This document shows positions 1 to 41,450 of a DNA stretch of 41,450 nt, piece after piece (the first letter of the stretch is position 1; the number at the start of each line of letters is the position of its first letter). A model generated the notes under the pieces. The model saw only the letters and a list, made by a program, of their open reading frames with translations, was not told where the DNA came from and did not search any database. The DNA is from Phycisphaerales bacterium (GTDB lineage Bacteria; Planctomycetota; Phycisphaerae; Tepidisphaerales; Tepidisphaeraceae). Where the stretch lies: the NCBI GenBank assembly GCA_020853095.1, contig JADYZN010000010.1, forward strand, positions 1 through 41,450, written 5' to 3'. The translations under genes and the position numbers were made by a program.

Positions 1-174
1 CGCACTCCTGCGGAGCCCTATCCTCCGAGGCGGCGCGAGAAGTATAACGCGCGGACGGTTTTGTATTGGGAAAAAATCGGTCTTGACAACGAAATGCCTT
101 TCATGGATAGGGTCCGCACCGCGGACCATTTTTTGCGGCGGATGGCCCATCGGTCAAAATGGTCTAAGGAATGA
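1..174 (+). CDS. C-terminal end of an unidentified protein (cut by the window edge)
   Basis: Reading frame 1 is open from the first base to a TGA at 172-174, giving 57 residues that look like the tail of a real protein. The stretch TVLYWEKIGLDNEMPFM is followed by a basic end (HRSKWSKE). Codon choice is mixed and the frame contains aromatic and acidic residues in a normal balance. I do not recognise the family. A CACAGAG-type dispersed repeat begins five bases after the stop. It could also be a chance open frame, because only 57 codons are visible. Confidence 0.42.
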   Translation, partial: RTPAEPYPPRRREKYNARTVLYWEKIGLDNEMPFMDRVRTADHFLRRMAHRSKWSKE

Positions 175-178
175 ATGT

Positions 179-205
179 GCCACGGAGACACAGAGACACG
201 GAGAA
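179..205 (+). repeat. Dispersed CACAGAG-type repeat, copy 1
   Basis: The sequence CCACGGAGACACAGAGACAC plus CGGAG matches six other copies in this window, in either orientation (2464, 3423, 3531, 9248, 35677, 35759). All copies are intergenic. This copy lies between the truncated gene tail and the methyltransferase remnant. Confidence 0.75.
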
Positions 206-239
206 GAAAAAAATAGTGGTTTGCGACTCGCGGACCTTA

Positions 240-338
240 TCAATCATCCGCCGGATCGGGATGGATCAGATCGACGCACTCATCGCCGACATAGCGCCGC
301 AGAATGTCGAGGTTGTCGTCGTAATATAAGGTGTTCAT
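240..338 (-). pseudogene. Remnant of an adenine-type DNA methyltransferase (N-terminal 32 codons only)
   Basis: On the minus strand an ATG at 338 opens 32 codons that begin MNTLYYDDNLDILRRYV and end DLIHPDPADD before a TGA. Many site-specific DNA-methyltransferases, of the type III and Mod-like kind, begin in this way: NTLYYGDNLD, then about ten residues, then DLIYLDPPF (motif IV). Here the frame dies exactly at the DPPF/DPPY catalytic motif, and a dispersed CACAGAG repeat follows 35 bases further on. I infer a broken gene whose body was lost, probably by recombination at the repeat. The similarity is judged from memory of the family, not from an alignment. Thirty-two residues are few, but the order of motifs is specific. 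Confidence 0.55.
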
Positions 339-917
339 GTGGCGGCCAAGTCTATCGCCCGCCGCCACCAAGGCCAAGGGAAGCGGGATTGGCCAACGCC
401 CGCCTACTATACCTAGTGGTCAGTCGATCCGCGCCTACCTTCCGTTGCGGCTTTTCCGTTGACAATTGCCGAATTTCGGCGTAAGAACGACCCCATCCCC
501 GCCACGATCGGCGCGTTTCAGACGTTCGATGGCGCGTTTTCGCCGTGCGATGGCGCGTTTCAGAGTCCCGATGGCGCATTTGGGAGGTCCGATGGCGCGT
601 TTTAGAAGCGCGGTGGCGCGTTTTAGAGTCCTGATGGCGCGTTTACGAGTCTAAAACGCGCGTTTTAGAGGCGCGGTGGCGCGTTTTGAAGTTTCAATGG
701 CGCGTTTCGGAGTTCCGATGGCGCGTATTGTTCTCGCGTCTATGCATTTAAAGAACAAGATCGTAATGTGAATTATATGGGAAAAAGGTTGGATTGGCCC
801 CTCTTGTGAATACACCGCAGCATTCGTCGCATCTCCGTGGCTGCTGGAAAGCGCAAACCGGATTGTGCATGGACTGACAGCGTTCAATATTCGTTTCATG
901 TAAGGCGGGACAAGTCT
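339..917. other. 579-bp region without a convincing gene, holding the 21-bp repeat array
   Basis: Open frames cross this stretch on both strands, but they arise because the repeat unit is a multiple of three and lacks stops. None has a ribosome-binding site or a recognisable product. The content is a GC-rich part (339-505), the tandem array (506-737), and a more AT-rich part (738-917) directly before the ATPase gene, where its promoter is expected. Confidence 0.6.
506..737. repeat. 21-bp tandem repeat array (about 11 units)
   Basis: Units begin at 506 (one base long), 528, 549, 570, 591, 612, 633, 654, 675, 696 and 717. From 528 on, the spacing is exactly 21 bp. The conserved half is GATGGCGCGTTTT; the other half varies more. 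The unit starting at 654 has lost its first bases, and its junction with the preceding unit makes an 18-bp perfect palindrome at 651-668 (CTAAAACGCGCGTTTTAG). Twenty-one bp is two helical turns, so each conserved half faces the same side of the DNA. It is also seven codons, so any frame through it reads as heptads (MARFRxx). Spacing and sequence do not fit CRISPR. Confidence 0.92.
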
Positions 918-2429
918 ATGGCGAAAAAAACCAAAAATGAGCGAAACTATGTTTCCCCGAATCACCGTACAACGCCGCCCAAGTTAGGGGATATTGTAGC
1001 CGAAAATGACAGTGAACTGGTCCAAAATTACGTCAACCGGCAGAAATATGTGGACCGAGCCCTTGATCTGAACGATCCGGCGGTTTTCTTCGTCGCGCCC
1101 AAAGGCGTGGGAAAGTCCGCCATCCTGCAGATGGTGCGCCTTTTGCGCAGCAAGGATCAACACCGGATCATCAATATTTCCCCGGACAACTTGGCCTTTT
1201 CCGCATTGGCAAATGTGAACGCCAGCACACCTCTCCTTTCAGAGCCGCAGCGCCAGCAGCATCTTTTTCGAACCCTTTGGGATTACGTCCTCATCATTGA
1301 AATACTCAGCCATGAACACGCCTCATCAGGCGGTATGGTAGACTGGATTGCCAGTTTGTTCGCCGATAAGGACTCCAAGGACGCACGGCGGCTTCTGAAA
1401 ATCACGCTCGACGATCAGGGGAACGGGCATACCTTCACAGAGCGCATTCTGCAATTGGTCAAGGAAGTTGAGCTATCCGGTGATGCCGTGGGCGGAGGTG
1501 TGGCCGGGAAGGTGGTGTTGCACAATGCCAACACCGCAGGCACCCAACAGCTTCAATTGCTCTCATTGGTGAACGCCGTTGCCAGGAAGCTTCCGGGTAG
1601 AGTATCGCATCGGTATCAGGTTCTGATCGACGACTTGGATCAGGACTGGAACGGCACACCGCTGCAGAACGCATTCATTGCCGCCCTTTTTCAATCACTA
1701 CGGAAATTGAATTCTCCTGCGATCCGATTTGCTGTTTCCATGAGGCAGGCCATTTATCGCGATTTGGAGCTTCCCGATCGTGACAAGCTCCGGCCTGCCG
1801 TGATACCTGTGACATGGGATCGGTCCGACGTGAAGCAAATGATTCAAAAGCGCATCGTGAGTGCGCTCAATTGCAGGGAATCCGACGTTTGGACCTCGGT
1901 CTTTGATCCTGCCGCCTTTGATCGAATCTGGCTCCACACCTCAGGTACTCCAAGAGAATTGATCCGAATTGCCGAAATGTCACTGGACAATGCCTTTAGC
2001 TCGCATCACAAGCGCGTGCTGGATGATGATGTGTCGAAGGCCATCCGCACATTCTCTCAGGAACGAATCGAGGATTTAGAGAGCGATTGGAGCTTTAAGT
2101 ATCGCGGTATGGGTTACTTGGTCAAATTCCTCAATGGCTGGCCAAAAGAGTTTCCCGAAAAGAAATTCGAGGATTTGGCCGTGGCCGTCGCCAGTGCGAT
2201 TGAGGAAAAGAAACCAGGTTCCGAACGATACAGTTGGGCGAATGGATTTCTGGAAGACTACCACGAGCTTATCAATGTTTTTTTCCGATGCGGTGTTCTG
2301 CAACTGAAGCTTAGCCGTACGGATGAGCCAAGGCCGTATAATCCAGACGGCAGCGAAGAACTACCGCCGGATTTCTGGCTGGCTATCCACCCGATGTATG
2401 CACCGGCTTTGGGACTTGTTGGCGCATGA
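918..2429 (+). CDS. P-loop ATPase resembling the Sll1717 family
   Basis: This 503-aa protein has a Walker A motif near residues 63-72 (APKGVGKSAI) after a YVDRALDLNDPAVFFV strand, and a Walker B-like strand YQVLIDDLDQDW near residues 234-245. The layout (a short N-terminal tail, then RxxYVDRAL, then FFVAPKGVGKS) is that of Sll1717-like P-loop ATPases, a STAND/KAP-like group of unknown role. I chose the ATG at 918 because AAGGCGGGA lies 7 bases before it; an in-frame ATG at 837 would add 27 residues of poor character. No membrane segment is evident. Codons are less GC-biased than in the neighbours, suggesting transfer. The truncated methyltransferase and repeat array upstream make a defence role conceivable, but nothing in the sequence proves one. 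Confidence 0.75.
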   Translation: MAKKTKNERNYVSPNHRTTPPKLGDIVAENDSELVQNYVNRQKYVDRALDLNDPAVFFVAPKGVGKSAILQMVRLLRSKDQHRIINISPDNLAFSALANVNASTPLLSEPQRQQHLFRTLWDYVLIIEILSHEHASSGGMVDWIASLFADKDSKDARRLLKITLDDQGNGHTFTERILQLVKEVELSGDAVGGGVAGKVVLHNANTAGTQQLQLLSLVNAVARKLPGRVSHRYQVLIDDLDQDWNGTPLQNAFIAALFQSLRKLNSPAIRFAVSMRQAIYRDLELPDRDKLRPAVIPVTWDRSDVKQMIQKRIVSALNCRESDVWTSVFDPAAFDRIWLHTSGTPRELIRIAEMSLDNAFSSHHKRVLDDDVSKAIRTFSQERIEDLESDWSFKYRGMGYLVKFLNGWPKEFPEKKFEDLAVAVASAIEEKKPGSERYSWANGFLEDYHELINVFFRCGVLQLKLSRTDEPRPYNPDGSEELPPDFWLAIHPMYAPALGLVGA

Positions 2430-2463
2430 GCAATTCTCATTGCGGCAAGCCGCGCCACAACCT

Positions 2464-2489
2464 CTCCGCGCCTCCGTGTCTCTGTGGTG
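2464..2489 (-). repeat. Dispersed CACAGAG-type repeat, copy 2
   Basis: CCTCCGTGTCTCTGTGGTG is the reverse orientation of copy 1. It lies just after the ATPase gene, so the ATPase and the repeat array are flanked by inverted copies at 179 and 2464. Confidence 0.7.
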
Positions 2490-2681
2490 AATCCTTCTTC
2501 CGACGGGGCGCGCGGGGCCGATAACCGGCACAGTCGGCATAAAAATCACAAATGGATTAAAGTGTAGGGGCCGATGGCCGATGAAAGGAGCATCACCGCC
2601 GTCACGCGACGGGCTGGTTTTTGCCGGGGCGCTGCCTTGGGATCGGTCCAACCGACGAGCGGAATACACAGGAGACTTGTC

Positions 2682-3407
2682 ATGTACAAGAACTTCCTTC
2701 CGACGAGCGATGCCGGTCTGGCGGCGTGGGCGTTGAACTTCGACGTGAAGATCACGGCCGCGCCGATCACGTACGGGCTGACGGCCCTGCAGGCGGGGGT
2801 GTATCACGCCCTTCGGCTCGCCTACGTCGCCGCGCTGGATGTGGCCTTGGCGCCCACCACGCGGAGCACCTCCACCATCTTCGCCAAGAACACGGCGAAG
2901 AAGTCGATGGTGTCGGCCAGCCGCGAGCTTTCACGCATCGTGCAGGCGTTTCCCGACACGACCGATCAGATGCGCATCGACCTGGGGTTGAACGTGCGCA
3001 AGGTTCCGCCGCAGCCGTCGCCGACGCCCGACCAGTCGCCGTTGATCGACCTGCTGGGCGTGAGCGGTTACACCGCCGAGGTGCGACTGCACGCCGACGG
3101 GGAGGCGATCGGCCGGGCACCCAACGCGGCCGGCGCGACGATCTGGGGATACGTCGGCCCCAACGCCCCGACGCAGGACAGCCAGTGGGTGCCGATGGGC
3201 AATCATCCCAGGACGAAGATTCAGGTGACCTTCACCGAATCAACCGTTCCGGGGATGACCATCTGGTTGACGGCCCGCTGGTACAACAGCCGGATGGAAT
3301 ATGGCCCGCCGGCCGCGCCGGTCAGCGCCAATCTGCCGGGGTTCGGATCGGCGGCCAGCGCTGAACCGGTCGCCGCGGAGGGCGATGGGATGAAGGTCGC
3401 GGCGTAG
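2682..3407 (+). CDS. Uncharacterised 241-aa protein
   Basis: The start is set by AGGAG at 2670-2674, seven bases before the ATG; the open frame extends upstream to 2574 without a better start. The N-terminal half is alpha-helical and rich in Ala and Thr (NFLPTSDAGLAAWALNFD, then helices to about residue 105). After a Pro-rich hinge (PPQPSPTPDQSP) comes a beta-rich half with GYTAEVRLHADG, a WVPMG turn and TIWLTARWYNSRMEYGP, which resembles a fibronectin-III-like or other beta-sandwich fold. There is no signal peptide. I have the impression of similar unnamed proteins in Planctomycetota and Verrucomicrobiota, but I cannot name a family. Dispersed repeats flank it on both sides. Confidence 0.75.
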   Translation: MYKNFLPTSDAGLAAWALNFDVKITAAPITYGLTALQAGVYHALRLAYVAALDVALAPTTRSTSTIFAKNTAKKSMVSASRELSRIVQAFPDTTDQMRIDLGLNVRKVPPQPSPTPDQSPLIDLLGVSGYTAEVRLHADGEAIGRAPNAAGATIWGYVGPNAPTQDSQWVPMGNHPRTKIQVTFTESTVPGMTIWLTARWYNSRMEYGPPAAPVSANLPGFGSAASAEPVAAEGDGMKVAA

Positions 3408-3422
3408 GGTAAAAGAGGATGT

Positions 3423-3558
3423 TGCCACGGAGGCACAGAGATCACGGAGCTTGTAGGGTGGGCCTTGGCCAACCGATTTTGAGGATTATTCCGTCCTCGT
3501 GGTGGGCCAAGACCCACCCTACGCCCTGATCTCCGTGCTCTTTGTGTCTCCGTGGCTC
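3423..3558. repeat. Nested inverted repeat built from two dispersed repeat families
   Basis: The outer arms are CACAGAG-type copies (3423-3450 and 3531-3558, opposite orientation). The inner arms are GTAGGGTGGGCCTTGGCC (3453-3470) and its near-perfect complement (3505-3522, one mismatch). The 136-bp unit can fold into one long cruciform or RNA hairpin between the convergent genes ending at 3407 and 3603, so it may act as a terminator. The inner motif recurs with one change at 41262-41279. Confidence 0.8.
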
Positions 3559-3602
3559 ACCTTTGTTCCCCTCCCGCGGCGGCACGGAATCAGCCCCCCC
3601 GC

Positions 3603-4253
3603 TCACGCATGCGCGACCAGGGTTTCGGCGGGCTGGGTCTCTTTTTCATCGTCGTGCTGTTCCTTCAGCGGGGCGATGATTTTGATGATCTCGCTCAGGA
3701 CGCGGATCATCGACATCGTGGCCTCGACCAGGGCGATCTTGTCAGCCGGGTAATAGCGAAGAATCGGCGCGGTGTCGCGATCGTACACTTCCATGCGACG
3801 GCGGATGACGGTGTCCGAGGCATCGTCGATGCGGTTTTCCTTCAAGGCGCGCCGGCGGAGCCGTTCGACCATCTTTTCAGGGTCGGCGACCAGGTGGATG
3901 ACCTTCACCACGTCGATGGTGTCCTCCAGCAGCGCCGCCTGCTTGACGTTGCGCGGCAGGCCATCCAGAACGAGGATGTCGGTCGAGGGATGGAATTGAT
4001 TGATCATCTCCATCCCCTTGATGTACTGCCGCCAGAGATTGACCGTCAGTTCATCGGGAACCAGCAGGCCCTTGCTGGAATACTCCCAGACCGTGCGCCC
4101 CATCTGGCTCTGCAAATCCAGCGAACGGAAGATGTCGCCGGTGGCGCTGTGATAAAAGCCGGGGATGGACCCGAGGATTTTCCCCTGGGTTCCCTTGCCG
4201 CTTCCGGGGGCGCCAAAGAGTAGAACGGTTTTGTATCGCATGGACTTGTTCAT
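3603..4253 (-). CDS. adk: Adenylate kinase
   Basis: This enzyme interconverts ATP + AMP and 2 ADP in the cytoplasm. The P-loop GAPGSGKGTQ is at residues 14-23, the AMP-site region HSATGDIFR follows, and LDGLPRN is the conserved DGFPRx segment with Leu in place of Phe. The LID is short and has no zinc cysteines. At 216 aa it is of usual size, with an acidic, poorly conserved end (EQHDDEKETQ). The ATG at 4253 is preceded by a GA-rich tract that serves as ribosome-binding site but also lies in a hairpin (4258-4281). It sits 36 bases downstream of acs, whose product releases AMP, so it is probably co-transcribed with acs. A broader nucleoside monophosphate kinase specificity cannot be excluded. 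Confidence 0.88.
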   Translation of the reverse strand: MNKSMRYKTVLLFGAPGSGKGTQGKILGSIPGFYHSATGDIFRSLDLQSQMGRTVWEYSSKGLLVPDELTVNLWRQYIKGMEMINQFHPSTDILVLDGLPRNVKQAALLEDTIDVVKVIHLVADPEKMVERLRRRALKENRIDDASDTVIRRRMEVYDRDTAPILRYYPADKIALVEATMSMIRVLSEIIKIIAPLKEQHDDEKETQPAETLVAHA

Positions 4254-4257
4254 CCTC

Positions 4258-4281
4258 CCCCTCTCCTCAAATGGAGAGGGG
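4258..4281 (-). promoter_or_regulatory. Hairpin between acs and adk covering the adk ribosome-binding region
   Basis: CCCCTCTCC (4258-4266) and GGAGAGGGG (4273-4281) pair perfectly around a six-base loop. In the acs-adk transcript the GGAGAGGGG arm nearest adk is the same GA-rich tract expected to bind the ribosome, so folding could lower adk translation relative to acs. It could instead be one more dispersed palindrome. Pairing is seen; regulation is inferred. Confidence 0.5.
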
Positions 4282-4289
4282 AAACGACA

Positions 4290-6266
4290 TTACTTTTCAT
4301 CCTGCTCTTTAAGGCGCGCCAGGACGCTGAAATCCTCCAGCGTGGTGGTGTCGCCTTTGACTTCGCCGCTGGTGGCCAGCTCCTTGAGCAGCCGCCGCAT
4401 GATCTTGCCGCTGCGGGTCTTGGGCAGCGAATCGGTGAAGCGGATCTGATCCGGCTTGGCCAATGATCCGATCTGCTTGCCGACCCAGGCGATCAATTCC
4501 TTCTTGAGCGCCTCGGTCGGCTGCCGGCCCGATTCGAGGGTGACAAACGCCGCGATCCCCTGCCCCTTCAGGTCGTGCGGCATGCCGACGACCGCCGCCT
4601 CGGCGACGTATTCATGGGCGACCAGCGCGCTTTCGATCTCCATCGTCCCCAGCCGGTGGCCCGAAACGTTGATGACATCGTCCACCCGGCCCATGATCCA
4701 GAAATAGCCATCCTCATCGCGACGCGCCCCATCCCCGGAAAAATACACTCCCGGAACGTCCGACCAGTATTGGCGGGCATAACGATCCGGATCGTTGAAA
4801 ATGCCCCGCAACATCGACGGCCAGGGCTTGCGAATCACCAGCAAACCGCCCTGGTTGGCGGGCAATTCCTTGCCCGTGCGATCCACCACGGCCGCGTCAA
4901 TGCCGAAAAACGGCAGCGTCGCCGTGCCCGGTTTGGTCGGCGTCGCCCCCGGCAGCGGCGTGATCATGATCGCGCCGGTCTCGGTCTGCCACCAGGTGTC
5001 AACGATCGGACACTTGCCGTGGCCGATGACCTGGTGATACCACATCCACGCCTCCGGGTTGATCGGTTCGCCGACGGTTCCCAGCAGCCGCAGCGACGAC
5101 AGGTCGTGCTTGTCCACCAGTTCTCGCCCCGCCCGCATGAACGCGCGGATGGCCGTTGGCGCGGTATAAAAGACGTTGACCTTGTGGCGTTCGATGATCG
5201 CCCAGAACCGCGAAAAATCAGGGAAATTGGGAGCGCCTTCGTACATCAGCGTCGTCGTGCCGGCCGCCAGCGGGCCATAGACGACGTACGAATGGCCCGT
5301 CACCCAGCCGATGTCCGCGCTGCACCAGTACAAATCCTCGTCACGCAGATCAAAGACGTATTTGCAGGTCATCTGGCAGCTCAGCAGATACCCGGCGGTC
5401 GTATGCAAAATCCCCTTGGGCTTGCCGGTCGATCCGCTGGTGTACAGGACGTAGAGCATGTCCTCGGCGTCCATCGGTTCGGCCGGACAATCCGCGCTCT
5501 GGCCGGCGACGACGTCGCTCCACCAGATGTCGCGCCCCTCGACCCACTTGACCGGCTTGCCCGTGCGCTTCAGGACGATGACCTTCTTCACCAGCGCCGT
5601 GCTTTGCAGCGCGTTGTCAACGTTCTCCTTCAACGCCACGTCGCCGCCCCGCCGCACGCCTCCATCGGCGGTGATGATCAGGTTGGACTTGGCATCCTCC
5701 ACCCGATCCGAAATCGCCTGGCTGGAAAAACCGCCGAAGATCACCGAATGCGCCGCCCCGATGCGGGCGCACGCCAGCATCGCGATGGCCGCCTCGGGCA
5801 CCATCGGCATGTAAATCGTGATCCGATCCCCTTTTTTCACCCCCAGCTTCTTCAAACCGTTGGCGAACCGGCACACATCATCCCGCAGCGCCCGATAGGT
5901 GATCTTGCGCACCTCCGGCCTGCCGGATGCATCCAGCGCCTCGGATTCCCACAAAATGGCGGTCTTGTCGCCCCGCCCCTGCTCGATCTGATGATCCAGA
6001 CAGTTGTAGGCGACGTTCAGTTTGCCCCCCACAAACCACTTGGCATACGGCGCTTTCCAATCCAGCACCCGGTCCCATTTCTTGAACCAGTGAAGTTCAT
6101 TGGCCATCCGGCCGAAAAACTCCTCCGGCTGGTCGATCGACTCGCGGTACATCCGCTTGTATTCATCCATCGACTTGACGTGCGCCCTGGCCGAAAACGC
6201 CGCCGGCGGCGGAAAAACACGGTGTTCCTGAAGACTGGATTGAATGGCGGATTCATTCTCTGCCAT
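4290..6266 (-). CDS. acs: Acetyl-CoA synthetase (AMP-forming)
   Basis: This 658-aa cytoplasmic ligase makes acetyl-CoA from acetate, ATP and CoA, releasing AMP and pyrophosphate. It is full length. It begins with the Acs N-terminal helix region ([20 protein letters not shown]). The adenylate-forming signature [11 protein letters not shown] lies near residue 270, [16 protein letters not shown] carries the acetate-pocket Trp, and [20 protein letters not shown] precedes the hinge. The C-terminal [11 protein letters not shown] holds the lysine that is reversibly acetylated in known Acs enzymes. GAGGA stands six bases before the ATG. It is the first gene of an acs-adk pair. Confidence 0.96.
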
Positions 6267-6398
6267 GATGCTGTTCCTCGCTGTGGTAAAAGGACCTCAA
6301 AAACAGGTTATATTCGACCGCACCGGAAGGAGGTGGCGTCCAACCCGAACCCGACGGGGTATTTGTACCGTTTTACCCATTCATCGCCAAGGGTTTTC

Positions 6399-7889
6399 TC
6401 AAACCGAAACCGCAACTTCCTGCAATTTCCCGAAAAGTGTCAGGTTTTTGGCGCCGACGATCCTCACCTCCACCAACTGCCCTTTGAGCGACCTCGGCGC
6501 GGGAAAAACGACGATCTGGTCCCCGGCCGTGCGCCCGACCATCTGGGTTTCGCCGGCGGATGATTCATCCGCCCTTCTCTGCCACCCCAGCTCCACCTTG
6601 CCCACAGCCGCCGCCTGCCGGCTGACCAGCTTGCTTTCACCCTCGACCAGCACCTGCACGGTCCTGTCGATCATCTGGCGATTGATGGACTCGGACACCT
6701 CCTGCTGCACCGCCAGCAACCGGTTGTTGCGGCTTCGTTTGTCGGCATCGGCGACATCATCGGCAAACCGGTCGATCGCCACCGTGCCGGGCCGCGGGCT
6801 GTATTTGAAAATAAACGAATTTTTGAACCGGCAGCGCCGAACCATCTCCATCGTCAGCTCAAAGTCCTCCTCGGTCTCCCCCGGAAACCCCACGATGAAA
6901 TCGCTGGCGATGCTGATGTCGCTCATCATCCCCCGTGCCCGATCCACAAAATCGTAATATTGACCCGCGGTGTACCCCCGATTCATCGCCTTCAGTATCC
7001 GGTCGCTGCCATGCTGGGCCGGCGCGTGCAGATACCGGCAGATGCGCGAACAATCCCGCATCGCCTGCAATGCCTCGTTGGTGAAATCACGCGGAAAACT
7101 GGTGACAAATCGCAACCTCGGCAATTCCGTCACGGCCTCGTGAATGTCATACAACAGCTGCGCGAACGTGGTTTGCCGCCCATCCCCATCGCGATAATGG
7201 TAATGGTTGACGGTCTGCCCCAGCAGCGTCACCTCGCGAACACCGGCCTGCGCGAGACGTTTGACTTCCTCGATGATGTTCCCCGGCGGCCGATGAACCT
7301 CCGGACCGCGCGTATACGGCACGACGCAATAACTGCAAAATTTGTTGCAGCCGCGCGTGATGCGCACGTACGCCTGGGCGATGTCATCCTCGGAACTGAT
7401 GCTGCGGGACAGGTCCAGCAACTCCAGGTTGTCCTCCGCCGCCGCCAGCGTGGCCGATCGACGGGTGTTGGACCCCATCAACGCCACCTGCCTGGTCCGA
7501 TCCGCCCCGGTGATGACGGCGTTGTGGACCAACTGCGTCAATTTGTCCAATTCCCCCGGCCCGCACAGCAGGTCAACGTGCGGATACCGGCGAAACAAAT
7601 CCGTGCCATCCCGTTCGGCCATGCAACCGATCACCCCGATCACCAGCTCCGGCCGTTGCTGCTTGTGAGGCCGCAATTCCCCCAGCCGCGACCAGACCTT
7701 CTGCTCGGCGTGTTCGCGCACCGAACAGGTGTTGAAAAGAATGACATCCGCCCGGTCCCGATCCTCGGTCGATTCGTAGCCGTGCGCGCGAAGCTGGCCA
7801 AGGACCAGTTCGCTGTCCAGCACGTTCATCTGACAACCAAACGTTTCCAGGTACAGCTTGCGTTTCATGTCACGGCTATTTTGTGCCAT
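6399..7889 (-). CDS. miaB: tRNA-2-methylthio-N6-dimethylallyladenosine synthase MiaB
   Basis: MiaB is a radical-SAM methylthiotransferase that thiomethylates i6A37 in tRNAs. The N-terminal UPF0004 domain has the three cluster cysteines in TFGCQMN, FNTCSVREHA and GVIGCMAER. The radical-SAM motif CNKFCSYC is followed by VVPYTRGPEVHRP. A TRAM domain closes the protein (about residues 425-496, LVEVRIVGAKNLTLFG). At 496 aa it is slightly long. The ATG at 7889 or the one at 7868 could be the start; neither has a clear ribosome-binding site. It follows proA by 28 bases on the same strand, so the two are likely one transcript. Confidence 0.95.
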   Translation of the reverse strand: MAQNSRDMKRKLYLETFGCQMNVLDSELVLGQLRAHGYESTEDRDRADVILFNTCSVREHAEQKVWSRLGELRPHKQQRPELVIGVIGCMAERDGTDLFRRYPHVDLLCGPGELDKLTQLVHNAVITGADRTRQVALMGSNTRRSATLAAAEDNLELLDLSRSISSEDDIAQAYVRITRGCNKFCSYCVVPYTRGPEVHRPPGNIIEEVKRLAQAGVREVTLLGQTVNHYHYRDGDGRQTTFAQLLYDIHEAVTELPRLRFVTSFPRDFTNEALQAMRDCSRICRYLHAPAQHGSDRILKAMNRGYTAGQYYDFVDRARGMMSDISIASDFIVGFPGETEEDFELTMEMVRRCRFKNSFIFKYSPRPGTVAIDRFADDVADADKRSRNNRLLAVQQEVSESINRQMIDRTVQVLVEGESKLVSRQAAAVGKVELGWQRRADESSAGETQMVGRTAGDQIVVFPAPRSLKGQLVEVRIVGAKNLTLFGKLQEVAVSV

Positions 7890-7917
7890 GGACGGCCAGT
7901 CCGCCAGTGCTTGGAGC

Positions 7918-9192
7918 CTATCCCCGGCAATGTCCTTCGCCAGTGACGATCCATTTGGAGGTGGTCAGGTCGGTTGCCCCCATCGGGCCGCGGGCATGAA
8001 GCTTGTCGGTGGAAATGCCGATCTCCGCCCCCAGGCCATATTCCCCCCCATCCGCGAACCGCGTGGAGGCGTTGATCATGACGCTGGCGCTGTCCACGCG
8101 CTGGGCAAATTCATCGGCCGACCGCTTGGAATCGGTCAATATCGCATCCGTATGGTGCGATCCATGCTCGTTGATGTGGCCGATCGCCTCCTCCATCGAA
8201 TCAACCACCTTCACCCCCACGACCAACGCCAGATATTCGGTGTCCCAATCCTCATCCGTCGCGGCCCTGGCATCCGGATACAGCACCCGCGTGCGTTCAT
8301 CCCCGTGAATCTCCACCCCTTTGGCCGCCAGGTCCTCGCAGACGTTTTTGAGCAGCCGTTCAGCCGCCTCGCGATGGAACAACAGATGCTCCACCGCGTT
8401 GCACACCCCACCGCCCGGATAGCTCGTCTTGGCGTTGACGCAAATCTGCCGAACCTGCTGTTCCATCCCCCGCGTGTCGCGGTCGATGTAAATATGGCAA
8501 TTCCCCGTAAAATGCTTCAGCACCGGGATGGTCGAGTCGGCCACGACCGCCCGGATCAGCGATTCGCCGCCGCGCGGAATCACCAGGTCGATCGTTCGAT
8601 CCTGCTTCAATATCAGCGGAACCAGCGCCCGGTCGGTCGATTCAACCAGTTGCACCGCATCCACCAACCCCTCGTCGGCCGACTTCAGCGCCTGATGGAT
8701 CATCCGCACGATGGCGCGATTGGTTTCAAAGGCCTCCTTGCCGCCGCGCAAGATGATCGCGTTGCCGCTTTTAAGACACAGCGCCGCCGCATCGCTGGTG
8801 ACGTTCGGGCGCGATTCATAAAAGAACAACACCACCCCGATCGGCACGCGCACCTTCTGGATGCGCAGCCCGTTGGGCCGGATGTACCCCTCGATCACCT
8901 GCCCCACCGGATCGACCTGCGCCGCGATCTGTTCCACCCCGTCGGCCATGGCCGCGATGCGCTTGTCGTTCAGTTTCAGCCGCTCCACCATCGCCACCGG
9001 CAGCTTCGCCTGTTCGGCCGACTGCACATCCTTCGCATTGGCCTCCAGCAGTTCCCCGCGACCCTGCCGGATGGAATCGGCGATTCGACGTAAAATCTCC
9101 CGCCGCGCCTGCCCGCTCAACACCGCCACCCGCCGCGATGCCTCCCGCGCCCGCCGCCCCAGTCGCTCGACATAACTTTGAAAATCGCTCAC
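7918..9192 (-). CDS. proA: Gamma-glutamyl phosphate reductase
   Basis: This is the second step of proline biosynthesis: NADPH-dependent reduction of gamma-glutamyl phosphate to glutamate semialdehyde. It has an aldehyde dehydrogenase fold, with LIIPRGGESLI-type cofactor segments, the catalytic cysteine in SYPGGGVCNAVEHLL, and the end motif GLGAEIGISTDKLHARGPMG. I prefer the GTG start at 9192 because AGGG lies eight bases before it; a TTG at 9216 would add eight residues. The predicted length is 424 aa, normal for ProA. No proB is in the window, while proC lies alone at 23738, so the pathway genes are scattered. Confidence 0.94.
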   Translation of the reverse strand: MSDFQSYVERLGRRAREASRRVAVLSGQARREILRRIADSIRQGRGELLEANAKDVQSAEQAKLPVAMVERLKLNDKRIAAMADGVEQIAAQVDPVGQVIEGYIRPNGLRIQKVRVPIGVVLFFYESRPNVTSDAAALCLKSGNAIILRGGKEAFETNRAIVRMIHQALKSADEGLVDAVQLVESTDRALVPLILKQDRTIDLVIPRGGESLIRAVVADSTIPVLKHFTGNCHIYIDRDTRGMEQQVRQICVNAKTSYPGGGVCNAVEHLLFHREAAERLLKNVCEDLAAKGVEIHGDERTRVLYPDARAATDEDWDTEYLALVVGVKVVDSMEEAIGHINEHGSHHTDAILTDSKRSADEFAQRVDSASVMINASTRFADGGEYGLGAEIGISTDKLHARGPMGATDLTTSKWIVTGEGHCRG

Positions 9193-9247
9193 CAGCTTAT
9201 CCCTATCCAATCTCAAAACATCAATTTTGAAATTACAAATCCTCTTC

Positions 9248-9280
9248 TCTGTACTCTGTGCTCTCAGTGTCTCCGTGGCG
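9248..9280 (-). repeat. Dispersed CACAGAG-type repeat, diverged copy
   Basis: CTCTGTGCTCTCAGTGTCTC followed by CGTGGCG lies between cdaR and proA. It is a single copy in the reverse orientation, less well conserved than those at 3423 and 35677. Confidence 0.6.
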
Positions 9281-9290
9281 CATTTATTCT

Positions 9291-10457
9291 TTATTGCGGC
9301 TCCCGCGGCAACAACCGAAACTCAATCGCCCTCGTCGGGTCTTTCACCCTCACATCCTTGGGCAGCACGTACTCCGGCATCCGGGTGATCCGGTTGCCCG
9401 TGGCATCGTCGCTGGTCACCTTCAGCCGCGCATACGGCTTGGGCGCGTATTGCGGATCCATCATCGCCTCGTGCAGCTTGGGCGGGCCGATCAACACCAC
9501 GTTCGCCAGTGTCGGCCCGGACGGCCCATCGTACGCGATCTTGAAATCATCCCATAAACTCGGCGGCGCTTCGACCACGATCGGCATCGAAGGATACGTC
9601 CACTCCTCATCCGCCGCCCGCAAATCCAGCGTCACATCCACCGTCGAAGGCGTCAACGATGCCCCATCCTCCTTGCCAAACGGCGACCGCAACGGCACGT
9701 TCTTTTCAACGTGGTGGCCCGGCGTCTTCAGCGAGTCGCGACCGCTCAGGTTCACCTCGATCATCAGCGGCTCGTTCCCCGCCGACTCGCGCGCCGCATC
9801 CAACGCGGATTTCGGCCCGCGATAATGCACCGTCTGCGGATCGAACGCCGGCGGCGATTCAAGGTTGGTGATCGAGTCGGGCAGTTTCAACGGCAAATCG
9901 GCCTCCACCACCTCGTCAACGTACACCGTCAGCCTCGGCGGCCGGCACGCCAGCACCGTGATCGCGTTGCGCTTGAACAACGGCTGCCCGGCGATCAGCG
10001 GCAAACTGCTGATCTCGTGACGGCGATTGGGCGTCAAACTCGCATCCAGATCAATCTGCAACCGGTCCAGGTCGGAAGTGGGCTTGGACAGCGCATCGAT
10101 CAGGGCGTCCACGTTCCGCCGCGGCCCTTCCAGGTCCACCATCACGTTTTTATCCCCCAGCAGCCGCACAATCCGATTGGGCGCGGTGCTGCGAACCTCG
10201 ATGGGAATCGACACGTTCGTCGGCCGGGCCAACTGCTCCCGTTCGGCATACACCCACACCAGGATCGTCAGCGGAGCCACCCACGCCAGCGTCTTGAGCA
10301 TCTCGATCAACCGGTCGGCCGAAAAATACTGCCGAAACTTTCGCGGGGCCGACCTCGCCAAGTCCTGCCACGGCCCCTTGGAACGCACCGGCAGCCGCAA
10401 CGGCGCCCCCTTGGGCGCTGTATCAACCACCTCCGGCTTGCTGGATCGTTCCGACAT
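9291..10457 (-). CDS. cdaR: YbbR-domain membrane protein, CdaA regulator-like
   Basis: This 388-aa protein has a basic, Pro-containing cytoplasmic start (1-50), one membrane segment at about residues 55-70 (LAWVAPLTILVWVYAE), and then a long extracytoplasmic part of repeated beta-rich segments of the YbbR type (for example RSTAPNRIVRLLGDKNVMVDLEGPR and later DSITNLESPPAFDPQTVHYRGP). In Firmicutes, CdaR binds and regulates the diadenylate cyclase CdaA and is encoded directly after it. The same order is seen here, with a 50-base gap after cdaA. The YbbR repeats are divergent, so the family call leans partly on context. Confidence 0.75.
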   Translation of the reverse strand: MSERSSKPEVVDTAPKGAPLRLPVRSKGPWQDLARSAPRKFRQYFSADRLIEMLKTLAWVAPLTILVWVYAEREQLARPTNVSIPIEVRSTAPNRIVRLLGDKNVMVDLEGPRRNVDALIDALSKPTSDLDRLQIDLDASLTPNRRHEISSLPLIAGQPLFKRNAITVLACRPPRLTVYVDEVVEADLPLKLPDSITNLESPPAFDPQTVHYRGPKSALDAARESAGNEPLMIEVNLSGRDSLKTPGHHVEKNVPLRSPFGKEDGASLTPSTVDVTLDLRAADEEWTYPSMPIVVEAPPSLWDDFKIAYDGPSGPTLANVVLIGPPKLHEAMMDPQYAPKPYARLKVTSDDATGNRITRMPEYVLPKDVRVKDPTRAIEFRLLPREPQ

Positions 10458-10507
10458 CGTTTCGCCTGACTGCTACCGATCGCCTCTGTCGCGGGGGCGG
10501 GCCATGC

Positions 10508-11338
10508 CTACGCCACCGACTTCCTGAACCGCACGTTCTCACCCCGTCCCAGCAATTCGCTCAACAATCCCCTTAATCCCTCCGGCGTCAGCTTCCGGAT
10601 CAACTGCCCGCGTTCCGCGATCGACACATCTCCGGTCTCCTCCGATACCACCAATACGACCGAATCGGACTCCTGGCTCATTCCCACCGCCGCCCGATGC
10701 CGCGACCCCAATTCCCGCTCCAGTTCCCCCGACTCCGCCAGCGGAAACTGCACCCCCGCATACGCCACCTTCCCCTGCGACACCACCACACCCAGGTCGT
10801 GCAGCGGCGAATTGGGCCAGAAAATCGTCTCCAGTATCTCCGCCGTCAGGTCCGCGTTGACGCGCGTCCCATTCTCGGCGATCCCACCCAGCCCGACATC
10901 CCGCTCGATGGCGACCAGCGCCCCGATCTTCCGCCGCGACAGAAAACTCGCCGCCTCCACCAGCGCATCGATCTCGTCGCTGATCTCGTTGGACCAACCC
11001 CTGAACAGTCTCGTCTCCCCGATCCGCATCAACCCCCGGCGCAGCTCCGGCTGAAAAACCACGATGGAGGCGAAAAACGCGAAATACAGAAATTTCTGGT
11101 ATAAAAACGCCACCCGCTCCAGCCCCCACTTGGCCGCCACCAGCGCCACCAGCAGATACAGCGTGATCAAAACGAACGCCACCCCCCGCAACATGCGCGC
11201 CCCGCGCGTGCCGCGCAGGAAACTGACCACCCAATAGATCACCAAGCCGATCAAAAACAGCTCGATGGCCACCCGCCACCAGCCGTAACTGACTACCGAC
11301 CGGAAAAAATTGCCGAAATTAAAGATATCATCCGACAA
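10508..11338 (-). CDS. cdaA: Diadenylate cyclase, CdaA type, with altered DGA motif
   Basis: CdaA enzymes make cyclic di-AMP from two ATP at the membrane. Three hydrophobic segments (about 22-40, 50-70, 77-95) precede a cytoplasmic DAC domain (about 120-250). ELGSRHRAAVG at 210-219 matches the conserved RHR motif, and VVSEETGDVSIA follows as in the family. The other active-site motif, normally HDGAVI, reads HDLGVVV at 180-186: the metal-binding Asp is kept, but Gly-Ala became Leu-Gly. The start is TTG at 11338, because an in-frame TGA lies two codons upstream and the first segment needs this region. It is followed by cdaR. Identity is secure; activity is less so because of the motif change. 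Confidence 0.9.
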   Translation of the reverse strand: MSDDIFNFGNFFRSVVSYGWWRVAIELFLIGLVIYWVVSFLRGTRGARMLRGVAFVLITLYLLVALVAAKWGLERVAFLYQKFLYFAFFASIVVFQPELRRGLMRIGETRLFRGWSNEISDEIDALVEAASFLSRRKIGALVAIERDVGLGGIAENGTRVNADLTAEILETIFWPNSPLHDLGVVVSQGKVAYAGVQFPLAESGELERELGSRHRAAVGMSQESDSVVLVVSEETGDVSIAERGQLIRKLTPEGLRGLLSELLGRGENVRFRKSVA

Positions 11339-11480
11339 GGATCAGACCCGCCAAGGCCGCCGCCAACGCCAAACATCCACGCTTTCCACCTGCAACTATA
11401 TAAAACAAGCGGCTGACCGGCCACAGAGTCTGCAAAAAATCCTGAATTTTAAGACTTGTCCCCCCACCGCAATTCGCCCC

Positions 11481-12086
11481 TCACGGTTTACCGGACGACA
11501 ACGGATTGCCAAAAACGATCTGGGCGATGCGATATTCCCCATCGACGTTCCGTCGTCCTTTGACCAGCACGAACAGCGGCTGAGGCCGGGTCGCCCCCAG
11601 CTCCGCATCGTGGGTTCCCCCCTGCCAGCAGACGATGATCCCCACCGGCTCCTGCTCCGCGGCCGACAACACATCCCCAACCCATTGCCGGGCGATCTGG
11701 TTCGCCTGCTGCATCTGCTGCTCATCCTGGGGGTTCATGTACTGGCGAAAATCATCCGGAACGTTGCCGGCCGACCTGAAATCCGCCGCGATATCGCCCG
11801 CCATCGTCGCCGGCAGATCATCATACGCATGCTGGCCCAGCAACGATGCCTCGCGAATCCGATCCATCAACAGCACAAGGTCGCACGTCTCCTGCGCGCC
11901 GAATTGCCGGATGATCGTCTTCTCATCCAGGTTCGCGCGAACGCCCACCAGCTCCCCATCCAGCACATCCCGCGTGAACTGCTCCACCGCCGATTCCCAC
12001 GTCATCCGGGCCGGCCGGGTCGATTGCGCCGCCGAGGTGGCGCCAAAAACCCCCAGCAATCCCATCACAATCCAGAACCATCTCAT
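11481..12086 (-). CDS. Putative secreted protein of unknown function
   Basis: This 201-aa protein starts with a short signal peptide (MRWFWIVMGLLGVFGATSAA, likely cut near AQS). The mature part is mixed alpha/beta, with TWESAVEQFTRDVLDGELVG, an acidic Gln-rich helix (NPQDEQQMQQANQIARQWVG) and a strand-rich end (VGIIVCWQG, PLFVLVKGRRNVDGEYRIAQ). The WESAVEQFTRDVL and FGNPL ends suggest a small exported domain rather than an enzyme. GGAGGAG sits seven bases before the ATG. It lies between cdaA and atpG but is probably a separate unit, since atpG ends in a terminator upstream of it. I do not recognise the family. Confidence 0.75.
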   Translation of the reverse strand: MRWFWIVMGLLGVFGATSAAQSTRPARMTWESAVEQFTRDVLDGELVGVRANLDEKTIIRQFGAQETCDLVLLMDRIREASLLGQHAYDDLPATMAGDIAADFRSAGNVPDDFRQYMNPQDEQQMQQANQIARQWVGDVLSAAEQEPVGIIVCWQGGTHDAELGATRPQPLFVLVKGRRNVDGEYRIAQIVFGNPLSSGKP

Positions 12087-12273
12087 GAAAATACTCCTCC
12101 ACGAAATGTGCCTCTGTAGATTCTATCGGCGGGATTTCCCTCACAATCCGCTAAATTTGAAATAAATATCGCTCCTGCCACCTCCAATCGTCCCCGCAAC
12201 GCCCCTCCGGCATTTTCGCCTTGTTATCGGCCCTCGGCTGTGCCCCTTAAAGATCAAACCAGGCCGCCCGCGC

Positions 12274-12306
12274 CAACAAAATACCCCGATCCTGCGTGGA
12301 TCGGGG
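12274..12306 (-). terminator. Rho-independent terminator of atpG
   Basis: CCCCGATCC (12284-12292) and GGATCGGGG (12298-12306) form a perfect 9-bp stem with a five-base loop. Read on the minus strand, the stem is followed by TATTTTGTTG. It lies 37 bases after the atpG stop codon. Confidence 0.8.
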
Positions 12307-12342
12307 CATTGGATCGCCTGATAAAAATTCGCCTGCGCCGAC

Positions 12343-13320
12343 TTATCCCATCGCCTCGACGCCGCCCATGATTTCGGACAGCTCGGTGGTGATCTGCGTC
12401 TGACGGGCACGGTTGTATTGCATGGTCAGCGATTTGACCATCTTGTCGGCGTTGTCGGTGGCACTCTTCATGGCGACCATTCGCGCCACGTGCTCGCTGG
12501 TGGTGGCATCCAAAAACGCCTGGAACAGCGCCGACTTCACCGTCAACGGCAGCAATTCATCCAGCAATTCCCGCGGCGCGGGTGAAAAATCGTAAATCGT
12601 CTGGGTGTCGTAAACATGCGCTGTCGTCTGGACATCCGCCCCGCTCCGTCGCGCATCCATCGCACCAGCCTTGACTTGCGCTTCTTTTTCCGCGACCTGC
12701 TGGGCAATGTGATCGGCCGCCTCGGTCACCCCCGCCAACGGCAGCAACGTCATCACCTCCGGCTTCTGGGTCGAGGTGCTGATGAAGTTCATATAAGCCA
12801 CATGGACCGAATCCAGCGCCCCGGTGGTGAATTGCTGCATGAAAAACTGCGCCACCTGTTCCACGTCTGAAAATCGCGGCAGATCGGCGAACTGGTCATA
12901 ACGCTGGGTGATAACCCGCTTCTGGAAATTGAAGTAGGAAATCCCCTTTTTGCCCGCGACATACAGATCAATGGTCTTGCCGGCCGACTCCTGCTGGCGA
13001 ATGTACGCCGCCGCCGTCCGCAACACGCTGCCATTATATGCCCCGGCCAGCCCTCGGTTGCTGGACATGACGATCAACGCGATCCGCCCGGTCGAATCGG
13101 CCGCGCCCGGCCGGCGCAACAACGGATGCTCGACATTCCCCACGCTGGCCGCCAACTCACGCACCAATTCACGCACCTTCAGCGTGTACGGCTTGGTCCC
13201 CACCGCCCGCTTGAGCGATTTTTGAAACTTCGCCGTCGCGATCATCTGCATCGTCTTGGTGATCTTGCGGATGTTGCGAACCGCCTTGCGGCGTTTGACA
13301 ATCGCTCGTGCCTTGGCCAT
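12343..13320 (-). CDS. atpG: F1F0 ATP synthase gamma subunit
   Basis: The gamma subunit is the rotating shaft of F1. The N-terminal helix is typical (RKAVRNIRKITKTMQMIATAKF, residues about 13-34), the middle Rossmann-like part has SSNRGLAGAYN, and the C-terminal helix ends with MVAMKSATDNADKMV and NRARQTQITTELSEIMGG. At 325 aa it is about 35 residues longer than usual; the extra piece sits near residues 215-250 (VAEKEAQVKAGAMDARRSG...). A weak AAGGA lies ten bases before the ATG. No other atp gene is beside it: the upstream neighbour is divergent and a terminator follows, so it is transcribed alone. In most bacteria atpG lies between atpA and atpD. Confidence 0.93.
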   Translation of the reverse strand: MAKARAIVKRRKAVRNIRKITKTMQMIATAKFQKSLKRAVGTKPYTLKVRELVRELAASVGNVEHPLLRRPGAADSTGRIALIVMSSNRGLAGAYNGSVLRTAAAYIRQQESAGKTIDLYVAGKKGISYFNFQKRVITQRYDQFADLPRFSDVEQVAQFFMQQFTTGALDSVHVAYMNFISTSTQKPEVMTLLPLAGVTEAADHIAQQVAEKEAQVKAGAMDARRSGADVQTTAHVYDTQTIYDFSPAPRELLDELLPLTVKSALFQAFLDATTSEHVARMVAMKSATDNADKMVKSLTMQYNRARQTQITTELSEIMGGVEAMG

Positions 13321-13736
13321 TGGCCCATTTCCTTCGTGGAAGCTAAGTTATTATTACAAATGAACTTACAAAACACTCTCGCCGGCCCGTCAGCCCACAA
13401 CCAACCGCCCGCGTGACTGTGCACAGGCCAACCAGTGTAGCGCTGCGAGGCCAATTGTAAAGAGCCACCCTCAATCCCAATCACCCACCACAATTGGAGG
13501 GCGGCGGTCCTCCGCCGCCGTTCCCCCGATTCCTCCCGAAAACCCCGGCGTCGCAGGAGCGACGCCCTCCAGGTCCACTCGACCACAAATCTAATTTACA
13601 AGTGCTTTGCCGACCCCGGCTTGGCGTTATCAGGACGAGATGTAATGATTTGGATCAGACACTTCGCGCCAGACTGCTTGCCATCTCCTCTCCGGCAGTG
13701 GAACAAAACCGCCCCGGCGATTACCTTCCGCCGTGC
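13321..13736. other. 416-bp divergent intergenic region
   Basis: This region separates atpG (minus) from the RNase Z-like gene (plus). It holds an AT-rich piece next to atpG (13345-13365, with TAATAATAAC on the minus strand, a possible -10 region) and a 77-bp double-hairpin element at 13495-13571. No gene is seen; an open frame upstream of 13737 runs straight through the repeat element. Confidence 0.55.
13495..13571. repeat. 77-bp double-hairpin element with 9-bp terminal inverted repeats
   Basis: The ends are TGGAGGGCG (13495-13503) and CGCCCTCCA (13563-13571), exact inverted repeats. Inside lie two perfect hairpins: GGCGGCGG-TCCT-CCGCCGCC and GGCGTCGC-AGGA-GCGACGCC. Related left halves occur twice at 33157-33230, and a right half occurs at 41196-41219. 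The shape is like a REP/BIME or MITE-type element. Confidence 0.8.
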
Positions 13737-14657
13737 ATGGCAGAAGGCAAGTCTTTTCTCGTTCAGCGGTTCGCCCGGATTCCATTCGGGCAATTTCACG
13801 TCATCGGCTATTCCGTCGCCGGCGAGGAAACGGTCGTACAGGTGCCGGAGTTAAACGTCTGCTTTGACATCGGCCGCGGCCCCCATTTCGCGTTGACCAG
13901 CGACATCGTTTGCATCAGCCACGCGCACATGGACCACATCGCCGGCCTGGCCTATTACCTCTCGCAACGGCACTTTCAAGGGATGAAGCCGGGGACCATC
14001 ATCGTCCCAATCGAGCTGGAACGCCCGGTTGACAATTTATTGCGATGCTGGAGGGAGCTGGAACGACAGCGAACACCCTACAAACTGATCGGATTGTCCC
14101 CCAATCAGGATCACGAAGTCCGCAAGGATTTCGTCATCCGCGCCCTGGCCACCCACCACAGTGGAACCAGCCTCGGCTATTCGCTCATCAACGTGCGCGA
14201 AAAACTCAAGCCCGAATACCACGGCATCCCCGGCGCTCAACTGGCGGAAATGCGCAAAAACGGGGTCGAAATCCAATACCGTCTGGAAGTCCCGCTGGTC
14301 ACCTACCTCGGCGACACCACCATCGGGCCGGTATTCGATCATCCGGATGTGCAAAACGCGCAGGTCCTGCTGACGGAACTGACGTTCTATGATGCCGACC
14401 ATCGCCAGCGTGCAAAAGTCGGCCGACATCTGCACTTGGAGCATTTTCTGGAGATTCTGCCCAAGCTGAAGAACCAGGACATCGTCATCATCCACGTCTC
14501 GCGTCGAACGGGCATCGGGCGGGCCAAATACCTGTTGCGCAAGCGAATCGGCGATGCGAGGATCCAAAACATCCACTTCCTGATGGATTTTGAAAACGCC
14601 ACGGATGCCGGAGATGTGGAAAACGTCGGCCCCCCATTGGCCGATTCGGCCGAATAA
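13737..14657 (+). CDS. MBL-fold hydrolase resembling plant-type short ribonuclease Z
   Basis: RNase Z enzymes cut the 3' trailer from tRNA precursors. The metallo-beta-lactamase metal motif HAHMDH is at residues 62-67, YLGDTT near residue 190 gives the bridging Asp, and HLHLEHF near 225 supplies the late His. Segments VPELNVCFDIGRGP, ISHAHMDHIAGL, MKPGTIIVP and EYHGIPGAQLAEMRKNGVEI run in the same order as in plant short-form tRNase Z (FDIGRCP, ISHGHLDHIGGLP, MKPPTIFVP, EYIGLPGKEIKNLKxxGVEI). The start at 13737 is chosen because upstream codons lie in a repeat element. There is no clear ribosome-binding site. The true substrate is not provable here. Confidence 0.78.
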   Translation: MAEGKSFLVQRFARIPFGQFHVIGYSVAGEETVVQVPELNVCFDIGRGPHFALTSDIVCISHAHMDHIAGLAYYLSQRHFQGMKPGTIIVPIELERPVDNLLRCWRELERQRTPYKLIGLSPNQDHEVRKDFVIRALATHHSGTSLGYSLINVREKLKPEYHGIPGAQLAEMRKNGVEIQYRLEVPLVTYLGDTTIGPVFDHPDVQNAQVLLTELTFYDADHRQRAKVGRHLHLEHFLEILPKLKNQDIVIIHVSRRTGIGRAKYLLRKRIGDARIQNIHFLMDFENATDAGDVENVGPPLADSAE

Positions 14658-14672
14658 TCCCGCCAATGGGGA

Positions 14673-16160
14673 TCAGGCCGCCTCAAGCAGCAGTCCGCGC
14701 CGGCCGCCCCATCGCAATTTTCGATAAGACTGAACGGTCACGCTCCCGCTTTGCAGCAATGGTTGAAGCAATTCGCCCCCACGATCGGCCTGTTCCACCA
14801 GCAGCCGCAACCGGGGATGTTGATGGGCGTCGATCGACAGTTGCGGCATCGCCATGGAAATCAACGCCCGGTTTTCGATCAGCCAGCGATACGCCTCGCC
14901 GATGTGCCGAAGGTCCGCCAGTCCATGCGATGCGACCGCCAGCAACGTCACGGCATGATCCCGCCCCACCGCCAGCCGGGCCTGCGGGCAATTGGGAGCG
15001 CGAACCGGGCATTGCACCCATTCCGCCCCGGTATGCTGCAAAAATGCCTGCAAAATGTCGCTTTCCGAATCGTCCGCCGGCAGCTCGATGACATCCGAAT
15101 CACCCGCCATCCCAACGCCACCACCCGCCGACGGGGTGTTGGGAGTTGGCCTCATCGGAATGGGAGCCGATTCGATTGCCGCGACGGCCGGCTTTTTGGG
15201 CGTCGGGGCCGTCGGGATGACCACCTCGGCCAGCATTTGCGGAATGACGGGTGCTTTGTGCATGGCAGGCTCAACTTGATCCACCGCCGGCTGGGGCGAT
15301 TTGTCACGCGGACTGCTTTTGGCCTTGGCCAGGAAGCCGGCGACAATCTGCCATTGCGGGCCGGCCGCCATCTGTGCCTTGTCACGGGTCGGCCGCCAGA
15401 CCAGGACGGTGTGTTCGGAAACATCCGGCGCGCTCTTCACCACCTGCTCGGATTCCACCGCCCAGTTCATGAATTGCCGGCAGACGCTGGTGATTTTACG
15501 GCTCACCCGGCTCGCCTCCTGCTCATCTTGGGCATCCAGCATCACCAGCGACAACGCCGGATGATGCAGATCGGCCAGTCCCTTGAGCGTGCGATAGCTG
15601 GAGACGATCCCATCGTGGTCGCAGGTGGTCAGCAACGACCAGTGATCCACGTCCCGCAGCAGGGTGCGGGCTTCGGGGATGCGCGGATTGGGCAGCAACA
15701 GCAGCCACTGGTCCACATCCCAGTTCAATTCATACAGCGCTTCGGACATCTGCCGCGGCTCGATGCTCAAATCGGCGGCTGATCCTTCGCCGTCGGTCTG
15801 CACGCCGCGATCAAAACACATCAGACGAAACTCGGAAGCATCCACCTCGATCAACCCGACGCGGGTTCCCGAAGCGGCCAGATGACGGGCGACTTCCCTG
15901 GCCCGGTCAAACTGCCGCCCATTGAGATGAGCGCCGATCAGCGCCGTCACCGGTGCGATCTTGTTCTGCGGGTCGGGTGCTGGTTCGTTCCCATAGACCT
16001 GTGCGAATTCCTCGGCCGTCAGGTCGATGCTGACGTCCGGCCGGGGCGGCGGGGTGCGTTGCGGCCGCGATGCGCCGTGGGTTTGACGATCCCGCACGCT
16101 GCTGAGAAACAGGTGGCTGATCTCGCTGAGATTTCGCTTTGGCTTGGGATCATCCGGCAT
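14673..16160 (-). CDS. Degenerate MinD/ParA-like protein of unknown function
   Basis: This 495-aa protein starts at the ATG at 16160 (a TTG at 16178 is possible), 36 bases after the ParA-CBM48 gene. After a disordered basic start with RPQRTPPPRPD, a region from about residue 70 reads REVARHLAASGTRVGLIEVDASEFRLM, like the second strand of MinD/ParA ATPases (LAxxGxRVxLIDxD), but there is no Walker A lysine motif before it. Next come QWLLLLPNPRIPEARTLLRD and SLVMLDAQDEQEASRVSRK, which fit the rest of such a fold. A Pro/Ala-rich linker (about 285-365) leads to an alpha/beta end. I infer a non-hydrolysing partner of the ParA next door. Confidence 0.68.
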   Translation of the reverse strand: MPDDPKPKRNLSEISHLFLSSVRDRQTHGASRPQRTPPPRPDVSIDLTAEEFAQVYGNEPAPDPQNKIAPVTALIGAHLNGRQFDRAREVARHLAASGTRVGLIEVDASEFRLMCFDRGVQTDGEGSAADLSIEPRQMSEALYELNWDVDQWLLLLPNPRIPEARTLLRDVDHWSLLTTCDHDGIVSSYRTLKGLADLHHPALSLVMLDAQDEQEASRVSRKITSVCRQFMNWAVESEQVVKSAPDVSEHTVLVWRPTRDKAQMAAGPQWQIVAGFLAKAKSSPRDKSPQPAVDQVEPAMHKAPVIPQMLAEVVIPTAPTPKKPAVAAIESAPIPMRPTPNTPSAGGGVGMAGDSDVIELPADDSESDILQAFLQHTGAEWVQCPVRAPNCPQARLAVGRDHAVTLLAVASHGLADLRHIGEAYRWLIENRALISMAMPQLSIDAHQHPRLRLLVEQADRGGELLQPLLQSGSVTVQSYRKLRWGGRRGLLLEAA

Positions 16161-16196
16161 GGCGGTTTCACTTTCCAACTGACAATCGCCCCACCG

Positions 16197-17507
16197 TCAA
16201 TCGACTTCAACGATGTTGTTCAATTCGCCAAACTGGTTGGCCTCGACGTAACTGTTGTGCGGATCGGTCGTCCATTGCCCGTCCACGATGAACCGGTAAC
16301 GATACCGTCCCGGCCGCAACGGCAGGCTCATGAACCATTCGCCCGGCTTGCCGCTGGTCCGCATCGGCGTGGAAACCGACGACCAGTTGTTGAAATCGCC
16401 CGCGATCAACACGTTTTTGGCCGCCTCAAATCGAGCCGAGAAAACAACCTCCGCCCCGATGCGTTTCACGCCGTAAAATGCGTCGATTTTCTCCCGCGTG
16501 CTCCGCGCCGCGGGGGTGGCCGCCGGCTCGGGCGCATCGGTCTGTTCCTCCGATTCGGCGAACCGGCCGCCGATTTTCTCGCTTGTCTTCTCCTGCACCT
16601 TGACCGATTCCACCGGCGCTGTCGTGGGAACCGTGTTGCGGCCGAACTGGAAATTGGTCAGTTGGGCCAGTTGCTTGGCGCGCTGCACCAGCTCCGCCGG
16701 CCGCGAAAGCTTCTCCACCACGACCGGCTCGATGTCGACGGGGCGATCCCCCATCAATTCACGCGCCAGATTCACGAAATCCTTGTATCCCCGGCTCCCC
16801 GGATCGTACTCGGTGATCGGCTGGCCAAAACTGGCGGCTTCCTTGAGCTTGGTGTTGAAATTGACCGTGCTCTCCGTCAGGTATTCGCGGAATTTGCTCC
16901 GCAGTTCCGACAACACCTCGCGGGCCAGCTTCGTGCGCGTGTCGTACAACGTCGGCAGCACGCGGATGAGAATCTCCTTGTCGCAGCGGTCGCGCAGCTC
17001 CTCCAGCGTCTCCATCATCTTGGTCAGCCCGTGCAGACTGAAAAATCCCGTCTCCACCGGCACCAGGCATTCATCGCACGCCCGCAGCGCGTTGAACGTC
17101 AGCAACCCCACGCTGGGCGGGCAGTCGATGATCGCCCAGTCGTAATTGCCGCTCACCTTCTCCAGCGCCTCGCGCAGTCGATCCTCACGCCCCGGCCGGC
17201 CGGCGAAAACCTGCTCAAATGCCGCCAGTCGAATGTTGGAGGGCGCCAGATCGAAATTGCTGGCGATCTGCCAGACGATCTCATTGACCCGCGCCGTGGC
17301 CCCATCCCGCTCTTCAAGCAACGCATCGTAGATCGTGCGCTCAATCTGGTCTTCTGGAACCGCCAGGCCGACACCGCAATGGCCCTGCGGGTCCATGTCC
17401 ACAAGCAACGCTCTTTGCCCCAGACGTGCCAGGCAGGCGGCCAGATTGATGCTGGTCGTCGTTTTCCCACAACCGCCCTTCTGGTTGATAATGGCGATGG
17501 TTCGCAT
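16197..17507 (-). CDS. ParA-family ATPase fused to a C-terminal glycogen-binding domain
   Basis: This 436-aa protein has the deviant Walker A KGGCGKT at residues 10-16, LLVDMDPQGHCGVGL, and DWAIIDCPPSVGLLTFNALR, so residues 1-255 are a complete Soj/ParA ATPase. Such proteins position chromosomes, plasmids or cell-surface machines on the nucleoid. After a charged linker, residues about 356-436 form a CBM48/AMPK1-type beta-sandwich: VLIAGDFNNWS, PLRPGRYRYRFIVDGQW and DPHNSYVEANQFGELNNIVEV are the hallmark strands of glycogen-binding modules. The ATG at 17507 has AAGGAAGG nine bases before it; a TTG at 17540 is less likely. No parB follows, so a housekeeping partition role is doubtful. The fusion is clear from the sequence; its purpose is not. 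Confidence 0.9.
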   Translation of the reverse strand: MRTIAIINQKGGCGKTTTSINLAACLARLGQRALLVDMDPQGHCGVGLAVPEDQIERTIYDALLEERDGATARVNEIVWQIASNFDLAPSNIRLAAFEQVFAGRPGREDRLREALEKVSGNYDWAIIDCPPSVGLLTFNALRACDECLVPVETGFFSLHGLTKMMETLEELRDRCDKEILIRVLPTLYDTRTKLAREVLSELRSKFREYLTESTVNFNTKLKEAASFGQPITEYDPGSRGYKDFVNLARELMGDRPVDIEPVVVEKLSRPAELVQRAKQLAQLTNFQFGRNTVPTTAPVESVKVQEKTSEKIGGRFAESEEQTDAPEPAATPAARSTREKIDAFYGVKRIGAEVVFSARFEAAKNVLIAGDFNNWSSVSTPMRTSGKPGEWFMSLPLRPGRYRYRFIVDGQWTTDPHNSYVEANQFGELNNIVEVD

Positions 17508-17911
17508 GCCCAAAACCTTCCTTGGCTCAAATGCGGCCAATCCTTCGGCCGCGTTTAATATGGATTTTTTCGGAGAATTTCCGTTCTCCTTGGCGTTTCA
17601 TCGGTGAGATGATGCAGAAAACTTTAGCATTATAGGACAACGTGTCGCAGCCAAACGCATCAATATTGCCTACTTATCAATTATTTGCCAAAATTATATT
17701 GACAAATGGTGTTCTGTTGTGCATTATATGATGCTTGTGTGGGTAATTCGGCTTGTTAATTGAGATTCGTATCTCGGTTCAGGCCGTCGCAAGTCATTTT
17801 TTTGTTCTTGGTGATCCCGTCGCAGGTAGTAACGTAAGTGCTTTCAGTAAAGTGCTTTAGGCATCTCACGTCCATACCCGATGCGCGGATACCCCGGAAA
17901 GGAGCTGGAAT
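17508..17911. other. 404-bp AT-richer divergent intergenic region
   Basis: This lies between the ParA gene (minus) and the fibro-slime gene (plus). It is clearly richer in A+T than its surroundings around 17600-17760 and carries a promoter-like sequence at 17699-17727. Closer to the plus-strand gene are the short repeats CCGTCGCAAGT / CCGTCGCAGGT (17782, 17818) and AAGTGCTTTCAGTAAAGTGCTTTA (two AAGTGCTTT words). I see no coding frame and no riboswitch I can name. Confidence 0.55.
17699..17727 (+). promoter_or_regulatory. Sigma-70-like promoter upstream of the fibro-slime protein
   Basis: TTGACA (17699-17704) is separated by 17 bases from CATTAT (17722-17727), in the AT-rich stretch before the gene at 17912. 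The leader would be about 175 bases long. Motif match only. Confidence 0.4.
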
Positions 17912-19003
17912 ATGCGATGCGTCGTTTTTGCGGCCATGACGGGTACTTTATTCGTCACCGGCCTGCAGGCTTCATGGGCGGCCGCCCAACCCGACCAACG
18001 GACCATGACGGCCACAATCCGTGATTTCCGTGGGGCATTTGACATCTCGGGCAACCCCAACCCCGATGGCCATCCCGACTTTGAACAGTTTGATTTCAGG
18101 CCGGATGGATTTGGCAAGCCGGATGTCGCCATCTCCGCCCTGCCCCCGTTTTATACCATCACCTTCAAAGACCGCTTCCCCAAGGAATATTTCCCTCCCA
18201 CGATCAATCCGCATGACATTGATCCCTCCTATCCAAACCTCGACATCAGCACCGGCGGCAACGACCAAACCCGCAAGGTCGAGCCGGGCATCGTCGAATC
18301 AACATTGGGACTCGATCGCAATCCCGTCTACAAAGGCCAATCCAATCCAGGGTTTTACAAATCCACCCACGATGCGGCCAGATTCAACCAGTGGTACAAC
18401 GACACAACCGATGTCAATCTGTCGCACGACATCGACCTGACGCTGGTCGATAACGACAGCGATGGCATTTTCACCTTGTCCGACCAGACCTTTTTCCCGC
18501 TGGACAACCCCGCGGTCATCGCCGGCGACATCGGCGGCGCGGACACCGGCGGATTCACCGGGTACGGCAATGAAGGCCGCGATCACAATTACAGCTTCAC
18601 CATGGAGTTGCACGACACCCCGGTCTACAACGGCGGCGAAACGTTCCGGTTTGTCGGCGATGACGATGTATTCCTGTTCATCAACGGCCAACTGGTGATG
18701 GACCTCGGCGGCGTTCACAACCCACTGCCCGAAGGCAGTCCCTTTGTGGTGAACCTGGACGATCTGGGTTTGACCAAGGGACAGGCATTTGATTTTGACT
18801 TCTTCTACGCCGAGCGCAACACGAGCAAATCCACCATCTTGATGGAAACCTCGATCCTGCTGGGCGAAGGGGGTGGCACTCCCCCGCCGCCCCCGCCTCC
18901 TCCTCCGCCGCCGGCCATCCCCCTGCCCGCAGCGGCATGGATGGCGCTCAGCGCCCTGGGTGGCCTTGGCGTGGTGTCCAAACTTCGCCGGCGTCTCTCA
19001 TAA
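17912..19003 (+). CDS. Secreted fibro-slime domain protein with PEP-CTERM-type sorting tail
   Basis: This 363-aa protein has a signal peptide (VFAAMTGTLFVTGLQASWAAA), then a fibro-slime/PA14-like region with the features YNDTTDVNLS, YSFTMELHDTPVY, FRFVGDDDVFLFINGQLVMDLGG and FDFFYAERN. The GDDDVFLFINGQLVMDLGGVH core is the carbohydrate- or calcium-binding loop of PA14-like folds. After 11 consecutive prolines comes IPLPAAAWMALSALGGLG, a membrane segment and an Arg-rich end: a PEP-CTERM variant recognised by an exosortase that would anchor or release it at the surface. No exosortase is in the window. AAAGGAG stands seven bases before the ATG, and a strong terminator follows. It is a single-gene unit. 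Confidence 0.88.
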   Translation: MRCVVFAAMTGTLFVTGLQASWAAAQPDQRTMTATIRDFRGAFDISGNPNPDGHPDFEQFDFRPDGFGKPDVAISALPPFYTITFKDRFPKEYFPPTINPHDIDPSYPNLDISTGGNDQTRKVEPGIVESTLGLDRNPVYKGQSNPGFYKSTHDAARFNQWYNDTTDVNLSHDIDLTLVDNDSDGIFTLSDQTFFPLDNPAVIAGDIGGADTGGFTGYGNEGRDHNYSFTMELHDTPVYNGGETFRFVGDDDVFLFINGQLVMDLGGVHNPLPEGSPFVVNLDDLGLTKGQAFDFDFFYAERNTSKSTILMETSILLGEGGGTPPPPPPPPPPPAIPLPAAAWMALSALGGLGVVSKLRRRLS

Positions 19004-19030
19004 AAGATTCGCCTTGATCGATTGATGATT

Positions 19031-19063
19031 GCCGCGCGGTGTCATGCCCGCGCGGCTTTTTTT
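19031..19063 (+). terminator. Rho-independent terminator of the fibro-slime gene
   Basis: GCCGCGCGG (19031-19039) pairs with CCGCGCGGC (19048-19056) and is followed by seven T. It lies 28 bases after the stop codon. Confidence 0.9.
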
Positions 19064-19075
19064 GCATTGAGTGAA

Positions 19076-19768
19076 TCAGGCCTGACCATAAACCGGCAGC
19101 AGCGCGCCGCTGGTCAACGCATTGGCGGGGCTGGCCAGAAAACAGATGGTTTTGGCGACCTGCTGGACCTTGGGCCACCGCGAAAAATCCGCCTCCGGCA
19201 TCGATTTTCGGTTGGCCGGCGTGTCCATGATCGAAGGCAACACCGCATTGATCCAAATCCGATCAACCCGCGTCTCAAGAGCCATCGACTGGGTCATCGC
19301 GGTGACCGCCGACTTGGCCGTGACGTATGCGATCAGGTTGGCCGTGGGCGTGATGGCCGCCCGTGCCGCGACGTTGACGATCCGGCCACCCTGGCCGATT
19401 TTGCGCATCGCGCCAATCGCCTCGCGGCAGCAAAGAAAACAACTCAGCGCGTTCAAGTTGAACATCCGCCGCAGATCGTCGGCGCTGGTTTGCTCGATGG
19501 GAGAAGCCGAAAAACCGCCAACGGTATGGATCGAACCCCAAAGCGGCCCGACATGCGCATAAAATTCAACCACCGCCCGCTCATCGGTGCAATCGACCTG
19601 GTGCAGGTGTAAACGATCGTGCTTCGGTGCCTGATCCAACTCGTGGGCGGATCGCCACGTGGCATGGCAGACCGCCCCCTGATCCAGCAGCATCCGGACC
19701 ACCGCCGAACCCAACGCCCCAACCCCACCCGTCACCACCACCACCCGGCCGGCGAACTCCTGATCCAC
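19076..19768 (-). CDS. Short-chain dehydrogenase/reductase family protein
   Basis: This 230-aa Rossmann protein has VVVTGGVGALGSAVVRMLL (cofactor loop TGGxGxLG), and the YVTAK segment gives the catalytic Tyr and Lys. The residue 13 places before that Tyr, normally the catalytic Ser, is Ala (VAARAAITP). The GTG at 19768 has AAGAGG six bases before it, so I prefer it to the TTG at 19816. It follows ugd by 50 bases on the same strand. The substrate is unknown; an envelope-sugar or lipid role is only suggested by the neighbour. The final LTSGALLPVYGQA is typical of classical SDRs. Confidence 0.85.
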   Translation of the reverse strand: MDQEFAGRVVVVTGGVGALGSAVVRMLLDQGAVCHATWRSAHELDQAPKHDRLHLHQVDCTDERAVVEFYAHVGPLWGSIHTVGGFSASPIEQTSADDLRRMFNLNALSCFLCCREAIGAMRKIGQGGRIVNVAARAAITPTANLIAYVTAKSAVTAMTQSMALETRVDRIWINAVLPSIMDTPANRKSMPEADFSRWPKVQQVAKTICFLASPANALTSGALLPVYGQA

Positions 19769-19818
19769 GGCAATCCTCTTTCCCGCCTGGGACCGCGCTC
19801 CATGCGGCCCCGCCAACG

Positions 19819-21171
19819 TTACACCCGGGTTTTCAGCCGCAGCGTGTTCTCCACCGCCGGCCGGCCCATCGGGTAATACTGAAAGCCGGTTTCGCGCATC
19901 AGATCGCGGTGCAGACAGTTGCGTCCGTCAAAAATGATCGGCTGGTTCATCGTCGCCGCGATTTTTCGGAATGGCAACGTCGAATATTGCGGCCAATCCG
20001 TCAACAACGCCACCGCGTCGGCGCCGGCGGCGGCGCTGACCGGATCGGGGAACCACTCCACCTGCTCCTTGAAGAGCTGTTTCATGTTCTCCATCGCCTT
20101 GGGATCGGTCGCCCGAACGTGCGCCCCTTTTTCCAAAAGATATCGAATCACGTCGATCGCCGCCGATTCACGGATGTCATCGGTATCGGCCTTGAACGCC
20201 AATCCCCAGACCGCGATGGTCGCCCCTTCGATCGGCCGGCCGAGTTTCTCGACGATTTTCTGCACGAACCGCTGCTTCTGGTTCTTGTTGACGGTCTGAA
20301 TCGCTTCGACAAACAGGTTCTCGTGACCCACCGCCTTGCTGATGTGTTCCAGCGCCGCCACATCCTTGGGGAAGCACGAGCCGCCATACCCGCATCCGGC
20401 CCGCAAAAACGCCGGCCCGATCCGAAAATCAGTGCCGATCCCCTTGCGGATGTCCTCGATGTCCGCGCCATACGCCTCGCACAAAATCGTCATCTCGTTC
20501 ATGAACGAAATGCGCGCGGCCAGCATCGCGTTGGCGGCGTATTTGGTCAGTTCGGCCGATTCCCAGGCCATCGTCATGAAATGCTCCTCGCGCTTGATGA
20601 TCGGGTCGTACAACCTTCTCATCATGCGAAACGCCTCGGGCGATTCGCCGCCAATGACGATGCGGTCCGGCTCAAGAAAATCCTTGACCGCCGACCCCTC
20701 TCGCAGAAATTCCGGGTTGGAAACCACCTGCACGTAGGCGTTGGTCTGCTGCTTGAGAAAATTGTACAACTTGCGGTTGGTTCCCGCCGGGACGGTCGAT
20801 TTGACCACGATCGTCACCATGTATTCGTTGTTCAGCGCCACCAGCGCATCGCAGACTTCCTTGCCCGCCCCTTCCAGAAAACTCATGTCCACCGTGCCAT
20901 CGTCCTTGGGCGGCGTGCCGACCGCCAGGAAAACAACCTCCGCATCCTTCAGCGCGGCCTTGACGTTGCCGGTGAATTGCAACTGACCCGATGCGTAATG
21001 CTCCTGCATCAGCTCCTGCAAACCCGGCTCAAAAACCGGGCAATGCCCATCCTGAAGCATCTTGAGCTTTCGCGGGTCCTTTTCGACCCCGCGAACCGTA
21101 TGCCCAAGGCTCGCCAGACAGGTTCCCGTAACCAGACCCACGTACCCGCAACCAATGACAGTGACATCCAT
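19819..21171 (-). CDS. ugd: UDP-glucose 6-dehydrogenase
   Basis: This enzyme makes UDP-glucuronate from UDP-glucose with two NAD+, for surface polysaccharides. The NAD-binding start is VTVIGCGYVGLVTGTCLA, the catalytic cysteine lies near residue 264 in CGYGGSCFPKD, and the C-terminal UDP-binding domain has VWGLAFKADTDDIRESAAID. At 450 aa it is of usual size. GAGGAT lies seven bases before the ATG. It is the upstream member of a pair with the SDR gene. Further upstream on the same strand are a phosphosugar transferase and a sugar epimerase, giving an envelope polysaccharide theme. Confidence 0.96.
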   Translation of the reverse strand: MDVTVIGCGYVGLVTGTCLASLGHTVRGVEKDPRKLKMLQDGHCPVFEPGLQELMQEHYASGQLQFTGNVKAALKDAEVVFLAVGTPPKDDGTVDMSFLEGAGKEVCDALVALNNEYMVTIVVKSTVPAGTNRKLYNFLKQQTNAYVQVVSNPEFLREGSAVKDFLEPDRIVIGGESPEAFRMMRRLYDPIIKREEHFMTMAWESAELTKYAANAMLAARISFMNEMTILCEAYGADIEDIRKGIGTDFRIGPAFLRAGCGYGGSCFPKDVAALEHISKAVGHENLFVEAIQTVNKNQKQRFVQKIVEKLGRPIEGATIAVWGLAFKADTDDIRESAAIDVIRYLLEKGAHVRATDPKAMENMKQLFKEQVEWFPDPVSAAAGADAVALLTDWPQYSTLPFRKIAATMNQPIIFDGRNCLHRDLMRETGFQYYPMGRPAVENTLRLKTRV

Positions 21172-21219
21172 AAATAAATCCTCAATCCCTTTACATTAAC
21201 GTTGGTTTCTATTTGTTTG

Positions 21220-22560
21220 TTACCCGATTTTCATCGGGGTCGAATCGTGCGGCGTGGCCCATGTGCCCTCATCCGCCGCCGCGGCCGGTTCATCCTTGAT
21301 CTCCAGCACCGAACCCGGCTCGATGGCCGACGTGCTGGCGATGACCTCGCTGGAACTTAAATCCCGCCGGACCACCGACCGCGGTTTTTCATGCACCATG
21401 CCCATCTTGTAAGCCGCGACGATGATCGATCCAAAAATCACCAGGTAAATCGCGCCGACGTAACGGGTCCGCATGTAAACGATCGACGCCCCCAGCAGGG
21501 CGAAGAATATCGCCAGCCCGTACATGATCATGACGGTCTGCTTGACGCTGAACCCGCGCGCCACAAGCTGGTGATGAATGTGAAACTTGTCCGCGCTGAA
21601 CAACGGCCGCCCGTTCACGTATCGCCGGGTAAACGCCAGCATCGTATCCAGCACCGGCAGCGCGAACATGACCGTCGACGCCATGAACCACTTGGGATGC
21701 TGACCCTGCCCCATGAGAATGATCATCACCGCGCAGCAGAACCCAAGGAACATGCTGCCGGTGTCCCCCATGAAGATCGAAGCCGGATTGAAATTGTACG
21801 GCACAAACCCCAGCACCGCCCCCAGCAACGCCAGCCCCAGCACCACCCGCAAGCCATCCCAGTTGGTGTTCAACCCCGAACCGGCCATCGCCAGGTGAAT
21901 CGCCAGAAACAGCAACCCCGCCGAAATGACACCGGTCACCCCGCCGCACAGCCCATCCAAACCATCCATGAGATTCGTGGCGTTGCAACAGAAAACCACG
22001 ATGCAGATCACCATGATCCCGCTGACGGCGACCATGAACCAATCCGGTATCAACGGCATCCCAAAACGATTGTGAAGCAGCAAACTGACCGGAACCATAA
22101 CTGGCTCGGCCAACTTCGTCCCAATGCCATCCGCCAGCAAAATGACCGCCGCCAGCACCTGCCCCATGATCTTCACCGAGGGCTTGAGCCGCAGAATGTC
22201 ATCCCACAACCCCAGCAAAACGATGCAGCACGCCCCCACCACGATGCTGAATTTGATCACCAGGTGGGTCGTCGTCCATCCCAGCGGAACCTGATGAAGC
22301 CGCAAAAACTGGCTGACCGCCAACCCGCAAACCCACCCCAGAAACACCGCCACCCCGCCCAGATACGCCACCGGAACGGCGTGCATTTTGCGGATGCGAT
22401 CCGGCTCGTCGATGATCCCGTAATACATCGCCACCGACCGCATGATCGGCGTGAAGATGAACGCCACCACGAACGCCACGTAAAAAACGTAGATGTAAGG
22501 CGACAACACCTCATCCGCGGTGAACGGCCGGCCGACTTGTCCCAGCAATACGCTGATCAT
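21220..22560 (-). CDS. WecA/TagO-like undecaprenyl-phosphate phosphosugar transferase
   Basis: This integral membrane enzyme (446 aa, about ten to eleven helices) belongs to the MraY/WecA/TagO family. It transfers a HexNAc-1-phosphate from a UDP-sugar to the lipid carrier, starting O-antigen, teichoic acid-like or exopolysaccharide synthesis. Motifs seen: DEPDRIRKMHAVPVAYLGG near residues 50-70, CNATNLMDGLDGLCGG (the catalytic Asp-rich loop), FNPASIFMGDTGSMFLG, and RRYVNGRPLFSADKFHIHH for sugar recognition. The PLFSADKFHIHH loop places it with WecA/TagO rather than MraY. The C-terminal 60 residues are a soluble, low-complexity tail. The ribosome-binding site is weak. Confidence 0.9.
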   Translation of the reverse strand: MISVLLGQVGRPFTADEVLSPYIYVFYVAFVVAFIFTPIMRSVAMYYGIIDEPDRIRKMHAVPVAYLGGVAVFLGWVCGLAVSQFLRLHQVPLGWTTTHLVIKFSIVVGACCIVLLGLWDDILRLKPSVKIMGQVLAAVILLADGIGTKLAEPVMVPVSLLLHNRFGMPLIPDWFMVAVSGIMVICIVVFCCNATNLMDGLDGLCGGVTGVISAGLLFLAIHLAMAGSGLNTNWDGLRVVLGLALLGAVLGFVPYNFNPASIFMGDTGSMFLGFCCAVMIILMGQGQHPKWFMASTVMFALPVLDTMLAFTRRYVNGRPLFSADKFHIHHQLVARGFSVKQTVMIMYGLAIFFALLGASIVYMRTRYVGAIYLVIFGSIIVAAYKMGMVHEKPRSVVRRDLSSSEVIASTSAIEPGSVLEIKDEPAAAADEGTWATPHDSTPMKIG

Positions 22561-22701
22561 TCTCTAAACCCAACATCCCAAAGACGCACCGGCTCCCACT
22601 GCCACGGATAATGTCATTCTTAATAGAATTTTCGGCGCAAATCGCATCGCTCTCAAGTCAACCGCGACAATCGCCCGCTGGACCGATAATAACAGGAACA
22701 A

Positions 22702-23676
22702 TCATCTTATCGCCGCACGCTGCTCAGCGATCACCGACTCGATGATCTGATCCAGATTCAACAACGGCCTGAAGGATATTACGGATCGCAGGCGATCAAG
22801 TTTGGGCACGCGCCGCGGCAGATCGTCAAAAGCATGACCATACGCCTGCTCATAACTCAAATGGTGGATGAGGCTGCTGGATTGACATTGCCGTATCACC
22901 CGCCCGGCCAGTTGGTTGATCGAAACCTCCTCATCCGAACCCAGATTAAACACCTGTCCCAATGCCCTCGGCTCGCCCATCAGTCGAACCAGCGCATCGG
23001 TCACATCCGATACGTGGCAAAAACAACGGGTCTGATTCCCATCGCCATACACTTCCAACGGCCTTCCGGCCAACGCCGCCGACACGAACCGCGGCAACAC
23101 CATCCCATACATCCCGACCTGTCGCGGCCCGACCGTATTGAACAACCTCACCAGCACCACGGGCAATTGATATTGCCGGTGATACGCCAGCCCCAGAAAT
23201 TCGTCGATCCCCTTGGAATACGCATAACACCAGCGGCTGGAATGGGTTGCGCCCATCACCACATCATCCAGCTCGTCAAACGGAACCCGCGCCCCCTTGC
23301 CATACACCTCCGATGAACTGGTGATCAACGTCGGCCGGCCAAATCGATGGGCCGCCTCCAAAACCACCTCGGTCCCATGAATCGTCGTCCGGATCGTCCT
23401 CACCGGCTGATCCAGAATCAACTGCACCCCCACCGCGCTGGCCAGGTGATAGACCACATCCGCCGCATGAACCAACGTATTGACCGTCGCAACATGCTCA
23501 ACCGTATCACGAACAAACTGAAATTTAGTATTATTGCGCAATTTGTCGATATTTTCCACCCGCCCCGTGGATAAATCATCCAAAATCGTCACGCGGTCCC
23601 CCCGCTCCAGCAGCCGCTCGGCCAGATGCGAGCCGATAAAACCCGCGCCGCCGGTGATTAAGGCATGAATCGACAT
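22702..23676 (-). CDS. NAD-dependent sugar epimerase/dehydratase (UDP-glucuronate decarboxylase-like)
   Basis: This 324-aa extended SDR begins HALITGGAGFIGSHLAERL. It has SSSEVYGKG, the catalytic YAYSK, and NTVGPRQVGMYGMVLPRFV followed by LEVYGDGNQTRCFCHVSDV, the pattern of UDP-glucuronate decarboxylases and related nucleotide-sugar enzymes. With ugd nearby, UDP-glucuronate is a plausible substrate (UDP-xylose product, or 4-epimerisation), but the exact reaction cannot be read from the sequence. The start at 23676 is used because the longer open frame upstream would overlap the divergent proC gene and its promoter. It is divergent from proC, with 61 bases between them. Confidence 0.85.
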   Translation of the reverse strand: MSIHALITGGAGFIGSHLAERLLERGDRVTILDDLSTGRVENIDKLRNNTKFQFVRDTVEHVATVNTLVHAADVVYHLASAVGVQLILDQPVRTIRTTIHGTEVVLEAAHRFGRPTLITSSSEVYGKGARVPFDELDDVVMGATHSSRWCYAYSKGIDEFLGLAYHRQYQLPVVLVRLFNTVGPRQVGMYGMVLPRFVSAALAGRPLEVYGDGNQTRCFCHVSDVTDALVRLMGEPRALGQVFNLGSDEEVSINQLAGRVIRQCQSSSLIHHLSYEQAYGHAFDDLPRRVPKLDRLRSVISFRPLLNLDQIIESVIAEQRAAIR

Positions 23677-23737
23677 CCTGTAAAGAGAATAAATCCCAAA
23701 TCGACCCCGATCAAGCGGTTTGTGGTATCGTCTGGGG

Positions 23738-24547
23738 ATGGAATATGAATTGGGCATCATCGGCGCGGGGAACATGGCGGAGGCGATTGCTCGGGGGGTC
23801 ATCGACGGCGGCGTGGTGACGCCGGCCAAAATGGTGGCCGCGGATGTGTCTGCCCAGCGGCGCGACCTGTTCACCCATCAACTCGGCATCAAAACAGTCG
23901 AAAAGCCCGCCCAGGCCGCTCACGGCGCCAAAATCGTGCTCTTGAGCGTCAAGCCCTACCAGATGGCCCAGGTGCTGGGTGAGATTCGGGCGGATGTCTC
24001 GCCAGATGCGCTGGTGGTGTCGATCGCCGCGGGGATCGGAACCGGTGCGATCGAAAAACACCTCGGCGAAGGCTCCTGGCGGGTGGTTCGGGCGATGCCG
24101 AACACGCCGATGCTGGTCGGCGAAGGAATGGTCGCGATCTCCCCCGGCCGGTGGGCCACGCCGGAGGATATGGCCACCGCCCGCCGGCTCTTTGAGACCG
24201 CCGCCAGCGTCGTTGAAGTCAAAGAGGAAATGATGGATGCGGTCACCGCGCTGAGCGGGTCTGGGCCGGCCTATGTTTATTACCTGGTGGAACAGATGAT
24301 CGAGGCGGGAATCCGGCTGGGCCTGCCGGCCAGGGATGCGGAACTGATGGCCCGAAAGACCGCGCTGGGAGCGTCAAAGCTGCTGGTCAATTCCACCGAT
24401 TCCCCGCGAGAACTGCGGCGTAAAGTGACCACGCCCGGCGGAACGACCGCCGCCGCGATCGACCACATGGAATCGCATCAGATGGGCCGGATCATCATGG
24501 ATGCGCTGTCGGCCGCCGCCAAACGAAGCCATGAGATGGGGTCTTAA
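23738..24547 (+). CDS. proC: Pyrroline-5-carboxylate reductase
   Basis: This enzyme performs the last step of proline synthesis, reducing pyrroline-5-carboxylate with NAD(P)H. The 269-aa protein starts with LGIIGAGNMAEAIARGVI (Rossmann loop), has VVRAMPNTPMLVGEGM, and ends with the family signature ALSGSGPAYVYYLVEQM plus VTTPGGTTAAAIDHME. It is full length. The ATG at 23738 is preferred over a TTG at 23720; no strong ribosome-binding site is seen. It is convergent with purN, ten bases apart. With proA at 7918, two of three proline genes are in the window but in separate units. Confidence 0.96.
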   Translation: MEYELGIIGAGNMAEAIARGVIDGGVVTPAKMVAADVSAQRRDLFTHQLGIKTVEKPAQAAHGAKIVLLSVKPYQMAQVLGEIRADVSPDALVVSIAAGIGTGAIEKHLGEGSWRVVRAMPNTPMLVGEGMVAISPGRWATPEDMATARRLFETAASVVEVKEEMMDAVTALSGSGPAYVYYLVEQMIEAGIRLGLPARDAELMARKTALGASKLLVNSTDSPRELRRKVTTPGGTTAAAIDHMESHQMGRIIMDALSAAAKRSHEMGS

Positions 24548-24557
24548 AAACCACATG

Positions 24558-25208
24558 CTACTGGCCGGCAACAACCGGACCCGCACCCACCACCTGTACG
24601 CGCCGGCCGGTGATTTTCAGGCGGTTTTGAGCAAATAGCTCGATCGCCCGCGGGTAGGCGATGGTTTCCTGTTCAAAGACACGGCGTGCGAGGGTGTCGG
24701 GGGTGTCATCGTCCCGAACCTCGCAGGCGCGCTGAAGAATGATCGGGCCTTTGTCATAGTCGGCGTCCACGAAATGAACCGTGCAGCCGCTGACTTTGCA
24801 CCCGTAATCCAGCACCGCCTGATGAACGTGATGGCCGTACATCCCCTTGCCGCCAAAACCAGGAAGCAGCGATGGGTGAATGTTCATCACTCTGCCGGCG
24901 TATTTTTCCGGAATGTTCAACAGACACAACCACCCGGCCAGGCAGACCAGATCGACGCCCGCATCGTCGCACAGTGAAAAAATCTGTTTGCACTGTTCCT
25001 CAACGCCGGCAAAATCGCGCCGGTCGACGACGAAATTCATCAATTTCGCATCGGAGGCGCGCCGCAGGCCGACCAAACCGGCCCGCGATCCGATGACCAG
25101 GGATATCTGTGCATCCAAATCGCCGGCGGTGATCCGGTCGATCAGGTTTTGCAGCGTCCGGCCGGTTCCGCTGAGCAACACCGCGAGTTTGATGGGGGCA
25201 TCGCTCAT
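24558..25208 (-). CDS. purN: Phosphoribosylglycinamide formyltransferase
   Basis: PurN transfers a formyl group from 10-formyl-THF to GAR in purine synthesis. This 216-aa protein has LAVLLSGTGRTLQNLID at the start, the catalytic NIHPSLLPGF and, later, VHFVDADYDKGPIILQ with the catalytic Asp. The ATG at 25208 overlaps the ileS stop codon as ATGA, so it is very likely translated by coupling with ileS. Coupling of purN to an aminoacyl-tRNA synthetase is unusual. A related hydroxymethyl/formyl transferase role is possible but less likely, given the full set of PurN residues. Confidence 0.93.
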   Translation of the reverse strand: MSDAPIKLAVLLSGTGRTLQNLIDRITAGDLDAQISLVIGSRAGLVGLRRASDAKLMNFVVDRRDFAGVEEQCKQIFSLCDDAGVDLVCLAGWLCLLNIPEKYAGRVMNIHPSLLPGFGGKGMYGHHVHQAVLDYGCKVSGCTVHFVDADYDKGPIILQRACEVRDDDTPDTLARRVFEQETIAYPRAIELFAQNRLKITGRRVQVVGAGPVVAGQ

Positions 25209-28084
25209 GGGTTCAGTTGACGCACCGCCGCGGCGTCGCGAAGGCACAGATCGGGGTGCTGGTCATCACGCCCCACGTCCGGCCGGCGCTTCCAGCTTCG
25301 CGCGCAGGCGGCATAATCGTTCCTCCGATCGACGATTTTGACCGTGACGGCCGGCGCTGAGTCATCCGACTCGGCGAAGGTGTGATGGCCGGCCCCCACG
25401 AGGTCTTCCAGATCGACGCCATACGATTGCAGACGCCGGCGAAGCTCGTCGCTGTCCACCTGGTAAATCACCTCGGCATCCAGCGCCTTGTTCAGGCCAA
25501 CCTCTTTTTTCAATCCATCCAGTTGCGACAACGCCTGGTCGCGCAGATCCATCAGCAGCTTCCATTCCTCCAGTTGCTCATCCGATGGGGTCTGTCCCGA
25601 TCGCTCGGGCAACAGCGCCAGGTGGATGCTGAAAAGGCCCGCCTCGTCGGCGGGTTTGCTGGGGATCCGCTCCCACGCCTCATCGGCGGTAAAGACGATC
25701 ATGGGCGCCAACAGTTTGGTCAGGGCCATCACCATCCGATGCATCACCGTCTGGCATCGCCGTCGAATCGCCGAATCCGGCAATTCGCAATAAAGGCGAT
25801 CCTTCATCGCGTTGCCATACACGGCGCTGATCTGCACGGCGCAAAAGTCGTGCAACAACCGAAACGCCCGGTGAAGCTGATATGACTCATAAGCCCCCGT
25901 CACTTCGCCGATCAGTTCATCAAGCTGATGAGATGCCCACCCATCGAGACTGCGCGGGGGAATGGTTTGCGCGTGTTTCGCCGAGTCAAAGTCGTACAGG
26001 TTGGACAGCAGATAGCGCAACGTGTTGCGGATTTTGCGATATTTGTCGCCGAACTCCTGCAACATCTTGGGGCTGACCGGGATGTCCCCCTGGTAATCGA
26101 CGCTGCAACACCACAGCCGCAGCAGATCCGCCCCGTGGCGGTTGATCTCCTGCGTGGCGGTGACGTATTCCTTGTCGCTCTTGGACACCTTGGTGCCATC
26201 CGGCTTGACGACAAAGCCGTGGGTGAGAACCCCTTTGAACGGCGGCACGCCCGCCGCCCCCAGCGCCGGCAGCATCGACAACTGGAACCAGCCGCGGTGT
26301 TGATCCGAACCCTCCAGGTACAGATCGGCCGGGAATCGCAATTGCGGTCGGGATTGCAACACCGCGTGCCACGAGCTGCCTGACTCGAACCAGACATCGA
26401 AGATGTCCTTCTCCTTGCGCAACTGTTCGGCTGAAAAACCGGCGGGATACTCAAAATCCGCACCCAGCAGTTCGGCCGGCGAATCGGTGAACCACGCATC
26501 CGACCCTTTTTCGGCAAACCGCCGCGCCACCGCGCGAACGCTGGCTGGCGTCAACAGCGCCTCGCCCTGCTCGTTGTAGAAGACCGGGATGGGCAATCCC
26601 CACGCCCGTTGCCGTGAGATGCACCAGTCCGGCCTCGAATCGATCATGCCGGTCAGGCGGGACTGCCCCCATTTTGGGATGAATTCCACGTCGTGACCCG
26701 CCGCCGCCAACGCCCGCTGCCTCAGCGTGCGCGGGCGGGCGCCGATCTCTCCCATCACGCCATATTCCCGATCGATGGCGATGAACCATTGTTCGGTGGC
26801 GCGGAAGATGGTGGGGGTTTTGCTCCGCCAGTCGTGCGGATAGCTGTGGCTGATCACACCCTGGTCAAACAGCACATCCAGCTCGACCAGCTTGTTGATG
26901 ATCAACGGGTTGGCATCCCAGACGCTCAACCCCTGCAACCACTGGGGCACGGTCTGATCGAATCGGCCGTTGTGCAGCACCGGGCAATAAACCGGCAGCC
27001 GGTTGAGAATGCCGGTGGCATAGTCCTCCTCGCCATGTCCGGGCGCGGTGTGAACCAGCCCCGTACCATCGGTCGTGGTGACGTAGGTGGCTTCCAGCAA
27101 TCTCCCCTGACGATCGACAAACGGATGCTGATACGTGGCGCCGGCCGCGACGATCTCCCGGCCGGTGGTGGATTTCAATGTCTGAACATTCGTGATGCCG
27201 GCGCGATCCTCAAACACCTTTTTCGCAAGCTCCGCCGCGACGACCCCCAGGCGCGAACGGCCGTTGCGCGTATATCGAACCAGCGTATATTGAACTTCGG
27301 GATGAACCGCGATCGCCAGGTTGGCCGGCAACGTCCAGGGCGTGGTCGTCCAGACCAGAAAATCAATCGCCTCCCCATCCACGTCGAACAGGATGTTCAT
27401 CGCCTGCGGGTTGGTGCTGCGGAATTCAACGAAGATGCTGGGGCCTTCCACGTCCCGATATTCCAGCTCCGCATCGGCCAGCGCGGTCTGGTTGGCGATG
27501 GACCAATGGACGGGCTTGAGCTGTTTATAGACCAGCCCCGCCTCGACAAAGCGCGCGAACACCTCCAGCACGGCCGATTCGTACGAAGGCTTGAGGGTCA
27601 GATACGGGTTGGCCCAGTCCCCCATGATGCCAAGCCGCTGAAACTGCTCGCTTTGGATCTGCGCATATTTTTCGGCATACGCGAAACAACGCTGTCGAAC
27701 CTCGACGGTGGACATCTGCCGCAGCTTCGGACCCAGGTCCTGCTGGATTTTGTGCTCGATGGGCAGCCCATGGCAGTCCCAGCCGGGAACGTAAGGGGTT
27801 TGATACCCCTGCATCGTGCGGAACCGCAGGATGACATCCTTGAGCGTCTTGTTGATCAGGTGGCCGATGTGGATGTCGCCGTTGGCGAACGGCGGCCCAT
27901 CGTGCAGAATCCATTTCTCCCCCTTGGACCGCGCGGCCAGGATCTGATCGTACAGTTTCCCCTCCTGCCAGCGCGCCAGTCGCGGCGGCTCGTTCTGCAC
28001 CAGCTTGGCCTCCATCGCAAATGGAGTCTGCGGCAGGTTAAGGGTGGTTTTGTAATTCTTTTTGGCCGGTTGATCGGTGCTCAT
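25205..28084 (-). CDS. ileS: Isoleucyl-tRNA synthetase
   Basis: This charges tRNA-Ile; it is a class I enzyme of 959 aa, full length. HIGH lies at residues 72-75 (GDIHIGHL), the editing domain contains TTTPWTLPANLAIAVHP, WFESGSSWHAVL precedes the second catalytic part, and the KMSKS loop is KVSKS near residue 633. The C-terminal region, usually a four-cysteine zinc finger (CxRCW and LCGRC), reads CARSW and LCLRD, so only two of the four cysteines remain. The gene is followed by purN with an ATGA overlap and preceded by a MATE transporter 33 bases away. No T-box leader is evident upstream. Confidence 0.96.
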   Translation of the reverse strand: MSTDQPAKKNYKTTLNLPQTPFAMEAKLVQNEPPRLARWQEGKLYDQILAARSKGEKWILHDGPPFANGDIHIGHLINKTLKDVILRFRTMQGYQTPYVPGWDCHGLPIEHKIQQDLGPKLRQMSTVEVRQRCFAYAEKYAQIQSEQFQRLGIMGDWANPYLTLKPSYESAVLEVFARFVEAGLVYKQLKPVHWSIANQTALADAELEYRDVEGPSIFVEFRSTNPQAMNILFDVDGEAIDFLVWTTTPWTLPANLAIAVHPEVQYTLVRYTRNGRSRLGVVAAELAKKVFEDRAGITNVQTLKSTTGREIVAAGATYQHPFVDRQGRLLEATYVTTTDGTGLVHTAPGHGEEDYATGILNRLPVYCPVLHNGRFDQTVPQWLQGLSVWDANPLIINKLVELDVLFDQGVISHSYPHDWRSKTPTIFRATEQWFIAIDREYGVMGEIGARPRTLRQRALAAAGHDVEFIPKWGQSRLTGMIDSRPDWCISRQRAWGLPIPVFYNEQGEALLTPASVRAVARRFAEKGSDAWFTDSPAELLGADFEYPAGFSAEQLRKEKDIFDVWFESGSSWHAVLQSRPQLRFPADLYLEGSDQHRGWFQLSMLPALGAAGVPPFKGVLTHGFVVKPDGTKVSKSDKEYVTATQEINRHGADLLRLWCCSVDYQGDIPVSPKMLQEFGDKYRKIRNTLRYLLSNLYDFDSAKHAQTIPPRSLDGWASHQLDELIGEVTGAYESYQLHRAFRLLHDFCAVQISAVYGNAMKDRLYCELPDSAIRRRCQTVMHRMVMALTKLLAPMIVFTADEAWERIPSKPADEAGLFSIHLALLPERSGQTPSDEQLEEWKLLMDLRDQALSQLDGLKKEVGLNKALDAEVIYQVDSDELRRRLQSYGVDLEDLVGAGHHTFAESDDSAPAVTVKIVDRRNDYAACARSWKRRPDVGRDDQHPDLCLRDAAAVRQLNP

Positions 28085-28117
28085 GAATCGACTCGTTGGG
28101 CCTGCTGCCCGGCTCTG

Positions 28118-29545
28118 TCAATCGGCCGGCAGGGCGACTTTCAAAGCGTCTACTTTATCGGATGCCGGATCATCCTCCAAACGGATCGACCGCCACGCCC
28201 CCGAACGAAAACGCACCAAAACAAAGATGCCCACCGTGATCCCATACGCCGTCGCCATGATCCACGGCCCGGCCACGTTCATAGCCGGCCACAGGTGGGC
28301 CATCAGCACCCCCCCGCCGACCGCCATCGTCCAGCACAGCAACGCCGTCATCACCGCCGGCACAAACGTATCCCCCGCCCCGCGCAATGCCCCCATGTAC
28401 AGCAGATACAAGGCGTCGAAAAACTGATAGACCGCCGCGAAAATCAGCAGGACCGCCCCCATCCGCCGGACATCCGGCTCATCGGTGAACATCCCGATCA
28501 GCCAGTGCCGGCCCAGATAGAAAAACACGCCGCAGCAGACCATGTAAACCGCCGCCACCAAAAATCCCAGGTCCGCCCGCCGGCTCGCCATCTCCGGTTC
28601 CCCCTTGCCGATGTACCGTCCCACCAGCGCGGTGACGGCCGTCCCCAACCCGATCGCGGGCATGAAACTGACCATCATGTAGCGGAACATGAACGTGTTG
28701 GCGGCCATGGCGTGCGTGCCGAACGGCGCCATGACCCACATGGCGAACAGCGACCACGCCAGCACGTCCGACACCATCTGCAACCCCGACGGCAAACCCA
28801 GCCGCAGCAGAACTTTCAATTTGACCAACCGCAATCGCCAGTCCGCGACGTGATACGTCCGGGCGATGCCCGGCCGACTGACAAACCAGATCAGCGTCGC
28901 CAATTCAAATCCCACCCCGATCCCCTGCGCCCAGGCCGCCCCCACCACACCCATGGATGGAACGCCCGCATTGCCAAAGATCATGATCCACGCCGCCAGC
29001 GCGTTGGCCGAAACCCCCACCACCGCCGACGCCAGCACCCGACCCGGCCGATTGACCGCCAGCAAAAAATTCCCCAGCGCGGTCCCGCCGAGTTTAAGGA
29101 TCGCCAACCCGATGCTGATCTGAAAATAGGCCGACTCCAGCCTGACCAGTTGTGGCTCATGCCCCAACGACCGGAAAATGGTTTGGGAGAAAAACAAAAA
29201 AGGCAGCACCAGCACCGCGAAAATCAAACTGAACCAGACCCCCTGCCAGAGATACTGGCCGCAGGCACGATATTCCTTGGCCCCATAATGCTGGCTGACC
29301 AGCGTGTTGATCAAAAACAGCACCCCCACGCCGAGGCTGATGAGGGCAAAGGAGATCATCCCGCTGTTGGCCGCGGCCGTCGGCTCGGTGACGGTCCCGT
29401 GGACGCGGGCCAGCATCCAGGTGTCGATGAACTGCATCACCGTGTACGAAGCCATTTGCGCCACGGTGGGGCCGGCCAATGCCAGCAATTCCCAGATGGG
29501 CGATTTGGCGGCGTTTTGCGGTTGATTGGGCAATGACAGGTTCAT
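28118..29545 (-). CDS. MATE-family efflux transporter
   Basis: This 475-aa membrane protein has about 12 hydrophobic segments and belongs to the MATE (NorM/DinF-like) multidrug or organic cation exporters driven by Na+ or H+. Typical parts are the start LLALAGPTVAQMASYTVMQFIDTWML, the repeat-like VNTLVSQHYGAKEYRACGQ (LINTLVSQ here) and, in the second half, ALVGRYIGKGEPEMASRRAD. The ATG at 29545 is used because upstream codons run into a terminator hairpin. It lies 33 bases before ileS and is probably co-transcribed. The substrate cannot be told from the sequence. Confidence 0.9.
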   Translation of the reverse strand: MNLSLPNQPQNAAKSPIWELLALAGPTVAQMASYTVMQFIDTWMLARVHGTVTEPTAAANSGMISFALISLGVGVLFLINTLVSQHYGAKEYRACGQYLWQGVWFSLIFAVLVLPFLFFSQTIFRSLGHEPQLVRLESAYFQISIGLAILKLGGTALGNFLLAVNRPGRVLASAVVGVSANALAAWIMIFGNAGVPSMGVVGAAWAQGIGVGFELATLIWFVSRPGIARTYHVADWRLRLVKLKVLLRLGLPSGLQMVSDVLAWSLFAMWVMAPFGTHAMAANTFMFRYMMVSFMPAIGLGTAVTALVGRYIGKGEPEMASRRADLGFLVAAVYMVCCGVFFYLGRHWLIGMFTDEPDVRRMGAVLLIFAAVYQFFDALYLLYMGALRGAGDTFVPAVMTALLCWTMAVGGGVLMAHLWPAMNVAGPWIMATAYGITVGIFVLVRFRSGAWRSIRLEDDPASDKVDALKVALPAD

Positions 29546-29561
29546 AAACGGATTGCGGTCG

Positions 29562-29600
29562 ATTAAAAACAAATCCCCGAGGTTTCGATGCCTCGGGGAT
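29562..29600 (-). terminator. Strong terminator just upstream of the MATE gene
   Basis: ATCCCCGAGG (29573-29582) and CCTCGGGGAT (29591-29600) form a 10-bp perfect stem with an eight-base loop; on the minus strand TTGTTTTTAATC follows. It ends whatever is transcribed from 29631-29741, or attenuates entry into the MATE-ileS-purN unit. Confidence 0.8.
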
Positions 29601-29630
29601 GATGAAGTCTTATCGTTGAACTTTGAAATC

Positions 29631-29741
29631 CTACGGGGCTTGCGCGGGCGAATCGGTACGAATTTGAATGCGCCGGCGTTCCATCGCCCTGATCGTATCC
29701 ACCGCCCGCCCAAGGTCAATCATCGCCGACAACAATCCCAT
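29631..29741 (-). CDS. Candidate 36-aa small protein
   Basis: On the minus strand an ATG at 29741 opens 36 codons, with an amphipathic helix-like sequence (MGLLSAMIDLGRAVDTIRAM, then ERRRIQIR) and the end TDSPAQAP, then TAG. Its codons are GC-rich at third positions, like the neighbours. Thirty bases after the stop comes a strong terminator, so the unit looks self-contained. Upstream is an AT-rich divergent promoter region shared with the CBS gene. The ribosome-binding site is poor (AAAGA adjoining the ATG), so it could also be a non-coding small RNA. It is too short to assign to a family. Confidence 0.45.
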   Translation of the reverse strand: MGLLSAMIDLGRAVDTIRAMERRRIQIRTDSPAQAP

Positions 29742-29764
29742 TCTTTGGGAATAATTTCACAATA

Positions 29765-29792
29765 TTGCTTAATAAAAAAGGTGTTCTATATT
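29765..29792 (+). promoter_or_regulatory. Sigma-70-like promoter of the CBS-domain gene
   Basis: TTGCTT (29765-29770), a 16-base A-rich spacer, and TATATT (29787-29792) stand 70 bases before the start codon at 29863. Motif match only; it lies in the AT-rich gap shared with the divergent small ORF. Confidence 0.5.
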
Positions 29793-29862
29793 TGGGTCAG
29801 TGAGTCCGCCGGGGACCACGTCACTTTCATGGAGTGGGGAAGAAAGCCGAAAGGAGCTGACC

Positions 29863-30300
29863 ATGCCAACCGTCCGGGACATCCTCGCGACCAAAGGCTC
29901 GCAGATTTTCTCGATCGGCCCGCAAGCCACCGTATTACAGGCCACCCAACTGATGAACCAGCACAAAGTTGGCGCCCTGGTGGTGATGCATCAGGACCAG
30001 GTGGTCGGAATGTTCACCGAGCGGGATGTGCTTCGGCGCGTCGTCGCCGAACAGATCCGGCCCGCCGAGGTGAACCTGTCCGAGGTGATGACCTCCGACG
30101 TCATCTGCTGCGATCCGAACATGGACCTCGATGACGTCAGCACCATCATGCAGCAACGGCGCATCCGCCACCTGCCGGTTTGCGATGACGATGGCGCCCT
30201 GCTGGGGATGATCTCCATCGGAGATATCAACGCCTGCCACGCCTCGCACCAGGAGCAGACGATCCATTTTCTCAACGACTATATTTATGGTCGATCCTGA
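29863..30300 (+). CDS. Two-CBS-domain protein
   Basis: This 145-aa soluble protein is a CBS pair and nothing else: the first CBS runs from about residue 12 to 65 (FSIGPQATVLQATQLMNQHK, then VGMFTERDVLRRV) and the second from about 78 to 132 (CCDPNMDLDDVSTIMQQRRI, then LGMISIGDI). CBS pairs bind adenine nucleotides (AMP, ATP, SAM or similar) and act as energy sensors, often through a partner. AAGGAG sits six bases before the ATG. It is transcribed alone; its last 16 bases overlap the 3' end of the convergent membrane protein gene, so mRNA pairing between the two is possible. The ligand cannot be predicted. Confidence 0.9.
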   Translation: MPTVRDILATKGSQIFSIGPQATVLQATQLMNQHKVGALVVMHQDQVVGMFTERDVLRRVVAEQIRPAEVNLSEVMTSDVICCDPNMDLDDVSTIMQQRRIRHLPVCDDDGALLGMISIGDINACHASHQEQTIHFLNDYIYGRS

Positions 30301-32108
30301 TCGGGCTGCCCCGCCAAGGCGTCCAGATCATATAGAAAATATCGCCCTGATTCGGCGGCATGAATCAGTTGCCCATCGTGCGCGCCGCCCATCCGGTGGC
30401 CCACGATGATGTAACGCGCATCGTATCGGCGCGCCACGGCGATCAGATGCTCATCGCCGCGTGATTCATAGCGCTGATCAATCGCCTCCAGCGTCCGGTC
30501 AAACGGCTCGGGCAGCCGCATCAAATCGGGCATTTGCAGAATGTCCCGCAGGCGGTCGCGCCAGGTCGCCATCTCGGCGCTCATCTGCGGAATTCCCTTG
30601 AAATTGACGACAATGGCCCGCCGCGCCTCCAGCCGAAACGCCTGCTCCGAAGGTGGAACCAGAAAAACCGCATCCCTCGGCGTGTGGTCGCGCGCCCAGT
30701 GACACATGGCGATGTAATCCGGATCATCCCTGGGTAGCAGGTTCAACCCCAGCGCATCGCGACTCCATACAAATGAGACAAGTCCGATCAGAACCATCGA
30801 AGCCAACAGGTTGGCCGTGGCGTTCCATCGCCCGCCGATGTCGTACAAAACCGCCAGGGCGCACAACGCCAGGAACATCGCCAGCGGCCAGGCATTGTCG
30901 CGAACAAAGCCCCCCGCGCGGGCAAGCTGGCCATGGGCGTGCGGCGCCTGTACCGCCAGAATCGCCATCAACACCCCGGCCGCGACCACCACGCCAATCA
31001 CGGTCCATCGGGCCGTCACTCTGGCCACAACCCCCGCATCGCACAGCAGATACGCCACCGCGACACACGCCAGTAGCTGAACGTAGATGCTGAATCGCCA
31101 GACCACGATCTGCACCAGGGTTTCACTGACAAACCAGATCCCCGCGCCAACCAGCCCAACCGGCAGCAACAATATGAAAAATCCCGCGATTTTGGTGGTT
31201 TCAACCCACGGCCGCCGCCGTAGCCGAATTTGTCGAATGGCAATCCACGCCGCCGGCAAAACAGGCCACAAAAAACTGATCCACAGCGCGATCGGCCAAC
31301 TCAACGGCGCATAATGATGAGGATGGCGCAACTTGACGTACAAATTGACGAATTGATCCAGCGGCACCGGCGCGCCGGCGTGCAACTTGGCATTGAACGC
31401 GGGAATGAGATTCACCAGCGAACACAACCCGATCACAATTCCGCCAACGACCAGTTTGCGGACATCCGGCCGCCTTAAACCCAAAACAAACAAATACCCC
31501 CACAACAGCATCGCGATCACGGCATGGTTGATGTGCCACACCGCCGCCAGCGCCAACGCGCCGGCCGCCCAGCCGCTTCGCCCCGCGATCCAGAAATAAA
31601 TCCCCCAGAGCATCGCCACGTTGGCGACGTTGCTGGGCACAAACGCCCCATCCTGAATGAACTGAAACGACCCCAGCCCCGTTCCGCCGGCCGAAAAATA
31701 AAACAGCACCACCGACAACAAATACGTCCTGACCGACCCGCCCAACTGTCGAACAATCTTCAGCCACGCCAGGTGAAACAGAACCAAAACCAGCAGATAC
31801 GCGATCAAAAACGCCGGCTTTTCCCACCCCATCCGCATCAACCCATGGGTGATTTCGGTGAAAATCAGGTGATATTGCAGCGTGTTGTTGAGATACCAGT
31901 CGTGGACATACAAATCCGGCCACGTCTTTTTCACCGCTTCCAACAGATAGAGCGTGTGATTACTCAGACCGAATTGATACCCGCGCAGGCTCAACGTCAG
32001 GGCGCTGCCCAACAGGATGGCGAACAACATCCGCCATCGACCTTCGGAAGATGGCAACGCGGCTTCGATCGGCGCCGACAAGTCGTTCAGCGCGGTTTGT
32101 GATGGCAT
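30285..32108 (-). CDS. Polytopic membrane protein, DUF6798-like C-terminus
   Basis: This 607-aa protein has about 12 hydrophobic helices up to residue 455, followed by a soluble end. The helical part resembles GT-C glycosyltransferase-like proteins: an early acidic loop (WPDLYVHDWYLNNTLQYHL), long loops and VWHINHAVIAML. The C-terminal region (DPDYIAMCHWARDHTPRDAV, VFLVPPSEQAFRLEARRAIV) looks like the DUF6798 domain found in planctomycetal and cyanobacterial membrane proteins; this is from memory and not checked. The end also shows YDARYIIVGHRMGG. I cannot name the substrate. It is 62 bases downstream of the AsmA-like gene and convergent with the CBS gene. There is no ribosome-binding site at the ATG. 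Confidence 0.75.
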   Translation of the reverse strand: MPSQTALNDLSAPIEAALPSSEGRWRMLFAILLGSALTLSLRGYQFGLSNHTLYLLEAVKKTWPDLYVHDWYLNNTLQYHLIFTEITHGLMRMGWEKPAFLIAYLLVLVLFHLAWLKIVRQLGGSVRTYLLSVVLFYFSAGGTGLGSFQFIQDGAFVPSNVANVAMLWGIYFWIAGRSGWAAGALALAAVWHINHAVIAMLLWGYLFVLGLRRPDVRKLVVGGIVIGLCSLVNLIPAFNAKLHAGAPVPLDQFVNLYVKLRHPHHYAPLSWPIALWISFLWPVLPAAWIAIRQIRLRRRPWVETTKIAGFFILLLPVGLVGAGIWFVSETLVQIVVWRFSIYVQLLACVAVAYLLCDAGVVARVTARWTVIGVVVAAGVLMAILAVQAPHAHGQLARAGGFVRDNAWPLAMFLALCALAVLYDIGGRWNATANLLASMVLIGLVSFVWSRDALGLNLLPRDDPDYIAMCHWARDHTPRDAVFLVPPSEQAFRLEARRAIVVNFKGIPQMSAEMATWRDRLRDILQMPDLMRLPEPFDRTLEAIDQRYESRGDEHLIAVARRYDARYIIVGHRMGGAHDGQLIHAAESGRYFLYDLDALAGQPDQDRP

Positions 32109-32170
32109 GGGGTCATTGTGCGAATAAAACCAGTGATGTCATGTGCGACGCCGCGACCGGCGACAATGGT

Positions 32171-33076
32171 TCAGGGTTTAACCGGTTGCGTGGAGGGCGG
32201 TTTATTGCCCCCTTGAAGAAGCCCTCCAAGCGCCTGACCCGGATTTTTCAACGCTTCTTCGGGGTTTTTCATCGCCCCGCCCAGCGCCTCGCCCAGCTTG
32301 CCGGGCAGCTTTTTGGCCAGGTCGTCGGCCACCTTGGCGATCTGCGTGTTGAATTTTTCCTGCAATTTGGCCGCCAGTTGATTCACGTTCAAGTTCAACA
32401 ATTCCTTCAGCTGCGCCGGCGCCTGATCCGAGTCGGCCGCCTTGGATGTCATCGTCGTCACCAGCAGCATGACCACTTCCTTGATGGCCGCCCCGTTCTG
32501 GTTTCCATCCCCCGAACCGATGTTCGCCAGAGTGATCGGCGGCAACGTCAGGTCATATTGATCCTTCAAACCCGGGATCCCCGGCCGCACCGTCACCGTC
32601 GCCCCGCTCACCTTCAACTGGTCGATGATCAACCGCAACGGCTGGCCCTCCTGCCGTTTGCCATCGCCGGAAGGCGCTGACTTGTCCTGGCTCAACTGAT
32701 CCATCACCGCCTGCACGTTGAATTTGCCCCCGGACTGTTCCAGCACCAGCTTGGGATTTTGAATGTTGATGCTCTGGATGCGAATCGGATCGGAGCGCAA
32801 CTGGCTGTATTTCACCGCCACGTCAATCCCCGACAACGTAAACAACTGCGGAGCTGAAAACCCCTTGGGCGATGCGATCTCCATGTTGCTCAACGTCAAA
32901 TCGCCGCCGACCAGCGACACATTGGCCCCACCCACCAGCGTCTGCAAATTCAACGACTGCGTGGTTTGGCTGGCCACCGTGGTGCGAACGATCCGGTTCA
33001 GATTCAAATACAAAACCACCCCGCCGATGACGATGATCAAAACCAGAATCAGAACGATCCATTTCACGATTTTCAT
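32171..33076 (-). CDS. AsmA-like membrane-anchored protein
   Basis: This 301-aa protein has one N-terminal membrane helix (IVKWIVLILVLIIVIGGVVL) and an extracytoplasmic beta-rich part that reads like AsmA/DUF748 proteins: LVGGDLTLSNMEIASPKGFS, then VAVKYSQLRSDPIRIQSINI and the NPKLVLEQ strand. Such proteins belong to the envelope lipid-transport and assembly group. The Pro/Gly/Ala-rich end (LGGAMKNPEEALKNPGQALG) is low complexity. The second ATG (33076) is the better start, because AGGAG lies eight bases before it but only two before the ATG at 33082. It is divergent from the small exported protein at 33357. Confidence 0.82.
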   Translation of the reverse strand: MKIVKWIVLILVLIIVIGGVVLYLNLNRIVRTTVASQTTQSLNLQTLVGGANVSLVGGDLTLSNMEIASPKGFSAPQLFTLSGIDVAVKYSQLRSDPIRIQSINIQNPKLVLEQSGGKFNVQAVMDQLSQDKSAPSGDGKRQEGQPLRLIIDQLKVSGATVTVRPGIPGLKDQYDLTLPPITLANIGSGDGNQNGAAIKEVVMLLVTTMTSKAADSDQAPAQLKELLNLNVNQLAAKLQEKFNTQIAKVADDLAKKLPGKLGEALGGAMKNPEEALKNPGQALGGLLQGGNKPPSTQPVKP

Positions 33077-33156
33077 ATGCATGGCTCCTTTGAAGACCCA
33101 TTGTGAGTCATCTCACCTTCCCGCACAATCCCCATTTTATGCCCGCCACCCCCCTA

Positions 33157-33230
33157 AATGGAGGGCGGCAGTCCCCTGCCGCCGTTTCCCCCTCTCCCCC
33201 CCAATGGAGGGCGGCAGTCCCCTGCCGCCG
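33157..33230. repeat. Two direct copies of the GGAGGGCGGCAG hairpin repeat
   Basis: AATGGAGGGCGGCAGTCCCC and TGCCGCCG occur at 33157-33184 and again at 33203-33230, 46 bases apart. Each folds as GGCGGCAG-TCCC-CTGCCGCC. They match the left half of the element at 13495. The rest of the 280-bp gap (33077-33356) holds no gene I can support. Confidence 0.8.
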
Positions 33231-33356
33231 CTTTCCCCGACGGCGTGTTCGCAAGAACCCTAAAGCTTGCAACAACAGGCCCCATCATGGTTTACTAGAG
33301 CCTCGGCCGGCCCATTGGCGGGCGGCAGGCAGGATTCAACCGCGGGAGCGCGCACC

Positions 33357-33770
33357 ATGAGACGATTGGCATTGACGGGGATGGCATTATTCACGGCCAC
33401 GATGGTTTTGGGAATGGAGCTTGGCTGCCGGCCCAAATCACCCCCATCAAACGGCTCGTTGTCCTCCAGCGGCGATGCCGAGCTGGTACAGCAATTACGT
33501 CAAAGCTACCAGCGCATCCACCCCGGCACGCGCGTCGGGCTGGTGACGGCGGTGGCCGAGGATGTTTCGCTGGCGGCCGTCGGGGACATCGACCTCAAAA
33601 GCTTCTCCAACGGCGACATCCTCACCTTCATTGACCCCAATGAGAAACCGGTGGCCAACGGCACGGTGGTCAACATCACCCCGGACGCCCTGCACGTGAA
33701 ATACGCCCCGCTGCCCGACGGCCGCATCCCCCGGCAGGGCGACCTGGCGGTGTCTCTGCGAAATCCGTAA
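33357..33770 (+). CDS. Small exported protein of unknown function
   Basis: This 137-aa protein begins with a signal peptide (MRRLALTGMALFTATMVLGM) ending at ELGC, which may be a lipobox although the -3 residue is Glu. A Ser-rich linker (SPPSNGSLSSSGDAE) leads to a small beta-rich domain with VGLVTAVAEDVSLAAVGDID, DILTFIDPNEKPVANGTVVN and GRIPRQGDLAVSLR. The repeated G-V-V/A-V strands look like a small beta-barrel or OB-like fold. The start at 33357 has GGGAG before it. It lies 31 bases upstream of maf and is the first gene of a plus-strand run. I do not recognise the family. Confidence 0.75.
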   Translation: MRRLALTGMALFTATMVLGMELGCRPKSPPSNGSLSSSGDAELVQQLRQSYQRIHPGTRVGLVTAVAEDVSLAAVGDIDLKSFSNGDILTFIDPNEKPVANGTVVNITPDALHVKYAPLPDGRIPRQGDLAVSLRNP

Positions 33771-33801
33771 CGCGCCAACCCGGCGCCGGAGAAATGCACC
33801 C

Positions 33802-34404
33802 GTGGAAGGCTCCCGGCTGATCCTGGCCAGCGCATCTCCGCGACGACAGTCCCTGCTGCGCGATGCGGGATTCATCTTTGACATCCACCCGGCCAACATC
33901 GACGAAGAATCCCTGACATCCAACGGAATGGCCCCTTCCGAAGTCGCCCGCCGGCTGGCGCTGGCCAAGGCCGAAGCGGTGGCCGCGCAATTTCCCGATC
34001 GCGTGGTGCTGGGGGCGGATACGATCGTCGCGTTCGGCGAACAGATCCTCGGCAAACCCCGTGACGCCCAGCACGCCTATGAAATGCTCAGCCTCCTGTC
34101 GGCCACCACCCACCTGGTGATCACCGGCGTGGCGGTGGTCCATCCGGCCGCCCGGTTTTCCGCCACCATTCACGTCCTCTCGGCCGTGAAAATGAAACCC
34201 CTGTCCCTCCCGGAGATCGAAAACTACATCGCCACCGGCCTGTGGCGCGACAAGGCCGGCGGATATGGCATCCAGGACTCCGACCCCTTCATCACCCGCA
34301 TGTCCGGCAGCCACACCAACATCGTCGGCCTCCCCATGACCGCCACGCGCAACCTGCTGGCGACTGCCGGCATCACCCCCGAAAAAGGCCCTTCCGCAAC
34401 ATGA
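33802..34404 (+). CDS. maf: Maf-family nucleoside triphosphate pyrophosphatase
   Basis: Maf proteins hydrolyse modified or canonical NTPs (dTTP, UTP and methylated ones), keeping the nucleotide pool clean. This 200-aa protein starts LILASASPRRQSLLRDAGF, has VVLGADTIVAFGEQILGKP with the catalytic Asp, and ends with KAGGYGIQ and TNIVGLPM, all family hallmarks. The start is GTG at 33802 with GGAG ten bases before it; the ORF upstream has no ATG. Substrate preference among the dTTP/UTP types is not assigned here. Confidence 0.94.
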   Translation: MEGSRLILASASPRRQSLLRDAGFIFDIHPANIDEESLTSNGMAPSEVARRLALAKAEAVAAQFPDRVVLGADTIVAFGEQILGKPRDAQHAYEMLSLLSATTHLVITGVAVVHPAARFSATIHVLSAVKMKPLSLPEIENYIATGLWRDKAGGYGIQDSDPFITRMSGSHTNIVGLPMTATRNLLATAGITPEKGPSAT

Positions 34405-34458
34405 TGCTTGGAGGGGGTTTGGCGTTGCGTTACAATCCGCCGGCGAAGGAGACAATCC

Positions 34459-34662
34459 ATGCAGGCGGATCAAATACCCCCGCTGCTGCTGCGGCGGATG
34501 GGACTGCGCATCGGCCCCCAGATGGCCCGTTACATCTGCGATGCGTTCAACAACGACCCCTCAACCCCCTTGTGCATCATCGGCGGCGATGCCCGCACCG
34601 GCCTGCCGGCGCGGCAAATGATCCAACCCGTTGATCTTGAGCCGCAGGCCAACCAACCATGA
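34459..34662 (+). CDS. Unknown 67-aa protein coupled to glucuronokinase
   Basis: ATG at 34459 has AAGGAGA seven bases before it, and the gene ends in TGA sharing an ATGA with the next start (34659). The sequence has a helical basic start (LLLRRMGLRIGPQMARYICD) followed by LCIIGGDARTGLPARQMIQP, a compact loop-rich piece. There is no signal peptide and no zinc motif. The tight overlap means translational coupling, so a role with the kinase is likely, for example as a small subunit or chaperone (inference). I do not recognise the family. Confidence 0.72.
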   Translation: MQADQIPPLLLRRMGLRIGPQMARYICDAFNNDPSTPLCIIGGDARTGLPARQMIQPVDLEPQANQP

Positions 34663-35657
34663 TCATCACCGCCAAAGCCCACGCCCGCGCCGGCCTCGTC
34701 GGCAACCCCTCCGATGGTTATTTCGGCAAGACCATCTCCTTCATCATCCGCAACTTCAGCGCCACCGTCCGGCTGTGGGAAAGCCCTCATTTTGAGATCG
34801 TCCCCACCCACGGCGACCTGGCCCGATTCGAGGATGTCCGATCGTTCCTCCGGGATCAAAAACTCCACGGCTATTACGGCGGCCTGCGGCTGATCAAAGC
34901 CTCCGTCAAAAAATTCCACGAATACGCCCTCCAGAACGGCGCCGACCTGCACGGCCGCTGTTTCACCATCAGCTACGAAACCGACATCCCCCGACTGGTG
35001 GGCCTCTCCGGCAGCAGCGCCATCATCACCGCCACCCTGCGGGCCTTGATGCAGTTTTATCACGTGCAGGTCCCCACCTATTTCCTCCCCTCCCTGATCC
35101 TGTCGGTGGAAAAAGAGGAGCTGGGGATCAACGCCGGCCTCCAGGATCGAGTCATCCAGACCTTCGAGGGAATCGTCTACATGGATTTCGACCGCAAGCT
35201 GCTGGAAAGCCGCGGCTACGGCGAATACATCCCGCTCAAACCCGACAAAATGCCCCCGCTCTACGTCGCCTACGACCCCGAACGCGCCGAGGTCAGCGAC
35301 ATCCCCCACCGCAACCTGCGTGAACTGTTCAACCGCGGCGAACCCTCGGTCGTCCAGGCGATGCGGGAATACCGCCGACTGACCGACGAAGGCCGCCAAG
35401 CCCTGATGTCCGGCGACTGGGATCAACTGGGACAGGTGATGAACGCCAATTTCGACCTCCGGCGAACCATCATGAACATCGTCCCCGAAAACCTCCGCAT
35501 GGTCGAAGTCGCCCGCGCCACGGGCGCCAGCGCCAAATTCTGCGGCAGCGGCGGCGCCATCTGCGGCCTCTACCGCGACGGCCGTCACTACCAGCAACTC
35601 TCCGACGCCCTGGCCCAGATCCGCTGCTCCGTCATCCGCCCGATGATCTTTGACTGA
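34659..35657 (+). CDS. GHMP-fold glucuronokinase-like sugar kinase
   Basis: This 332-aa protein belongs to the GHMP kinase fold. Motif 1 is RAGLVGNPSDGYFGKTISF, motif 2 is PRLVGLSGSSAIITATLRAL, and motif 3 is AKFCGSGGAICGLY. Several further segments (GYYGGLRLIKASVKKF, LGINAGLQDRVIQTFEGIVY) match plant glucuronokinases, which phosphorylate D-glucuronate at C1 for UDP-glucuronate salvage. The next gene is galU, whose enzyme activates sugar-1-phosphates with UTP, giving the second salvage step. Other sugar acids or hexoses are possible substrates. The start overlaps the 67-aa gene by four bases (ATGA). Confidence 0.82.
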   Translation: MIITAKAHARAGLVGNPSDGYFGKTISFIIRNFSATVRLWESPHFEIVPTHGDLARFEDVRSFLRDQKLHGYYGGLRLIKASVKKFHEYALQNGADLHGRCFTISYETDIPRLVGLSGSSAIITATLRALMQFYHVQVPTYFLPSLILSVEKEELGINAGLQDRVIQTFEGIVYMDFDRKLLESRGYGEYIPLKPDKMPPLYVAYDPERAEVSDIPHRNLRELFNRGEPSVVQAMREYRRLTDEGRQALMSGDWDQLGQVMNANFDLRRTIMNIVPENLRMVEVARATGASAKFCGSGGAICGLYRDGRHYQQLSDALAQIRCSVIRPMIFD

Positions 35658-35676
35658 AATTCAACACAGGATCGGT

Positions 35677-35790
35677 GAGCCACAAAGTCACAGAGGACAC
35701 AGAGAAGGATTTCAAAGACCAGACGATTGGAAATGAGTCATTGAGTTTATTCGCTTTTCCTCCGTGTTCTGCGTGCCTCCGTGGCTCATA
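35677..35790. repeat. Inverted pair of CACAGAG-type dispersed repeats
   Basis: GAGCCACAAAGTCACAGAGG plus ACACAGAGAAGGA (35677-35709) and the opposite CCTCCGTGTTCTGCGTGCCT plus CCGTGGCTCATA (35759-35790) face each other around a 49-bp centre, in the gap between the kinase gene and galU. It could fold as a stem-loop and partly separate the two genes. Confidence 0.75.
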
Positions 35791-35798
35791 AACTCTTT

Positions 35799-36662
35799 AT
35801 GCCCATCCACAAAGCCATCATCCCCGCCGCCGGTTTCGGGACGCGCATGTTGCCCGCCGCCAAGTCGATCCCCAAGGAAATGCTGCCGATCCTCGACCGG
35901 CCGACCATCCAATTCGTCGTCGAGGAAGCCGCCGCCGCCGGCATTGACGATCTGCTGCTGATCACCTCTCGCAACAAGCGGGCCATCGAGGATCATTTTG
36001 ACCGCGATGCCGAACTCGAACAGCGATTGTCATCGGCCAACAAGCAATCCCTGCTGTCATCCATTCAATCGCTCATGGCGAAAGTGACCGTCCATTCGGT
36101 GCGTCAACCCGAACAACGCGGCCTCGGCGATGCGGTCAACCGCGCCCGCCGGCACGTCGGCGATGAACCGTTCCTCTGCCTGCTGGGTGATACGATCTTC
36201 AGCGGCGGTTCATCCCCGGCCGCGCAGCTTGTCGATGCCCATCGCGAGCTGGGAACCGCCCTGATCGGCCTGGAACAAGTCCCCCCCGAAAACGTCGAGC
36301 GCTACGGCATCGTCGGCGGAACCGAAATTCGCCCCGGCGTCCTCAAACTCGACACGCTGGTTGAAAAACCCTCGAAAAACAACGCCCCCAGCCACTTCGC
36401 CATCGCCGCCCGCTATCTGTTGACGCCGTCCATCTTCGACTGCCTCGATCGCACAACACCCGGCAAAGGGGGCGAGATCCAGCTCACCGACGCCCTCAAA
36501 CTGCTGCTGCGAAAAGAACCCATCCACGGCATCGTGCTGCAATCTCGCCGACACGACATCGGCAACCCCGTTGACTGGCTCAAGACCAATCTTCTGCTGG
36601 CGCGACAAGACCCCAAACTGTGGGATCAACTTCTTCCGCTGGTGCGTTCGCTGCTTCAATGA
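35799..36662 (+). CDS. galU: UTP-glucose-1-phosphate uridylyltransferase
   Basis: GalU makes UDP-glucose from glucose-1-phosphate and UTP. This 287-aa protein begins KAIIPAAGFGTRMLPAAKSI (nucleotide-binding loop), then PKEMLPILDRPTIQFVVEEA, and has LGDTIFSG, VEKPSKNNAPSHFAI and GKGGEIQLTDALKLLL, all typical. I prefer the ATG at 35799; the GTG at 35781 lies in a dispersed repeat. No good ribosome-binding site is visible. Its product feeds Ugd (19819). Beside a glucuronokinase it could also activate glucuronate-1-phosphate. A terminator follows at 36764. Confidence 0.94.
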   Translation: MPIHKAIIPAAGFGTRMLPAAKSIPKEMLPILDRPTIQFVVEEAAAAGIDDLLLITSRNKRAIEDHFDRDAELEQRLSSANKQSLLSSIQSLMAKVTVHSVRQPEQRGLGDAVNRARRHVGDEPFLCLLGDTIFSGGSSPAAQLVDAHRELGTALIGLEQVPPENVERYGIVGGTEIRPGVLKLDTLVEKPSKNNAPSHFAIAARYLLTPSIFDCLDRTTPGKGGEIQLTDALKLLLRKEPIHGIVLQSRRHDIGNPVDWLKTNLLLARQDPKLWDQLLPLVRSLLQ

Positions 36663-36763
36663 TCCGCATTCATCCGCGCATCAGAAACAATTTTGTCGCA
36701 ACAAAGATGTTGACGATTCTCAAAACCACGCTAATCTTGCATTCATCAATGTAGATCGATTGC

Positions 36764-36806
36764 TCGGACCGGAGGTGGTGGCTCCCCTTCGGTCCGATTC
36801 TTTTTT
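36764..36806 (+). terminator. Rho-independent terminator after galU
   Basis: TCGGACCG (36764-36771) pairs with CGGTCCGA (36790-36797), with an extra GGAG/CTCC pairing inside, followed by TTCTTTTTT. It lies about 100 bases after galU and just before the convergent hpnE stop codon. Confidence 0.82.
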
Positions 36807-36807
36807 C

Positions 36808-38133
36808 TCACGCCCGATGCGCCCCTGATCCGCTTTCCAATATCACCCTCGCCGCGCGGTTCCCGCCGCGCACCGCCCCCTCCATCGTCGCCGGCCAACC
36901 CGTGCGCGTGTAATCCCCCGCCAGCGTCAACCCTTCGATCCCCGTGCGCTGATCCGGCCGGATGCGGTCGATCCCCGGCCCCGGACAATACGTCGCCCGC
37001 TTCTCCTTGACGATCACGCACCGCTGCACCTTCGCCCCGGCCGCCCGCGGCAAAAGAGTCTCGATTTCCGCCTCAAACCGCTCCTGCAGCGCTTGCACCT
37101 CCACCTCCGCCAGATCGTGCGCGGCGCTGATCACCCCGTGAATGTGCATCCCCGCCGCATCCTTGCGAAACAACCACTGCAACGTCGTCCCCATCAGCGC
37201 CAGGTGCGGCACATCCATCACCTGACGGTCATAAAACAGATGCGCCCCGATGATCGGCGCATACCGCAACCGCCCGATCGCGCCGCGGATCGGCTCAAAC
37301 ATCGGCTCTTCCCCCAATATCCTTCTCGCCGAATCCGGCGCCGTCGCCAGCACCACCTCGTCGGCCTCCATCCGGCTCCCATCGGCCAGCTCCACCCCGC
37401 TCACCCTCGCTCGCCCGCCCCGCCGATCCACCACCAGCCCCGTCACCCGGCGATTGAACAACACCTCCTCCGCCACCGCCCTCTCGTACAATTCCGCCAA
37501 CGGAACCCGCGGCAGCGCCATCCGATATCCGCCCCGATCCCCAAGGAACGCCTCCTGAAAAACCTGCATCCCGTAATTCGCCCCGATCTCATCCACCCGC
37601 GCGTTGAGCGCGCTGACCAGGATCACCTCCCAGAACCGCTCGATCGTCTGAGCCGACTGACCCCGCTCCCCCAGCCACTCGCCAAACGTCCAGTCCGCAA
37701 CCGCCTCCCTCCCCTCATCGCCCAGCACCTTCATCGCGGCCATCCCCCGCGCGATCTCCCCCTTCTGCGCCATCGTCAACAACCCGAACCCCAGCATCGC
37801 CGGCGCCAGATGAAACGGACTGGGCAGCCGGCAGGCGTACAAATCCCCCCGACGACCGCGCTCATCGGCAAAATGAATCGTGTCAAAAAACTCGATCCGA
37901 TCCCCCACCCCCAGCCGCCGGTACAACCCCAGCAATTCGGTGCAACACCCCAGCAGGACGTGCTGGCAGTTGTCCAGCAGTTGCCCCGTCTGCCGTTCAC
38001 GAAAACTCGTCGCCCGCCCACCCAGAAATTCACGCCGCTCGATCAAACTGACGCGATACCCCCCATCGGTCAGCGCCGCCGCCGCCGCGATCCCCGACAA
38101 TCCCCCACCCACCACGATCGCGCTGCGTGCCAC
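36808..38133 (-). CDS. hpnE: Hydroxysqualene dehydroxylase HpnE
   Basis: HpnE is an FAD-dependent amine-oxidase-fold enzyme that reduces hydroxysqualene to squalene, the last step of the HpnCDE route. The 441-aa protein opens with the dinucleotide motif IVVGGGLSGIAAAAALTDGG, then LIERREFLGGRATSF, and closes with GLTLAGDYTRTGWPATMEGA, as in HpnE and phytoene desaturase relatives. It follows hpnD by three bases, so the three genes form one operon transcribed hpnC-hpnD-hpnE. A carotenoid desaturase is the main alternative, but the neighbours make HpnE far more likely. Confidence 0.92.
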   Translation of the reverse strand: MARSAIVVGGGLSGIAAAAALTDGGYRVSLIERREFLGGRATSFRERQTGQLLDNCQHVLLGCCTELLGLYRRLGVGDRIEFFDTIHFADERGRRGDLYACRLPSPFHLAPAMLGFGLLTMAQKGEIARGMAAMKVLGDEGREAVADWTFGEWLGERGQSAQTIERFWEVILVSALNARVDEIGANYGMQVFQEAFLGDRGGYRMALPRVPLAELYERAVAEEVLFNRRVTGLVVDRRGGRARVSGVELADGSRMEADEVVLATAPDSARRILGEEPMFEPIRGAIGRLRYAPIIGAHLFYDRQVMDVPHLALMGTTLQWLFRKDAAGMHIHGVISAAHDLAEVEVQALQERFEAEIETLLPRAAGAKVQRCVIVKEKRATYCPGPGIDRIRPDQRTGIEGLTLAGDYTRTGWPATMEGAVRGGNRAARVILESGSGAHRA

Positions 38134-38136
38134 GGC

Positions 38137-39009
38137 CTATCCTCCCCTTCCCAACCGCGACAACCACGAATGCCTCGCCACCAGCCACAGCTTCCGCATC
38201 CCCGACAAACTCACCCGCCGGCTCAATACCAATTGCGGCGACGCGATGATCCGATCCAGAATCCCCCGATAAATCCCCGTCATGATCCGCAACGTCGGCC
38301 GGGCCGTCACGCTGATCATCCCCTCCAGCGGCGCCGATCTCCGGTAATACCCCATCGCCCGATCGGCCTCGAATCGCAGCATCGACACCACCCCCTCCGG
38401 CGGCGCCGACCCGTTGGCCATCCACCCTTCCACACCAAACCGCCTGCAATCCTCATCCGGCAGATACCGCCTCCCCCTGGCCGCATCCTCCCGCAAATCC
38501 CGCAAAATGTTCGTCAACTGCATCGCGATCCCCAGCTCCTCGGCCAGTTTCAACGCCCCCCGATCCGCAAACCCCCAGATATGCACCGCCGCGATCCCCA
38601 CCGTCGAAGCCACCCGATAACAATACTCGTACAACTCCGCGAACGTGCCGTAACGATCCTGCCGCAAATCCTGGATCTGCCCATCAATCGCATCGTCAAA
38701 CACCCTGGCCGGTATGCCAAACCGCCCCACCATGTCACAAAACGCCGGCCAGATCGGATGACCCTCCACCTTGCCCCCGATCGCCGCATGGGTCGACCCC
38801 CGCCACCTCTCCAACCGCTCCATCCGATCATCCACCCCCACCACCTGATCGTCCGCGATGTCATCGCACAGCCTCATATAACTGTACAACGCATACATCG
38901 CCCCGCGCTGCTCCGGCGGCAACAACCTCATGCCATAATAAAAATTCCGCGCCGCCCGGCGCATCAGCCCATGGCAATATCCGTATGATTCTTCCAGTCT
39001 CTCGGCCAT
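38137..39009 (-). CDS. hpnD: Presqualene diphosphate synthase HpnD
   Basis: HpnD condenses two farnesyl diphosphates to presqualene diphosphate. This 290-aa all-helical protein of the squalene/phytoene synthase family has both Asp-rich motifs (LCDDIADD near residue 48 and LTNILRDLREDAARGRRYLP) and the FYYGMRLLPPEQRGAMYALY start. The start at 39009 leaves five bases after the hpnC stop and has AGGA before it; a longer open frame would overlap hpnC. The product goes to HpnC and then HpnE. It is distinguished from HpnC by order and by the longer FYYGMRLLP start. Confidence 0.9.
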   Translation of the reverse strand: MAERLEESYGYCHGLMRRAARNFYYGMRLLPPEQRGAMYALYSYMRLCDDIADDQVVGVDDRMERLERWRGSTHAAIGGKVEGHPIWPAFCDMVGRFGIPARVFDDAIDGQIQDLRQDRYGTFAELYEYCYRVASTVGIAAVHIWGFADRGALKLAEELGIAMQLTNILRDLREDAARGRRYLPDEDCRRFGVEGWMANGSAPPEGVVSMLRFEADRAMGYYRRSAPLEGMISVTARPTLRIMTGIYRGILDRIIASPQLVLSRRVSLSGMRKLWLVARHSWLSRLGRGG

Positions 39010-39014
39010 TGGTC

Positions 39015-39935
39015 CTACACCACCACCCGCCACAACGCCTGTGCGAACAACCCCAGCTTGGCCCACTTGTTCAACGTCGGCCGTTGCGACAATACGTCGT
39101 ACCCCACCCCTCGAATCCGATCCAGAATCGCCCGTCCACCCCGCCCATACAACGCCACATCCGTCCTCAACCGCCCCTCCACCAGCGGCAACAACGCCTC
39201 ACCCTTCACAAACAACTCCTCCGCCCGCTCCACCTCAAATTTCATCAGTTGAAGAAAGTTTTCACTCACCCGACGCTGGATGATCTCTTCCTCCCGCACC
39301 CCGAACCGCTCCAAATCCTCCAACGGCAGATAAATCCTCCCCCGCCCCAAATCCGGCACCACATCTTGCCAGAAATTGGTCAGTTGCAACGCCGTACAGG
39401 TGAAATCGGCCAGCCGCTGGCGATTCGCATCGCGATATCCGCAAAGATACAACACCAGATGACCCACCGGATCGGCGCTGCGGCGACAATAATCCCGCAA
39501 TTGCTCATACGTCTCATACCGGCCGACACGCTGGTCCTGTTCAAACGCATCAATCAACGCCAAAAACGGATCGGCGGGAATGTCAAATTTTTGCACCGTG
39601 TCGGCCAACGCGACCAGAATCGGATGATCCACCCCCTCCGCCCCCTGCTGGTACATCCGCCCCACCTCCCGGCGCAATTCATCCAACAACCGCAACGATT
39701 CGTTTTTATCGGCGATTTCGTCGGCCAGATCGTCCGCATGACGACAGAAAGCGTAGATATTATAAAAATCCTGCCGCAGATGGCGGGGCAGCGCCAGTGA
39801 AACCACCGTGAAGTTCTCGTAATGAGACAAGGCGATGCCGCGCGTGTGCCGGCGGGCCTGATATCGGCGGTGTTGGCCGTTTGGCCGGGTTGATGCCTGT
39901 GGGCTATTCACGCTAAGATTGTCGGGTAAGGTCAA
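39015..39935 (-). CDS. hpnC: Hydroxysqualene synthase HpnC
   Basis: HpnC converts presqualene diphosphate to hydroxysqualene. This 306-aa protein of the squalene synthase fold has HYENFTVVSLALPRHLRQDF, then IYAFCRHADDLADE, and LTNFWQDVVPDLGRGRIYLP, the two Asp-rich sites. The start is an ATG at 39935 preceded by a 35-residue non-conserved tail. It is the first gene of the hpnCDE operon and divergent from ispH, with only 51 bases between the two starts, so the two promoters overlap. No squalene-hopene cyclase is in the window, so the end product here is squalene. Confidence 0.92.
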   Translation of the reverse strand: MTLPDNLSVNSPQASTRPNGQHRRYQARRHTRGIALSHYENFTVVSLALPRHLRQDFYNIYAFCRHADDLADEIADKNESLRLLDELRREVGRMYQQGAEGVDHPILVALADTVQKFDIPADPFLALIDAFEQDQRVGRYETYEQLRDYCRRSADPVGHLVLYLCGYRDANRQRLADFTCTALQLTNFWQDVVPDLGRGRIYLPLEDLERFGVREEEIIQRRVSENFLQLMKFEVERAEELFVKGEALLPLVEGRLRTDVALYGRGGRAILDRIRGVGYDVLSQRPTLNKWAKLGLFAQALWRVVV

Positions 39936-39986
39936 ACTCCGTCAAGATGGCGGCGTACGGCCGCCAGAGAGGTCGATTTACAGCCA

Positions 39987-40925
39987 ATGAACATCATTCT
40001 CGCCAACCCCCGCGGTTTTTGCGCCGGCGTCAACATGGCCATCGAATGCGTCGAGCAGGTGCTGGCCCTCAAAGGGCCGCCGATTTACGTCTATCACGAG
40101 ATCGTCCACAACCGCCACGTCGTCGAAGGATTCGTCCGCCGCGGCGTTCGCTTCGTGAACGACATCAGCGAAGTCCCCGAGGGTGGCGTGATCATCTACA
40201 GCGCCCACGGCATCTCCCCGGCCGTGCGCGAATCGGCCAAAGGCCGCAGCCTCGTCGAGGTGGATGCCACCTGCCCGCTGGTAACCAAGGTCCACATGGA
40301 GGTGCTCCGATTCGCCCGCGATGGATACAAAATCATCTTCATCGGCCACCGCAACCACGATGAAGCCATCGGAACCGTCGGCGAAGCCCCCGGTTCGATC
40401 ATCGTCGTCGAATCCCCCGAAGACGTCGCCAAACTGCAAATCCCTGACACACAAAAGGTTGCGTACGTCACCCAGACGACGTTGAGCATCTCGGACGCCG
40501 AACGGATCGTCGCGGCGCTCAAGGATCGTTTCCCGGAGATTCGCGGCCCGGGCAAGGAGGACATCTGCTATGCGACCACCAACCGCCAGAACGCCGTGAC
40601 CGATTTGTCCCCCGAAGTGGATGTGGTGCTGGTGATCGGCAGCAAAAACAGCTCCAACTCCCAGCGCCTCGTGGACCGCGCCCGCGAAGCCGGCAAGCCC
40701 GCCTACCTGATCGACGACAAATCCGAAATGAACCTCGACTGGTTCGAGGGCAAAAAATCCGTCCTGGTGACGGCCGGCGCATCCGCCCCGGAACATCTGG
40801 TCAAGGAACTGCTGGAAATGCTCAAAAGCCGGTTCGGCGCCACCATCGACACCCGCACCCTGGTGGAGGAGGACATCTCCTTTGAAATGCCCAAATCCCT
40901 CAAACGCCTGGTCGTCTTGAATTAA
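39987..40925 (+). CDS. ispH: 4-hydroxy-3-methylbut-2-enyl diphosphate reductase
   Basis: IspH is the last enzyme of the MEP pathway, an iron-sulfur enzyme making IPP and DMAPP from HMBPP. The three cluster cysteines are in PRGFCAGVNMAIE (residue 12), VDATCPLVTKVHME (about 96) and DICYATTNRQNAV (about 193). GHRNHDEAIGTVGE holds the catalytic Glu, and SKNSSNSQRLV is the substrate Ser-X-Asn segment. At 312 aa it is full length. It is divergent from the hpnCDE operon that consumes its products. DMAPP is also needed for the i6A that MiaB (6399) modifies. Confidence 0.96.
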   Translation: MNIILANPRGFCAGVNMAIECVEQVLALKGPPIYVYHEIVHNRHVVEGFVRRGVRFVNDISEVPEGGVIIYSAHGISPAVRESAKGRSLVEVDATCPLVTKVHMEVLRFARDGYKIIFIGHRNHDEAIGTVGEAPGSIIVVESPEDVAKLQIPDTQKVAYVTQTTLSISDAERIVAALKDRFPEIRGPGKEDICYATTNRQNAVTDLSPEVDVVLVIGSKNSSNSQRLVDRAREAGKPAYLIDDKSEMNLDWFEGKKSVLVTAGASAPEHLVKELLEMLKSRFGATIDTRTLVEEDISFEMPKSLKRLVVLN

Positions 40926-40985
40926 CTCGAATGAACCGCCCCCCGCCGGCCCCCCCTTGGTCTTGGTCATTTGTGATCAATCAAA

Positions 40986-41056
40986 TGGAGCCATGGGGAT
41001 TTGAACCCCAAATTCCACCATGCCATGGTGGCGTGATCCCATTTCACTATGGCCCC
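40986..41056 (-). tRNA. tRNA-Ala (anticodon GGC)
   Basis: On the minus strand the acceptor arms GGGGCCA and TGGCTCC pair (one G-T), with discriminator A. The D arm is GTGA/TCAC, the anticodon arm CCACC-ATGGCAT-GGTGG gives anticodon GGC, and the T arm is TGGGG-TTCAAAT-CCCCA. The variable loop has four bases. The length is 71 bases; CCA is not encoded. Confidence 0.95.
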
Positions 41057-41195
41057 GCATTCCATCAACCCCCGCCAATCTACCCGTCCCATCGCCCCTG
41101 TCAAGCAACGCCATGCCCGCTTTCGCGGCAATATGGAACTGTCAGGCGCAGTGATTTCAACCCAGAGTCGCGGTGAATATGACCGCGCCAAACCC

Positions 41196-41219
41196 GGCGT
41201 CGCGGAGCGACGCCCTCCA
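41196..41219. repeat. Right half of the GGAGGGCG double-hairpin element
   Basis: GGCGTCGCGGAGCGACGCCC plus TCCA matches 13547-13571 with one base missing from the loop. It folds as GGCGTCGC-GGA-GCGACGCC. No left half is seen beside it. Confidence 0.75.
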
Positions 41220-41261
41220 GTGCCGATCGGCCGATGAAATGAATCGGAGATCCGGGCCAAT

Positions 41262-41279
41262 GTAGGGTCGGCCTTGGCC
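41262..41279. repeat. GTAGGGTGGGCCTTGGCC-type dispersed repeat
   Basis: GTAGGGTCGGCCTTGGCC differs from the inner arm at 3453-3470 by one base. It is a single copy here, without the complementary arm nearby. Confidence 0.7.
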
Positions 41280-41363
41280 ATGATGGTTCATCAGCCCTCG
41301 ATCCAGATGAACCAAGTCTCCCATGCAGGGCAATCGCATGTGGATCGGTGAAGCCCTCCTTTC

Positions 41364-41389
41364 CCCTCCCCCGGTACTCCGGGGGAGGG
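41364..41389. repeat. 11-bp perfect hairpin CCCTCCCCCGG / CCGGGGGAGGG
   Basis: CCCTCCCCCGG (41364-41374), loop TACT, then CCGGGGGAGGG (41379-41389). It is of the same general style as the hairpin at 4258-4281 (CCCCTCTCC / GGAGAGGGG). It is a dispersed palindrome or a terminator-like stem without a T-tract. Confidence 0.7.
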
Positions 41390-41450
41390 TAGGGTGGGGG
41401 TTTTCCCAGAGCATCACCCGCGCGAGCCCCCTCCCCAACCCTCCCCCGGA

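Follow-up and report, generated by a model that had tools for sequence, protein, structure and literature searches.

What is the array of short direct repeats that lies upstream of a P-loop ATPase gene, near the beginning of a contig of a Phycisphaerales bacterium, and what keeps its units so regularly spaced? The stretch of DNA analysed here (positions 1–41,450 of contig JADYZN010000010.1, assembly GCA_020853095.1) is hereafter called the window. A sequence-only reading of it had described ten units at exact 21-bp spacing with one conserved half and an 18-bp perfect central palindrome, and had proposed either a binding array, for the neighbouring ATPase or for a nucleoid protein, or a plain minisatellite.

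The spacing stands, the count does not: the array comprises 11 units, all of whose starts are 21 bp apart, with zero insertions or deletions (table 1). Tandem Repeats Finder (TRF) independently calls it at 505–726, and the lag-21 match reaches 0.695 in the best 210-bp stretch of the window, while 200 dinucleotide-shuffled versions of the entire window gave at most 0.424. The units at both edges are degenerate, the first reading ATCGGCGCGTTT... and the last GATGGCGCGTAT.... Indeed, conservation is concentrated in one half of the unit, as had been proposed: within the contiguous 10-bp block TGGCGCGTTT mean pairwise identity is 0.91, versus 0.48 in the remaining 11 columns (column-permutation p = 0.0005). 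The palindrome is equally real but longer than described, at 20 bp, and is found once, in an odd unit; its length exceeds that given by column-shuffled versions of the array (p about 0.003), and six-base palindromes amount to only 0.09 per unit.

Table 1. Features of the array and of its surroundings (positions in the window).
Feature	Position	Strand	Remark
21-bp tandem array, 11 units	507–737	+	consensus GATGGCGCGTTT + 9-bp variable part
unit starts	507, 528, 549, 570, 591, 612, 633, 654, 675, 696, 717		
conserved 10-bp block TGGCGCGTTT, first full copy	530–539	+	recurs every 21 bp to about 728
perfect 20-bp palindrome TCTAAAACGCGCGTTTTAGA	650–669		formed by variant unit at 654; found once
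CCACGGAGACACAGAGACACGGAG, terminal inverted repeat of dispersed MITE-like element	180–203	+	adjoins most arrays of own genome
CACGGAGACACAGAGACACGGAG, terminal inverted repeat of dispersed element	180–203; 2464–2482	+; -	
DNA methylase gene-start remnant, 28 codons	252–335	-	86% identical to start of methylase gene adjoining the C6 array
P-loop ATPase, Sll1717 family	918–2429	+	NF047389, score above its cut-off

Two known kinds of element were rejected for this array. Comparison of positions 1–2700 of the window with the Rfam families gave zero matches at the gathering score, so that a known structured RNA was discarded. CRISPR arrays are built of identical repeats of about 28–37 bp, with unique spacers of similar length between them; the window array, with its 21-bp unit and a 9-bp variable part that recurs between units, does not belong to this class.

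Searching for the unit in the same genome and in related ones, as had been advised, proved informative. In the own genome, G000, which comprises 3.6 Mb in 77 contigs, the window unit forms exactly one further array, at C36:49225–49476, and a looser search retrieved a third array of a related kind, at C6:33789–34025, with unit TTGGCGCCAAAATGATTCCCG; relatives yielded arrays with other units. The C6 and C36 arrays have their left edge in common, together with some 20 bp of flanking sequence (GCCGCGCC.TGCCCCCATCCGTTGGCGCGGACAAGGGT), and past this edge C36 switches from C6-like units to the GATGGCGCGTTT unit. A full N6/N4 DNA methylase gene adjoins the C6 array (L071 6015–7700), with a C-terminal Mrr_cat match, and the remnant of such a gene beside the window array marks the window locus as related to that of C6, but truncated. 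Given this remnant and the common left edge of C6 and C36, the window, C6 and C36 arrays are dispersed copies related to one another. What all three have in common is TGGCGC, in unchanged phase and repeated every 21 bp, and this motif stays in phase across the paralogous C6, C36 and C10 arrays, the remainder of the unit having changed. From the kinship of C6, C36 and C10, it follows that arrays can be copied to other loci.

Since the looser search had matched arrays with other units in relatives, we searched for tandem repeats without imposing a fixed sequence or period. In these any-period scans, 21 (also 42 and 63) was prominent in non-coding DNA. Unbiased TRF counts (arrays of at least 80 bp and at least 3.5 copies) gave period 21 for seven of the eight non-coding arrays in 736 kb of the 3.61-Mb own genome (the eighth is CRISPR-like), for 7/9 in G066 (400 kb; the remaining two are peptide-like), for all eight in 400 kb of G028, for the only one in 400 kb of G037 and for two of four in 77 other Phycisphaerales loci around putA (1.44 Mb). 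Pooled, and with the one CRISPR-like and the two peptide-like arrays left out, 25 of 27 non-coding arrays have period 21, a figure that comes from parts of genomes, of Planctomycetota only, three of which (G066, G028 and G037) represent one genus. Several loci were selected for matching the first patterns; the least biased counts are those of the contiguous regions G066 C1 and G028 C4 and of the putA loci. Array density differs strongly between lineages, with few arrays in the 77 loci around putA.

The window array is thus one of many in Phycisphaerae whose common property is the period, not the sequence. Their consensus units are mutually no more alike than shuffled units, two related pairs excepted, and among lags 1–69 none rises above background besides 21, 42 and 63; a 10/11-bp sub-period was rejected, lags 10 and 11 being at background. 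Over 37 arrays, at most 40 indel steps were counted versus 1,369 substitutions, a scarcity that is not decisive, since the arrays had been detected at a fixed lag. Arrays of variable spacing, scattered over many unrelated loci and lacking a conserved neighbour, had been named as the mark of a simple minisatellite. The arrays do occur at many unrelated loci without a conserved neighbour, which speaks for a minisatellite, but their spacing is constant, at 21 bp in nearly all non-coding arrays, and this near-universal spacing counts against a plain minisatellite, which does not predict it. Flanking genes show no preferred orientation (15 tandem, 8 divergent, 3 convergent, 3 undetermined). A plasmid or viral origin was rejected, as the plasmid collection gave zero matches to the array and its exact pattern was absent from viral contigs; it was likewise absent from the named genome collection. 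As a separate observation, units 42 bp apart are more alike than 21-bp neighbours in 26 of the 37 arrays, which corresponds to an A-B-A-B higher-order pattern.

Comparison of orthologous sites shows how readily individual arrays come and go. In the congener G001, the orthologous intergenic gap measures only about 130 bp and lacks both the C36 array and its neighbouring repeat element. For several arrays of G028, synteny comparisons likewise gave no counterpart in G037 or G066; at one such site, the flanking matches are 332 bp apart in G028 versus 8 bp in G037. Given this presence and absence at orthologous sites, no single array is essential. The intergenic site upstream of putA (ribF–putA) carries an array in four of six congeneric genomes (G066, G037, G028 and L224), each with its own unit, and none in the other two (G054 and L223). 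The arrays of L224, G028 and G037 begin at an identical boundary and in identical phase, after a conserved GATACCC. L224 and G028 have TGCGCC in common (block P = 0.001) and differ in the remainder, whereas L224 and G037 have the other half in common, but not TGCGCC, with an identical first unit (TGGAAGCTCTTCC; in-phase P = 0.006 overall); between the G028 and G037 arrays, nothing in common was detectable. Wherever homologous arrays could be compared, phase and one half-unit were thus kept and the other half was exchanged. A match of orthologous arrays unit by unit was also sought, and none was found (diagonal and off-diagonal identities are equal), hence each array has been homogenised since divergence. 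These data show that arrays arise and vanish at intergenic sites and that they undergo tandem amplification and homogenisation, which leave degenerate units at their edges.

Arrays of the own genome also tend to have company. The dispersed MITE-like element, whose terminal inverted repeats occur at two places in the window (table 1), is about 150 bp long, with an inner part GGACCATTGGGTCCG...ATCAAAATAAATGG at C36 and C12, and is present in at least 12 copies, usually beside a 21-bp array. This CACGGAGA element lies within 350 bp of five of the seven own-genome arrays, where 0.4 would be expected, and five did not come up in any of 5,000 random placements in intergenic DNA. This association supports a common niche or a common mobility. 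A CRISPR-like array (L100 12743–13327, i.e. G000:C40:92743–93327; repeat about CGGTTCACCCCCACGGGCGTGGGGAAAAG, 61-bp spacing) is also located 0.8 kb from a 21-bp array.

Several explanations for the two-turn period have to be weighed. That the window array is a centromere, operator or partition binding array for the adjacent P-loop ATPase has adjacency in its favour (the gene starts 181 bp from the array), as well as the nucleotide-binding domain of this group of proteins (weak ORC-CDC6-like match), and nothing further. However, the gene belongs to the Sll1717 family and was present in only two of the 61 genomes searched, with a patchy distribution among relatives, and so is not a general partner of the arrays. 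Arrays occur in genomes that lack it (G066, G028, G022, G010 and G077); the C36 array, built of the same unit as that of the window, has a CBM9-domain gene on one side and a sialidase-like gene on the other, and further arrays flank a methylase, glutamine synthetase III, hemerythrin or other unrelated genes. The proposal is thus not supported, and this reading, which is already largely refuted, now seems to us scarcely credible. Separately, the ATPase gives a weak local match to the anti-phage model NF053860. A coding origin, in which the arrays would be live or decayed heptapeptide repeats (21 bp being seven codons), draws on the divisibility of 21 by three, on some 21- or 42-bp arrays of these genomes that look peptide-coding, such as the lysine-rich G066 L123, and on some frames that are open through the C36 array. 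Yet the window array contains a stop codon in each of the six frames, which bears out the earlier view that no gene explains it; its variation does not fall at third positions, and would-be synonymous third positions are among its invariant columns, so that a protein-coding tandem repeat was rejected there. Moreover, the truly coding arrays of the same genomes show many other periods (such as 18, 24, 36 and 45), coding status having been assigned by a simple codon-usage test. We consider the heptapeptide explanation highly improbable. An effect of DNA shape, with intrinsically curved or cruciform-forming DNA acting in place of a sequence-specific protein, would profit from two-turn phasing, which sums any bend within the unit, and from the 20-bp palindrome of the window array. 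Nonetheless, predicted curvature was not above that of column-permuted arrays (mean z 0.2, p = 0.17, with approximate wedge values) and the curvature model was rejected; palindromes were only marginally enriched across arrays (combined p = 0.047), and units do not each hold one, which also led us to reject dyad-symmetric operators. Shape is therefore a very unlikely explanation.

The main rival, and a serious one, regards the arrays as minisatellites without a function, generated in these lineages by some process of replication, repair or recombination whose step is 21 bp; the period would then reflect how they are made and not what they do. Rapid gain and loss of arrays, degenerate edges together with the 42-bp alternation, both typical of tandem amplification, the absence of relation between units, neighbouring genes that are not conserved and the clustering with other repeats (e.g. 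the element near most own-genome arrays) all agree with it. However, a mechanism that steps by exactly 21 bp is not known to us, and uniform neutral drift does not predict in-phase retention of a half-unit nor a contiguous core in some arrays; this rival is quite possible, if somewhat short of an even chance. The reading that we favour, at about an even chance, is that of intergenic satellites that evolve fast but whose spacing is bound to two helical turns, probably one-face arrays of short putative protein-binding cores. B-DNA has 10.5 bp per turn, and 21 bp, i.e. two turns, is the smallest whole number of bases after which helical phase recurs; successive cores would therefore be reachable by a protein on one face. 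Each unit would consist of a core of about 10 bp and a spacer of about 11 bp, and the spacing would be held at two turns by a putative DNA-binding protein filling the cores side by side along one face of the helix. Candidate functions of such a protein are nucleoid packing or a domain boundary, or local repression, and fast turnover of units would fit a quickly evolving binding specificity. In the arrays themselves, variation over the unit is uneven, unlike the expectation for neutral drift, both in the window array and across the 37 arrays (Fisher p = 6e-6 for a contiguous core), by a test that assumes independent variation of columns and whose outcome short-tract gene conversion could mimic. 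This half-unit conservation, together with the half-unit retention between homologous arrays, favours binding over plain drift; against the core model, only 10 of the 37 arrays have a significant contiguous core (p < 0.05) when taken alone. A more specific version of the favoured reading, namely a Phycisphaerae satellite system that conserves the helical period alone and whose lineage-specific cores are replaced blockwise, array-wide, as a fast-evolving one-face binding protein shifts its target, appears unlikely.

How do these arrays compare with described repeats? Plasmid iterons (R6K, RK2, pSC101) lie at the origin beside the rep gene, with one sequence per replicon. Like them, the arrays consist of direct repeats about two turns of the helix long, in which a conserved core is joined to a less conserved part, and their phasing would keep cores on one face, but they are chromosomal, numerous, located beside unrelated genes and of a sequence that varies between arrays. 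An iteron array was rejected, the neighbour being an Sll1717-family ATPase and other loci flanking metabolic genes, with no plasmid-collection match; the arrays are not iterons because the defining adjacent initiator and origin are missing. In eukaryotic satellite DNA, unit length is better conserved than sequence, variants spread within the array and old units are found at its edges. The arrays are comparable in that unit length outlasts unit sequence and older units are left at the edges, whereas they differ in being very short (about 5–15 units), in belonging to a compact bacterial genome and in having a two-turn and not a nucleosome-length unit.

The window array fits the definition of a minisatellite, i.e. 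head-to-tail copies of a 10–100 bp unit outside genes, and bacterial minisatellites or VNTRs are likewise short intergenic tandem units, homogenised, with degenerate edges and presence or absence between relatives. VNTR sets are nonetheless mixed in unit length, as in Yersinia pestis (1–60 bp; PMC3689786), whereas nearly all non-coding arrays here have 21 bp and many different units. STRR-like short tandemly repeated heptamers (TAACTGA repeats; PMC4679880) are also abundant intergenic direct repeats with a regulatory role that is unknown or proposed, but their 7-bp unit has a fixed sequence, unlike the 21-bp units. Heptamer-like repeats (GGGCATT/CAATGCC) that resemble cyanobacterial STRR sequences were seen in intergenic regions of G066, where they adjoin 21-bp arrays (L072 5871–6041 and 6528–6664; L117 8239–8400) and are distinct from them. 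REP/BIME and intrastrand triplex repeats (PMC3733652, PMC4666352), which are interspersed copies of one conserved motif, are similarly intergenic, dispersed and palindromic or structured, but do not form exact-period tandem arrays with a variable unit. In the open-access literature searched, subscription papers being outside its scope, we found no description of 21-bp arrays in Planctomycetes or bacteria, nor of period-locked arrays free of a common sequence. By structure, the arrays are accordingly bacterial minisatellites, for which the period lock with differing units is the apparently undescribed part.

Sequence-similarity searches pass over a class of repeats whose defining trait is the period instead of the sequence. 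Should the two-turn rule reflect protein binding, these arrays would point to a system of chromosome organisation or regulation, as yet undescribed, in the Planctomycetota, a phylum known for unusual nucleoids; should the rule be mutational in origin, they would disclose a step of some enzyme that is measured out by a 21-bp ruler. Elsewhere in the window, positions 33150–33238 hold a tandem duplication of a 46-bp unit (CCCCCCAAATGGAGGGCGGCAGTCCCCTGCCGCCGC...), which is G/C-rich and has inverted symmetry.

Follow-up and report, generated by a model that had tools for sequence, protein, structure and literature searches.

Many Phycisphaerae encode a ParA-type ATPase whose C-terminal tail is a predicted glycogen-binding module. 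We tentatively propose that this fusion protein is a nucleoid-bound ParA that binds alpha-glucan itself and that positions or partitions glycogen. Both halves belong to known families; what is new is their combination, which is absent from the open literature that we searched (among open-licence papers, we found none that describes a glycogen-binding tail attached to a ParA). Known cargoes of ParA/MinD ATPases include chromosomes, plasmids, carboxysomes, flagella, and chemotaxis arrays, which are usually positioned via a separate adaptor. The fusion gene lies in a 41,450-nucleotide stretch of DNA from a Phycisphaerales bacterium (GenBank assembly GCA_020853095.1, contig JADYZN010000010.1), and we will call this whole stretch the window.

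A ParA ATPase with an AMPK-like tail

The fusion gene (16197..17507 on the reverse strand, with the ATG at 17507 and the stop at 16197) encodes 436 amino acids. An earlier reading of the DNA without database searches (the sequence-only reading) took the protein for a complete ParA ATPase followed by a CBM48/AMPK1-like tail. This was right: Pfam's AAA_31 model matches residues 1–179 (E = 5e-52), AMPK1_CBM matches residues 362–436 (E = 1e-16; 61.2 bits, with a gathering score of 26.8), and CBM_48, the other model that was suggested for checking the tail, is also above its cut-off. When the 97-amino-acid tail was compared to PDB using phmmer, the top hit was AMPK beta-1 (1z0n, 4e-12), followed by SEX4, a branching enzyme, and pullulanase. 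The E-values from Pfam and PDB rule out a chance likeness.

The Soj/ParA ATPase domain covers residues 1–255 (16743..17507, reverse strand), as judged by AAA_31 and by a VIA Z of 34 to Soj. It has the deviant Walker A motif KGGCGKTT (17457..17480, reverse strand), with the signature lysine K10 and the P-loop lysine K15, as well as the Walker A' aspartate and the Walker B sequence DCPPS (residues 124–128). The columns of K10, K15, and D39 are invariant in all 81 aligned sequences. VIA aligns 248 residues to Soj with an rmsd of 2.0 (Z 34.7) and gives lower Z on McdA (29), MinD (28), and BcsQ (25); Foldseek finds 9a6n at 6e-27. Identity to ParA/Soj structures is around 40% (34–42%, with Z of 32–35, for Thermus Soj 1wcv/2bek, H. 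pylori Soj 6iub, and ParA 8ray).

Soj/ParA proteins and the fusion thus have the ATPase fold in common, along with the deviant Walker A and both DNA-binding basic positions (see below), but the fusion adds a C-terminal helix, a linker, and a glycan-binding module. The helix past the ATPase domain (residues 266–288; 16644..16712, reverse strand) is conserved by column counts, with A277 invariant, and AlphaFold predicts a helix at 269–288. It is followed by a disordered linker (residues 289–343; 16479..16643, reverse strand), with pLDDT below 50 at 289–331; across the homologues, the spacer between the domains varies from 53 to 148 amino acids. The predicted AMPK1_CBM/CBM48 module (16200..16478, reverse strand) forms residues 344–436 and includes W375, R405, W412, F426, and N430. 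In the AlphaFold model (mean pLDDT 83.8, pTM 0.60), the ATPase and the beta-sandwich are confident.

Conserved residues suggest binding to DNA and to alpha-glucan

By aligning the fusion to Thermus Soj, we placed R191 and K220 as the DNA-binding positions. We take these to correspond to R189 and R218 of B. subtilis Soj, which Hester and Lutkenhaus reportedly described in 2007 as its DNA-binding residues. R191 is arginine in 81/81 sequences, while K220 is lysine in 79 and arginine in the other two. DNA binding by Soj needs two arginines (PMC7229837). Given this conservation and what is known of the family, ATP-bound dimers of the fusion probably bind DNA.

The tail shares with the CBM48 of the AMPK beta subunit its Pfam family, its pair of tryptophans, a basic contact residue, and the FNNW...DGQW...NN anatomy; it differs in its setting (a ParA rather than the regulatory subunit of a kinase) and at three contact positions. 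Human AMP kinase has this kind of module too. The sequence-only reading had asked whether the tail might lack the residues that contact glucan. Instead, the equivalents of AMPK's W100 (W375) and W133 (W412) are tryptophan in 81 of 81 sequences, the equivalent of K126 (R405) is always arginine, and the equivalent of L146 is always phenylalanine or tyrosine. The equivalent of N150, which we presume to be another glucan contact, is asparagine in 77 of the 81. The equivalent of T148 is mostly acidic (glutamate in 65, aspartate in 8, and glycine in 8). In AMPK beta-1, W100, K126, W133, L146, and T148 touch beta-cyclodextrin, and mutants at these positions bind glycogen markedly less (PMC2642990); in cells, the T148D variant fails to bind glycogen (PMC6274970). 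So, the tail retains the basic residue together with its aromatic platform, and it differs at a position that can turn binding off in AMPK. Overall, the contact residues make it likely, if not certain, that the tail binds alpha-glucan, and their conservation suggests that it could bind glycogen particles.

The fusion is found across the Phycisphaerae

The sequence-only reading had worried that the fusion might be confined to one assembly with a misassembled junction, and it suggested a survey of ParA proteins with this kind of tail. In a scan with one genome per species, we found 165 encoded relatives and retained the best 80. These 80 of 165 align along nearly the entire length of the protein, and nearly all are from metagenome-assembled genomes of Phycisphaerae, Phycisphaerales, or Sedimentisphaerales, with a few from complete chromosomes. 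Among 150 sampled Phycisphaerae genomes, at least 84 encode the fusion, almost always as a single copy. This count includes 80 genomes in which a single profile match spans both the ATPase and the tail (in one of them, the match begins at a contig edge) and four that we checked directly and that have fusions too (G001, G011, G044, and G051). Because the same fusion is present at 80 independent loci (the best 80 of 165) and in at least 84 of 150 genomes of the class, we reject misassembly or a peculiarity of one genome.

We found no fusion in other classes of the phylum: 21 of 294 genomes from the phylum have a match at E ≤ 1e-85, a threshold that could miss a more diverged fusion outside Phycisphaerae, and all 21 are Phycisphaerae. 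Searching 72,556 plasmid records for the tail gave no match either, so we also reject the idea that the fusion is a plasmid-borne partition module.

Some orthologues have lost the tail or parts of it. The orthologues from G084 and G125 (both of family f21) and from G066 have no recognisable tail. In the tails from G137 and G039, one or both of the tryptophans are missing; G137 lacks the second. Together, these orthologues are a natural series of losses that can be used as a test set. We also noticed a different ParA of the class (G081:C65, locus L128) that has an acidic low-complexity C-terminal tail of about 180 amino acids in place of the CBM.

The fusion is most likely an additional ParA

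ParABS partition systems have parB and parS next to parA. We found no ParB among the scanned neighbours of the fusion, which agrees with the sequence-only reading. In the fusion's own genome, the genes for ParB (with an LGRGLSSLI box), for Soj, and for the fusion each have a contig to themselves. The chromosomal ParB (L105, 4106–5155 on the reverse strand) is on contig C39, which has no ParA match, and the fusion is on contig C10. A separate Soj-like ParA is present in 21 of the 22 genomes that we tested, and ParB is present in 15 of 15. In a FastTree analysis of the ParA domains, a split with a support of 0.999 separates the fusions and their tail-less orthologues from all other ParAs of these genomes, the Soj-like ones included. 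Because the fusion forms its own clan, because there is a separate Soj-like ParA, and because ParB, Soj, and the fusion are on different contigs, the fusion is most likely an additional ParA, not the chromosomal one.

We also considered that the fusion might be the chromosomal ParA after all, with the unlinked ParB as its partner and a tail that was added secondarily. This would fit with the high identity of its ATPase to Soj and with ParB having no ParA beside it in this genome. It seems very improbable, however: the distinct Soj-like ParA that all but one of the 22 tested genomes have weakens it, Soj and the fusions are separate clans, and members of the class that lack the fusion retain both Soj and ParB.

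The separate Soj and the unlinked ParB leave the fusion free for other cargo. Alternatively, with Soj serving the chromosome, the fusion might be a glycogen sensor: glucan on the tail would alter the ParA ATPase cycle allosterically, and carbon reserves would in this way control how the chromosome is organised or how the cell divides. Glycogen inhibits AMPK via the CBM of its beta subunit. AMPK's CBM, a member of the same family as the tail, is a regulatory sensor besides a tether (PMC2642990), and contact within the molecule would be permitted by the linker, which is long, and by the conserved helix beside the ATPase. However, the AlphaFold model has no confident contact between the tail and the ATPase (pLDDT is below 50 in the linker and pTM is 0.60), and no division or replication gene is conserved near the fusion at the best 80 of 165 loci. 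We think that a sensor is unlikely.

A candidate partner protein

The only conserved neighbour of the fusion is the downstream gene (14673..16160 on the reverse strand; 495 amino acids from its ATG), which begins 36 bp past the stop codon of the ParA gene. It adjoins the fusion in 31 of 80 loci (the best 80 of 165). The sequence-only reading described it as degenerate and MinD-like, correctly, since its middle domain (residues 66–284; 15309..15965, reverse strand) has the FlhG/FleN fold (VIA Z 13.7 to FlhG, 4rz2) and lacks Walker A. No Pfam or NCBIfam model matches the protein. Unlike FlhG/FleN, it has no P-loop, it has another motif at its N-terminus, and it has an additional C-terminal alpha/beta domain (residues 357–492; 14685..15092, reverse strand), which was identified from an AlphaFold model.

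An alignment of homologues shows that the N-terminal peptide (KPKRNLSEISHLFLSSVRDR...RPQRTPP; 16041..16160, reverse strand) is the best-conserved part of this protein, with a basic stretch, an amphipathic R-x-L-x-x-I-S-H-L-F-L-S, and then R-P-x-R-x-P-P. The partners of ParA/MinD proteins commonly activate them via a charged, disordered N-terminus (PMC10241942). Because of this similarity, the downstream protein is plausibly an activator of the fusion's ATPase, and it is the best candidate. At loci that lack this gene, we searched the other genes near the fusion for the N-terminal motif and found just unrelated hydrophobic matches.

Glycogen genes and the fusion

The genome that encodes the fusion also encodes a eukaryote-type glycogen synthase of family GT3 (PF05693, 1e-218). 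It has an alpha-glucan phosphorylase as well (TIGR02094, 876 bits versus a cut-off of 191.7). The classical enzymes GlgA and GlgB do not account for a glucan: a GT5-type GlgA meets the threshold in 3 of 150 genomes of the class and GlgB in 20 of 150, with this genome in neither set (among branching enzymes, the search covered the GlgB type). About half of the sampled class (77/150 genomes) has GT3, and hardly any of it has a GT5-type GlgA. (A 2024 review notes GT3 synthases in the PVC group; PMC11046441.) In a panel of 59 genomes, divergent GT5-like proteins are found chiefly where GT3 is missing; these are weak matches and may be other glycosyltransferases.

If the cargo is glycogen, then the fusion might be expected to track glycogen synthase, which the data do not support. 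Across the 150 genomes, the fusion is not associated with GT3 (40/84 genomes with the fusion versus 37/66 of the others, p = 0.33), and genomes from families f5 and f19 have GT3 while the fusion is mostly absent. A GT35 match (a short phosphorylase) is present in 48 of the 59 genomes from the panel. In this hand-picked panel, genomes with the fusion have phosphorylase somewhat more often than those without (40/45 versus 8/14, p = 0.015, uncorrected for kinship). There is no conserved neighbourhood of glycogen genes either: in flanks that reach as far as 8 kb on each side of the best 80 of 165 loci, we found no GT3 or phosphorylase genes. Taken together, the results for GT3, phosphorylase, and the neighbourhoods allow an alpha-glucan cargo and do not single it out.

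Individual genomes point both ways. G137, whose tail lacks the second tryptophan, has no match to GT3, GT5-like proteins, or phosphorylase, which fits with a role in glucan binding; the missing tail of G066 and the altered tail of G039, two genomes that do have GT3, are at odds with it. Both observations are anecdotal. Another possibility is that the tail is a glycan-binding fold that was re-used for docking to a protein (a glucan enzyme, for example) instead of glucan, with that enzyme complex as the cargo. The acidic residue that most members have at the T148 position would fit with docking, and so would the retention of the fusion in genomes without GT3, including G137 without any of the synthase or phosphorylase genes that we tested for. 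But a tail that serves purely for docking would not be expected to keep the pair of sugar-contacting tryptophans, the basic residue, and the aromatic residue in 81 sequences, and G137, the fusion-positive genome that lacks the tested glycogen genes, itself lacks the second tryptophan. Docking to a protein is doubtful, in our view.

Another polysaccharide-related ATPase from the ParA/MinD group is BcsQ, which is involved in cellulose secretion. Similarly, the ATPase of the fusion might place a site of glucan or exopolysaccharide synthesis, with the tail recognising the nascent polymer. Pfam's CBP_BcsQ does match the fusion protein (3e-14), and there are some sugar-nucleotide genes upstream of the fusion in the window. 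However, those neighbours are not conserved at the other loci (best 80 of 165), and the ATPase resembles Soj (Z 34, around 40% identity) far more closely than it does BcsQ (Z 25, 19% identity). Also, CBM48 is an alpha-glucan module, while BcsQ has no carbohydrate-binding module and is not linked to alpha-glucan. This makes a BcsQ-like organiser quite unlikely.

Other features of the window include a gene divergent from the ParA gene (17912–19003, forward strand), whose secreted product has a fibro-slime domain (TIGR02148) as well as a weak VPLPA-CTERM sorting signal. The gamma subunit of ATP synthase (atpG, 12343–13320, reverse strand) stands alone, with no atpA or atpD recognised in the adjoining genes that we scanned. 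A 530-amino-acid open reading frame (837–2429, forward strand) has a weak ORC-CDC6-like match under the Pfam cut-off. Rfam matches the window just once, at a tRNA gene (40986–41056, reverse strand).

A proposed role for the fusion

We return to our tentative proposal that the fusion positions or partitions glycogen. The fusion would be a dedicated positioning ATPase of the ParA type with a built-in cargo adaptor. ATP-bound dimers would use the conserved basic positions to coat the nucleoid, and the CBM48/AMPK-type tail, on its flexible linker, would grip the alpha-1,4-glucan chains of glycogen particles. Numerous weak contacts between tails and glucan would tether glycogen to the nucleoid, so that it spreads or is co-partitioned at division. 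A partner would trigger ATP turnover and release; in this genome, the partner would most likely be the downstream pseudo-MinD, which may act on the fusion's ATPase by its basic amphipathic N-terminal peptide.

The nearest parallels are positioning systems of the McdA/McdB type: as proposed, the fusion would likewise move a metabolic body other than DNA from the nucleoid. In those systems, cargo is linked by a separate partner (such as McdB or ParB), whereas the fusion has its module on the ATPase itself. McdAB-like systems have a partner with a charged N-terminal peptide that binds the ATPase; the downstream protein, with its conserved basic amphipathic N-terminus, is a candidate for this role, but its gene is adjacent at just 31 of 80 loci (best 80 of 165).

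The sequence-only reading also suggested that the ParA positions glycogen granules or another polysaccharide body. The domains, the contact residues, and the glycogen genes in its own genome support this idea, while the lack of tracking with GT3 and the acidic T148 position do not. As we see it, the points that argue against glycogen positioning are the presence of the fusion independently of GT3, the flanks without GT3 or phosphorylase genes, the acidic residue at T148 in 73 of 81 sequences, the partner's presence at just 31 of 80 loci (best 80 of 165), the orthologues without a tail (G084, G125, and G066) or without tryptophan contacts (G137 and G039), and the lack of GlgB in the fusion's own genome.

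Our findings suggest that Phycisphaerae with the fusion may tether glycogen to the chromosome or distribute it over the chromosome. Fused binding to the nucleoid and to glucan, with a pseudo-MinD as the activator, might possibly be the first described system for segregating a storage polysaccharide, although we hold this more loosely than the positioning role itself. The fusion raises a question that can be tested: is glycogen actively distributed to daughter cells, or does glycogen content regulate a ParA? If our proposal is true, then the range of ParA cargoes extends to a storage polysaccharide, with cargo binding built into the motor.
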